Origin: Halanaerobiales bacterium
GTDB taxonomy: Bacteria; Bacillota; Halanaerobiia; Halanaerobiales; M55B127
Direction: 5' to 3'
Length of the DNA: 47,300 nucleotides
Assembly: GCA_018334565.1 (NCBI GenBank)
Contig: JAGXLU010000014.1
Span: forward strand, 1 to 47,300
Shown: in pieces, positions 1 to 47,300 of the stretch
Numbering within the stretch: position 1 is the first letter of the stretch
How the letters are laid out: each line of letters starts with the position of its first letter
The notes under the pieces: model-generated
The model's database searches: none
Told to the model about the DNA's origin: nothing
Seen by the model: only the letters and a program-made list of their open reading frames with translations
Made by a program: the position numbers and the translations under genes

Positions 1-12
1 GGAGGAAACTTT

Positions 13-744
13 ATGAACATTGGAGCATTTCTAGATATAGATGGAACACTATACAGAAATTCACTGATGATACAGCATTTTAAAAAAATGATTAAATATG
101 AAGTAATTGATCCCGTTGTTTGGCATGATAAAGTTAAAAGGACTTATGATAAATGGAGAACAAGAAGTGGTTCATATGAAGATTATTTAGAAGAATTAGC
201 CGAAATATATATTAATGAGTTGAAAGGACTCAAAATAGCTGATTTAGATTTTGTCAATGATCAGGTTATTAAATTAAGTGGTGATATAGTATACCGTTAT
301 ACCAGATATATAATAAACTGCCATCTTAAAAAAAATCATAAGGTGTTTTTTATTTCAGGTAGCCCAGAATTTTTGGTAAAAAAAATGGCAGAAAAGTATA
401 GAGTAACCGACTTTCAAGGAAGCAAATATATATTAGATGATAATGGGCTTTTTACTGGTAAGGTCATCAAAATGTGGAAGTCAAATAATAAAGAAAAGGT
501 TTTAGATAAATTTGTGCGCAAATACAATATAAATTTAAAAGAAAGCTTTTCATATGGGGATACTCAGGGAGATTTCAGCATGTTTAAAATGACAGGTAAC
601 CCGTTTGCATTTAATCCTAATAAAGAATTAATTCGAGCTATAAAACAGGACAAAAAATTAAAAAATAAAACCACTATAATCATTGAGAGAAAAGATAATA
701 TTTATAAAATAAAACCTGATATTGAAATTATAAATATCAAATAA
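13..744 (+). CDS. HAD-superfamily phosphatase, subfamily IB (SerB-like)
   Basis: Cytosolic haloacid-dehalogenase-type phosphohydrolase of 243 residues. The nucleophile motif DIDGT lies at residues 8-12 (D8 nucleophile, D10 acid/base), motif II is ISGSPEF near residue 115, and the metal-binding motif is YGDTQGDFSMF near residue 181. The all-helical cap between motifs I and II fits subfamily IB, the group containing phosphoserine phosphatase and many phosphatases of unknown substrate. Substrate cannot be told from sequence. The start ATG has a GGAGG Shine-Dalgarno sequence at bases 1-5. It converges on the next gene, with a weak hairpin between them. Family confident, substrate unknown. Confidence 0.85.
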   Translation: MNIGAFLDIDGTLYRNSLMIQHFKKMIKYEVIDPVVWHDKVKRTYDKWRTRSGSYEDYLEELAEIYINELKGLKIADLDFVNDQVIKLSGDIVYRYTRYIINCHLKKNHKVFFISGSPEFLVKKMAEKYRVTDFQGSKYILDDNGLFTGKVIKMWKSNNKEKVLDKFVRKYNINLKESFSYGDTQGDFSMFKMTGNPFAFNPNKELIRAIKQDKKLKNKTTIIIERKDNIYKIKPDIEIINIK

Positions 745-747
745 AAG

Positions 748-766
748 ACCCCCTGGAATAGGAGGT
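748..766 (+). terminator. possible weak terminator between convergent genes
   Basis: A 7-base inverted repeat with one mismatch (ACCCCCT / AGGAGGT, loop 755-759) sits 1-20 bases after the HAD stop codon. The following T-tract is poor, so this is only a candidate. Confidence 0.35.
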
Positions 767-777
767 TTAATACTCTA

Positions 778-1254
778 TTATGCCTGGTCTTTTATATTAA
801 GATATTTTACTTTTTCTTTGTAACTTTTTATTATTAATCTTGCCAGTTCTTTATCAAATTCTAAGTCTTCAACATAATACCAAATATGATCATCATTCCT
901 ACCTTCACAAGATTTACGTTCTAAATCTGTTTCCTCTTCACTCTCTTCATAATAAAAGGCAAACTTCAGCTTATTATTAGCCTGAAAAGCAACTGACATA
1001 AACATGCCATCTTGCGGCCTATTCTTTGATACATAAAAGCTCATTCCATTATGTATTACTTTCCAAGCAATATTATTTTTAAAGTTTTCTAAAAAAGGAA
1101 ATATTTTTTTCAAAAAATAATTATAAAAATGAAGATATCTGGGCATATGTTTTTTTAAAAATTCTTTTTCTCGTTTATGATTAATCTTTGGTAACATTTT
1201 CTTTAATTTGTTGATTTTTATTTTTACTACAACATAATCATAGACATTTGACAT
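778..1254 (-). CDS. hypothetical protein, 158 aa
   Basis: I do not recognise this protein. It is soluble (no membrane segment or signal peptide), with a lysine-rich N-terminal half (residues about 10-65) and an acidic stretch EESEEETDLE near residue 104, followed by aromatic-rich sequence (HIWYYVEDLEF). Expression looks genuine: a GGAGG site lies 8 bases before the ATG and codon use resembles that of the neighbours. It stands alone between the HAD gene and tRNA-Gly. Confidence 0.6.
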   Translation of the reverse strand: MSNVYDYVVVKIKINKLKKMLPKINHKREKEFLKKHMPRYLHFYNYFLKKIFPFLENFKNNIAWKVIHNGMSFYVSKNRPQDGMFMSVAFQANNKLKFAFYYEESEEETDLERKSCEGRNDDHIWYYVEDLEFDKELARLIIKSYKEKVKYLNIKDQA

Positions 1255-1297
1255 GATATCCCTCCAAACTTAGAAACAAAAAATATATTATCCTAGT

Positions 1298-1317
1298 ATA
1301 TTATTATATAATAATAT
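1298..1317. repeat. 20-bp perfect AT-only palindrome
   Basis: A perfect inverted repeat made only of A and T lies upstream of the 158-aa protein gene and downstream of tRNA-Gly. In DNA this AT-rich it may be chance or part of a promoter or tRNA terminator region. Confidence 0.4.
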
Positions 1318-1346
1318 CTAATAAAAGTAAACATCTTATTTTGCAT

Positions 1347-1421
1347 TGGAGCGGGCAACGGGAATTGAACCCGCAGCTTTAACCTTGGGAAGGTTACACT
1401 CTACCGTTGAGTTATGCCCGC
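1347..1421 (-). tRNA. tRNA-Gly (anticodon CCC)
   Basis: A complete cloverleaf with encoded CCA. The acceptor stem is GCGGGCA/TGCCCGC with discriminator U, the anticodon stem is TAACC/GGTTA with loop TTCCCAA, and the T-stem is GCGGG/CCCGT with one G-U pair. The anticodon is at 1387-1389 (CCC), reading GGG. G1-C72, C2-G71 and U73 agree with bacterial glycine tRNAs. Confidence 0.95.
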
Positions 1422-1429
1422 TTTTTATA

Positions 1430-1458
1430 AGTATAACATTTTTACTATTTTTATACAA
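1430..1458 (-). promoter_or_regulatory. sigma-A promoter of tRNA-Gly
   Basis: Minus-strand -35 TTGTAT (1458-1453), a 17-base spacer and -10 TATACT (1435-1430). The predicted start of transcription (about 1422-1423) falls only one or two bases before the mature tRNA 5' end. Confidence 0.7.
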
Positions 1459-1462
1459 TAAG

Positions 1463-2326
1463 TTATTCATTAATAGCCTTATAACTAATTCTTTTAAATC
1501 CTTCACCTAATACTTCGTGGGCCTCATTCATGATGACAAAGGCATCCTCATCAATTTCTCTAATTAGATTTTTAAGTTTGGTAATTTCTGCCCTATTTAT
1601 AGTAACCAGAAGGATATCCTTCTTTTTACCACTATAACCACCATAACCATTAAAAGCAGTTACTCCACGATGCATTTGAGATAAAATATGTTCTTTTATA
1701 CTATTAGACTTATCAGATATAATAAATACGGATTTAGAAACATTAAAACCCTGCTGTATTATATCAATGATTTTTGTACTTATAAATATAGTAATCGCGG
1801 CATATAAGGCTAGTTCAATATCGAAAAATATTCCTGCCATCAAAATAACTATTCCGTCAATTAAAAAAAGACCCTGCCCAATACTAAATTGTGGAAAAAA
1901 ATAACTTATCAAGGTTGCTATTAAGTCAGTACCACCAGTTGTACCGCCTCCTCTGAAAACAATACCCATTCCCAACCCCCCCAGTACACCTCCATAAATG
2001 CTGGCTAAGATGACTTCATATGTAAGGGGTTCTAATATTGGTGTTAATAAATCAACTGATAAAGATAAAACTATGATTCCCCAAAGTGTCTTAGTTCCTA
2101 TACTACCTCCCAAAAAGTAAACAGCTGCTATGAATAAAGGGATGTTGATCAATAAAATGATTATACCTACCTGAAAACCATACATATGGTATAATATTGT
2201 CGCTACACCACTTATTCCGCCAGCTGCAATTTTGTTAGGGACAGTTAATAATACTAGAGAAAGTGCAGTGATTATACCGCCAACAGTGATCAAAAAATAA
2301 TTTTTTATTAATTTTTTTATTTTCAT
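1463..2326 (-). CDS. YitT family membrane protein
   Basis: Integral membrane protein of 287 residues with five to six hydrophobic helices in the first 200 residues (YitT/DUF161) and a soluble C-terminal DUF2179-like domain of about 80 residues. The motif GGTTGGTDLIA near residue 128 is typical of the family, whose function is unclear though transport has been proposed. An upstream in-frame start at 2383 is possible, but the ATG at 2326 is preceded by GGAGGTG at correct spacing and the extra 19 codons would run through a hairpin at 2353-2375, so the shorter form is chosen. It follows pyk on the same strand. Confidence 0.85.
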   Translation of the reverse strand: MKIKKLIKNYFLITVGGIITALSLVLLTVPNKIAAGGISGVATILYHMYGFQVGIIILLINIPLFIAAVYFLGGSIGTKTLWGIIVLSLSVDLLTPILEPLTYEVILASIYGGVLGGLGMGIVFRGGGTTGGTDLIATLISYFFPQFSIGQGLFLIDGIVILMAGIFFDIELALYAAITIFISTKIIDIIQQGFNVSKSVFIISDKSNSIKEHILSQMHRGVTAFNGYGGYSGKKKDILLVTINRAEITKLKNLIREIDEDAFVIMNEAHEVLGEGFKRISYKAINE

Positions 2327-2352
2327 CTTATAAATTTCACCTCCAAAACTCA

Positions 2353-2375
2353 ACCCCGTATTTAGACTACGGGGT
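2353..2375. terminator. hairpin between pyk and yitT
   Basis: A perfect 8-bp inverted repeat, ACCCCGTA / TACGGGGT, with a 7-base loop. On the minus strand it lies 45 bases after pyk and is followed by TGAGTTTT, so it may terminate or attenuate transcription from the dnaE-pfkA-pyk run. Its GC-rich, mobile-looking character in AT-rich DNA also leaves open a relic end of an IS200/IS605-type element. Confidence 0.5.
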
Positions 2376-2420
2376 ATAATCATTAAGGTTATATTATTAT
2401 GATATATAATATCATATTTT

Positions 2421-4175
2421 TTATTTTAAATTTACTTTACCTTTATATATCTGACCCCTAACACTGTCGATAGTAACTGTTTGTCCATTCTTTAAAATAT
2501 TCAAAGCCTCTACTGCATTAACAACAACCGGTTTATTGTACTTAATGCCAATAATAGCTGAATGCGACGTCACACCACCTTCAACCGCAATAATACCAGC
2601 AGCTTTTTTAATTGCCTCATTATATTGGTTATTAGTAGAACGGGTCACAAGTATATCCCCTTCTTGAATATTATTTAGGGCTTGATTAGCACTACTTATG
2701 ATTTTTACCGGGCCATGGATAATCTTTCTTCCAATTCCCTTGCCCTCAACAATCGGATCACCAACTATATCAACTTTTATTAAATTAGTAGTACCGGGTG
2801 TTCCTACCGGTACACCAGCTGTTAGTATTACCAAATTCCCTTCACTGACAAGACCATTATCCAAGGCAACATTAATAGAATTGTCCATCATCTCATCTGT
2901 AGACTCACTGTCTGAAGACATTGTGGGATATACACCCCAACTTAATACAAGCTGATGATAAACCATATCATTAGGGGTTACTGCTATTATTCGGGTTAAT
3001 GAGCGACATTTAGAAACCATGCGTGCAGTTGAACCTGAGCCTGTAGCAGTAATGATAGCATCAGCAGATAATCCAGAAGCTATTTCACAGGACCCTATAC
3101 TGATCGCCTCTGTAACAGTATCTGCCTTTATCGCTTTGCGACTGCTTAATTGTCCTTTATAAGCTTCTGAAAGCTCAATTTCCCGGGCAATATTTGCCAT
3201 TGTCTTTACAGACTGAACTGGGAAATTACCTATAGCAGTCTCACCGGATAACATGGTAGCATCTGTACCATCAAAAATAGCATTCGCTACATCTGAGGCT
3301 TCAGCCCTGGTCGGGCGAGGATTTCTAATCATTGAGTCAAGAAGTTGGGTAGCTGTAATTACCGGTTTGGCTACTTCATTACATTTTTTTATAATCGTCT
3401 TTTGTATAATAGGTACCTTTTCTGCTGCTATTTCTACACCAAGATCCCCTCTCGCAATCATTATCCCATCAGAAACCTCTATAATTTCATCAATATTTAT
3501 TACGGCCTCTTCACTCTCAATTTTTGAAATTATTTTTATCTGCTGAGCCCACTCCTCTTCAAGCAGCCTTCTTATCTCTAATACGTCATCTGCTTTGCGA
3601 ATAAAAGATGCCGCAATAAAGTGGATGTTATGTTTAATCCCAAATATTATATCCTCTTTATCTTTTTCAGTAATTGCAGGTAAGGTTGTTTTAATACCTG
3701 GAATATTGACACCTTTATGTGAACCCAACTCACCTCCATTAATTACCGTACAAATTATCTTTTGATTCTTGATCTCTTTTACGCCAAGCTCAATCAAACC
3801 ATCATCCAAAAGAATCCTTGATTCTAAATTAATGTCCCCAACGATATTATCATACTTAATTTGAAATCTTTTTTCATTACCAATTACTTCATTAGGTGTT
3901 ATAATAACTTCAGCATTATTTTTCAGTGTTATTTTCTCGTTTTCCATCTTACCTGTTCTTATTTCTGGTCCCTGGGTATCAAGTATAATTCCTATGGGCT
4001 TATCAACTTCTTCTTCAACTTCTTTTATTAATTCAATTCTTCTGCCGTGTTCTTGATGATCCCCGTGAGAAAAATTCATTCTCGCAACATCCATACCCGT
4101 TTCTGCTAACTTTCTTATTATACCTTTATCATTAGTGGCTGGTCCTAATGTACATACAATCTTGGTTTTTATCAT
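2421..4175 (-). CDS. pyk: pyruvate kinase with C-terminal PEP-utilising domain
   Basis: Converts phosphoenolpyruvate and ADP to pyruvate and ATP, the last step of glycolysis. The catalytic barrel starts with TKIVCTLGPA (residues 3-12), and the K+/Mg2+ site regions MNFSHG, KIESEEAV and MIARGDLGVE are intact. At 584 residues it is about 110 longer than the core enzyme. The extra C-terminal part carries GGVTSHSAIIG, the mobile phosphohistidine domain of PEP-utilising enzymes, an extension common in Firmicutes. It is 15 bases downstream of pfkA and almost certainly cotranscribed. A GGGGG ribosome site precedes the ATG. Confidence 0.97.
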   Translation of the reverse strand: MIKTKIVCTLGPATNDKGIIRKLAETGMDVARMNFSHGDHQEHGRRIELIKEVEEEVDKPIGIILDTQGPEIRTGKMENEKITLKNNAEVIITPNEVIGNEKRFQIKYDNIVGDINLESRILLDDGLIELGVKEIKNQKIICTVINGGELGSHKGVNIPGIKTTLPAITEKDKEDIIFGIKHNIHFIAASFIRKADDVLEIRRLLEEEWAQQIKIISKIESEEAVINIDEIIEVSDGIMIARGDLGVEIAAEKVPIIQKTIIKKCNEVAKPVITATQLLDSMIRNPRPTRAEASDVANAIFDGTDATMLSGETAIGNFPVQSVKTMANIAREIELSEAYKGQLSSRKAIKADTVTEAISIGSCEIASGLSADAIITATGSGSTARMVSKCRSLTRIIAVTPNDMVYHQLVLSWGVYPTMSSDSESTDEMMDNSINVALDNGLVSEGNLVILTAGVPVGTPGTTNLIKVDIVGDPIVEGKGIGRKIIHGPVKIISSANQALNNIQEGDILVTRSTNNQYNEAIKKAAGIIAVEGGVTSHSAIIGIKYNKPVVVNAVEALNILKNGQTVTIDSVRGQIYKGKVNLK

Positions 4176-4190
4176 TTTTCAACCCCCGCC

Positions 4191-5189
4191 CTATAGTGAC
4201 AATATGCGTGCTAAATTATATATATCCATATCTATATTTTTCTCTTTTTTAAGTACTTCATCTAGATCAACACCAACAATACTATTTCCTATATAACTGA
4301 TCATCTTTTTTTGTTTCCCATCTAATAAGAGATCAACAGCTTCTGCTCCCATCTGTGTAGAAATAATTCGATCAACGGCAGTAGGGGAACCGCCTCTTTG
4401 CAGATGACCCAGAATTGTTACCCTGGTTTCTACGGAAAGTTCGGCTCTAATATGGTTACCGATTATTGTACCAATATTTTGTTCGCATTCGTCACCATTT
4501 TTTAAGTTTTTACCAGCTCCTTCAGCCACCACAATTATATTATGCAGTTTACCCCTCTCAAAACCAGATTTACAGTTATTTACCACATCATCTAACCTGA
4601 ATTCTATCTCAGGTATTAATATGGATTCTGCCCCTCCACACATGCCTGTATATAGAGCTAAATAACCTGAATCTCTGCCCATGATCTCTACTACAAACGT
4701 CCTTTCATGCGAGGTTGCCGTATCTCTTACCTTGTTTAAAGCATCTAAAACAGTATTCATAGCAGTATCAAATCCAATTGAAGCATCTGTCATAGCTAAA
4801 TCATTATCGATCGTGGCAGGAATACCCATAACAGGAACATCAAATTCATCATGTAGTAATTTGGCTCCTTTTAATGAACCATTACCTCCAATGATCACCA
4901 TGCCTCCTATATCTAATTCCTTTATTTTTTCATATGCCTTTTCTCTACCTTCTTCTGTTTCAAATTCTCTGCAGCGGGCTGTCCTTAATACTGTACCACC
5001 TCTGTGTATAATATCACCAACAGATCTTCTAGTCATTTCTCCGTAATTACCGTCCAATAATCCACTGAATCCATTATAAAAACCAATAACCTCTGTATTT
5101 CTATAAACAGCAGTTCTGACTACAGACCTAATAGCTGAATTCATTCCCGGGGCGTCACCACCACTGGTTAATACTCCAATTCTTTTCAC
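4191..5189 (-). CDS. pfkA: ATP-type 6-phosphofructokinase
   Basis: Phosphorylates fructose 6-phosphate in glycolysis. Family motifs are clear: GGDAPGMN (10-17), PATIDND, the catalytic and substrate region TATSHERTFVVEIMGR, and GGAESILIPE. Length 332 fits bacterial PfkA (about 320). Position 104 is Gly as in ATP enzymes rather than Asp as in PPi enzymes. The magnesium-binding Asp at E. coli position 103 is Asn here (GGNGS, residues 101-105), and Gly124 of the E. coli enzyme corresponds to Ala in PATIDND. The start is GTG with GGAGG upstream. It is cotranscribed with pyk, the usual Firmicutes pair. Confidence 0.95.
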   Translation of the reverse strand: MKRIGVLTSGGDAPGMNSAIRSVVRTAVYRNTEVIGFYNGFSGLLDGNYGEMTRRSVGDIIHRGGTVLRTARCREFETEEGREKAYEKIKELDIGGMVIIGGNGSLKGAKLLHDEFDVPVMGIPATIDNDLAMTDASIGFDTAMNTVLDALNKVRDTATSHERTFVVEIMGRDSGYLALYTGMCGGAESILIPEIEFRLDDVVNNCKSGFERGKLHNIIVVAEGAGKNLKNGDECEQNIGTIIGNHIRAELSVETRVTILGHLQRGGSPTAVDRIISTQMGAEAVDLLLDGKQKKMISYIGNSIVGVDLDEVLKKEKNIDMDIYNLARILSL

Positions 5190-5271
5190 AAATTATGCCT
5201 CCTTAGATTTATAAGATATAATTATGAGCTATAAGAAAAAAACAACAATAAGTCTTTAATATTACAACTTG

Positions 5272-5751
5272 TTAAGTAAAAATGAGATGGCTGGTAAAGG
5301 TTACTACAATACCAGCAAAAATAACACCAGTTATAATTGCAAGTAGGGCACTTTTAAATTTGATTTTAAATATAACTGCAGCAATACTGGCCGTCCAAGC
5401 ACCTGTAGTTGGAAACGGAATTGCGGTAAATAAAATCAAACCTATAGCACCATATTTTTCTACTTTGTCGCTTTTTTTTAATGTCCTTTTATAAAGCCAA
5501 TCAAAAAATCTCTCCATAATTTTAAAATGTTTTATTAGATACTCTCTAACGGGATTTAATATCAATAACAAGGGAAAAATCGGAATTATATTTCCAATGA
5601 TACTTATCAATAAAACATTATATGGATTGAGACCTAAAGATATTCCTAAGGGAACTGAGCCCCTCAACTCCACAAAAGGCAGCATTGCAGTTAAAAATAC
5701 TGTTAATTCTTTAGAAAAATAATGTCTAATAAACTCAATCATAACTTCCAT
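5272..5751 (-). CDS. small multidrug-export family membrane protein (COG2426)
   Basis: Membrane protein of 159 residues of the PF06695/COG2426 family. The hallmark ELRGSVPLGISLGL is at residues 27-40, followed by hydrophobic helices and the loop AIPFPTTGAWTASI near residue 114. The family name rests on weak evidence of export, and substrate is unknown. It lies 17 bases after dnaE and 82 bases before pfkA on the same strand, so it is probably read from the dnaE transcript. The ATG has a GGAGG site. Confidence 0.8.
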   Translation of the reverse strand: MEVMIEFIRHYFSKELTVFLTAMLPFVELRGSVPLGISLGLNPYNVLLISIIGNIIPIFPLLLILNPVREYLIKHFKIMERFFDWLYKRTLKKSDKVEKYGAIGLILFTAIPFPTTGAWTASIAAVIFKIKFKSALLAIITGVIFAGIVVTFTSHLIFT

Positions 5752-5768
5752 TTAAAATATCCTCCATA

Positions 5769-8700
5769 TCAGTAAATTTCATATAAATTATCGGGTATAA
5801 TAAGATTTAATTTTTCCACTGTATTTTTGCTTAATTTCAGCCAATAAAGATGATCTGTAATTACTTTTTTATATTCATTAGAAAATATTAAAGGAGTCTG
5901 ACCTTTATTATCATTAATAAATCCTTTTAACTCTTTTATTTGGCTTCTTGTAAGACCGCCTAAGTTAATATCTATTATCTTATCCTTCAGATTTATTATT
6001 TTATCGGCAATTATACTCTCATTATCTGATTTTTTACCGGCAACCAAAATAATATTGCCATCTTTTAAATTTTTTTTGTAATTTTCAAAAATTTCGGGGA
6101 ATACTACCACATCAATTGAACTATCCCAATCTTCTAAAGTTATAAAAGCCATCAAATTATTATTTTTGGTATAATGTTGATGGATTTCTATTATTCTACC
6201 GGCCAGACAGATATTATAACTATCTTCATTCATTATATTACAGCTGGCATTAGTCAGCTTTTTGATCTTCTTTTTGTAATCATCTAAAGGATGACCGGAA
6301 ACATAAATACCCAAAAATTCTTTTTCCTGTTCCAACTTTATATCGAGTCCAATCTCATTTAAATCTGGATATTCAATACTGTTTTCAAAAAACTCTTCTT
6401 CATTTTCAAACATATCAAAAAATGAGGTCTGATTTTTATTAACTATCTTTTTACTATTTAAATTTTTCTCATATATCTCTTCATATTTAGTTAAAAGTTG
6501 GGATCTCTTAATACCTAAATTATCAAAACAACCGGATTTAATCAAAGCTTCGATTGTTGTAATGTTAATATTTTTGATGTTTATCTTATTCAAAAAATCC
6601 TCAAATGATTTATAGGCTTCCTTTTCTCTTGAATTTACAATGGTTTTGATAGCATTTGTACCAACATTTTTAATAGCCTTTAAACCAAATCTAATATTTC
6701 CTTTATTGTTAGGTACGAAATCATAAAAGCTTTCATTGATATCGGGAGGCAGTACATCTAATCCCATATCTTTTGCTTCCTTGATATAAAGCGATACCTT
6801 ATCTAAATTATTCATAACACTTGATAAAAGTGCAGCCATAAACTCAGATGGGTACTTGGCCTTCAAATAGGCAGTTTGATAAGCTAGCAAAGCATAAGCA
6901 GCACTGTGAGATTTATTAAAACCATAACCTGCAAAATACTCCATTTGATCAAATATTTCAGAAGCTATTTCTTTTTTTATGCCTTCTTTAAATGCACCTT
7001 GAATAAATCTTTCTCGCTCATCCTGAATCATCTTTACTTTCTTTTTGCCCATGCCTCTTCTTAATAGATCCGCTTCACCCATGGAATATCCAGCTAATTT
7101 ACTGGCTATCTCCATAACCTGTTCCTGATATAAGATCATACCATAGGTTTCTTTTAAAATGGGTTCTAATTTCGGATGTATATATTCGGCTTTCTTTTCA
7201 CCATGTCGGCATTTTATATAATCACCTACTATATTACTGCCCAATGGACCAGGTCTGCCCAGGGCAAGTAATGCAATAATATCTTCAAATCGCTTCGGCT
7301 TTAACTTCTTATTTAAATCCTGAAAAAGACGTGATTCCATCTGGAATACCCCAAGAGTCTGCCCTTTATGTAACATTTTATAAACATCTGGATCATCTCG
7401 GGGTATCTCTTCTATATCAAGTGAAACATCCTTGTTCTTTTTAATTAAATTTAAAGATTTATTAATTATCGTTAAATTTCTCAAACCTAAAAAATCCATC
7501 TTTAATAAGCCCATATCTTCAAGATCATCCATCGGTAATTGGGTGATTATATTACCATCTTGAAGCTGAAGAGGTATTATGTTTTGTAAATTTTCTGGTC
7601 CGATAATTACCCCTGCTGCATGTGTTGAAATATGTCGGGGTAAGCCCTCTATTTCACGTGAATAATCAATAAGTTTTTTTACTTCTTCATCTTTTTTATA
7701 ACTATCTATAAGTTTTTCACTTTTCTTTAATGCCGTAGATAAATCTATACCGGGCTGAGTAGGAATCATCTTGGCAATTTTATCGACCTTAGCATAAGGA
7801 ATATCAAGAGCCCTTCCCACATCTCTTATAGCAGCTCTGGCCGCCATTGTACCAAAAGTACCAATTTGAGCCACTCTGTCCTTGCCATACCTTTCTTTTA
7901 CATATTCAATAATCTCATCTCTTCTCTCATCAAAATCTATATCAATATCTGGCATAGTTATTCGTTCTGGATTTAAAAATCTTTCAAAAATTAAACCATA
8001 TTTTAAGGGGTTTATCCTGGTAATATCTAAGAGATAAGAAACAAGACTGCCGGCCGCAGAACCCCGTCCAGGTCCTACCCTAATATTATGATCTTTGGCA
8101 AACTTTATAAAGTCCCAGACTATCAAGAAATAAGTAGTATATCCCATATCTTTAATAATATTCAGCTCATAATTCATCCTTTCAACTGCCTGAGAATTGT
8201 TCTCTAAATCTTTTTCTTTTAATCCATCTAAACATAATTCTTTTAAATAAGAAACTGTACTTTCCTGGTTGACATCGGGATAATCAGGCAGATAAAAATT
8301 ATCTGCTCCCAAACTTACATCGATTCTTTCGCTTATCTTTAATGTATTTTCATAACCATCTCTGATATCAGGAAATAATTTATACATCTCAAGAGAACTC
8401 TTAAAATAAAAATTGTCATTCGGAAAGGTCATTCTATTCTCATCATTTACAGTTTTTCCGGTCTGCAGAGCCAATAATACATCATGGACCTGGGCATCTT
8501 TTTTATCTTTATAGTGTACATCATTACTTATAACAAGAGGAATATCATCTTCATTTGCTATTTCTATTAAAGCTGTATTCACTCTTTTTTCCTGTGGCAA
8601 GTTATGATCCTGCAGCTCTAAGAAGTAATTTTCTTGACCATATATTTGTCTGTACTCTTTGATTTTATCTTTGATACCTTCTTTTTTTTCATTATTAAGT

Positions 8701-9134
8701 ATACTTTGAGATATTTCGCCCTGCAAACAGCCTGATAAAGCTATTATCCCATCCTTGTATTCGTATAGTAGATCTTTATCCACTCTCGGTTTATAATAAA
8801 AACCCTCCAGCCAGGAAGCAGACACAATCTTCATCAAGTTATGATAACCTAGATTGTTTTCTGCAAGTAATACAAGATGATATCTCTTGCGAATAGTTTT
8901 ATCAAATCTATTTGTAGGAGAAAGGTATACCTCACAACCAATTATAGGTTTTATATTCTTTTTATTTGCCTTTTTGTAAAAATCATACATGCCATAAAGC
9001 ACACCATGATCTGTGATAGCAACTGCAGGCATACTATACTTAACAGCCTGATTGATAAGTTCATCAATTCTTATCGCGCCATCTAACAAACTATATTCTG
9101 TATGATTATGAAGATGTACAAATTTTTTTGCCAT
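5769..9134 (-). CDS. dnaE: DNA polymerase III alpha subunit (DnaE)
   Basis: Catalytic subunit of the C-family replicative DNA polymerase. The N-terminal PHP domain begins HLHNHTEYSLLDGA. The palm carries GPGRGSAAGSLVSY near residue 355 and the catalytic aspartate motif PDIDIDFDERRDE near residue 393. A helix-hairpin region and an OB fold (starting near NICLAGRIIEIH, about residue 960) follow. At 1121 residues it is in the range of Firmicutes DnaE, which normally works alongside PolC elsewhere in the genome. It is the first gene of the dnaE-pfkA-pyk run, divergent from the Nfu gene. Confidence 0.97.
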   Translation of the reverse strand: MAKKFVHLHNHTEYSLLDGAIRIDELINQAVKYSMPAVAITDHGVLYGMYDFYKKANKKNIKPIIGCEVYLSPTNRFDKTIRKRYHLVLLAENNLGYHNLMKIVSASWLEGFYYKPRVDKDLLYEYKDGIIALSGCLQGEISQSILNNEKKEGIKDKIKEYRQIYGQENYFLELQDHNLPQEKRVNTALIEIANEDDIPLVISNDVHYKDKKDAQVHDVLLALQTGKTVNDENRMTFPNDNFYFKSSLEMYKLFPDIRDGYENTLKISERIDVSLGADNFYLPDYPDVNQESTVSYLKELCLDGLKEKDLENNSQAVERMNYELNIIKDMGYTTYFLIVWDFIKFAKDHNIRVGPGRGSAAGSLVSYLLDITRINPLKYGLIFERFLNPERITMPDIDIDFDERRDEIIEYVKERYGKDRVAQIGTFGTMAARAAIRDVGRALDIPYAKVDKIAKMIPTQPGIDLSTALKKSEKLIDSYKKDEEVKKLIDYSREIEGLPRHISTHAAGVIIGPENLQNIIPLQLQDGNIITQLPMDDLEDMGLLKMDFLGLRNLTIINKSLNLIKKNKDVSLDIEEIPRDDPDVYKMLHKGQTLGVFQMESRLFQDLNKKLKPKRFEDIIALLALGRPGPLGSNIVGDYIKCRHGEKKAEYIHPKLEPILKETYGMILYQEQVMEIASKLAGYSMGEADLLRRGMGKKKVKMIQDERERFIQGAFKEGIKKEIASEIFDQMEYFAGYGFNKSHSAAYALLAYQTAYLKAKYPSEFMAALLSSVMNNLDKVSLYIKEAKDMGLDVLPPDINESFYDFVPNNKGNIRFGLKAIKNVGTNAIKTIVNSREKEAYKSFEDFLNKINIKNINITTIEALIKSGCFDNLGIKRSQLLTKYEEIYEKNLNSKKIVNKNQTSFFDMFENEEEFFENSIEYPDLNEIGLDIKLEQEKEFLGIYVSGHPLDDYKKKIKKLTNASCNIMNEDSYNICLAGRIIEIHQHYTKNNNLMAFITLEDWDSSIDVVVFPEIFENYKKNLKDGNIILVAGKKSDNESIIADKIINLKDKIIDINLGGLTRSQIKELKGFINDNKGQTPLIFSNEYKKVITDHLYWLKLSKNTVEKLNLIIPDNLYEIY

Positions 9135-9183
9135 ATGAAACTCTCCATTCTAAAAATAAAGTTGATTAATTTTATAATTATTA

Positions 9184-9211
9184 TTGTATAATTTTCATAA
9201 TATGTTATAAT
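9184..9211 (+). promoter_or_regulatory. sigma-A promoter of the Nfu gene
   Basis: -35 TTGTAT (9184-9189), 16-base spacer, -10 TATAAT (9206-9211), ending 19 bases before the ribosome-binding site of the Nfu gene. It lies in the divergent gap with dnaE. Confidence 0.6.
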
Positions 9212-9242
9212 ACAAATAGATAATTATTTGGAGGTGTTATTT

Positions 9243-9467
9243 TTGGATAAAAAGGAAGTCAAAAAAGTTCTAGATCAAATCAGGCCTGGACTTCAGGCCG
9301 ATGGTGGAGATGTAGATCTTGTTGAAATAACTGAAGACGGTATAGTCAAGGTAAGGCTAGTAGGAGCCTGTCACGGCTGCCCAATGGCAACCTTAACCTT
9401 AAAGAATGGTATAGAAAGAACACTAAAAAAGAAAATTCCTGAAGTTAAAGAAGTAGTCTCTGTTTAA
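9243..9467 (+). CDS. NifU-like C-terminal domain protein (Nfu Fe-S carrier)
   Basis: Small cytosolic Fe-S cluster scaffold or carrier of 74 residues. It consists of a single Nfu domain with LQADGGDVDLV and the cluster-binding motif CHGCPMA (C-x2-C), whose cysteines bridge a cluster between two subunits. The longest frame begins with TTG at 9228, but that codon overlaps the ribosome site GGAGGTG (9230-9236). The TTG at 9243 is spaced correctly and is chosen. Likely role is supplying clusters to Fe-S enzymes, of which this window has several. A good terminator follows. Confidence 0.9.
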   Translation: MDKKEVKKVLDQIRPGLQADGGDVDLVEITEDGIVKVRLVGACHGCPMATLTLKNGIERTLKKKIPEVKEVVSV

Positions 9468-9476
9468 TTAAAATAT

Positions 9477-9509
9477 AAGCACCCTGCAAAAGGGTGCTTT
9501 AATTTTTTT
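9477..9509 (+). terminator. intrinsic terminator after the Nfu gene
   Basis: Perfect 9-bp stem AAGCACCCT / AGGGTGCTT (9477-9485, 9491-9499), 5-base loop, then a T-tract to 9509. It may also serve the convergent ylbF gene. Confidence 0.85.
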
Positions 9510-9861
9510 ATTCTGCACTAACTTCATTTTCAATACCAAGTTCTAAATCTCCAAATATAATATTTTGAATGTCATTTAGCAAAATATTTACTCTATATTC
9601 TGCCTGCAAGTATTTTTTTATATCTGAATTTAATTCTATTAATTCCCTTAAGTTCTCTAATTTATCCTTTTCTTCTGACGTCAATTCATCTCCAGACATC
9701 TGTTTGGCCTGCAGTTTTATCTGCTCTTTTTGAAAATCCATTAACATCTCTTTGGTTTTTTCATTAGCTATTATCTTCTTTCTTATTTCCAGATAGTTTT
9801 TATATTCTTCGGATTCCTTGACACTTTTTGATAATCTGTTAGCTATATCATACACAGACAT
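9508..9861 (-). CDS. YlbF/YmcA family protein
   Basis: All-helical protein of 117 residues of the Com_YlbF family (PF06133). The family includes B. subtilis YlbF and YmcA, which form the Y-complex with YaaT and act on RNase Y-dependent mRNA maturation, affecting competence, sporulation and biofilm. The signature region KIIANEKTKEMLMDFQ near residue 29 and predicted heptad-rich helices fit. The ATG has a GGAGGG site. Whether it is the YlbF, YmcA or YheA-like paralogue cannot be decided here. Confidence 0.75.
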   Translation of the reverse strand: MSVYDIANRLSKSVKESEEYKNYLEIRKKIIANEKTKEMLMDFQKEQIKLQAKQMSGDELTSEEKDKLENLRELIELNSDIKKYLQAEYRVNILLNDIQNIIFGDLELGIENEVSAE

Positions 9862-9946
9862 TAGCCATCCCTCCTCAATAAATATTTTCTTAAATTTATT
9901 AATGCCTTATTATTTATAATATCATAAAATTACTATCTTTGTAAAT

Positions 9947-11641
9947 TTAACTAACGTCATCGTTTTGACCTTTAATATTTTTATCCGCCTTCTCTACAGC
10001 ATCTACAGTTGAAGACAATATGTTCGCATTCTCATAAAAGATATTATCCTCACCTACTAAATCTATTATACCCAAATTCTTTAGTATCTTATATTTTTTT
10101 TGATTTATTCCAGATATCAAGACTTCTCTGTCCTTATTTTGTACATTTTTAATAAATCTTTTCAACTCATTTATGGTTGTAATATCAATATTATCTATAT
10201 TTCTCAGACGGAGGACATATCCACAACCGGCTTCTGTAACATTTTCTAGTTTTTCTTTGAAATTTTCAGCAGAACTAAAATTAAAATCTCCAACCATATC
10301 CAGGATGAGATACTCATCATCTGCTATTTCTTGCGGAGCTGTTTTTTTAAGTTTGGAATGAGCTTTCTCGTCATATATAAGATGATCGACTTTTGGTTCA
10401 GAACTATTTTTCAGCACAGAAATTAATGAAAGAATAACACCCAAATAAACCGCATATTCTATCCTTGGTGAACTAATAGTTGCAATAAAAGTTATGATAA
10501 AAACAAGCGTATCCGCTTTTGTTGCTCTGATTAATTCTTTTACCTCAGATATATCAATCATGTTGTAGGCAACTAATAAAACAAGTGCTGCTAGAGAAGA
10601 AATTGGAATGTACTTGATAAAAAAGTTAAAGAATATGATAAAAAATAAAATAGCTATTGCGGATAACAATTCAGAAATCCTTGTTTTAGCCCCTCTTTGA
10701 TAGTTAGCGAAAGTATTAGTAAATGAGGCTGAACTGGCAAATCCATTAAAAAATGAAAGACCAAAATTCATAAATCCCTGACTGATAAACTCTTTATTGA
10801 TGTCCAGTTCTTCGTTGCTTCTATGGGAAATCGACTTAACAACTGCTAAAGTTTGAATTAATCCCACAATGGCAACAGCTAATGATTTAGTAGATAAATT
10901 GAGGATTAAATTCAGTTTTAAAGGAGGTATGCTTATTTTAAACTCACTTAAATTGATGTAACCAACAGTATTTATAATATTATTAAAACCTGATAGCATC
11001 ACAATTATAGTTACAATAAGTACCCCCAATAAATACGAGGGTATTTTATAAATACTTTTTTCCGCAACAATTATTATTAAAATGGTAGTTAATCCCAAAA
11101 TAAGTGATATAAAATTAATAGAAGATAAATTTAAAATCAAGTTATATAATTCCATATAAACATTATAAGTCCTATCAATACTTACCCCTAAGAGATTATT
11201 AATTTGCCCTACCCCTATTATAATAGCTGCTCCTGTCGTCAAACCTACTATCACAGGATGAGAAACATATCTAACAAGTTTACCCAGCTTTAAAACACCC
11301 GCTAAAATTTGGAACACACCTACTAAGAATGTAAGCATGATGACAGTTTCTAAGTACCTGTTATCCTGAACATGACTGAGGTTACTGGCGATAGCCATTG
11401 CCATCAAATTTGTAGGGCCTACAATCATATAATTAGATGTGCCGGTTAAAGAAGAAATAACTTTAGATATTATGGTTGTATATAAACCATAAATAGGGTT
11501 AAGACCTGCAATTAAGGCGTATGCCATATTTTGCGGTATAGATAAAGATGCCACAGATAGGCCAGCTGAAAAATCTTTTTTTAGATAATTTATTTTATAA
11601 CCCTTAAGGGTATTTATGAAGTTTTTGCCTTCGTTTTTCAT
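9947..11641 (-). CDS. SulP family anion transporter with STAS domain
   Basis: Inner-membrane anion carrier (sulfate, bicarbonate or related anions) of 564 residues. The N-terminal signature SVASLSIPQNMAYALIAGL, about ten to twelve membrane helices to residue 410, and a cytosolic STAS domain (about 445-545, ILDMVGDFNFSSAENF) are all present. The longest frame starts with GTG at 11650, but the ATG at 11641 is better placed relative to GGTGAT and is chosen. Downstream of a DUF362/ferredoxin gene with 21 bases between, so probably cotranscribed with it. Substrate is not determined by sequence. Confidence 0.88.
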   Translation of the reverse strand: MKNEGKNFINTLKGYKINYLKKDFSAGLSVASLSIPQNMAYALIAGLNPIYGLYTTIISKVISSLTGTSNYMIVGPTNLMAMAIASNLSHVQDNRYLETVIMLTFLVGVFQILAGVLKLGKLVRYVSHPVIVGLTTGAAIIIGVGQINNLLGVSIDRTYNVYMELYNLILNLSSINFISLILGLTTILIIIVAEKSIYKIPSYLLGVLIVTIIVMLSGFNNIINTVGYINLSEFKISIPPLKLNLILNLSTKSLAVAIVGLIQTLAVVKSISHRSNEELDINKEFISQGFMNFGLSFFNGFASSASFTNTFANYQRGAKTRISELLSAIAILFFIIFFNFFIKYIPISSLAALVLLVAYNMIDISEVKELIRATKADTLVFIITFIATISSPRIEYAVYLGVILSLISVLKNSSEPKVDHLIYDEKAHSKLKKTAPQEIADDEYLILDMVGDFNFSSAENFKEKLENVTEAGCGYVLRLRNIDNIDITTINELKRFIKNVQNKDREVLISGINQKKYKILKNLGIIDLVGEDNIFYENANILSSTVDAVEKADKNIKGQNDDVS

Positions 11642-11662
11642 AATAATCACCGGACTTTTTAA

Positions 11663-12802
11663 TTAAAAAAACAATTTCCCTAAAAGAGGTTTTTTGATTT
11701 TAACCGCCTGATAAGAACACAATTCCTGACAGCAATAACACCTTATACATCCATTCAGATCTACTACAGGATAATCAGTTAATTCTATAGCTTCAGCCGG
11801 ACAATTATCTGCACAGACTCCACACTGCACACATTTTTCTTTATCAAATACAGGCCGAGGCTTTAATAATTTATTTACTATATTAGCTAAAAAAGGTGGT
11901 AAGTCCTTAATGTTTCGAGTATCTGACTGATCAATATCTGGTATTTTTGTGTTTTTAGCAGGGATTAATCGATCTCCTTGTATATCTAATTCAGTAAAAC
12001 TACCTATCAATCCTCTTTTAGCTGCTTGATTTATAGTGGGAATGTCAGTCGGCTCCACATTAAACAAATAAGCACCCGCCACATCTAAAGCAAAACAGGA
12101 GGGTGAAGCCATTAAATAATTAAATTTTCTCTTATCCCCAGCTGAAGGACCGGCCCCTTCCATACCTACTATCGCATCCATAATATTAAGCTGTGGTGAA
12201 ATAAGCCTGGCTAAATCTATCAGCATTAAAGCAAAGTTTTCTGCCTCTGGCATTCTTAAATGATATTCAGCCTTTTTCATACCAGGAATAATTCCAAATA
12301 GATTTTTTACAGAACCTGTATATCTCATAAACGAATGGGTCTTTAGTTTGGACATGTTAATTACTAAGTCGGCCTCTCTTATAAAATCACAAATTTGAAA
12401 AGACTTAACCAATAGTCCATCTGTAAAAGAAACCTTTGTAGATTTAGTATTATAATTTAATTTAATATTTTCTTCTTCAGCCAGGTCATAAAAACCAGTC
12501 TTTTTGTAAATACTTTTGAGTCTGCCTTCAGTAAACGGCCCGCCTGGACTGTCACCTAAAATAATCTCGCAGTCCATTTTTTTCAACTCTCGAATTACAT
12601 ATTTAATTACATTAGGATGAGTAGTAACAACATCTTCAGGTTTTTTACCTAAAAGCATATTTGGTTTTATAACAACTGTATTTCCTGAATTGACAAAACT
12701 TTCGATACTCCCCATATGGCCTAAAATATTTTTAACTGCTGCTTTTATGTTATTATCCTGATAATCATCACACTTTTTTACCACAACCATATTTTCCTGC
12801 AT
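11663..12802 (-). CDS. DUF362 protein with C-terminal 2x[4Fe-4S] ferredoxin domain
   Basis: Cytosolic protein of 379 residues. Residues 1-300 form a DUF362 domain (VVIKPNMLLG, LGDSPGGPFT, INMSKLKTHSFMRYTGSVKN), and the C-terminus has two ferredoxin motifs, CVQCGVCADNC and CIRCYCCQELC, each giving C-x2-C-x2-C-x3-C. The family is widespread in anaerobes and is suspected of redox or cofactor work, but no reaction is established. The ATG has AGGTGA upstream and a good promoter at 12846-12874. It precedes the SulP gene. The link between the two functions is unclear. Confidence 0.85.
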   Translation of the reverse strand: MQENMVVVKKCDDYQDNNIKAAVKNILGHMGSIESFVNSGNTVVIKPNMLLGKKPEDVVTTHPNVIKYVIRELKKMDCEIILGDSPGGPFTEGRLKSIYKKTGFYDLAEEENIKLNYNTKSTKVSFTDGLLVKSFQICDFIREADLVINMSKLKTHSFMRYTGSVKNLFGIIPGMKKAEYHLRMPEAENFALMLIDLARLISPQLNIMDAIVGMEGAGPSAGDKRKFNYLMASPSCFALDVAGAYLFNVEPTDIPTINQAAKRGLIGSFTELDIQGDRLIPAKNTKIPDIDQSDTRNIKDLPPFLANIVNKLLKPRPVFDKEKCVQCGVCADNCPAEAIELTDYPVVDLNGCIRCYCCQELCSYQAVKIKKPLLGKLFF

Positions 12803-12845
12803 ATTTTCACCTAATTTTTTAGATATTTATAAACTATTTGAGTTT

Positions 12846-12874
12846 ATAATAGCACAGCATTTTTAGTTATTCAA
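12846..12874 (-). promoter_or_regulatory. sigma-A promoter of the DUF362 gene
   Basis: Minus-strand -35 TTGAAT (12874-12869), 17-base spacer, -10 TATTAT (12851-12846), 44 bases before the start codon. Confidence 0.65.
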
Positions 12875-12896
12875 TTATTAATCTCTTATAAATTAA

Positions 12897-12922
12897 AATC
12901 TGCCCTTTTTAAAGGACAGATT
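12897..12922 (-). terminator. terminator of the betaine transport operon
   Basis: A 12-bp stem with one G-U pair on the minus strand (AATCTGTCCTTT / AAAGGGCAGATT) starting 15 bases after the permease stop codon, followed by TTAATTT. Confidence 0.75.
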
Positions 12923-12936
12923 ATACATATCAAATA

Positions 12937-13779
12937 TTATTCTCTTCCAAACATTCTATCAAGAACCATAGCTATAATAACAACTCCCAGGCCGGCTTCA
13001 AAACCAAGTCCTATATCTACTACATTTAGTGATCTTAAGACTGGTTTTCCAAGGCCCCCTGCTCCAATCATAGCTGCAATGACAACCATAGAAAGAGAGA
13101 GCATGATGCATTGGTTAATACCCATCATAATAGAAGGCATTGCTCCCGGCAGTTCAATTTTCATTAAGATTTCCCACCAGTTTGCCCCAAAAGCATGGCC
13201 GGCTTCTTTTAGTTCGTCATCTACCTGTTGAATTCCTAAGTAGGTTAATCTGATGGGTGGTGCTATAGCAAAGACAACTGTTGCTATAACACCGGAAACT
13301 GTACCCAGACCAAAAAACATCAGAGCAGGAATAAGATATACAAAGGGAGGTATGGTCTGCATAAAGTCCAAAATTGGCCTTGTTATTAAATCTATAATTT
13401 TACTGTGAGCCTTTATTATACCGATTGGAATACCTATAATCAAAGCAACTACCACTGAAGTAATAATTGAAGCTAATGTCGTTAACAGAGGATCCCACAT
13501 CTGAAGATTAAATACAAGACCTAATCCAAGTGCTACAAATATCGATAGTTTGTAATTTTTCAATCCCCAAGCTAAAATTGCAAATATTAATATAAAAACA
13601 AGTGGATGAAAATAAGATAATAAAGCTTCAAAGTTATTTACCATCCATTCTATAATACCTGCGAATCCTTCCAGTGGCCCACTAAAGTTATTGATAAGGA
13701 AGTTTACTAAAAATTCTACCCAATTGCCAATGGGTATTTTAGTACTAATTAATTGTGATATATTATTAACTTTAATCAA
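12937..13779 (-). CDS. glycine betaine/proline ABC transporter permease (OpuAB/ProW)
   Basis: Membrane subunit of a betaine importer, 280 residues, with about six to seven helices and the coupling loop EAGHAFGANWWEILMKIELPGAMPS near residue 206 that docks on the ATPase. Third gene of the betaine operon. The start is uncertain: the longest frame begins with TTG at 13779 directly abutting the only ribosome site (AAGGGG), and there is no in-frame ATG, GTG or TTG at normal spacing; an ATT is next. Regulation is probably osmotic through the operon promoter at 16136-16164. Confidence 0.9.
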   Translation of the reverse strand: MIKVNNISQLISTKIPIGNWVEFLVNFLINNFSGPLEGFAGIIEWMVNNFEALLSYFHPLVFILIFAILAWGLKNYKLSIFVALGLGLVFNLQMWDPLLTTLASIITSVVVALIIGIPIGIIKAHSKIIDLITRPILDFMQTIPPFVYLIPALMFFGLGTVSGVIATVVFAIAPPIRLTYLGIQQVDDELKEAGHAFGANWWEILMKIELPGAMPSIMMGINQCIMLSLSMVVIAAMIGAGGLGKPVLRSLNVVDIGLGFEAGLGVVIIAMVLDRMFGRE

Positions 13780-13800
13780 CCCCTTTTAATAATATTTTAA

Positions 13801-13826
13801 TAGCGGCATTTTTTTAAATGCCGCTA
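13801..13826 (-). other. intercistronic hairpin between betaine-binding protein and permease genes
   Basis: Perfect 11-bp inverted repeat TAGCGGCATTT / AAATGCCGCTA with a 4-base loop, 19 bases after the binding-protein stop codon. It lacks a strong U-tract, so partial termination or 3'-end protection is more likely than full termination. Confidence 0.7.
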
Positions 13827-13844
13827 GTTTAATTCTTTATTATT

Positions 13845-14792
13845 TTAGTTATTTTCTACTTTTTCTCTAATTACTTTTCGCCCCATTCTTCCATCAGTTG
13901 AATCTACACCATAAACCCATTGATTTACTACATCTAGATTGTTTGAAATCCATTTTTTAGCAACAACTTCAGGATCCATCTCCTGTCTTTTATACATATC
14001 TATCCATTGATTCTGCATAGGGGCTGTTACCTTAAATTCAGTTAAGAATTTATATACATTTGGGTTTGCCTCTTCAAAGCCAGTTCGTACAACAGTTAAT
14101 ACCCGTTCTCCACTACCCCAAATTCCTTTTGGGTCATCTAAATATTTAATATCAAACATAACATTCATATAATGGGGTTTCCAAGCATTGAATGCTATCC
14201 ATTCATCATTATTAACAGCTCTCTTAACGGAAGTCAGCATACCAGCTGTACTACTTGCTTTAAGCTGCCAATCATTTAAATTATAAGTGCCATTATCAAT
14301 AGCATCGTTAATGATCAGATTTCCTTCATTACCGGGTTCAATACCGTATATTGTTTTATCAAATTTATCAGCATATTCGTTTAGATCTTCAAAAGAATGA
14401 ACACCTGCCTGATAAACATATTCGGGTATTGCTGTTTTATAAACAACATCCCATAAATTAACTCTTACATTTTTAATTGATCCTTTTTCTTCATATTTAT
14501 CAAAGTGGATCTTCATCGTAGGCATCCAATTACCTAAAAAGATATCTAAATCACCGGTATCCATGCCTTTAAAAACGATTGCCTGAGATCCACTAGTCAT
14601 TGCTGTTTCATAACCTAAATAATCTAATACCTTCCTAGCTACATGAGTTTTTACAGTTACTCCCGGCCACTGTACATAACCAAAATCAATGGTTTCATCA
14701 TCTTCGGCTGCCAATCCAGTATTAGAACCTATAGATACTAATGACAAACTAAATACTAAGACCAATAAAACAGCTAATATTTTTCTTTTCAT
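13845..14792 (-). CDS. glycine betaine-binding protein of ABC transporter (OpuAC/ProX)
   Basis: Periplasmic substrate-binding protein of 315 residues. A signal peptide occupies about residues 1-29 (MKRKILAVLL..., ending NTGLAAEDD) with no lipobox cysteine. Tryptophans in YVQWPGV, GNWMPTM and NAWKPHYM fit the aromatic cage that holds quaternary ammonium groups in the OpuAC fold. It lies between the ATPase and permease genes, a different order from B. subtilis opuA, where the permease is second. The ATG has a GGAGGG site. Exact ligand (betaine, proline betaine, carnitine) is not resolved. Confidence 0.9.
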   Translation of the reverse strand: MKRKILAVLLVLVFSLSLVSIGSNTGLAAEDDETIDFGYVQWPGVTVKTHVARKVLDYLGYETAMTSGSQAIVFKGMDTGDLDIFLGNWMPTMKIHFDKYEEKGSIKNVRVNLWDVVYKTAIPEYVYQAGVHSFEDLNEYADKFDKTIYGIEPGNEGNLIINDAIDNGTYNLNDWQLKASSTAGMLTSVKRAVNNDEWIAFNAWKPHYMNVMFDIKYLDDPKGIWGSGERVLTVVRTGFEEANPNVYKFLTEFKVTAPMQNQWIDMYKRQEMDPEVVAKKWISNNLDVVNQWVYGVDSTDGRMGRKVIREKVENN

Positions 14793-14857
14793 TTTGTAAA
14801 AAACCCTCCTAGAGTAATTTTTTACGCTTCTTATTTATATTGTAACTTTTTAATGAT

Positions 14858-16048
14858 TTATTGATCAAACTTTCCTTCTGATGCTAAATTAGCCAATACA
14901 TTTGTTTTAACAATAACTCCTAATAACTTATTATCATCATTTGTGACAGGTAAAGGTACATTGAGATCTGCTATATCAGCAAATAATTTTTTTAAATTAT
15001 CCTCCGGATCAGCATTTGTAATATCCTTTATAATGTCAGTAAACTTGAGGTCATCATTATTGATAACATCAACTACATCTTCGATATATATTATACCTTT
15101 ATACTCCTTATTTCTATTAACTACAAAAAGGCTGCCCAGTTCATTGTTCTTCATTTTGTGAAGGGCAGTTCTTGGACCATCCTGAGGATATAAAAGTGCT
15201 ATCGCTTGAGTCATGATATCCTTGGCAGTTAGAACTCTAGAACGATTAACATCCTCCACAAAGTTTTCAACATAATCATTAGTTGCATTTGTCAATATAT
15301 CTTCATGATCTCCAATTTGTATTATCTTACCCTCCTTCATAATAGCAATCCTATCTCCCAGTTTTAGAGCCTCATCGAGATCATGGGTAATAAAAAGGAT
15401 TGTCCGCTTCATTTCTTCATATAAATCTAATAATTTATTTTGCATTTCTTTTTTAATTAAAGGATCAAGAGCACTAAAAGGTTCATCCATCAGTAAAATT
15501 TCAGGATCAACAGCTAAGGCTCTTGCGAGACCAACCCTCTGCTGCATTCCACCACTTAACTGCTCAGGATATTGATCCTCCCAACCGTCTAGGCCAACTG
15601 CATTTAAAGCCTCTTTAGATCTTTTTATTCTTTGTTGTTTTTCAACCTTTTGAATTTCAAGTCCAAACATGGCATTTTCCAATACTGTTCTATGGGGTAA
15701 GAGAGCAAAGTTTTGAAAAACCATACCAAATTCTTTTTCCCTAAACTCTCTTAATTCTTTTTTATCAAAACCTAAGACTTCCTGTCCATCAACTTTAATT
15801 GATCCCGCTGTGGGTTCGATTAATCTATTTACACATCTGATTAGGGTGGATTTACCGCTGCCGGAAAGACCCATAATAACAAAAATTTCTCCCTCTTCAA
15901 CCTCAAAACTGGCATCATCAACACCAACGGTACTATTATTCTTGTTGAGTACTTCCTGTTTGGTAGAACCATTTTTGATCATTCCAAGGGCTTTCTGCGG
16001 TTGATTACCAAATATCTTGTATAAATTTCTTACTTCTATCTTTCCCAT
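14858..16048 (-). CDS. glycine betaine ABC transporter ATP-binding protein with CBS domains (OpuAA/ProV)
   Basis: ATPase of the betaine importer, 396 residues. Walker A GLSGSGKST, signature LSGGMQQRVG and Walker B ILLMDEPFSALDP are intact. The C-terminal 120 residues form two CBS repeats (around TAKDIMTQAIALL and the final NVPLPVTNDDNKLLGVIVK), which in OpuA-type transporters sense ionic strength and gate transport. The longest frame starts at 16114 but the extra residues are hydrophobic and lack a ribosome site; the ATG at 16048 follows GGGGAGG and is chosen. First gene of the operon. Confidence 0.93.
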   Translation of the reverse strand: MGKIEVRNLYKIFGNQPQKALGMIKNGSTKQEVLNKNNSTVGVDDASFEVEEGEIFVIMGLSGSGKSTLIRCVNRLIEPTAGSIKVDGQEVLGFDKKELREFREKEFGMVFQNFALLPHRTVLENAMFGLEIQKVEKQQRIKRSKEALNAVGLDGWEDQYPEQLSGGMQQRVGLARALAVDPEILLMDEPFSALDPLIKKEMQNKLLDLYEEMKRTILFITHDLDEALKLGDRIAIMKEGKIIQIGDHEDILTNATNDYVENFVEDVNRSRVLTAKDIMTQAIALLYPQDGPRTALHKMKNNELGSLFVVNRNKEYKGIIYIEDVVDVINNDDLKFTDIIKDITNADPEDNLKKLFADIADLNVPLPVTNDDNKLLGVIVKTNVLANLASEGKFDQ

Positions 16049-16102
16049 ATCGCTGCCTCCCCTAATTATTTTTAACATTATAAACAAAAAAATCCAGACA
16101 AA

Positions 16103-16117
16103 TATGTGAATCACATA
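16103..16117. promoter_or_regulatory. 15-bp palindrome, candidate operator of the betaine operon
   Basis: Perfect palindrome TATGTGA-A-TCACATA. Relative to the promoter at 16136-16164 it sits at roughly +12 to +26, a position suited to repression. Which protein binds is unknown. Confidence 0.55.
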
Positions 16118-16135
16118 CCAGCTGGACCGTTTAAA

Positions 16136-16164
16136 ATAATAACAATTATATTCTGTTTTGTCAA
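16136..16164 (-). promoter_or_regulatory. sigma-A promoter of the betaine operon
   Basis: Minus-strand -35 TTGACA (16164-16159, perfect), 17-base spacer, -10 TATTAT (16141-16136). It gives a leader of about 80 bases before the ATPase start. Confidence 0.8.
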
Positions 16165-16171
16165 ATTATAC

Positions 16172-16468
16172 TTAGGAAGCCTTTTCCTTACCCTTTGTTT
16201 TTTCCTTTTGCTCAGGTTTTTTAACCGTTTTTTTGTCTTTATCTTTATTAATATTATTATCCCCATTACCATTATTAACTGTAGTAGTACTACTGTGCTT
16301 ATTATCGGTAGAATAAAAACCGGATCCTTTAAAAATAATTCCGGGGGCACCAATTATTTTTTTGACCTTTGCCCCACACTGAGGACACTCTTTTATGGGT
16401 TCATCTGTTATTTTTTGGAATTCTTCAAATCTACCACAATTTTTGCATTCATATAAATAAGTAGGCAT
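16172..16468 (-). CDS. FmdB family zinc ribbon protein
   Basis: Protein of 98 residues. The N-terminal 40 residues are an FmdB-type zinc ribbon starting MPTYLYECKNC with Zn ligands C8, C11, C28 and C31. The rest is a low-complexity hydrophilic tail rich in Asn, Asp and Lys. FmdB-like proteins are widespread and were first suggested to be regulators in methylotrophs, but function is unproven. GGAGG precedes the ATG. It ends just upstream of the betaine promoter on the same strand, without an obvious terminator. Confidence 0.85.
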   Translation of the reverse strand: MPTYLYECKNCGRFEEFQKITDEPIKECPQCGAKVKKIIGAPGIIFKGSGFYSTDNKHSSTTTVNNGNGDNNINKDKDKKTVKKPEQKEKTKGKEKAS

Positions 16469-16566
16469 CTTAAATTTCCTCCTTGTCAGAATTGCTATAT
16501 ATATTTATTTTTTACATATTATTAATTTATACCATAAATAGATAAGAAGTCAAGTTATTTATCTCT

Positions 16567-16842
16567 TTAACTTTTATTATATCTGTTCATATACCCCCAG
16601 TAATTATATACCTCTATTGCTAAGTATAGTAAAAAAAGCAGCCATCTTGAGATCGAAATAAAGTATATACTACCTATTAAGGTTGAAATTATTATTGCAT
16701 ATAAACTGATCTTTTTACCGAGATCTAACTTTATGATCTGCCAGGGAGCCAAGCTTAAGCCGACAAATGCACCTGCTTCAACCTGAAAAATCAAACCAGC
16801 CAACCCCACAATAATAAAAATAACTAATAAAAATGCATCCAT
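16567..16842 (-). CDS. small membrane protein, unknown function
   Basis: Unrecognised 91-residue protein with about three hydrophobic segments (residues 3-20, 45-60, 62-83). The start ATG overlaps the stop of rlmD by one base (TAATG) and its AGGAGG ribosome site lies inside the last codons of rlmD, so translation is coupled to it. No functional link to rRNA methylation is evident. Confidence 0.7.
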   Translation of the reverse strand: MDAFLLVIFIIVGLAGLIFQVEAGAFVGLSLAPWQIIKLDLGKKISLYAIIISTLIGSIYFISISRWLLFLLYLAIEVYNYWGYMNRYNKS

Positions 16843-18242
16843 TAAAGCAACCTCCTTAATTTAACTACAGTTTCTATATGATATGTTTGAGGGAACATAT
16901 CAACCGGCTGTACTTTTAATATATCGTACTCTTTTTTTAATATTTTTAGATCTCTGGCCAATGTAGTTGGATTACAGGAAACATATATTATTTCTTTTAT
17001 CTTATGATCGATTACAGTCTTTAATATTTCTTTATTTAAACCACTGCGAGGAGGATCAAAGATGATTATATCAGGTCTTTTTACCTCATTTAAAAACTTG
17101 GGTATTTCTTTTTTTACATCTCCCTTTATAAAATGGCAGTCATTAAGCCCGTTAATAGCGGCATTATAACAGCTGTCTTTTACAGCATTTTGATTACTTT
17201 CTATTCCATAAACAGCCTCATAATTTTCTTTTAAAGATATAGCAATACTACCTATCCCAGAATAAGCATCAACTATTATCTTATTTCCATGCATATCCAT
17301 ACATCTTTGTACTACATCATAAAGCTTTTTAGACTGCAAGGTGTTGATTTGAAAAAAAGAACTTAAGCCAATTTTGTATTTTCTATTCCCAATATAATCG
17401 TATATGTAGCCTTTTCCTGTTATTAAATGACTCCTATTACCCAAAATAACATTGGTCTTTTTATTATTTATATTGCGCATAATTCCTTCTAATTCAGGTA
17501 TTTTTTTTATTAATATATCTGCAATTTCCTCTAATTGTTCAAAACGCTCATCTGTAGTAATAAAGGTTAAGAGGGCTTGATTTGTACAGACTCCCACTCT
17601 AATATGCAGATGTCTTAATAACCCTTTATTAATATTTTCATCATAAACCGAGATATTTTTATATTCATTTAACAAATCAAGTGTATATCTTTTAATTCTA
17701 TTTATCAGTTGGTGTTGAATATAACAGGTCTGGTTTTTAATAACCTGATGGGTACCTCTTTTATAAAATCCTGCAACTATTCGACCTGCTTCTTTTGTAA
17801 AAGGCATGATAGATTTATTTCTATAATACCAGGGGTATTTTGACCCAATTATAGGATTTATCTTGATTTTTTTCAATTTACCAATTTTTAGAAGAGAATC
17901 ACTTAAGATTTGTTCTTTGAAATCTTTTTGTTTTTCATAATTTATATGCTGCCATTGACAGCCACCGCAATCTTCAAATACCTCACATTTTGGATTAATT
18001 CTTGATTTTGATGTCTTAAGTGTATTTTTAGTTACCCCATAGGAATGATTTTTCTTTTCTTTTGTAATTTCCACCAGGTGTTTTTCACCGGGTATTGTTT
18101 TAGGTACAAATATTACTTTACCAGAAGAAAGAGCGCCGATTCCATCTCCTCCGTAAGTAATATTATCTATATCTATTATTTGTTTTTTATTACCAATCTT
18201 GTTATCTTTAATGTCAAAAATATTAATCTCTCCTATTATCAA
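16842..18242 (-). CDS. rlmD: 23S rRNA (uracil-5-)-methyltransferase, RlmD/RumA type
   Basis: SAM-dependent RNA m5U methyltransferase of 466 residues. A TRAM domain (about 24-80), the Fe-S ligands C-x5-C-x2-C in CEVFEDCGGCQW (near residue 87) and one further downstream Cys, then the methyltransferase fold with DAYSGIGSIAISL, FDPPRSGLN and the catalytic SCNPTTLARDL. Firmicutes often have several TrmA/RlmD/RlmCD paralogues, so the precise target (U1939 or U747) is not certain. The start is TTG with AAGG five bases upstream, supported by the promoter at 18281-18309 which would leave a leader of about 30 bases. Confidence 0.88.
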   Translation of the reverse strand: MIIGEINIFDIKDNKIGNKKQIIDIDNITYGGDGIGALSSGKVIFVPKTIPGEKHLVEITKEKKNHSYGVTKNTLKTSKSRINPKCEVFEDCGGCQWQHINYEKQKDFKEQILSDSLLKIGKLKKIKINPIIGSKYPWYYRNKSIMPFTKEAGRIVAGFYKRGTHQVIKNQTCYIQHQLINRIKRYTLDLLNEYKNISVYDENINKGLLRHLHIRVGVCTNQALLTFITTDERFEQLEEIADILIKKIPELEGIMRNINNKKTNVILGNRSHLITGKGYIYDYIGNRKYKIGLSSFFQINTLQSKKLYDVVQRCMDMHGNKIIVDAYSGIGSIAISLKENYEAVYGIESNQNAVKDSCYNAAINGLNDCHFIKGDVKKEIPKFLNEVKRPDIIIFDPPRSGLNKEILKTVIDHKIKEIIYVSCNPTTLARDLKILKKEYDILKVQPVDMFPQTYHIETVVKLRRLL

Positions 18243-18280
18243 CTTTACCTTACAAAAAAACCAATCTAACCTCTTCCGTA

Positions 18281-18309
18281 ATTATATCACAGCTAAATAG
18301 CCATATCAA
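18281..18309 (-). promoter_or_regulatory. sigma-A promoter of rlmD
   Basis: Minus-strand -35 TTGATA (18309-18304), 17-base spacer ending in an extended -10 TGA, then TATAAT (18286-18281). Confidence 0.8.
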
Positions 18310-18337
18310 TAATACTTATTTTATATATAGATAAAGA

Positions 18338-18359
18338 TATCTTAATTAAAATTAAGATA
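18338..18359. repeat. 22-bp inverted repeat upstream of rlmD
   Basis: Perfect 10-bp arms TATCTTAATT / AATTAAGATA separated by AA, about 65-85 bases upstream of the predicted rlmD start of transcription and just beyond the hyd-rex terminator. It could be an operator or part of the transcription end. Confidence 0.45.
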
Positions 18360-18367
18360 CGCAATTG

Positions 18368-18398
18368 TAAAAAGGGACTCCTTAAATCAGAGCCCCTT
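18368..18398 (-). terminator. terminator of the hydCBA-rex operon
   Basis: Minus-strand 9-bp stem AAGGGGCTC / GAGTCCCTT with one G-U pair and a 9-base loop, followed by TTTTT, 10 bases after rex. Confidence 0.85.
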
Positions 18399-18407
18399 AA
18401 AAAGTAA

Positions 18408-19028
18408 TTATTTATTTATCTTACAAAGTATACTCCCCAGACTGCAGCATAAATCTTCTTTTATAATTATTATATCATCTCCTAAATCAAGATTTTCTGA
18501 TGACAGATTCCATACTGCTCTGATATTTGTTTGTTTTAACTGGGAAGTAACATCTTTAATGTCTTTATCATCTGTTGCTACAATAACTATCTTGATTTCT
18601 TTGTTTTCTATTGTTTCCTTTAAATCTTTGACATTTTGTACTATATACCCACCAATTTCTCGGCCTATTTTATTAAGGTCATTTTCGAATATATTTTTAA
18701 TAAATAAACCCATCTCTTTAAATTTATCATACTTTATCAAGGCCTTACCTAAGTTTCCGGCTCCTATCAAGGCTATCTCCCAACCTTGATCTAAACCAAT
18801 GAATTGAGCAAGGGCCTTTTTAAGTAGAAACCTATTATAGCCCTTTCCTTTTTGGCCCATATGGCCAAGAAAAGATAAGTCTCTTCTTAATAAAGCCGGT
18901 TTGATTCCTACTTTCTCCCCGAGTAAATTTGAACATATATGACTCTGCCCTAAACTATTTTTTTCTTTTTCTAAACATCTATAATAACAAAATAATCTTT
19001 CGATCGTAGGCTCGGGGATTTTATCCAT
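18408..19028 (-). CDS. rex: redox-sensing transcriptional repressor Rex
   Basis: NADH/NAD+-responsive dimeric repressor, 206 residues. The N-terminal winged helix holds LLRRDLSFLGHMGQKGKGY (46-64), the Rex recognition region, and the Rossmann domain has GAGNLG at 89-94 for NAD(H). Rex proteins leave DNA when NADH is high and so release fermentation and hydrogen genes. It starts two bases after the hydA stop, which makes it part of the hydrogenase operon. Candidate half-sites lie in the hydC leader at 22417-22444. Confident identification. Confidence 0.96.
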   Translation of the reverse strand: MDKIPEPTIERLFCYYRCLEKEKNSLGQSHICSNLLGEKVGIKPALLRRDLSFLGHMGQKGKGYNRFLLKKALAQFIGLDQGWEIALIGAGNLGKALIKYDKFKEMGLFIKNIFENDLNKIGREIGGYIVQNVKDLKETIENKEIKIVIVATDDKDIKDVTSQLKQTNIRAVWNLSSENLDLGDDIIIIKEDLCCSLGSILCKINK

Positions 19029-19030
19029 AA

Positions 19031-20743
19031 CTAAATACCCCGCTCCTTATAATGGGTATGCAGTAATTCATGTGATTTATGACCGCCTGGCTCTCCTAAA
19101 TATTCCTCATATATTTTTTTGATCATTGGATTTTCATGTGATTTTCTCAATTTCTTATTTTTATCTATATCATAGATGGCTTCCATTCTTTTTTCTAAGA
19201 TTTCATTAGAAGCTGGAAGGGGTTGGCCGCCACCGCCAATACATCCGCCTGGACAGGCCATGAACTCTATGAAATGGTACTCTTCACCATTTTTCATTTT
19301 TTCAAGTAATATTCTGGCATTACCCAAACCATTGGCTACTGCTACTTTGATTTCCATATCATTGATTACAACAGATCCTTCTTTTAAACCTTCTAACCCT
19401 CTTACATTATTGAAATCTATATTGTCCAGCTCAGTTCCAGTAATAATTTCATAGGCTGTTCTCAAAGCAGCCTCCATTACTCCACCCGATGAACCAAATA
19501 TATCAGCAGCACCTGATGATACACCCAGCAATTGATCATAGTCTTCATCTTCTAAATTCATAATATCTATACCGGCCTGTTTGATCATTCTGGATAGTTC
19601 CCTTGTCGTTAAAGAATAATCTACATCTTCCTTCATTTCATCCCTAACTGCTTCAAATTTTTTGGCTGTACAAGGCATAATGGAAACAACTACCAGGTCA
19701 TCTTTATCGATATTATGTTGTTCAGCATAATAACTTTTTGCAACTGCTCCAAACATTTGCTGAGGTGATTTACAGCTGGAAACATGGTCTAAATACTCAG
19801 GGTATTGATGTTCAATAAATTTTATCCAACCCGGACTACAAGAAGTAAATAAGGGTAGAGTTCCTTCATTATTTATTCTTTCAATTAATTCAGTACCCTC
19901 TTCCATTATAGTTAAGTCAGCAGTAAAGTTTGTATCAAATACTTTATCAAATCCCAGCCTTCTTAAAGCTGCTACCATTTGACCTGTGGCCACTGTGCCT
20001 GGTTCTGCTCCAAAAGGCTCAGCAATAGCAACCCTTGTAGCTGGAGCGGTTTGAACAACTACATGTTTATCTTTATCATGTAGAGCATCCCAAACATTTT
20101 CATAATGATAAACTTCATGTAAAGCTCCAGTTGGACAGGCCAGAATACATTGACCACAATTGGTACATTCAACATTGCCGATACCCTTATCTTCAAAAGT
20201 TGTGACAATTGTGGAAGGACCCCGATTAGCTGTTGTAAAGATCCCTACTCCCTGTATCTCTTCACATTTTCTAATACACCGTCCACAAGTGATGCATTTA
20301 TTAGGTTCCCTAACTATTGAAAAACTAGATTCATCAACATCATAACCTTTATCAAGTGGTGGTACCCTGATTTCTGTTACACCTATATCAGCTGCTATTT
20401 CTCTTAAATCACAGTTTTGAGATCGACTACAGGTCAAACAGTTAAGATTACAATCTATATCGTGTGAAGCAATAATTAATTCAAAGAGATTTTTTCTAAC
20501 TTCTCTCACAGTTGGAGAATGAGTTTGTACAACCATACCTTCTTGAACCATAGTTGCACAGGAAGGTTTTAGATTATCTTCTCCTTCTATTTCAACTACA
20601 CATAATCTACAACCACCAAATATTGATAAATTCTCTTCATAACATAAAGTTGGTATCTTGATGTGTGCTTTTTTAGAAGCTTCTAAGATAGTTGTGCCTT
20701 CTTCTACTTCTATCTTTTGTCCATCTATTTCTAATTTAACCAT
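19031..20743 (-). CDS. hydA: NADH-dependent [FeFe]-hydrogenase catalytic subunit HydA
   Basis: Catalytic H2-evolving subunit, 570 residues. Order: [2Fe-2S] domain (C34, C45, C48, C62), His-Cys cluster region (H94, C98, C102, C105, C111), two [4Fe-4S] motifs (C150-C160 and C193-C203), then the H-cluster domain. H-cluster ligands are C302, C358, C497 and C501 in TSCSPGW, MPCTAKKFE and FMACPGGCIGGGGQP. The proton-relay cysteine that normally follows the first ligand is Ser303 (AGT codon). There is no C-terminal extra [2Fe-2S] domain. It overlaps hydB by 8 bases and is followed by rex. Three-subunit context assigns it to the NAD(H)-linked class. Confidence 0.96.
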   Translation of the reverse strand: MVKLEIDGQKIEVEEGTTILEASKKAHIKIPTLCYEENLSIFGGCRLCVVEIEGEDNLKPSCATMVQEGMVVQTHSPTVREVRKNLFELIIASHDIDCNLNCLTCSRSQNCDLREIAADIGVTEIRVPPLDKGYDVDESSFSIVREPNKCITCGRCIRKCEEIQGVGIFTTANRGPSTIVTTFEDKGIGNVECTNCGQCILACPTGALHEVYHYENVWDALHDKDKHVVVQTAPATRVAIAEPFGAEPGTVATGQMVAALRRLGFDKVFDTNFTADLTIMEEGTELIERINNEGTLPLFTSCSPGWIKFIEHQYPEYLDHVSSCKSPQQMFGAVAKSYYAEQHNIDKDDLVVVSIMPCTAKKFEAVRDEMKEDVDYSLTTRELSRMIKQAGIDIMNLEDEDYDQLLGVSSGAADIFGSSGGVMEAALRTAYEIITGTELDNIDFNNVRGLEGLKEGSVVINDMEIKVAVANGLGNARILLEKMKNGEEYHFIEFMACPGGCIGGGGQPLPASNEILEKRMEAIYDIDKNKKLRKSHENPMIKKIYEEYLGEPGGHKSHELLHTHYKERGI

Positions 20744-21968
20744 TATCTACACCTCCTATCAACAATTCATTAGGATATTCATCTATCACAGAACCGATAA
20801 AGTTTAATGAACTCTGACCTAAACCACAGCGGGAAGCTAATCTAATTGTTTTTCCAATATCTTTGATCAATTCTGTCTTATTATGATCTATACCCTTACC
20901 CATCGCTTTTTTCAACATATGATGGACCTGTCTATTCCCCTCTCTGCAGGGGAAACAAGTTCCACAAGTTTCATCCATATAAAAACGAGAAGCATTTAAC
21001 ATTAAATCAATCAAATCATGTCCTTTAGCAACTACAATTAAAGCCCCTGAACCTAAACTGCTCTCGGCTTTTTCAATATCTTCATAAGTATAAGGAATAT
21101 CTATTTTATCATTTGACAATATGGAAGTAGAAATACCGCCTGGTATAACAAATTTCAGTTCTTTATTATTTTTGATACCCTTACCGAATTCTTGAATAAT
21201 TTCTCTAATTGTCATACTACCAAATTCTACTTCATAAACACCGGGTTCATTTATATCTCCACTTAAACAAACTAATTTAGTCCCTCTACTATTTTCTGTA
21301 CCCAATTCATTATAGGTATCAGAACCCTGATTAATAATTTCAGCCGCACAACTTAAAGTTTCAACATTATTAACTACAGTAGGTTTATCGAATAGTCCTT
21401 TTTCAATAGGATAAGGTGGTTTAATACGAGATATTCCTCTGTGACCTTCTATCGAATTAATTAAGGAAGTTTCATCTCCACATACATAAGCACCGGCACC
21501 CTTAATAAGTTTCATCTCAAAACTGAAATCACTGCCGAATATATTTTCACCTAATACCTGTTCTTTTTTAGCTTCTTTAATTATTTTATTGAATATTTTA
21601 ATTGGCTTTGCATATTCTCCTCTTATATATATATATCCCTGACTAGCACCAACTGCAAATGCACCTATCATTATCCCTTCTAAAACCTTAACGGGACTAT
21701 CTTCCATTAATAAGCGGTCTTTAAAAGTTCCCGGCTCACCCTCATCACCATTACAGATAAAATATTTCAAATCAGCTTCTTGCTGAGAGGCAAGCTTCCA
21801 TTTAAAACCAGTAGGGAAGCCTGCACCACCCCTTCCTTTTAAACCTGAATCTTCAATTTCTTTTATAACCTTATTTTGTCCCATCTTAAGGGCTTTTTTA
21901 AAAGCAGAAAAATCATAATCCGAAACATTTTTTTCCATGTTTTCTTTCAAAAAATATTTTTCACTCAT
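20736..21968 (-). CDS. hydB: [FeFe]-hydrogenase flavoprotein subunit HydB (NuoF-like), short form
   Basis: NADH-oxidising flavoprotein, 410 residues. FMN and NADH sites GRGGAGFPTG (45-54), NGDEGEPGT (73-81) and GAGAYVCGDETSLI are intact, and a NuoF-type [4Fe-4S] site is formed by C335, C338, C341 and C381. It is only the NuoF core: the N-terminal thioredoxin-like [2Fe-2S] domain and the C-terminal double ferredoxin domain found in electron-bifurcating HydB (about 600 residues) are absent. The ATG start follows an AAGGAGG site. It belongs to the hydC-hydB-hydA-rex operon. Confidence 0.95.
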   Translation of the reverse strand: MSEKYFLKENMEKNVSDYDFSAFKKALKMGQNKVIKEIEDSGLKGRGGAGFPTGFKWKLASQQEADLKYFICNGDEGEPGTFKDRLLMEDSPVKVLEGIMIGAFAVGASQGYIYIRGEYAKPIKIFNKIIKEAKKEQVLGENIFGSDFSFEMKLIKGAGAYVCGDETSLINSIEGHRGISRIKPPYPIEKGLFDKPTVVNNVETLSCAAEIINQGSDTYNELGTENSRGTKLVCLSGDINEPGVYEVEFGSMTIREIIQEFGKGIKNNKELKFVIPGGISTSILSNDKIDIPYTYEDIEKAESSLGSGALIVVAKGHDLIDLMLNASRFYMDETCGTCFPCREGNRQVHHMLKKAMGKGIDHNKTELIKDIGKTIRLASRCGLGQSSLNFIGSVIDEYPNELLIGGVDNG

Positions 21969-21985
21969 TTAAAGCTTACCTCCTT

Positions 21986-22396
21986 TTATGTGCAATCTTT
22001 GATAATATCTAAAGCCATATTTTTACTAACATGAGTATACATTTCATCATTTACCATCATAACCGGCCCTTCTCCACAGTGTCCTAGACATTCTACCACT
22101 TCAAGAGTAAATTTTTTGTTTTCTGTAGTTTCTCCATCATCAATGCCTAAATAATTTTTTATACTATCCACAATAGATTTTGAATCATTAATGTGACAGG
22201 AAAGACTATCACATACCCTAATGATATATTTACCTGTCGGTTCTGTATAAAACATCGAATAAAAACGGATGCTGCCATATACCTTCGCTCTCGGCACATC
22301 AAATTCTTTGGCCATTTTGTCTATTTCACCTTCTGGAATATAACCATAAGTATCCTGAATATCATGAGCCCTGTCTAAAAACTTATCACTATTCAT
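21986..22396 (-). CDS. hydC: [FeFe]-hydrogenase subunit HydC (NuoE-like, [2Fe-2S])
   Basis: Thioredoxin-like ferredoxin subunit, 136 residues, carrying one [2Fe-2S] cluster with ligands C62, C67, C103 and C107, the exact C-x4-C-x35-C-x3-C pattern of NuoE. It passes electrons near the flavin of HydB. First gene of the hydrogenase operon. The ATG follows GGAGG. Upstream DNA carries a sigma-54 promoter and enhancer-like palindromes. Confidence 0.94.
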   Translation of the reverse strand: MNSDKFLDRAHDIQDTYGYIPEGEIDKMAKEFDVPRAKVYGSIRFYSMFYTEPTGKYIIRVCDSLSCHINDSKSIVDSIKNYLGIDDGETTENKKFTLEVVECLGHCGEGPVMMVNDEMYTHVSKNMALDIIKDCT

Positions 22397-22486
22397 CTAA
22401 TTACAAACCTCCTTTTTTGTGAATAAATTCTCTTATTTTGTTAAAAAAAACACTAATTGTCCAATTATTTACATCTATTATTATAT

Positions 22487-22500
22487 GCATATATTATACC
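22487..22500 (-). promoter_or_regulatory. candidate sigma-54 promoter of hydCBA-rex
   Basis: Minus-strand CGGTATAATATATGCA places the essential GG (22500-22499) and GC (22488-22487) ten bases apart and matches 9 of 12 fixed positions of TGGYACRNNNNTTGCW. Transcription would start near 22475, about 80 bases before hydC. It also contains TATAAT, so a sigma-A promoter is an alternative, but no -35 is well placed for it. It is the only GG-N10-GC I found on this strand in the gap. Confidence 0.55.
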
Positions 22501-22657
22501 GAAATATGAATATTTAAGATCCAAACCCTTATAATGTTAGTATTTTAGTCAAATTAGTCTGTTTTAATTATTTTAAACCTTATTATATCTTTCTAAATAA
22601 TGTTCAAGAACCAAATCTCCTAATAAATTTCCTATTTTTATTAAAAAGAATACTATA

Positions 22658-22675
22658 TAATGCATTTGTGCATTA
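22658..22675. promoter_or_regulatory. enhancer-like palindrome 1 (UAS)
   Basis: Perfect inverted repeat TAATGCA-TTTG-TGCATTA centred about 190 bases upstream of the predicted hydC transcription start. Confidence 0.6.
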
Positions 22676-22735
22676 GATTTAAATATTTTTTTCACAACAT
22701 TAATCGCGTTTAGCTGTAATAACAGGCTTTATAAT

Positions 22736-22753
22736 TAATGCACAACTACATCA
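22736..22753. promoter_or_regulatory. enhancer-like palindrome 2 (UAS)
   Basis: TAATGCA-CAAC-TACATCA: one arm identical to site 1 and the other matching 5 of 7, with the same 4-base spacer. Confidence 0.5.
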
Positions 22754-22756
22754 CTT

Positions 22757-22774
22757 TAATGCAAACATGCATCA
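22757..22774. promoter_or_regulatory. enhancer-like palindrome 3 (UAS)
   Basis: TAATGCA-AACA-TGCATCA: arms match site 1 at 13 of 14 bases. It begins exactly 21 bp (two helical turns) from site 2 and overlaps the stop codon of the regulator gene. Confidence 0.6.
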
Positions 22775-25402
22775 ATCAAAATACTTTTTTAGCTTTCTTA
22801 CAACAGTAGATTGATTAACCCCTAGTATATCAGCAATCTCATAAGTGGTCTTATTCTTGCCTTTAGCCAACTTAAGTAGTTCTTTTTCAACTAAATCAAC
22901 CGCTTTTTTTAAAGGAACAATATCTTTAACTACTATATTTCTGTCATCCCCCTCATTTTTTTTGGTATTAAGAAACTCTTCAACATTCTTTACAGTAATT
23001 ATCTGTGATTTTTCACTGGTCACTACCAATCTCTCAATTAAGTTAATCATTTCTCTCACATTACCCGGCCAATCATATTTTATTAAAGTCTCCTTTACCC
23101 CGGGTTCAAAGTGAGCTCTCTTATTATATTTTTCATTAAATTTATCTATATAATATTCAAATAAAGGTATTATGTCCTGAGGCCTCTCCGATAAAGGTGG
23201 TATGTTGATTGGTATTACATTCAACCTATAAAAGAGATCTTCTCTAAATTCTCCCGTCTCTACGCTTTTCTTTAAATTTCTATTTGTAGCTGCTATCAGT
23301 CTAAAATTAACTTCAATAGCCTCAACTCCGCCAATTCTTGTCAACCGATGTTCCTGAATAACTTGAAGTAATTTTACCTGCATATTAACAGGCATTTCTC
23401 CAATTTCATCTAAAAACAAAGTACCATTATTAGCTTTTTCAATTAAGCCAGGTTTGCCTTCTCTTCTTGCCCCACTAAACGCACCGGTTTCATAACCGAA
23501 TAACTCCGATTCTAGTAACCTCTCTGGTATTGCACCACAATTAATCTTTACAAGCTCTTCTCTTTTATGATCCAATTTGTGAATATATCTGGCTATTACT
23601 TCTTTGCCAACTCCTGAATCACCTGTAATTAAAACTGTAGAATTTGTATCACCAATTTTTTCAGCAATACTCAATATCCTTTTCATTTCATCTGACTTGC
23701 AGACAATATGAGACATCTTATTATGCTTGTTTTCACCATCTTTAATTGACAATTTTACTTTCTCATGACCTGATAAATTTGTGTCTATACTCACATCTAG
23801 TTCATTTATATCCCTGGCGTTAACAATAACTCTGATAATTTCATTATTTTGAGATAAAACTGGTGTAGCAGTGGTTAGTAGTCTTTTATTATTTGTATTT
23901 TGTACAATAGTAATATCCCTTTTTTCCTTAAAAGCTAATAAAGCTGCCGAGGGATAGATAATTTTTTCTTCCTCTAATTCATGAAGATCTAGATTAAGCA
24001 GTTTTTCTTCTGTAAGATCAATCATATCTAGATAAGCAGAATTTACTCTCTCAACACTTAACTTGTTATCAACTAATAACATTCCATCATAGGAAGAATT
24101 AATAATACTATCAAGTTCCAGATTTAAGTTTTTAATATTTTCTACTTCATCTCTTCTTTCATCAAGTAAAAAAGGTAAACACATCTCAACTTCTGCTATA
24201 CCTTGGTAAACAGCAACTGCTTTTTCTTCACATGAATCATAGCCACATGCCCCACAGTTTAATAAATCATCTTCACAATATTTATTAGTTTTTGCAAGAA
24301 TTTTCCAAATTTCTGCTTGACTAGGTTCTTCTAGTTTTTTATAGTCTTCAGTATATAGAAAGCTATAGTCTATATCAGCAGCCAGCTCAGTTTTATATTT
24401 TAACTGTTCAGTCCTTTCTCTATTGTTGATAAATTGATTAACGGCTATTTCCTTTTTAAAGTGACTCTTTTCAGTTAAATCCACACCATTTATACAGCCA
24501 TCACAAAATAGTGCGTCAACAAAATCAGGTTTTATCTCCCCTTCTGACATCATATCAAAAAGCGCACATAATTTTTTGCTGTCTTCAACCTTAATATACT
24601 GATCATCTGTATTTTCTATTAATGCCTCTTTTAGACCGCCCGCTATAGGAATTTGGCGGGAAGAATCTGATATTATTGAGGCTGAATTAACTTCATTTAC
24701 AATACTGCTATTCTCCTTTGAAAAATTAATATTGAGTTCTTCATTTAATATTTCAAAAAACTCTGTAAATGTTAAAACACCCTCGACTATACTGCTTTCG
24801 GAAAATTCTGATTTTTTTGCATGGCAAGGACCAATCAGAATAATTTTTTCTCCATCATCCAATATATTTTCTAAATACCTAACAAGGGCACCCATAGGTG
24901 AAACAAAAGGTGCTAAATATTGCACTAACTCGGAATAATATTTCCTAATATAATTAACAACAACCGGACAAGCACTACTTATAATAGGTTCGTCACTTTC
25001 TCTTAAATATTTCTTATATTCATCAATTATTAATTGAGCTCCCCAAGCAACTTCGTAGACTTCTTTAAAACCTGCTTCTAGTAAGATAGACTGCCAATCT
25101 TGAAATGAAAGTTCTGTATCAAAAGCAGGGAAACTGGGGGCCAGACCGATAACTAAGTCCATATTGCCCTCTTTTAATAATGAGCTTATATGTGATTTAT
25201 AATTTTTTACCTCTTTGGCTCCCTGAGAACAGATCGTTACACAGTTAGCACAATTTATACAGCGCTCCTCTATTACTTCTGCCTGTCCATCTTTTACTCT
25301 AAGTGCTTTAACAGGACAATTTCTTACACAGGCATAACATTCATGACAGGAATCTTTAATAGTTGTAATTATACTATTAACAATAATCCCTCCTTTTGAC
25401 AC
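22772..25402 (-). CDS. sigma-54 enhancer-binding protein with N-terminal [FeFe]-hydrogenase-like sensor module
   Basis: Predicted cytosolic regulator of up to 876 residues. Order: two [4Fe-4S] motifs (C19-C29, C48-C58); hydrogenase-like domain (about 80-345) keeping the four H-cluster-type cysteines C145 (SSACP), C193 (GPCHAKKSE), C300 and C303 (FCDGC); an Fe-S motif C383-C386-C391-C408; PAS (about 426-535); AAA+ domain with Walker A GDSGVGKE (594-601), GAFSGA (640-645) and LFLDEIGE; Fis/TyrR-type helix-turn-helix (832-876). The domain lacks the relay Cys and FMACPGGC motif, so sensing rather than H2 turnover is inferred. The GTG at 25402 overlaps the ribosome site (GGAGGG) and no ATG, GTG or TTG follows in frame at proper spacing, so the start is uncertain; ATT is possible. 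It lies upstream of hydCBA-rex on the same strand. Confidence 0.9.
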   Translation of the reverse strand: MSKGGIIVNSIITTIKDSCHECYACVRNCPVKALRVKDGQAEVIEERCINCANCVTICSQGAKEVKNYKSHISSLLKEGNMDLVIGLAPSFPAFDTELSFQDWQSILLEAGFKEVYEVAWGAQLIIDEYKKYLRESDEPIISSACPVVVNYIRKYYSELVQYLAPFVSPMGALVRYLENILDDGEKIILIGPCHAKKSEFSESSIVEGVLTFTEFFEILNEELNINFSKENSSIVNEVNSASIISDSSRQIPIAGGLKEALIENTDDQYIKVEDSKKLCALFDMMSEGEIKPDFVDALFCDGCINGVDLTEKSHFKKEIAVNQFINNRERTEQLKYKTELAADIDYSFLYTEDYKKLEEPSQAEIWKILAKTNKYCEDDLLNCGACGYDSCEEKAVAVYQGIAEVEMCLPFLLDERRDEVENIKNLNLELDSIINSSYDGMLLVDNKLSVERVNSAYLDMIDLTEEKLLNLDLHELEEEKIIYPSAALLAFKEKRDITIVQNTNNKRLLTTATPVLSQNNEIIRVIVNARDINELDVSIDTNLSGHEKVKLSIKDGENKHNKMSHIVCKSDEMKRILSIAEKIGDTNSTVLITGDSGVGKEVIARYIHKLDHKREELVKINCGAIPERLLESELFGYETGAFSGARREGKPGLIEKANNGTLFLDEIGEMPVNMQVKLLQVIQEHRLTRIGGVEAIEVNFRLIAATNRNLKKSVETGEFREDLFYRLNVIPINIPPLSERPQDIIPLFEYYIDKFNEKYNKRAHFEPGVKETLIKYDWPGNVREMINLIERLVVTSEKSQIITVKNVEEFLNTKKNEGDDRNIVVKDIVPLKKAVDLVEKELLKLAKGKNKTTYEIADILGVNQSTVVRKLKKYFD

Positions 25403-25459
25403 TTGGAATTAATCCATGATACAATGATTAAAATAATAAATTAGAAAGTAGGTAAAATT

Positions 25460-26386
25460 ATGGCATTTAATATTATAATCTCTCAAATAATTAGTTTGTT
25501 TTTATTAATCTTTTTAGGTTATATACTAAGAAAAAAAGATTTTATAAATGATAAATTAAATAAAGGTCTTTCTCTAATTTTAGTCGATATCGCTCTACCT
25601 GCTTTAATTATATCTTCAATGACCGTAAAAATCAATAGTGATTTCATAAATTATGTTAAAACATTCACAATTATTACGTTTTTAATCTATTTCTCCATTA
25701 CTTTAATTTCAGTAATTTTAGCAAAATTTTTAAACCTCAGTATTCCCCAGGATACGGTTTTTAAATTCCTAATTATATTAGGAAACGTTGGTTATATGGG
25801 CCTGCCAATTATAAGTGCTGTTTTTGCAGATAAGTGGATAATATTAAATATTATAAATATTATATTCTTTAACATACTGGTCTGGACATATGGAGTATAT
25901 CTATTTAAAAGAACTGAAGAAAATTTTAAGCTAAATTTTAAAAATATGCTTAATAACGGTGTTATTGCTATCATAATTGGATTTATATTATTATTTACCG
26001 GCTATAAACCTCCTTTGTTTATCACCTCTTCCCTAGAGATGTTAGGAGATATCACTTTTCCTATTTCCATGCTTGTTATCGGAAGTTCACTGGTTTCAGT
26101 CGATATTAAAAAAATCTTTATGGATAAAAATTTAATTTCAGCTACTTTTATAAAGTTGATTTTATATCCTTTATTAACTTTATTGATTTTATCCTTTTTT
26201 GAACTAAATACAGTTATTTATCAGATATCTGTGATACTAGTTGCTGTGCCTTCAGGCGCTCAGGTCGTGCTTTTTGCAGAGAAATTTGATGGTGATTACA
26301 AATTTGCAGCAGAAGGAGTTTTCATGACGACCCTCTTTTCTTTATTTACAATCCCGTTATTTTTATATCTGGTTACTATCATCTAA
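25460..26386 (+). CDS. AEC family transporter
   Basis: Membrane protein of 308 residues with about ten hydrophobic helices in two five-helix halves, typical of the auxin-efflux-carrier family (PF03547). LGYILRKKDFINDKLNKGLS near the N-terminus and GNVGYMGLPI in the first half are characteristic. Bacterial members move small organic acids such as malate, but substrate cannot be assigned. It is divergent from the sigma-54 regulator with 57 bases between start codons. The ATG follows AGTAGGT. Confidence 0.85.
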   Translation: MAFNIIISQIISLFLLIFLGYILRKKDFINDKLNKGLSLILVDIALPALIISSMTVKINSDFINYVKTFTIITFLIYFSITLISVILAKFLNLSIPQDTVFKFLIILGNVGYMGLPIISAVFADKWIILNIINIIFFNILVWTYGVYLFKRTEENFKLNFKNMLNNGVIAIIIGFILLFTGYKPPLFITSSLEMLGDITFPISMLVIGSSLVSVDIKKIFMDKNLISATFIKLILYPLLTLLILSFFELNTVIYQISVILVAVPSGAQVVLFAEKFDGDYKFAAEGVFMTTLFSLFTIPLFLYLVTII

Positions 26387-26758
26387 AACATTTTAATTTC
26401 TATGTTCCTCAACTTTCACAGTTGAAAATCTTTAATAACTTCTTGATATGATTAAACAGAAGTTTAAAAAAGTAGTCTAATAGTTTATTCATCTTCTCTT
26501 AATTAATTTTAAACAATCATGAAGAGATCTTGTATTTATTATCTAAAATTTTTTCGATATTTTAAATGTTTTAAATTCAAATCAAATCTTTAAATGACCT
26601 ATCAATATATTTGCAATAAATTTTCTAAGAGCTAATAAATTATTTAAATAATTATTATTATCTAACTATCTCATCATATTTAACTCTGTTATTTGTATTT
26701 TACAGAACTTTGCAGTCGATAATTTTTAATATTTCTTTTAAATATTTTAGGAAGATAA
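26387..26758. other. gene-free gap between convergent genes
   Basis: Very AT-rich 372 bases without a convincing reading frame. A small hairpin TCAACT / AGTTGA at 26409-26425 after the AEC gene may help end transcription. I see nothing else recognisable; it could be decayed coding sequence. Confidence 0.5.
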
Positions 26759-27943
26759 CTAACTGTTTAATATCTTATTAGCCCCGTAAACAAAAAGCTT
26801 TACCCCCTGTTTTAATATATCTTCATCGATATCAAAGTATGGTGAATGTAGTGCGTTAACAATCCCTTTCTCTTCATTTCTAGTACCCAGAAGCATATAG
26901 GTTGACTTTACTTTCTGCGCAAAAAATGCATAATCTTCTCCACCCATAGAAGGCTCCTCAATTTGATAAAGTCTTTCTTCCCCTAGATTTTCTTTTACAA
27001 CCTCTTTTATCAGGTTAGTCAGTTCACCATCATTAAATAAGGGAGGATATCTAAAATCATAGTTAAAACTGAATTCTGCTTTATATGCCTTTGTAATATT
27101 TTCAACCATTTCAATAATTCTCGCTTTTATTTTGTGACGCAGTTCGTCATCAAATGTTCGCACAGTACCTTTTATTCTGGCTGTTTCCGGTATTACATTA
27201 AAAACACTACCTGCCTGAAAAGACCCACAGCTAATCACTAAAGGCCGATGAGCATTAAACTCTCTGCTCTTTATATGTTGTAAACCTAATACAATTTGAG
27301 CACCTATAGATATCGGGTCTACACCTTGTTCAGGATGGGCTCCATGAGCACCTTTGCCTTTAATAGTAATCTCAAAAATATCAGGTGCTGCCATCATTTT
27401 ACCTTCTTTGATACCCACCATGTTTTTTTCTATGTCAGGGTTAATGTGAAGAGCCAACATATAATTAACTTCAGGATCATTTAATACACCTGCTTCAATC
27501 ATCGGTTTTGCGCCACCTGGTCCTTCTTCTGCTGGTTGAAACAGTAATTTTATATTACCCTCGATATTTTCACTCATTTCAGATAAGACTTTAGCTGTAC
27601 CCAATAAAATAGTTGTATGGCCATCGTGGCCACAGGCATGCATAGCCTGTTTGTTTTTTGATTTATAAACCACATTATTTTTCTCTTCCATAGCTAGAGC
27701 GTCAATATCTGCTCTAATAGCCAAAGTTTCACCCGTTTTACCTCCTTTAATTAATCCAACTATACCTGTTTTACAAACTCTCTCGTAAGGAATATTAAAA
27801 TCTTCTAATTTTTCTGCAATAAAATTAGAAGTATCTACCTCCTGAAAACCTATTTCAGGGTTCTGATGGATCTTTCTCCTCCATTTTACTAAATCTTCTT
27901 GTATTTCTTCTGCCTTATTATTAATTAACTCCTTATCTAACAT
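26759..27943 (-). CDS. M20 family amidohydrolase (N-acyl-amino-acid or aminobenzoyl-type hydrolase)
   Basis: Cytosolic dinuclear-metal amidohydrolase of 394 residues of peptidase family M20D. Metal-ligand motifs HACGHDGH (near 103), LFQPAEEGPGGA (near 139) and EPSMGGEDYAFF (near 350) are present, with the dimerisation insert between. Members cleave N-acetyl or other N-acyl amino acids, or indole-acetyl conjugates; specificity is not readable. It follows csaA by 23 bases on the same strand. The ATG has GGAG upstream. Confidence 0.88.
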   Translation of the reverse strand: MLDKELINNKAEEIQEDLVKWRRKIHQNPEIGFQEVDTSNFIAEKLEDFNIPYERVCKTGIVGLIKGGKTGETLAIRADIDALAMEEKNNVVYKSKNKQAMHACGHDGHTTILLGTAKVLSEMSENIEGNIKLLFQPAEEGPGGAKPMIEAGVLNDPEVNYMLALHINPDIEKNMVGIKEGKMMAAPDIFEITIKGKGAHGAHPEQGVDPISIGAQIVLGLQHIKSREFNAHRPLVISCGSFQAGSVFNVIPETARIKGTVRTFDDELRHKIKARIIEMVENITKAYKAEFSFNYDFRYPPLFNDGELTNLIKEVVKENLGEERLYQIEEPSMGGEDYAFFAQKVKSTYMLLGTRNEEKGIVNALHSPYFDIDEDILKQGVKLFVYGANKILNS

Positions 27944-27966
27944 ATAATATAATTCTCCTCTCTATT

Positions 27967-28305
27967 TTATCCAATTTTATCTCCTATATTTGTATTCTTA
28001 TCGGGACTTAATAAAACAACTCCCCCTTTAGAATATATACCCAGCACAAGAACTTCAGATATAAAATCTGCAATTTGTAGAGAAGGAAAGTTGATTATTG
28101 CAATTACTTTTTTGCCCTCCAATGCATCTTTTGTATATTTTTCTATAATCTGAGCACTTGATTTTTTTATACCTATTTTTTTGCCAAAATTAACCCAGAG
28201 TTTATAGGCCGGTTTCCGAGCTTCAGAAAATTCTTCTACTTTTTCAACTACACCAACCCTTATATCTAATTTTTCAAATGTTGCAAAATTTGTTTTCTCT
28301 TTCAT
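27967..28305 (-). CDS. csaA: CsaA-like tRNA-binding-domain protein
   Basis: Protein of 112 residues made of a single OB-fold tRNA-binding domain (KLDIRVGVVEKVEEF at the N-terminus, INFPSLQIADFISEVLVLG in the second half), the architecture of CsaA, a small dimeric chaperone linked to protein export in B. subtilis. The longest frame begins at 28332, but the ATG at 28305 follows GAGGGG at proper spacing and gives the usual CsaA length. Cotranscribed with the M20 hydrolase. Confidence 0.85.
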   Translation of the reverse strand: MKEKTNFATFEKLDIRVGVVEKVEEFSEARKPAYKLWVNFGKKIGIKKSSAQIIEKYTKDALEGKKVIAIINFPSLQIADFISEVLVLGIYSKGGVVLLSPDKNTNIGDKIG

Positions 28306-28355
28306 CTTAATTCCCCTCAATTCAATAATCATAAGCTAATTAACTTTACAAAAAA

Positions 28356-28384
28356 TTGACATTGAAATCATAATAATATATCAT
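28356..28384 (+). promoter_or_regulatory. sigma-A promoter of the MATE transporter
   Basis: -35 TTGACA (28356-28361), 17-base spacer, -10 TATCAT (28379-28384), 34 bases before the start codon. Confidence 0.75.
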
Positions 28385-28418
28385 TTATACAGATTAACAC
28401 AAATCAACTGAGGTGATC

Positions 28419-29810
28419 ATGTTGCAAAAGCACACTTCAAAACGATTGGGAACTGAACCAATTTTTCCTCTCTTATTTAGATTATCAATCCCATCAATAA
28501 TAGCAATGTTTATTCAAGCTTTATATAATGTTGTAGACAGCATATATGTGGGACGTCTGGGAACTGATCAATTATCAGCACTCTCTTTAAGCTTTCCTCT
28601 CCAGATGATTATAATAGCGATTGCAGTGGGAACAGGTGTGGGGACCAGTTCCTTAATATCCAGAATGCTGGGCAAAGGAAATAAAAGCAAAGCAGCCAAT
28701 GCAGCTGAGCATGTGATAATAATATCTCTGCTTTACAGTCTTATTATGGGAGCAATTGGTTATTTTTTTGCTGATAAGTTATTCTTATTGTTTACAGATG
28801 ACCCTAACTTAATTAATTTAGGTACTCAATATATCTCAATAATCTTAATGGGCTCCTTAGCCCTCTTCTTTCCTATGATTTCAAACAACATACTGAGGGG
28901 TGAAGGAAATACCTTCATACCGATGGTTGTGATGGTAATTGGAGCAATTATTAATATCATCCTCGATCCATTTTTAATATTCGGTTTATGGTTCTTCCCT
29001 CAAATGGGTATAGAGGGAGCTGCAGTTGCCACTGTTAGTGCTCGTCTGTTAAGTGGTGTGTTTTTAGTTATTATGTTATTCAGTGATAAAAATGAATTGA
29101 AGTTAAACCTCAAAACATTTAAATTCGATTTTAGCGTGATAATAGAAGTTTATAAAGTCGGTTTTCCAGCCATGGTTATGCAGCTATTAGCCAGCCTAAT
29201 GTTATCAGGTATGAATAAAATATTAGCCTCATTTAGCACTACTGCTATTGCAGCAGGAGGAATTTATTTCAGATTGCAGTCATTTATTTTTATGCCTGTA
29301 TTCGGTTTAAACCAGGGCTATATGCCTATTATAGGCTATAACTATGGCCACAATAATCCTGAAAGAGTACATAAAACTATTAAATTGGCTTTATTGATTG
29401 GTTTTGTTTTTACAATGACGGGGTTTATCTTATTTCAAACTATACCATCCCAGTTAGTCGCTCTTTTTAATAATGATCCAGAATTAATTAGGATTGGTTC
29501 AGATGCTTTAAAAAAAATAAGTATAGCCTTTCCTATAATCGGACCTGCCATTATTATTTCTACCACATTTCAGGCTATAGGTAAAGGATTGCCCAGTCTC
29601 CTTCTGTCATTTTTAAGGCAGATTATCATCCTCTTGCCTCTTATGTACTTGCTGGGTCGCTTTTACGGCCTAGATTATTTGTGGTATGCTTTCCCCGTTT
29701 CTGAGGTAGTTAGTATTATTCCAGCTATAATTTGGCTCAAAATAACATTAAACAAAATTCAACTAAAAATGAAAATGAGAAAAGAGAGCCCGGAATATTC
29801 TCAAAATTGA
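28419..29810 (+). CDS. MATE family efflux transporter
   Basis: Twelve-helix membrane antiporter of 463 residues in two MatE repeats (GRLGTDQLSALSLSFP near residue 46, and NQGYMPIIGYNYG near residue 297). The family exports organic cations and drugs in exchange for Na+ or H+; the substrate is unknown. The longest frame starts with GTG at 28413 inside the ribosome site GAGGTGATC, so the ATG at 28419 is chosen. Stands alone, convergent with the PspC gene. Confidence 0.9.
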   Translation: MLQKHTSKRLGTEPIFPLLFRLSIPSIIAMFIQALYNVVDSIYVGRLGTDQLSALSLSFPLQMIIIAIAVGTGVGTSSLISRMLGKGNKSKAANAAEHVIIISLLYSLIMGAIGYFFADKLFLLFTDDPNLINLGTQYISIILMGSLALFFPMISNNILRGEGNTFIPMVVMVIGAIINIILDPFLIFGLWFFPQMGIEGAAVATVSARLLSGVFLVIMLFSDKNELKLNLKTFKFDFSVIIEVYKVGFPAMVMQLLASLMLSGMNKILASFSTTAIAAGGIYFRLQSFIFMPVFGLNQGYMPIIGYNYGHNNPERVHKTIKLALLIGFVFTMTGFILFQTIPSQLVALFNNDPELIRIGSDALKKISIAFPIIGPAIIISTTFQAIGKGLPSLLLSFLRQIIILLPLMYLLGRFYGLDYLWYAFPVSEVVSIIPAIIWLKITLNKIQLKMKMRKESPEYSQN

Positions 29811-29821
29811 AATCAGTTGAA

Positions 29822-30226
29822 TTAAGGCTGAGACTTGTTTTTGAATATCAATATTAAACCGATTAATATTATTGCAATAGCTAAAAATTCAGGGCTTAAT
29901 TTTAAATTTATGTTAAACCATAAATTTAAAATGAAAAAGATACCCAACCCAAATAATATATAACCTACAACTTTAGTTCTTTTTTCTTTTTGTCTTTTTA
30001 TGGTTTTCTCATCCTTATCAACCTCTATACTTGCATTATCCAAAGGCTTTTCTGGTATAATAATCCAGGCTATAATATATCCCAAAAATCCTATTCCTAA
30101 AGAAAAAAATAATATTATAAATATTAATCTGATAAGAACGGGATCAATATCAAAATACTCTCCAATACCTCCACAAACCCCACCAATAACCTTATTTTTT
30201 TGAGAACGATAAATCTTTTTTTCCAT
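29822..30226 (-). CDS. PspC domain membrane protein
   Basis: Membrane protein of 134 residues. The N-terminal PspC domain (about 1-60) has the hallmark GGVCGGIGEYFDIDPVLIRL. A charged linker with many Lys and Glu follows, then two more hydrophobic helices (about 86-130). PspC domains occur in envelope-stress systems, but stand-alone proteins like this are of unsettled role. It starts 13 bases after the Nudix gene stop, so both are probably one transcript. Confidence 0.85.
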   Translation of the reverse strand: MEKKIYRSQKNKVIGGVCGGIGEYFDIDPVLIRLIFIILFFSLGIGFLGYIIAWIIIPEKPLDNASIEVDKDEKTIKRQKEKRTKVVGYILFGLGIFFILNLWFNINLKLSPEFLAIAIILIGLILIFKNKSQP

Positions 30227-30238
30227 AATAACCCCCTT

Positions 30239-30862
30239 TTAAAGGTTTTCTTTTTTAATTTTATCAATCAGATTTCTTGTAAATCGGGCTGTCATACCCC
30301 AAATTACATAATTATTATATTCATAAAAATGAACGGGATATTGTCCATCTCGCCAATCATAATCTTCTCCGTTACGGATTAAATGGTAAGGAAAATTATC
30401 ATTTATTTCATATCTGCAATTTATTATATGGGTTTCTGGCTCATTTTGTAAAAAGAAATTGAGAGGTACACTAAATACCTCTTTAACCTCAGCTTCATTA
30501 ATTTCTAATACATCTAATGATGGTACATTGATATTAGCTAAAAAGGGATAAAGAGCAATATTAAAGACAGGGATTAGATAATCCAGTTGACCAAATAATT
30601 CAATATTTGACTTATCTATACCCAGTTCTTCTTCAGTTTCTCTCAAGGCAGCTTCTCTCACAGTCTCGTTAGCCTCAATACGTCCTCCTGGAAATGATAT
30701 TTCACCAGGTTGTGTTCCCATTTCCTCTGCTCTCACTTCATAAATCAAATGTAATTCACCTTCTAATTTGACTAAAGGTAGCAGCACGGCAAACTCACCT
30801 TTTACGCCTAATGGTCTTATTATACTGTTTTTAATTCTTTTTTTGATCGTATCTATGTACAT
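30239..30862 (-). CDS. Nudix hydrolase, coenzyme A pyrophosphatase type
   Basis: Predicted CoA diphosphohydrolase of 207 residues that splits CoA or its derivatives into phosphopantetheine and 3',5'-ADP. The Nudix box runs from GGRIEANETV through REAALRETEEELGI (G-x5-E-x7-REUxEE-x-GU intact), preceded by the CoA-subfamily motif MGTQPGEISFPGG. The ATG follows GAGGTG. Located between the PspC gene and the peptide-transport operon terminator. Confidence 0.88.
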   Translation of the reverse strand: MYIDTIKKRIKNSIIRPLGVKGEFAVLLPLVKLEGELHLIYEVRAEEMGTQPGEISFPGGRIEANETVREAALRETEEELGIDKSNIELFGQLDYLIPVFNIALYPFLANINVPSLDVLEINEAEVKEVFSVPLNFFLQNEPETHIINCRYEINDNFPYHLIRNGEDYDWRDGQYPVHFYEYNNYVIWGMTARFTRNLIDKIKKENL

Positions 30863-30912
30863 GATTTCACCTCAAAATCCTTTACTTATTACATTATAAT
30901 ATAAATAAAGGT

Positions 30913-30942
30913 TCAAAGGCAACCCAAATGGGCTGCCTTTGA
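30913..30942 (-). terminator. terminator of the peptide transport operon
   Basis: Strong 13-bp stem (TCAAAGGCAGCCC / GGGTTGCCTTTGA on the minus strand, one G-U pair) with a 4-base loop, 28 bases after the binding-protein stop codon. Confidence 0.85.
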
Positions 30943-30969
30943 GCAAAAGCTTAAACTGTTATCTCTGCT

Positions 30970-32514
30970 TTAAAAATGCCATTTATCAACATTATAAATC
31001 GGTCTTTTAAAGACATTCCATACATCTTCTGGAATGGTAATTTCATCATTATATGCTTCACCTATTACAGGCCAATATAATGGATAACAGGCAACTTCAT
31101 CCATAGCTAGATTTTGTACGGTTCTATATAACTGCCATCTCTCTTCTTGATCTGTTGTGACCTTGATTAAATCAATTAAGGCATCAACTTCATCATTTTC
31201 ATAAGTACCAAATATCGCATTCCATCCTGATTCAGAATGCCAGTTTTCTACAAAGCTATAAGGGGAAGGAACACCTGCTGACCATCTTTCTCTAAACATC
31301 GGTGCCTGGCCATCTGCTGTAACATCTAGATAAGTACCCCATTCTAATGTTACAACCTCCAAATCAATATTGATTCTTGCCAATTGTTGCTGGATTTGTT
31401 GAACTTCTAGAACTCTTTCTCTATAACCGGAAGGAGCAAAAATCTTTGTCTTAAATCCGTCCGGATACCCGGCTTCTGCCATTAATTCTTGCGCTTTTTT
31501 AAGATTTTCTTCATAGGCATTAGCCTTGGGTGCAGTGGCAGGATGGAAGCTGGGCACCCTACCTGCAGCCGGTACAGCCATATCTCCTCTTGTCAACTCA
31601 ATAAGCTCATATCTATTGATAGCATAAGCAACTGCTTTCCGCAAGCGTACATCACTAAATATACTGTCTTTGCGCTTATTGAAGCAAACCCTATGATCTT
31701 CAAATTTATTATATGTGCCAAATTTTAAGCCCACATCTTCTTTGCTTTTTAGATCTTCAAATACTTCAGCCGGCATTTCTGCAATAAAGTCTATTTCTTT
31801 GGTCTGTAAAGCCATTACTGCCGAAGTCGTCTCCGGATAAAATCTAAATATTAAATTGTCTATTTTTGCATTTTCTCCCCAAAAATCTTCAAATTTCTTT
31901 AAGACTATCCTTTGACCAGGGTCCTGTTCAATAAATTCATATGGCCCACTACCAATAGGATGTTTTTCATATCCATCCCAACCTACTTCTTCGATATAAT
32001 CCTTAGGTAATACATGATTACGCAACCTGGCATTAGTCAAAAATGTAACATTTGTATCTCCCAAGATAACTTTCACAGTATATTCATCAACTAAGACTAT
32101 ATCTTCAATACCTTCATAATAACTTCTATGTGGTGATGCAAGCTCTTTATCTTTTAAGGATTCGTATGTGAATTTTACATCTTCACCTGTTAGATTTTCT
32201 CCATTATGAAATTTAATTCCTTCTCGAATTTCAAAAACATATACCTTACCATCCTCTTCAATCCTATAATCTTCAATAATAGCTCCCTCTGCTGTATAAG
32301 AACCCTCAGTTGAAACCTCTACTAGAGGATCACAGATCTGACTTAATACAAAATCCGTTTCTGTATCTTGATAGGTAATGGGATTTAGTTTAGAGGGTTC
32401 AGTTTGAATAGCAATATGAACGGTGTCATTATCCTGAGCTGTAGCAACAACAGAAAAGACCATCAAACCAATCAATAATGAAAGTGTTAACAATAATGAA
32501 ATAGTCTTTTTCAC
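30970..32514 (-). CDS. peptide ABC transporter substrate-binding protein (family 5)
   Basis: Periplasmic binding protein of 514 residues of the DppA/OppA family (SBP_bac_5). A signal peptide covers about residues 1-26 (ending FSVVATAQD) without a lipobox. The family pattern follows: PSKLNPITYQDTETDF, then EDYRIEEDGKVYVFEIREGIKFHNGE near residue 83. It is the last gene of the transporter operon rather than the first. The start is GTG after AGGAGG; an overlapping ATG is out of frame and is followed at once by TGA. Likely cargo is di- or oligopeptides, perhaps isoaspartyl ones given iadA upstream. Confidence 0.9.
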   Translation of the reverse strand: MKKTISLLLTLSLLIGLMVFSVVATAQDNDTVHIAIQTEPSKLNPITYQDTETDFVLSQICDPLVEVSTEGSYTAEGAIIEDYRIEEDGKVYVFEIREGIKFHNGENLTGEDVKFTYESLKDKELASPHRSYYEGIEDIVLVDEYTVKVILGDTNVTFLTNARLRNHVLPKDYIEEVGWDGYEKHPIGSGPYEFIEQDPGQRIVLKKFEDFWGENAKIDNLIFRFYPETTSAVMALQTKEIDFIAEMPAEVFEDLKSKEDVGLKFGTYNKFEDHRVCFNKRKDSIFSDVRLRKAVAYAINRYELIELTRGDMAVPAAGRVPSFHPATAPKANAYEENLKKAQELMAEAGYPDGFKTKIFAPSGYRERVLEVQQIQQQLARINIDLEVVTLEWGTYLDVTADGQAPMFRERWSAGVPSPYSFVENWHSESGWNAIFGTYENDEVDALIDLIKVTTDQEERWQLYRTVQNLAMDEVACYPLYWPVIGEAYNDEITIPEDVWNVFKRPIYNVDKWHF

Positions 32515-32552
32515 ATTAAAACCTCCTAATTATATTTTTAAAAAAACTGTTC

Positions 32553-33509
32553 TCATTTTAAGTTATCCTTATGACAGGCAACCCTCCTTCCATCTGAAAG
32601 TAGTTTAAGTTGTGGTTTTTCCTCTCTACATTTAGGCCCTACAAAAGGACATCGTGGTGCAAAGCTACAACCCATGGGTGGATTTACAGGACTGGGCACC
32701 TCACCGCTTAAAGGCTCGCCTTTAATCTTCTTGTCGGGATCAGGTTCAGGTACAGATGCGAATAAACCTTTTGTATAGGGGTGTATGGGATTATTATATA
32801 TTAAATCGACCTTCCCAATTTCGACTATTTGTCCTAAATACATCACACCAATACGATCAGATACAACCCTGATTAAATTAATATCATGTGAAATATAAAA
32901 ATATGTGAGGTCTCTAATCTTTTTTGTTTTGTTTAATAACTTTAATATCTTGGTTTGTACCGATACATCAAGGGCAGAAGTTGGCTCATCTAAAAATATT
33001 AGCTCAGGTTTAACTGCTAAAGCCCGCGCAATACCAATTCTTTGTTTCTGCCCTCCACTTAATTCATGGGGGAATCTGATCATATGTTCCGGCTGCATGC
33101 CCATTAACTTAAGCAACTTTGTAATTTCAATCATTGTTTCTTGATTGTTTTTAGTTAAGTTATGTATTTTTAGAGGTCTGGACAGGGTATCAAAAACTGT
33201 CATCCTGGGATTTAAAGATGAATGAGGATCCTGAAATACAAGTGACATTTTTTTTCTTAATGCCATCAGCTGTTTTTTCTTATAATCAGTAATATCTACA
33301 CCATCTAAAAAAATCTGTCCTGAAGTAGGTTCAATTAATTTCAAAATTGTGCGAACAAGTGTAGATTTGCCACATCCTGACTCTCCAACCAGGCCAAATG
33401 TCTCTCCTTCTTTAATTTTTAAATTAACTTTATTAACAGCTTTGCAGGGGCCTTTAAGTGTATTAAAATATTTTTTTAAATCCTTGGTTTCAATTATAGT
33501 ATTTACCAA
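32553..33509 (-). CDS. oligopeptide/dipeptide ABC transporter ATPase (OppF/DppF)
   Basis: ATPase subunit, 318 residues, with Walker A GESGCGKST, signature LSGGQKQRIG, Walker B LIFLDEPTSALD and the C-terminal oligopeptide-transport region with CSFAPRCPFVGPKC, an Fe-S or metal-type cysteine cluster seen in this family. The longest frame begins with GTG at 33518 within the ribosome site AAGGTGAT and overlapping the oppD stop; the TTG at 33509 has normal spacing and is preferred. Works with the neighbouring ATPase as a heterodimer. Confidence 0.9.
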   Translation of the reverse strand: MVNTIIETKDLKKYFNTLKGPCKAVNKVNLKIKEGETFGLVGESGCGKSTLVRTILKLIEPTSGQIFLDGVDITDYKKKQLMALRKKMSLVFQDPHSSLNPRMTVFDTLSRPLKIHNLTKNNQETMIEITKLLKLMGMQPEHMIRFPHELSGGQKQRIGIARALAVKPELIFLDEPTSALDVSVQTKILKLLNKTKKIRDLTYFYISHDINLIRVVSDRIGVMYLGQIVEIGKVDLIYNNPIHPYTKGLFASVPEPDPDKKIKGEPLSGEVPSPVNPPMGCSFAPRCPFVGPKCREEKPQLKLLSDGRRVACHKDNLK

Positions 33510-33514
33510 TTTTA

Positions 33515-34477
33515 TCACCTTCTATGACAGGCTACATAATGATTTTTACCTATCTTTTTAAGTTGGGGTACCTTTGTTTTGCAAATATCTGTTGCTTCTT
33601 CACAACGAGGGTGGAATCTACATCCTGAAGGTGGATCTATTAATCTTGGTACAGAACCTGGTATCTCTTCTAAATTTTCTAAAAGTGTTTTAACACCTAA
33701 AACGGAATGAACTAGTTTATAACTGTAAGGATGGATAGGATTTTTGAAGAGTTCTCTAACCGGGACATTTTCCACAATCCTGCCTGCATACATAACCGAT
33801 ACATAATCACAAATCTCACTAACTACTGCCAAATCATGGGTGATATATAAAACGGTCATGTCGAATTTTTCTTTTAGATTTTTCAAAACCTGCAAAAACT
33901 GAGCTTGAATTGAAACATCTAATGCAGTTGTAGGTTCATCTGCTATCAAAAGATTGGGATTGCAGGCCAGCATCATTGCTATCATAACCCTCTGCTTCAT
34001 GCCACCACTTAACTGATGAGGATATTTATCTAAAAGCCCTTCTACATCTGGTAATTTTACCTTTTTGAGTTCTTCTATTACAATGTTTCTATATTCCTGT
34101 TTAGATGCCTTCTTATACATCTTAACTGATTCTTGAATCTGGTCCTGGATTGTAAAGACAGGATTTAAAGATGAACCAGGATCTTGAAAGATCATTGCTA
34201 TTTCATTTCCTCTAAAATCTCTTTGCATCTGTTTTTCCGTTTTATCTAATAAGTTTTCATCTTTATATATAATCTTGCCACCTTCAATTAAGGCATTATT
34301 ATCAAGCAGCTTTAAGATAGAAAGTCCTGTAACGCTTTTCCCACAACCCGTTTCACCGATTAAACCGTGGAAACTACCTTTATCTATCTTAAAGTTTACT
34401 CCTGCCAGGGCTTTTACCACACCTTCTTCAGTATTGAAATATACTTTCAAATCATTGATATCGAGTAATTTACTCAT
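33515..34477 (-). CDS. oligopeptide/dipeptide ABC transporter ATPase (OppD/DppD)
   Basis: ATPase subunit, 320 residues, with Walker A GETGCGKSV, signature LSGGMKQRVM, Walker B LLIADEPTTALD and the C-terminal cysteine region GCRFHPRCEEATDIC. Partner of the following OppF-type ATPase. The ATG follows AAAGGAG. It lies 20 bases after the second permease gene. Confidence 0.92.
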   Translation of the reverse strand: MSKLLDINDLKVYFNTEEGVVKALAGVNFKIDKGSFHGLIGETGCGKSVTGLSILKLLDNNALIEGGKIIYKDENLLDKTEKQMQRDFRGNEIAMIFQDPGSSLNPVFTIQDQIQESVKMYKKASKQEYRNIVIEELKKVKLPDVEGLLDKYPHQLSGGMKQRVMIAMMLACNPNLLIADEPTTALDVSIQAQFLQVLKNLKEKFDMTVLYITHDLAVVSEICDYVSVMYAGRIVENVPVRELFKNPIHPYSYKLVHSVLGVKTLLENLEEIPGSVPRLIDPPSGCRFHPRCEEATDICKTKVPQLKKIGKNHYVACHRR

Positions 34478-34497
34478 TATATATCTCCTTTAAATTT

Positions 34498-35403
34498 CTA
34501 ATGTTTTGTGGTTGGATCAAGTGCATCTCTTAAACCATCTCCGATAAAGTTAAATCCCAAAACAGTAAACATGATGAAAAAACCTGCTGACGTGGAAATC
34601 CAGGGCGCTTGCAAAAGATAATTTCTACCGGCTGCAACCATTGACCCCCAGGAAGGAGTTGGTGGCTGTACGCCTAAACCGAGAAAACTCAGTGTAGCAG
34701 AAGCAATTAAAGCTGTAGGCATCATTATACTGATCATAACTATTGCAGTTGGTATAGCATTAGGTACAATATATCTTGTAATAATTGAATAAGTACTTTC
34801 TCCAATCGAGTAACCTGCCTCTATATAATCAGCTTCTTTAATAGAAAGTATTTTGCTCCTCACCATCCTGGCATAGGTAGTCCAACCTACTATACCCAGG
34901 GCAATAACAACATTATATATTCCCTGCCCCATTATTCCCGCAATTGCCATCGCCAGTATGATTACTGGAAAAGATCTTAAAATATCAACAAGTCTCATGA
35001 TAATACTGTCGATAACACCACCAAAAAAACCTGATAAAACCCCCATCATAATTCCAATAAAACCTTCAAATAAGATTATTAATACTCCAATTTGTAAGGC
35101 TATACGTGATCCATAAAACAATCTGGTTAAAACATCTCTACCCAGAGAATCTGTTCCCAATAAATGTGTGCGAGAAGGTCCCATTAACCTGTTGCTGGGA
35201 TCAGTAGCATACGGTTTATATGGAGTTAAAAAAGGAGCAAATATGGCTATAAATATTATTATCATAACAAATACAAAACCAAGCAGTGCAAGTCGATTGC
35301 TCTTAAATCTCTTCCAGACCAGACTGAGCTGGCTAGACTTTTTGTTTTTTAAATTGGCGAGTTCCATCTTGATTTCTTCTACATTAACTTCACTCAATCT
35401 CAT
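34498..35403 (-). CDS. peptide ABC transporter permease (OppC/DppC)
   Basis: Membrane permease of 301 residues with an N-terminal hydrophilic leader, about six helices, and the DppC hallmarks LLGTDSLGRDVLTRLFYGSR and the coupling motif EADYIEAGYSIGESTYSII. The ATG overlaps the oppB stop (ATGA), with GGAGG only a base away, so coupled translation or initiation at the TTG two codons on are both possible. Confidence 0.9.
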   Translation of the reverse strand: MRLSEVNVEEIKMELANLKNKKSSQLSLVWKRFKSNRLALLGFVFVMIIIFIAIFAPFLTPYKPYATDPSNRLMGPSRTHLLGTDSLGRDVLTRLFYGSRIALQIGVLIILFEGFIGIMMGVLSGFFGGVIDSIIMRLVDILRSFPVIILAMAIAGIMGQGIYNVVIALGIVGWTTYARMVRSKILSIKEADYIEAGYSIGESTYSIITRYIVPNAIPTAIVMISIMMPTALIASATLSFLGLGVQPPTPSWGSMVAAGRNYLLQAPWISTSAGFFIMFTVLGFNFIGDGLRDALDPTTKH

Positions 35404-36332
35404 CCCTCCGTTCTTATACGGGGATCTACCCAGGTATATATAATATCAGCAAACAGGTTGGCTAAAACAACCGCTATAGAAATTAAAAGTAAAATGGCCT
35501 GAACTACAGGATAATCCCTTGCCTTAACACTGTTAACAAGCAAAGACCCGATTCCTCCCCAGGAAAAAACCACCTCTATAACAACTGAGCCACCAATTAT
35601 CCAGGGTAAGCGTAAAGCCAGCATTGTAATGATTGGTATAAGAGCATTTCTTAAAGCATGTTTAGTAACAACTATGTAATATTTTAATCCTTTAGCCTTA
35701 GCAGCTCTAATATATTCCTGATTTAAAACTTCCAGCATTTCAGCCCTCATTGGTCGTGCAAACCAGGCTTCCTGCCGTAAACCGAGGCTTAGAGCCGGCA
35801 AAATTACAGATGTATAACTCACCATTCCTGCTATTGGTACCCATCTTAATTGTAGGCCAAAAATATATAAAAATAAGATGCCCAGCCAAAAAGATGGTAT
35901 TGAAATCCAAAATATGGCCTGAACAGTTGTTAGATAATCCAGCCAGCTATTACGCTTAAGAGCAGCCAGAATACCCATCACCACTCCCAGTACCACAGAA
36001 ATAATCAAACCAGTAAGAGTTAAGACTAAAGTGGGGCCTATCCTATCCTTTATCAATGTATTAACCGATCTATTATAGCGGATTGAAGTACCCAAGTCAC
36101 CTTTTGCAAGACTAGATATCCAGGCCCAATATTGGATATAAAGTGGTTCATTTAAATTATATTTTTCCCTAACAGCTTCCAAATTTTCTTCACTAGCATA
36201 AGAACCCAACATAATCCGAGCCGGATCTCCCGGTGTTAAATGTAAGATGAGAAAAGCAATCAGGGTAACTCCAATAGCAGTAATAATAGTTCTAATTATC
36301 TTATTTGTCCAGTATTTTTTTCTATTAGACAT
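35400..36332 (-). CDS. peptide ABC transporter permease (OppB/DppB)
   Basis: Membrane permease of 310 residues with about six helices. Family landmarks are FLILHLTPGDPARIMLG in the first 40 residues, YIQYWAWISSLAKGDLGTS, and the ATPase-coupling loop EYIRAAKAKGLKYYIVVTKH. GGGAGG precedes the ATG. It follows iadA by 14 bases. Confidence 0.92.
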   Translation of the reverse strand: MSNRKKYWTNKIIRTIITAIGVTLIAFLILHLTPGDPARIMLGSYASEENLEAVREKYNLNEPLYIQYWAWISSLAKGDLGTSIRYNRSVNTLIKDRIGPTLVLTLTGLIISVVLGVVMGILAALKRNSWLDYLTTVQAIFWISIPSFWLGILFLYIFGLQLRWVPIAGMVSYTSVILPALSLGLRQEAWFARPMRAEMLEVLNQEYIRAAKAKGLKYYIVVTKHALRNALIPIITMLALRLPWIIGGSVVIEVVFSWGGIGSLLVNSVKARDYPVVQAILLLISIAVVLANLFADIIYTWVDPRIRTEG

Positions 36333-36346
36333 TTTGTTCTGCCTCC

Positions 36347-37519
36347 CTATTCAAAGGTACCTTCAACTACCGTCTCTTTATTTTTAATCATCACTTTGCC
36401 GCACGCAATTACACTTTCTATTAACAGATCATCTCTATTTAGGATAACTAAGTCAGCTTCATTATTTTCTCTAATCCTTCCTTTGGTTTTTAATTTAAAT
36501 ATCTGAGCTGGATTTTTAGTAATAACCTTTAGAGCAGTTTCTAAATCAATACCATAATTGAGTACTGCACTTCTCACAGCAGCATATAGGGAGCTGACCT
36601 GACCAATTTTCATGCCTATCATATTTCCGTTTTTATCAAACTTGGGTAAACTCCCCTGGGCATCTGAGCTGAATGTTATATTATCGATAGGCACATCCTC
36701 TTCTAATAAATATTTCAGAGACTCTGCACACTGATTTTCTTTGCTTTTTTCTTTAGAAGAACTTGTGGTTAAATCAATCATCCCTCCTGCTTTGGCATAA
36801 TCTTTACCCTGATCTAATAGATTTTGGTTGCGATTAATATGGGTAGGTAAGATATTCTTAACTGATAGTATCCCCTCTTCAATTATTCTATAAAGATACT
36901 CTAAGCCGTTTTTTCCTTTACCCATATGTACATCAACCACACCAGCTTTACCCGCCAGCATACCACCTATATTAGCCTCTGCAACAACTTTTTTAAACTC
37001 TTCATAACACGGCTGTGAAGACCTGTGGTCTTCTAGAGCAATTTCACCAACCCCGATAACCTTATCAATAATCATTATATCTTCTCTTATCCCTTCTGTA
37101 ATAGTATCTACAGGTATTCTATAGGAACCAGTATACATATATGTAGTAATTCCCTCTTCTTCTAAGGCGCGAGTTTTAGCCAAAAGAGCCTTTAAATTTC
37201 TAGCCACACTATCTGTACCCAGACAACCAATAGCCGTTGTAACACCGCCTTTTGTTATATCTGTCAGCTGAATTTCAGGAGTGCGGGTATGAAAACCACC
37301 TTCACCTCCTCCACCCAAAAAATGTTGATGGCTGTCAATAAAACCTGGAACTATATATTTATAGCTCCCATCAATTAGCTGAAAATTTAAAAAATTTAAA
37401 TCATTATTAATCGTGATTTCATCCTGAATTTTTATTATTTTATCTCCGATAATCATTACATCTTTTTTACCTAGATAAGCAGGAGAATATACCTCTGCGT
37501 TTTTTATTATGAAGTTCAT
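36347..37519 (-). CDS. iadA: isoaspartyl dipeptidase (beta-aspartyl-peptidase)
   Basis: Cytosolic zinc amidohydrolase of 390 residues that cleaves beta-aspartyl dipeptides arising from damaged proteins. The metal motif DSHQHF lies at residues 62-67, GVGEIALEDHRSSQP near 157 carries a ligand region, then HMGKG, THINRN and FSSDAQGS follow in IadA order. It is the first intact gene of a five-gene peptide import operon, suggesting that imported isoaspartyl peptides are hydrolysed inside. AAAGGAG precedes the ATG. The DNA just upstream is a broken gene fragment. Confidence 0.92.
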   Translation of the reverse strand: MNFIIKNAEVYSPAYLGKKDVMIIGDKIIKIQDEITINNDLNFLNFQLIDGSYKYIVPGFIDSHQHFLGGGGEGGFHTRTPEIQLTDITKGGVTTAIGCLGTDSVARNLKALLAKTRALEEEGITTYMYTGSYRIPVDTITEGIREDIMIIDKVIGVGEIALEDHRSSQPCYEEFKKVVAEANIGGMLAGKAGVVDVHMGKGKNGLEYLYRIIEEGILSVKNILPTHINRNQNLLDQGKDYAKAGGMIDLTTSSSKEKSKENQCAESLKYLLEEDVPIDNITFSSDAQGSLPKFDKNGNMIGMKIGQVSSLYAAVRSAVLNYGIDLETALKVITKNPAQIFKLKTKGRIRENNEADLVILNRDDLLIESVIACGKVMIKNKETVVEGTFE

Positions 37520-37520
37520 T

Positions 37521-37740
37521 GATAAAACTCCTTTCTAAAATATCTTTGTTTTTGAGCTCTTTTGCAGCTATATTGCTGGATAGTACAACCAAATCATTAC
37601 AGACTATTTGATCAATACCTTTATCAATTCAAAATTTTCAATAGGTATATCCTCAGAAATATATTTTTTAGCTGTTCAACAAAGGCCTGCCTGGTTTGTT
37701 CCGTACCAGTAACCAGGCTGAGACTTGTGATGTCAGGCAT
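37521..37740 (-). pseudogene. frameshifted fragment, possible N-terminus of a lost transcriptional regulator
   Basis: Starting from an ATG at 37740 with a ribosome site AGAGGAA, the frame reads MPDITSLSLVTGTEQTRQAF and stops after 39 codons at a TGA. Two compensating frame changes (in an A-run near 37665 and near 37622) restore a coherent stretch, ISEDIPIENFELI then DKGIDQIVCNDLVVLSSNI, running into the iadA ribosome site. About 70 residues can be recovered. The pattern reminds me of the N-terminal domain of some clostridial sigma-54-interacting regulators, but this is only a recollection of pattern. The rest of the gene is absent. It begins 14 bases after gatB. Confidence 0.55.
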
Positions 37741-37753
37741 CTTAATATTTCCT

Positions 37754-39196
37754 CTACTTTATCTTTTCTTTAAACATTTTATTGACCATCTGGGGATTGG
37801 CCTTGCCTTTTGTTTCTTTCATAACTTGACCAACAAGATAACCAACTGCTTTATCTTTACCATTTTTAATATCATCTATTACCGAAGGGTTTTCATCTAT
37901 TATTTTTTCCACTAAACTTTCCAGTTCACCCTGATCACTAATCTGTTTTAAACCTTTTTCTTTAACTATTTCTTCAGGATCTTTGCCAGTATAAAACATC
38001 TCTTCAAAAACAGTTTTGGCAATTTTTGAACTTATTATATCTTGATCAATCATTTTTAACATTTTAGCCAGCAGCTGTCCTGTTATTTTTGTATCTTCAA
38101 TAGCCGTTTTTTCTTCATTGATTAGTCTTAAAAACTCACCCATTATCCAATTACTAACTACCTTAGCATCCTTATATTCAGACACACTATTCTCAAAAAG
38201 GTCTGCTAAATCCCGACTATCAGTTATAACATCTGCATCATATTCAGGTAAATTATATTCATCAATAAATCGCTTTCTTTTGACAGCAGGCAGTTCAGGC
38301 AGGCGTTCTTCAATATCTTTTTTCCATTTTTCATCTATTTCCAAAGGAACGAGATCGGGTTCGGGGAAATATCTATAGTCATTAGCCTCTTCTTTACCCC
38401 TCATAGAGATTGTTTTAGACTTGTTTTCATCCCAGGTCCTGGTTTCCTGAACGATCTTTTTATCATTTTCAAGCATTTTTCTCTGCCTTTTTTGTTCATA
38501 AGCTAAGGCCTTTTCTATAGCCTTAAATGAATTCATGTTTTTTAGTTCTACTTTTGTACCAAACTTTTTATTTCCATGCAGGCGTAGAGAGATATTTGCA
38601 TCACACCTTAAAGATCCCTCTTCCATATTACAGTCCGAAACCTTTAGATATTCTAAAGTCTTTTTTAAATAATTAAGATATTCACGCGCCTGTTCTGGAG
38701 TCCTGATATCGGGTTCGCTGACTATTTCAGCCAGGGGTACGCCTGTTCTATTATAATCCACCAGGCTGCCTGAAGATTGATCAATACTTCCTTCATGTAT
38801 TAACTTACCGGCATCTTCTTCTAAATGAATACGGGTTATCCCTATTCTGTGAATTCCTTCTTCAGTTTCCACTTTAATATATCCATTTTTAGCCAAGGGT
38901 AAATCAAATTGAGAAATTTGATAGGCCTTTGGTAAATCAGGATAAAAATAGTTTTTACGGTCAAACTTACTATAAAATGCAATCTCACAATTTAAAGCCA
39001 GACCAGTTATTATTAAATAATCAACTGCCTTCTTATTTAAAACCGGCAGCGTTCCTGGTAAACCAAGACAAACCGGACAGGTATTTGTATTCGGTTCACT
39101 CCCAAATTCTGTACTACATGAGCAAAATATCTTAGATTTTGTATCAAGTTGTGTATGTACTTCCAAACCGATTATTGTTTCATATTTATTATCCAT
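37754..39196 (-). CDS. gatB: Asp-tRNA(Asn)/Glu-tRNA(Gln) amidotransferase subunit B
   Basis: tRNA-binding and kinase subunit of the GatCAB amidotransferase, which converts mischarged Glu-tRNA(Gln) or Asp-tRNA(Asn) to the amide forms. Starts [13 protein letters not shown], with zinc-site cysteines CSCSTEFG and CPVCLGLPG, and [12 protein letters not shown] near residue 196. A C-terminal GatB/YqeY helical domain ends it. 480 residues, usual length. Last of gatC-gatA-gatB, with GGAGGTG before the ATG. Confidence 0.97.
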
Positions 39197-39212
39197 TTTG
39201 ACACCTCCGTCT

Positions 39213-40655
39213 CTATTTTAAAGCCGGATATTTAATATCCAGATTTAGTATCTTCTCTAAGCTGAAAGCTGCCTGTATTAACTTCTCTTCCTTAAAGTGA
39301 GCACCCATCAACTGTAGCCCAATCGGTAGTCCTTTTTGATCAAAACCACAAGGCACAGATATTGCTGGAATCCCTGCAATATTTACAGGAACAGTAAAAA
39401 TATCAGCAGCATACATCTTAAGAGGATCTCTTTTTTCGCCTATTTTAAAAGCAGTTGTAGGAGTAGTAGGAGAAAGTATTAGATCATAATCTGTAAATAG
39501 TTGATCAAAATCATTTTTAATTAGGGTTCTGACTTTTTGTGCCTTAAGATAAAAATCATCATAGTAACCTGAACTAAGCACATAAGTACCAAGCATAATA
39601 CGTCTTTTAACCTCTTCGCCAAAGCCCTGTTGTCTGGTTTCTGTAAACATTTTTTTTAAGTTATCCGCCCCTTCTGCTCTTAATCCATAGCGAACCCCAT
39701 CATATCTCGCCAAATTGGAACTCGCTTCAGCAGTAGCAATAATATAGTAAGCTGCCAGTGCATACTCAGCACCTGTAAGACTTACTCTTTCAATCTTAGC
39801 CCCTGCTTTTTTTAATTTTTCAACAGCATTTAAGACAGATTCTCTAACCTCTTGATCAAAATCAATATCAAAATATTGATCAGGTATACCTATTTTCATA
39901 TCCTTAACATCATTTTTTAAATACTCAGTAAAATCAGGATAATCTCTGTTAACACAGGTAGAATCCTTTTCATCTCTGCCTGTTATGACGTTCATCATCA
40001 GGGCGATATCCTCTACATTGCGTGCAAGAGGACCAATTTGATCTAGAGATGAAGCAAAAGCTACCAATCCATAACGGGAAACTGCCCCATAAGTAGGTTT
40101 TAATCCCACAACACCACAAAAGGAAGCAGGTTGTCTAATCGATCCACCTGTATCTGAACCCAATGAAACAGGCACCATACCAGCAGCAACTGCTGCTGCT
40201 GAACCACCACTTGAACCACCTGGTACCCTGTTTTTCCCCCAAGGATTCACAGTTGGAAAAAAAGCAGAATTTTCTGTAGAAGAACCCATAGCATACTCAT
40301 CCATATTGGTTTTCCCGGTTATTATACCACCTGCCTCTTTTATTTTCTCTACCACTGTTGCATTATACGGTGGGACATATTCTTCAAGCATTTTAGAAGA
40401 ACAGGTTGTCTTAATTTCTTCTATAGAAATATTATCTTTTATAGCTATCGGTAAACCTTTTAGATAGGTGTCTTTATAATTATTTTGATCTAATTCATCA
40501 ATATTATATGTCTCATTTTTGTTAACATAGGCTTTAATTATAGGATCAGTATGTGTTGTACGATATGAGATTGACTCATGAATATCCTGTAATTTAACCC
40601 TTTTTTCCTCTATCATATTTTTAAGCTCGGTTAATGAACATTTATATAATTTCAT
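39213..40655 (-). CDS. gatA: Asp-tRNA(Asn)/Glu-tRNA(Gln) amidotransferase subunit A
   Basis: Glutaminase subunit of GatCAB, 480 residues of the amidase-signature family. The Ser-cisSer-Lys triad is visible in IAIKDNI (Lys) and [15 protein letters not shown] with [12 protein letters not shown] (Ser residues). It releases ammonia for the tRNA amidation in GatB. It sits between gatC and gatB. Confidence 0.97.
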
Positions 40656-40691
40656 AGTTTAATTCCCTTTTTTGGGATTGACACCTCCATA

Positions 40692-40982
40692 TTAATCTTC
40701 CTCTATAATTTTTGGCACCCGAAATTGATCTGCCTGTTTTTCGGGGGCGTTTTTTAAGACTTTTTCTAAACTAAGTGACTCTTTTACTTTATCTTCTCTA
40801 AAAACATTTTTAACTGGGATTGTATAGGCTGTTGGAACTATATCTTCCGTATCAAGTTCATCAAGTTTCTCTACATAGTCCACAATATCACTTAACTGCT
40901 TAGAAAACATTTCAACTTCTTTTTCACTTAATTTTAAACTTGCCAGGTCTGCAATATACCTCACTTCTTCTTCATTAATCAT
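40692..40982 (-). CDS. gatC: Asp-tRNA(Asn)/Glu-tRNA(Gln) amidotransferase subunit C
   Basis: Small belt subunit stabilising GatA and GatB, 96 residues. The N-terminal helices EEEVRYIADLASLKLSEKE and the C-terminal belt with LRE-like sequence NAPEKQADQFRVPKIIEE are typical. Longer starts (GTG 40991, ATG 40988) crowd the AAGGAG site; the ATG at 40982 is spaced 8 bases from it and is chosen. The ribosome site overlaps the stop of the upstream membrane-protein gene. Confidence 0.93.
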   Translation of the reverse strand: MINEEEVRYIADLASLKLSEKEVEMFSKQLSDIVDYVEKLDELDTEDIVPTAYTIPVKNVFREDKVKESLSLEKVLKNAPEKQADQFRVPKIIEED

Positions 40983-40987
40983 TTTCA

Positions 40988-41392
40988 TCACTCCTTGTTA
41001 TCATCATTAAATCTATCTAAAAGATCTCCGGCTATCATTATCCTGTAAAGTATAGCTATACTGATACCCATAAATCCAATAACTAAAAAGAACACATAAA
41101 ATCTTGCCAACATACTTTCTGCTTGATTAAAAAGCCCTAGTATTAAGTAAAAACTTAGACTTATAGCAAAAAATCTGCGGTAAAGCAAAATTCCAGGCGC
41201 AATATATTTGCTTTTAGTATATTTGTTCCTAATCAATTTTAATAACCATTCTGCTATTAATACAGCTATAATTTGAAATATAAATACAGTGATCGACCAC
41301 GGCCAGAAATATTTAGGATTAAAAATTTTGATAAAAATTATTGATAATGCCGATACACTGAGGGCATAATGATATAACTTGCCTCTCCACAA
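40988..41392 (-). CDS. small membrane protein between ligA and gatC
   Basis: Unrecognised protein of 134 residues with four hydrophobic segments (about 8-22, 29-50, 70-90, 98-118) and a hydrophilic C-terminal tail. The start is TTG, 8 bases after GGGGG and just past the ligA stop. It is in the ligA-gatC run and likely coexpressed, but nothing indicates its function. Confidence 0.65.
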   Translation of the reverse strand: MWRGKLYHYALSVSALSIIFIKIFNPKYFWPWSITVFIFQIIAVLIAEWLLKLIRNKYTKSKYIAPGILLYRRFFAISLSFYLILGLFNQAESMLARFYVFFLVIGFMGISIAILYRIMIAGDLLDRFNDDNKE

Positions 41393-41393
41393 A

Positions 41394-43403
41394 TCAATGA
41401 CCCCCTTTTAATAAATTGTCAAAAGCATCTTCATCAATAATTTCTATATTCAGATCCTGAGCTTTTTCATATTTAGAGCCAGGATTTTCCCCCACTACCA
41501 GGTAAGTTGTTTTAGAACTCACACTTGACTTCACATCTCCTCCATGCTGTCTGATTAAACGGGAGGCTTCTTTCCGACTGTACTGATCTAAAGCACCTGT
41601 CAAAACAAAAGATTTATCCTTTAAATGCTGATTATAGTTTTCTTTCTGTGTCTTTTTTTTCATCCTGACATCAGCTTTTTTTAATTTTTTTAAAGCTTCT
41701 AGATTATGTTCGCTCTTAAAGAAGTTAATTATACTTTCAGCTATGACAGGTCCTATTTCATTTATCTCGATTAAATCTTCTTTACTTAGTCCTTTTAAAT
41801 CATCTATTGAACCAAATTCATCAGCCAATATACGAGAAGCATTACTACCCACATGTCTAATTCCCAGGGCATAAATCAAGTTGTTTAATTCTCTATCTTT
41901 GCTTGCTGCAATAGCTTTAAGCACATTGCCAGAAGACTTTTTTGCCATTCTTTCTAAATTAATTAAATCCTGTTTTTTTAAGTAATAAAGATCTGCATAA
42001 TCTTCTATTAGATTATTATCCAACAATTGATCAACAAGAGAAGGTCCCACACCTTCAATATCCATAGCATCTCTGGACACAAAATGCAAAATGCTTTCTC
42101 TGCGTTGAGCAGGACAGCTTATATTGGTACACCTTGTTACGGCTTCACCTTCTTCTCTGTAAACTAATTCTCCACAGGCGGGACAGTGCTCAGGCATCTC
42201 AAATTTTTCTTCATTACCAGTTCTTTCTTCTTTAATTACCTTAACAATTTCTGGAATAACATCTCCGGCTTTCTGTATTAAAACAGTATCGTTGATTCTA
42301 ACATCTTTCCTTTTAACCTCATCTTCATTATGTAGGGTTGCGCGACTGACAGTAGAACCATCTATTAAAACTGGTTTAAGAACAGCACTGGGAGTCAATG
42401 CTCCCGTTCTACCCACAGTTACTATTATATCTTCCACTTGAGTTGTTTTCTGCTGGGCTGGAAATTTATATGCAATCGCCCAGCGAGGATTCTTAGAAGT
42501 ACTACCTAGTTTTTCACGCAGGGAAAGCTGATTAATCTTGATGACCATCCCATCTATCTCAAAATCTATCTCCTCTCTTTTTTCAATCCACTTTTCACAA
42601 ACTTTTATCACTTCAGCTATATCATCACACTTTTTATACCAATTGATATTAAAACCGAGTTCTTTTAAAAATTCTAAAGCCTGCTCGTGTTTATTGATTT
42701 TTTTATTTTGATCTGTAAATTCCACTAAATCATAGGCTATAAATGATAATGACCTGTCTGCTGCCACCTGGGGATCAAGTTGTCTGACTGATCCTGCAGC
42801 AGCATTCCTGGGATTTGCAAAGGGATTTTTCCCTTCTTCTTCGCGTTTTTTGTTCATTTTTTTAAAATCCTCTTTTTTAATAAAGATTTCTCCCCTTAAC
42901 TGTAAATTGACCCCAGCTTTTCTTAACTTTAAAGGAATACTTTTAATTGTCTTAAAGTTATGAGTAACATCTTCACCCACTCTGCCATTACCCCTGGTGG
43001 CACCTAAAGTAAAAGAACTATCTTCATAGTGTAGAATTGCAGAAAGTCCGTCAATCTTGTGTTCAACTATATATTCATATTTTTTTGTATCAAGATTTCT
43101 CTGGACCCTTTTATCAAATTCTTTAAGTTCTTGTGCATTAAAAGCATTATCTAAGCTTAAAATACGTGAACTGTGTTCTACTTTTTGAAATTCATCTCGT
43201 GGTTTTCCGCCCACCCTTTGGGTAGGAGAATCTTCTGTTATTAGTTCCGGATTTTCTTCTTCTATTTTTTTTAATTCTTCCATTAATTGATCATATTCAT
43301 AATCAGAAATAGTAGGATTATCTAATACATAGTATTTATATTCATGTTTTCTTAATGTTTTTCTAAGTTCTTTAACCCTATTTTTTATTCTTTCTTCAAC
43401 CAT
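41394..43403 (-). CDS. ligA: NAD+-dependent DNA ligase
   Basis: Seals nicks in DNA in replication and repair, using NAD+. The adenylated lysine is K116 in EHKIDGLSA. The enzyme continues with the OB fold, a four-cysteine zinc finger (CPACGELV to CTNISCPAQR), helix-hairpin-helix repeats and a C-terminal BRCT domain (about 590-669, SFVLTGALDQYSRKEASRLI). 669 residues, usual length. It lies 20 bases after pcrA, a common Firmicutes pair. AGGAGTGA precedes the ATG. Confidence 0.97.
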   Translation of the reverse strand: MVEERIKNRVKELRKTLRKHEYKYYVLDNPTISDYEYDQLMEELKKIEEENPELITEDSPTQRVGGKPRDEFQKVEHSSRILSLDNAFNAQELKEFDKRVQRNLDTKKYEYIVEHKIDGLSAILHYEDSSFTLGATRGNGRVGEDVTHNFKTIKSIPLKLRKAGVNLQLRGEIFIKKEDFKKMNKKREEEGKNPFANPRNAAAGSVRQLDPQVAADRSLSFIAYDLVEFTDQNKKINKHEQALEFLKELGFNINWYKKCDDIAEVIKVCEKWIEKREEIDFEIDGMVIKINQLSLREKLGSTSKNPRWAIAYKFPAQQKTTQVEDIIVTVGRTGALTPSAVLKPVLIDGSTVSRATLHNEDEVKRKDVRINDTVLIQKAGDVIPEIVKVIKEERTGNEEKFEMPEHCPACGELVYREEGEAVTRCTNISCPAQRRESILHFVSRDAMDIEGVGPSLVDQLLDNNLIEDYADLYYLKKQDLINLERMAKKSSGNVLKAIAASKDRELNNLIYALGIRHVGSNASRILADEFGSIDDLKGLSKEDLIEINEIGPVIAESIINFFKSEHNLEALKKLKKADVRMKKKTQKENYNQHLKDKSFVLTGALDQYSRKEASRLIRQHGGDVKSSVSSKTTYLVVGENPGSKYEKAQDLNIEIIDEDAFDNLLKGGH

Positions 43404-43422
43404 AATAATTCACTCCTAAATT

Positions 43423-45576
43423 TTAGGCCCTTTGAATTGGAGCATATTTTTCAAGTAGTGTTTTGGGAGAACCTTTGCCAAAATCGATGGTTAGTTCTAA
43501 ATCATTGTTGTCAGAAACTTTTATAATTTTCCCTCGTCCCCAACGACTGTGTACAACTTCCTGCCCAACTTTATATCTGTGACTCTTTTTATTATAGTTA
43601 TATACATTTATAGATTCTTCAACCTCTACAGTAAAACTTTTTTCTTCTTTTTTATTATCTATTAAATCATCCGGAATCTCATCTAAAAATTTAGAAGGGG
43701 AATTATACTCATAACTACCATATCTCATTCTTTTTTTAGCATTTGTTAAATAAAGTATATCCTCAGCCCTGGTTATGCCCACATAACAAAGGCGTCTTTC
43801 CTCCTCCATACCATCCTTTTCTTTATAGGAATTAGAGTGGGGAAATAGACCATCCTCCATCCCACTCATAAAAACAACTGGAAACTCCAGACCTTTGGCA
43901 GAATGTAAAGTCATCAAAGTCACAATATTTTTCTCCTCTTCTAAATTATCAACATCAGCTATTAGAGAAACCTCTTCTAAAAAAGTACTGAGATTATTAT
44001 CAGCATCTTTTCTGATATGTTCTTCTATAACGTTATACAGCTCATCAATATTTTCAATTCTACTTTTATCTAATTTCGTACCGGTGTTTTTTAATTTTTC
44101 AATATACTTCGTCTTTTTATAAATGGCTTTAAATAAAGCCGCCAGGCCTGAATCTTTGTTTATTTGAATCAATTCATCAATCATCTCAGAAAATTGTCTA
44201 ACCCTCTTTTGATATGAACCACTGAGATTTGGGTTAACATCAGATTTCCGGACGGCCTGTAATAAACTTATTTCCTCCTGCTCAGCATATTTTTGTATGC
44301 TTTCTAAAGTACTCTTTCCAATACCTCTTTTGGGGCTATTTATTATCCTGATTAAGCTCAAATCATCTGAATTATTATTAATCAATTTCAAATAAGCAAG
44401 AAAATCCTTAATCTCTTTTCTTTCATAAAATTTAAAACCCCCAATAATCTGGTAAGGTATCCCATAATTTATCATAGCCTCTTCTATTTGGCGGGACTGA
44501 GCATTTGTTCTATATAAAACCGCCATTTCATTATAACTATATTCACCCTTTAAAAATTTCATCTTTTGCGCGATGAATTGGGCTTCTTTTTCAGCGTCTT
44601 TAAGATTTTTGTAATATACATTTCCACCTTTGCCTCGGGCTGCTTTGAGATTTTTGGGAACCCTATTATAATTATTTCTAATTACATTATCTGCAATATC
44701 CAGTATCTTCTTATGTGACCTATAATTTTTTTCTAATTTAATAACTTCAGCATCTGGATAGTCTTCTTCAAAATGTAATATATTTTCAATATCAGCCCCC
44801 CTAAAAGCATATATGCTCTGGTCGGGGTCGCCGACTACAAAAATATTTCTATGTTTATCAGCTAATAACTGAGCAAACTTATATTGAGCAAAGTTTACAT
44901 CCTGATATTCATCAATTAGGATATATTTGTATCTATTTTGATAATAATTTAATACATCTGGAAAATCTAATAATATCTGCACAGCCTTCATAATTAAATC
45001 ATCAAAATCAAGGGCATTATTTTTTTTTAGTCTTATCTCATACTCTTGATATACAGCCGATACTACTTTTTGAAAGTAAGATAAGGTCTTTTTTTGATAA
45101 TCCTCAGCTTCCATAAGTTCATTTTTTACATTACTGATCTTATTTAAAACTATGGCCGGTTTGTATTTTTTAACATCATAATTTAAATCCTTTAAAATTT
45201 TTTTAATTAACTTCTTTTGGTCATAAGTGTCATATATTGTGAAGTTTCTTTTGAAATCTATTTTATTAATCTCACGTCTTAAAATACGTACACAAAAAGA
45301 ATGGAAAGTACCTAAAAATATATCGTTAGCCTTACTGCCTGTCATCTTATTTACCCTATTTTTCATCTCATCTGCAGCCTTATTGGTAAAGGTTAACCCT
45401 AAAATATTAAAAGGGCTTACATTATACACCTCAATTAAATAAGCAATACGATTTGTTAAAACTCTTGTTTTGCCGGAACCGGCCCCCGCAATAATTAGAC
45501 CAGGTCCTTGATATAATTGAACGGCTCTTTTTTGTTCTTTGTTTAATCTTTTTAGAATATTATCTGCTTTGGTCAT
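43423..45576 (-). CDS. pcrA: ATP-dependent DNA helicase PcrA/UvrD
   Basis: Superfamily 1A 3'-5' helicase of about 717 residues in repair and replication restart. Walker A AGAGSGKTRV (motif I), YILIDEYQDVN (II), GDPDQSIYAFRGAD (III), and the C-terminal LMTLHSAKGLEF and VGITRAE motifs are intact, followed by the PcrA C-terminal Tudor-like region VVHSRWGRGKIIKV. The longest frame starts with GTG at 45588 inside the ribosome site AGGAGTGA; the TTG at 45579 or ATG at 45576 is more likely and the ATG is listed. Confidence 0.95.
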   Translation of the reverse strand: MTKADNILKRLNKEQKRAVQLYQGPGLIIAGAGSGKTRVLTNRIAYLIEVYNVSPFNILGLTFTNKAADEMKNRVNKMTGSKANDIFLGTFHSFCVRILRREINKIDFKRNFTIYDTYDQKKLIKKILKDLNYDVKKYKPAIVLNKISNVKNELMEAEDYQKKTLSYFQKVVSAVYQEYEIRLKKNNALDFDDLIMKAVQILLDFPDVLNYYQNRYKYILIDEYQDVNFAQYKFAQLLADKHRNIFVVGDPDQSIYAFRGADIENILHFEEDYPDAEVIKLEKNYRSHKKILDIADNVIRNNYNRVPKNLKAARGKGGNVYYKNLKDAEKEAQFIAQKMKFLKGEYSYNEMAVLYRTNAQSRQIEEAMINYGIPYQIIGGFKFYERKEIKDFLAYLKLINNNSDDLSLIRIINSPKRGIGKSTLESIQKYAEQEEISLLQAVRKSDVNPNLSGSYQKRVRQFSEMIDELIQINKDSGLAALFKAIYKKTKYIEKLKNTGTKLDKSRIENIDELYNVIEEHIRKDADNNLSTFLEEVSLIADVDNLEEEKNIVTLMTLHSAKGLEFPVVFMSGMEDGLFPHSNSYKEKDGMEEERRLCYVGITRAEDILYLTNAKKRMRYGSYEYNSPSKFLDEIPDDLIDNKKEEKSFTVEVEESINVYNYNKKSHRYKVGQEVVHSRWGRGKIIKVSDNNDLELTIDFGKGSPKTLLEKYAPIQRA

Positions 45577-45594
45577 CAATTTATTCACTCCTGA

Positions 45595-46017
45595 TTAACT
45601 CTTTAAATATTGATCTTTGAATTTATTTATTAATTCTTTTATATTTACTAAGCGCTTAGAACAAAGAAAATGTGCAGGGCATTTACAATCACTGGAACCA
45701 AAACCAATGACTGGCATTTGCATCCTATCATTTTCTTTAAGATAATTAAATAATTTACATTCAAATCTTTTGCCTGCTAAAAGAGTATAATAATCTATTA
45801 TTATACTTACATTTAAAAAATAGTCGATATGCCAGTGGAATTTTTTATCAGGCCTTGAATGTCTTTCTATTCTGTTTTGTAAATTATTCTGAGCAGAACC
45901 AATATAGTAATAAAAACCTTCTTTAAAATTAATAGTACCAAGAGCACCTATTTTAATTTTTTTATCTCTTTTAAGCATGATAATCAGTAAATAAATACCC
46001 TTATTTTCATCAGCCAT
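45595..46017 (-). CDS. GIY-YIG nuclease-like DUF123 protein
   Basis: Protein of 140 residues with a DUF123-type GIY-YIG fold: GIYLL near residue 6, GFYYYIGSAQNNLQNRIERH, HWHIDYFL, and a conserved cysteine stretch GSSDCKCPAHFLC near the end. DUF123 proteins occur alone or fused to endonuclease III in archaea and bacteria; activity is unproven. It starts this strand's run, ending 6 bases before the predicted pcrA ribosome region, so it may be cotranscribed with pcrA. Confidence 0.82.
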   Translation of the reverse strand: MADENKGIYLLIIMLKRDKKIKIGALGTINFKEGFYYYIGSAQNNLQNRIERHSRPDKKFHWHIDYFLNVSIIIDYYTLLAGKRFECKLFNYLKENDRMQMPVIGFGSSDCKCPAHFLCSKRLVNIKELINKFKDQYLKS

Positions 46018-46065
46018 TTGCTATCCCCTAATAATTATTTTTATTATTTGTTACTGTTTGCAATC

Positions 46066-46094
46066 TTTACTATATTATTTATTAATGTTATAAT
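46066..46094 (+). promoter_or_regulatory. sigma-A promoter of tRNA-Pro
   Basis: -35 TTTACT (46066-46071), 17-base spacer, -10 TATAAT (46089-46094), about 30 bases before the predicted 5' leader end. Confidence 0.65.
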
Positions 46095-46131
46095 AAAATG
46101 TAGTTAAATTAAAAAAGTAAAACAATTTTAT

Positions 46132-46208
46132 CTGGCTATGGCGCAGCTTGGTAGCGCGCTTGCTTCGGGAGCAAGAGGTCCCCGGTTCAAATCCGGGTAG
46201 CCAGACCA
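46132..46208 (+). tRNA. tRNA-Pro (anticodon CGG)
   Basis: A complete cloverleaf with encoded CCA: acceptor CTGGCTA/TAGCCAG, D-stem GCGC, anticodon stem CTTGC/GCAAG with loop TTCGGGA, T-stem CCCGG/CCGGG. Anticodon at 46166-46168 reads CCG. C1-G72 and A73 are proline identity features. Confidence 0.96.
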
Positions 46209-46326
46209 TTTTTACTCTATGATTCTTAATAATTATAACATATATTACACCTGTTTGCATGTTGTAAAAAGAAAAGTCAACCAACATAATTTCTCTTGAT
46301 TATAGTAATTAAATTTAAACAATAGC

Positions 46327-46368
46327 AAAAGAGTGATCTCTGATTAATGTTCAAGATCACTCTTTTTT
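46327..46368. terminator. bidirectional terminator between tRNA-Pro and the peroxiredoxin gene
   Basis: A 13-bp perfect stem AAAAGAGTGATCT / AGATCACTCTTTT with a 14-base loop. The plus strand ends in a T-tract. It sits 6 bases beyond the peroxiredoxin stop codon on the minus strand. Confidence 0.8.
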
Positions 46369-46374
46369 AATACC

Positions 46375-46824
46375 TTATTCTTGATCTAAACTCTCAATAT
46401 ACTCCACTATTTTCTCAGCGTGACCAGCTACTTTCACTTTATTAAATATCTTTATCACTTTTTGTTTTTTAGAAATTACAAAAGTCGTTCTTTTAAATAT
46501 TCCCATAAAGTTAAGGATGCCAAATTTTTCTGCTAACTTTTTATCGACATCAGCCAATAAAGGATATGTCAAGTCATATTCTTCTGCAAATTTTCTGTGA
46601 GAATCTACCCCATCTTTGCTTACACCTATAACTTTTGTCTCTAACCCCTCCAGGGTTTTTAGCTGCTTTTGAAAGGCAACTGCTTCCTTTTTTCAGCCAG
46701 GTGTATTATCTTTAATATAAAAAAACAACACCAATCTTTGATCTGAAAAATCTGCACGATTATATTCATTTCCACTTTGGTTTTTTAAACAAAAGTCAGG
46801 CATCTTATCTCCTACTCTAATCAT
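46375..46824 (-). CDS. selenocysteine-containing peroxiredoxin (BCP/PrxQ-like), TGA read as Sec
   Basis: One continuous frame of 149 residues except for a TGA at 46695-46693. It starts MIRVGDKMPDFCLKNQSG with GGAAG upstream, reads LVLFFYIKDNTPG, then TGA as residue 44, then KKEAVAFQKQ, GVSKDGVDSH and ends EYIESLDQE. In bacterioferritin-comigratory peroxiredoxins the context is TPGC-TKEA, so TGA falls exactly on the peroxidatic cysteine. The resolving Cys of CTKEAC is Val here. Two hairpins follow the TGA (46690-46672 and 46662-46641); which, if either, is the SECIS is unclear. The alternative is a nonsense mutation, but the rest of the gene is intact. Probable role: hydroperoxide reduction in the cytosol. 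Confidence 0.8.
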
Positions 46825-46979
46825 CTAAACACTTCCTTTCATTTTTAAAATAAATAGTGAAAAGTTATGCTATTTAAATCATCTTCTATATATCAATATT
46901 GGAGATTTCTGTTAGATATCCTCTTTATTGATATACAAAATCATTAGTTAAAATTTTATAAAATAAATAATAGCCTGTA

Positions 46980-47300
46980 TTATAGGTTGGAATGACCACC
47001 GCCGCCATCCAACACAATTGAAACACCATCTAGATAACTTGACCATTTAGAACAAAGAAATGCTACCAAATTACCTAATTCTATTGGATCTCCTATTCTT
47101 TTAATGAAATATTTTTACTTCTGTGCTTGAGTGCTTCCTCATAAGTTTTAAATTTAAGATCCTTGACCTGTTTTTCAAGCAGATTCTTTAATCTATCTGT
47201 TTCATGTAAACCCTGTAGTATTGCATTAACTCTTATTTTAGGTAGTGAACTACTCGGCATTGAAATACCGAGCTTCATAGTCGCTTGATCTTATGGGACA
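46980..47300 (-). pseudogene. short-chain dehydrogenase/reductase remnant (runs off the window)
   Basis: C-terminal part of an SDR enzyme. One frame reads IRVNAILQGLHETDRLKNLL, and after a frame change near 47096 another reads KRIGDPIELGNLVAFLCSKW through YLDGVSIVLDGGGGHSNL, matching the usual SDR order (RVNAI-PG, then RxG-P-EL-VAFL, then DGG). Upstream of 47278 the frame meets a stop and does not resemble the catalytic Ser-Tyr-Lys part. Broken by at least one frameshift, unless a sequence error is involved. Confidence 0.7.

Follow-up and report, generated by a model that had tools for sequence, protein, structure and literature searches.

A predicted selenocysteine-containing PrxQ/BCP peroxiredoxin of the Halanaerobiales and a candidate two-hairpin signal downstream of its UGA codon

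A PrxQ/BCP peroxiredoxin frame interrupted by a single TGA

The window analysed here is a 47,300-nucleotide stretch from a Halanaerobiales bacterium, a halophilic anaerobe (contig JAGXLU010000014.1, positions 1 to 47,300). Its reverse strand carries, at 46375–46824, a frame of 149 amino acids closed by a TAA codon and interrupted by one in-frame TGA only (46693–46695, reverse strand). This TGA is codon 44, with the surroundings NTPG-TGA-KKEA, and places residue 44 at the peroxidatic position of a TPGU motif (residues 41–44). A ribosome-binding site of Shine-Dalgarno type, AAAGGAAGTG (46830–46839, reverse strand), stands immediately 5’ of the ATG, and a terminator-like hairpin follows the gene on the same strand (46327–46366; folding energy -18.1 kcal/mol, z -4.8). 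When the TGA is read through, the product matches the Pfam families AhpC-TSA (PF00578, 5e-37) and Redoxin (1e-19) over nearly its full length, its AlphaFold2 model reaches a pLDDT of 95.8, and the closest solved structures are those of Bcp/PrxQ proteins. The frame, ribosome site, start, fold motifs and terminator described in an earlier sequence-only reading of this DNA are thus all in place, and its expectation that routine annotation would recover only the C-terminal 65 codons is borne out, as an ORF caller using the normal code returns just a 65-aa C-terminal ORF.

Of the 37 ORFs in the window, 8 end in an ordinary TGA stop with 0–24 open codons behind it, against 105 at codon 44; this difference argues that the interruption is not a chance arrangement. 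One other TGA in the window is equally open, and it is antisense to a long ORF. Upstream of the gene, on the same strand, two short out-of-register pieces (46985–47278) appear by eye to be the remains of a short-chain dehydrogenase, and a tRNA-Pro (CGG) gene (46132–46208, forward strand) faces the peroxiredoxin gene. In L018 the upstream gene differs from that of the window. Visual inspection of the 5’ leader of the window’s gene suggested an inverted repeat, but L018 does not conserve it, and it was set aside.

Orthologues, selenocysteine machinery and active-site residues

Members of the class, here Halanaerobiales and their relatives (the named relatives being Halanaerobiales metagenome assemblies), were compared at the active site. 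Codon 44 is TGA in all 14 members examined, that is, in the window and 13 other genomes, with identities running from 93% down to about 40%, and the remainder of the protein is conserved. Homologues elsewhere that use cysteine carry it at the same codon (TPGC), and in the alignment their Cys falls exactly on the TGA, as had been claimed for the catalytic position of BCP/PrxQ proteins. Since the TGA is kept in 13 orthologues of other genomes, sequencing error is excluded, which also counters the concern that resequencing might return TGC or TGT. An origin of the codon by nonsense mutation in a Cys gene, or by sequencing error, with the gene a pseudogene, would fit the degenerate remnants just upstream and the single in-frame stop that usually marks decay. 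The shared TGA in separate assemblies already refutes this reading, and the conservation of the remaining protein and the presence of structured synonymous sites after the TGA only in TGA genes speak against it as well; its probability is negligible.

The host genome holds the machinery needed to decode such a codon. On contig C57, selA, selB and a tRNA-Sec gene with a UCA anticodon are mutually adjacent, and the same contig carries a selD in which the catalytic codon is likewise TGA, so that the search for selA, selB, selC and selD proposed in the sequence-only reading finds all four; the selB is the only one found in this genome. Among the 14 genomes with a TGA-containing PrxQ gene, selD is present in every one and selB in 12; the two in which selB was not detected (G006, 57% complete, and G038, in 300 contigs) both have a selenocysteine-type selD, and we take the missing selB to be assembly gaps. 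Decoding of the UGA as Trp or some other amino acid, or general read-through with no selenium involved, would account equally for a frame that is open whichever residue is inserted, yet TGA is a normal stop elsewhere in the window, tRNA-Sec, SelA, SelB and a Sec-SelD are all present and the codon occupies the place of the catalytic Cys, which leaves this reading scarcely any probability. The same genome contains a second Sec peroxiredoxin, of the AhpC type (L025:1501-2106, contig C55), with a TGA at the peroxidatic position (TFVUPTE); its usual C-terminal resolving-Cys site reads GEATPSGW, and TGA-containing AhpC-type homologues occur in many genomes of the class.

On this evidence the gene at 46375–46824 very probably encodes a selenocysteine-containing PrxQ/BCP peroxiredoxin. 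Judged from sequence, its standing as a selenoprotein is near certain, and the chemistry expected of it follows from the family. Sec-containing peroxiredoxins are, as the earlier reading had stated, already known: the family, defined by a TxxU motif and COG1225 (Bcp), is tabulated in PMC9312934 and PMC13188914, Cys-to-Sec changes in peroxiredoxins are described in PMC1794560, and the account in PMC9312934 refers to an experimental member from Eubacterium acidaminophilum (Sohling et al. 2001). The present protein is a new member of that family. Neither PMC9312934 nor PMC13188914 contains the string ‘Halanaerob’. The tree is compatible with a single as well as with a repeated acquisition of Sec in PrxQ.

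The second cysteine typical of these enzymes had been reported as absent, and the comparison agrees. In atypical 2-Cys PrxQ proteins a resolving Cys stands five residues after the peroxidatic one, and many Cys forms have it; position U+5 is V here, and among the 20 Sec forms read it is V, I, D, E or Q and never Cys. Nine of these 20 have no Cys whatsoever. Because no Sec form carries a resolving Cys at +5 and several are Cys-free, the peroxiredoxin is predicted to be a one-Sec enzyme. A cysteine that the earlier reading did not mention, Cys12, is invariant in the window’s genus and absent from other lineages; we refrain from calling it a resolving residue, given that it is invariant in this genus only and that relatives do without it.

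Two conserved hairpins downstream of the UGA

The consensus bacterial SECIS, as modelled by bSECISearch, has a G in the first two loop positions, at 16–37 nt from the UGA (PMC13188914). Some SECIS elements are known to fail it (PMC13188914), and in one test at least 13% of the known selenoprotein genes escaped the consensus tool (PMC12013277). For the window’s gene, the earlier reading had singled out positions 46695–46640 as the place for such an element; RNA structure is indeed present there, but it takes the unforeseen form of two hairpins, not one. The proximal hairpin (46661–46681, reverse strand; nt 12–32 after the UGA), which we call hairpin A, folds as AGUUGC-CUUUCAAAA-GCAGCU and its loop does not start with G. 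The distal hairpin B (46643–46657, reverse strand; nt 36–50) folds as AACCCU-GGA-GGGGUU and presents a G-first apical loop 41 nt from the UGA. The stem-loop thus lies where the consensus model expects one, downstream of the UGA, while its loop rule is split between two elements, with the G loop at 41 nt, beyond the published range, and the hairpin inside the range lacking the G. A comparison with Rfam yielded nothing meaningful.

The folding energy of 24-nt segments after the UGA was compared with that of synonymous recodings of the same peptide. The 14 Sec-PrxQ genes show two troughs, at nt 10–33 and nt 31–54 (mean z -3.0 in each), and return to near 0 beyond nt 60; in 24 Cys homologues z is near 0 at both positions. 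The window’s gene gives a weak signal for hairpin A (z -1.46, p 0.11) and a strong one for hairpin B (z -3.72, with p 0.0145 relative to synonymous draws). Hairpin A, which is strong outside the window’s genus, has its loop at the usual distance, 17 nt after the UGA; the middle of this loop falls at or close to the codon for the conserved Phe51 (nUUUn or similar), and the loop does not begin with G. The distal hairpin is found in 13 of the 14 PrxQ genes at exactly 41 nt, as ACCCU-GGA-GGGGU or GCUCU-GGA-AGAGC. Across the 14 genes 98.6% of the cells of the distal helix are paired, and three of the five base pairs vary at both positions in a compensatory manner. L123 (genome G036), which has the TGA and hairpin A, is the one Sec-PrxQ gene in the class to lack the distal GGA hairpin. 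We conclude that the two hairpins are conserved features of the Sec genes, missing from Cys homologues and held by synonymous codon choice, a conclusion that is well supported.

Two other readings of this region were put aside. Our first interpretation, in which hairpin A alone was a G-less SECIS, was revised once RNAalifold and the synonymous profile revealed the distal hairpin. An alternative proximal fold with an AGUU loop 11 nt from the UGA (GGAAGC-AGUU-GCUUUU) can be formed in L019 and L020, but L021 lacks it by inspection; the window also allows a pairing GC-AGUU-GC.

Hairpins in other selenocysteine genes

The Sec-FdhA and AhpC-type genes of the class have one hairpin, mostly with the loop-start G at 17–19 nt and with loops of AGUU (AhpC-type) or GGUC/GUC (FdhA). 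The Sec-selD genes take two main forms: one has a single hairpin with a G-loop at 16–20 nt; in the other the proximal hairpin is G-less and a strong second hairpin, with its GUN loop at 33 nt, lies behind it. Their synonymous profile has two peaks (z -3.05 and -4.08), and in 39 genes, chosen by the presence of the distal core, 94.9% of the distal cells are paired against 83.9% in shuffled sequences. In selD, presence of the distal hairpin is associated with a proximal loop lacking the G (24/30 versus 4/24; Fisher p 5.8e-6, a value that is optimistic in that the 54 sequences are distinct but related). Four selD genes hold both a G-loop proximal hairpin and a distal one. In L187, the selD of genome G019, a G-loop proximal hairpin (GGC, 17 nt) is accompanied by an apparently decayed distal hairpin, and this gene is possibly a transitional form.

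When the length of hairpin A is subtracted from the raw spacing of the distal loop, the remaining distance is 18–22 nt in 11 of 13 PrxQ genes and 14 nt in the other two; the effective spacing in selD is 19–22 nt and single-hairpin genes have 17–19 nt, with the proviso that the Sec genes compared are related and do not amount to independent tests. The GrdA genes of the class (L218-L247; context CFVU) show no clear simple hairpin within 57 nt after the UGA. Their SECIS elements may belong to a further type, and SelB here may accordingly tolerate other shapes.

Discussion

The observations can be assembled into one scheme. SelA, SelD and tRNA-Sec, all encoded in the genome, would supply the Sec-tRNA, which SelB would bring to the UGA at codon 44 under the guidance of an RNA signal just downstream. 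In the finished protein, the selenolate at residue 44 would attack a peroxide bound by the TxxU site, and the resulting selenenic acid would be reduced by an outside thiol partner, for instance a thioredoxin- or glutaredoxin-like protein; an external reductant would be needed because there is no Cys at U+5 and related Sec forms are Cys-free. As to the signal, we propose a bipartite SECIS in which the distal hairpin, 33–41 nt from the UGA, would bind SelB, and the folded G-less hairpin between would absorb the extra length, so that the SelB site would come to lie about 20 nt from the UGA, as in single-hairpin genes. The layout occurs in Sec-PrxQ genes of the class and in many selD genes across the wider phylum, and the division of labour between the hairpins is put forward as a hypothesis. 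We put the chances that this model of the signal is right at about even, and prefer it because the length-corrected spacing is close to the single-hairpin value.

A selenoprotein in which the proximal hairpin alone is the SECIS, SelB accepting G-less loops while the distal hairpin slows the ribosome or serves in some other way, is the more serious of the competing accounts, and we consider it rather unlikely. Hairpin A lies at the usual distance and is strong outside the window’s genus, and it is the sole hairpin of L123; on the other hand, the other Sec genes of the class mostly retain the loop G, a single selB was found in the window’s genome, and in the PrxQ genes and most two-hairpin selD genes the sole G-loop hairpin is the distal one, whose occurrence tracks the loss of the proximal G. 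The converse, that only the distal hairpin acts and the proximal one is a by-product of codon choice, seems improbable: the window’s own hairpin A is indeed not significant, but in the other Sec-PrxQ genes and in selD this hairpin is strongly selected at synonymous sites, and it is the subtraction of its length that brings the spacing near that of single-hairpin genes.

At the level of the protein, the gene extends the known Sec-peroxiredoxins by one lineage. Of greater interest is the insertion signal. A description that fits all bacterial SECIS elements has proved elusive. If the bipartite model is true, it could explain some of the known selenoprotein genes overlooked by the consensus model, and a second SECIS class with a simple rule (a G-loop hairpin plus a folded spacer) would be directly open to test and would make selenoprotein annotation better. 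In the literature searched, largely open-access papers, no account of a bacterial SECIS built from two hairpins was found.

Set beside known systems, the gene resembles the Sec-Prx proteins of the TxxU type in its AhpC-TSA/Bcp fold, its TPGU selenocysteine and the Sec machinery of its genome, and differs from them in a G loop placed at 41 nt behind an extra hairpin and in belonging to a lineage unnamed in the two reviews. With the Cys-containing PrxQ/BCP enzymes (Bcp1 of S. solfataricus, 3drn; PrxQ of X. campestris, 5ima) the protein shares its fold, at a TM-score of about 0.9, and the surroundings of the active site, whereas the peroxidatic Cys is here replaced by Sec and the resolving Cys at +5 is absent. 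The host’s own AhpC-type Sec peroxiredoxin (L025/L188) likewise has Sec at the peroxidatic position, but its sequence is of the AhpC type and its UGA is followed by one canonical hairpin with the loop AGUU at 17 nt. Finally, the bSECISearch consensus and the PrxQ gene have in common a hairpin directly downstream of the UGA, and the distal GGA fits the loop rule; unlike the consensus, the proximal hairpin here is G-less, and the hairpin that bears the G loop stands 41 nt off with the other hairpin between.
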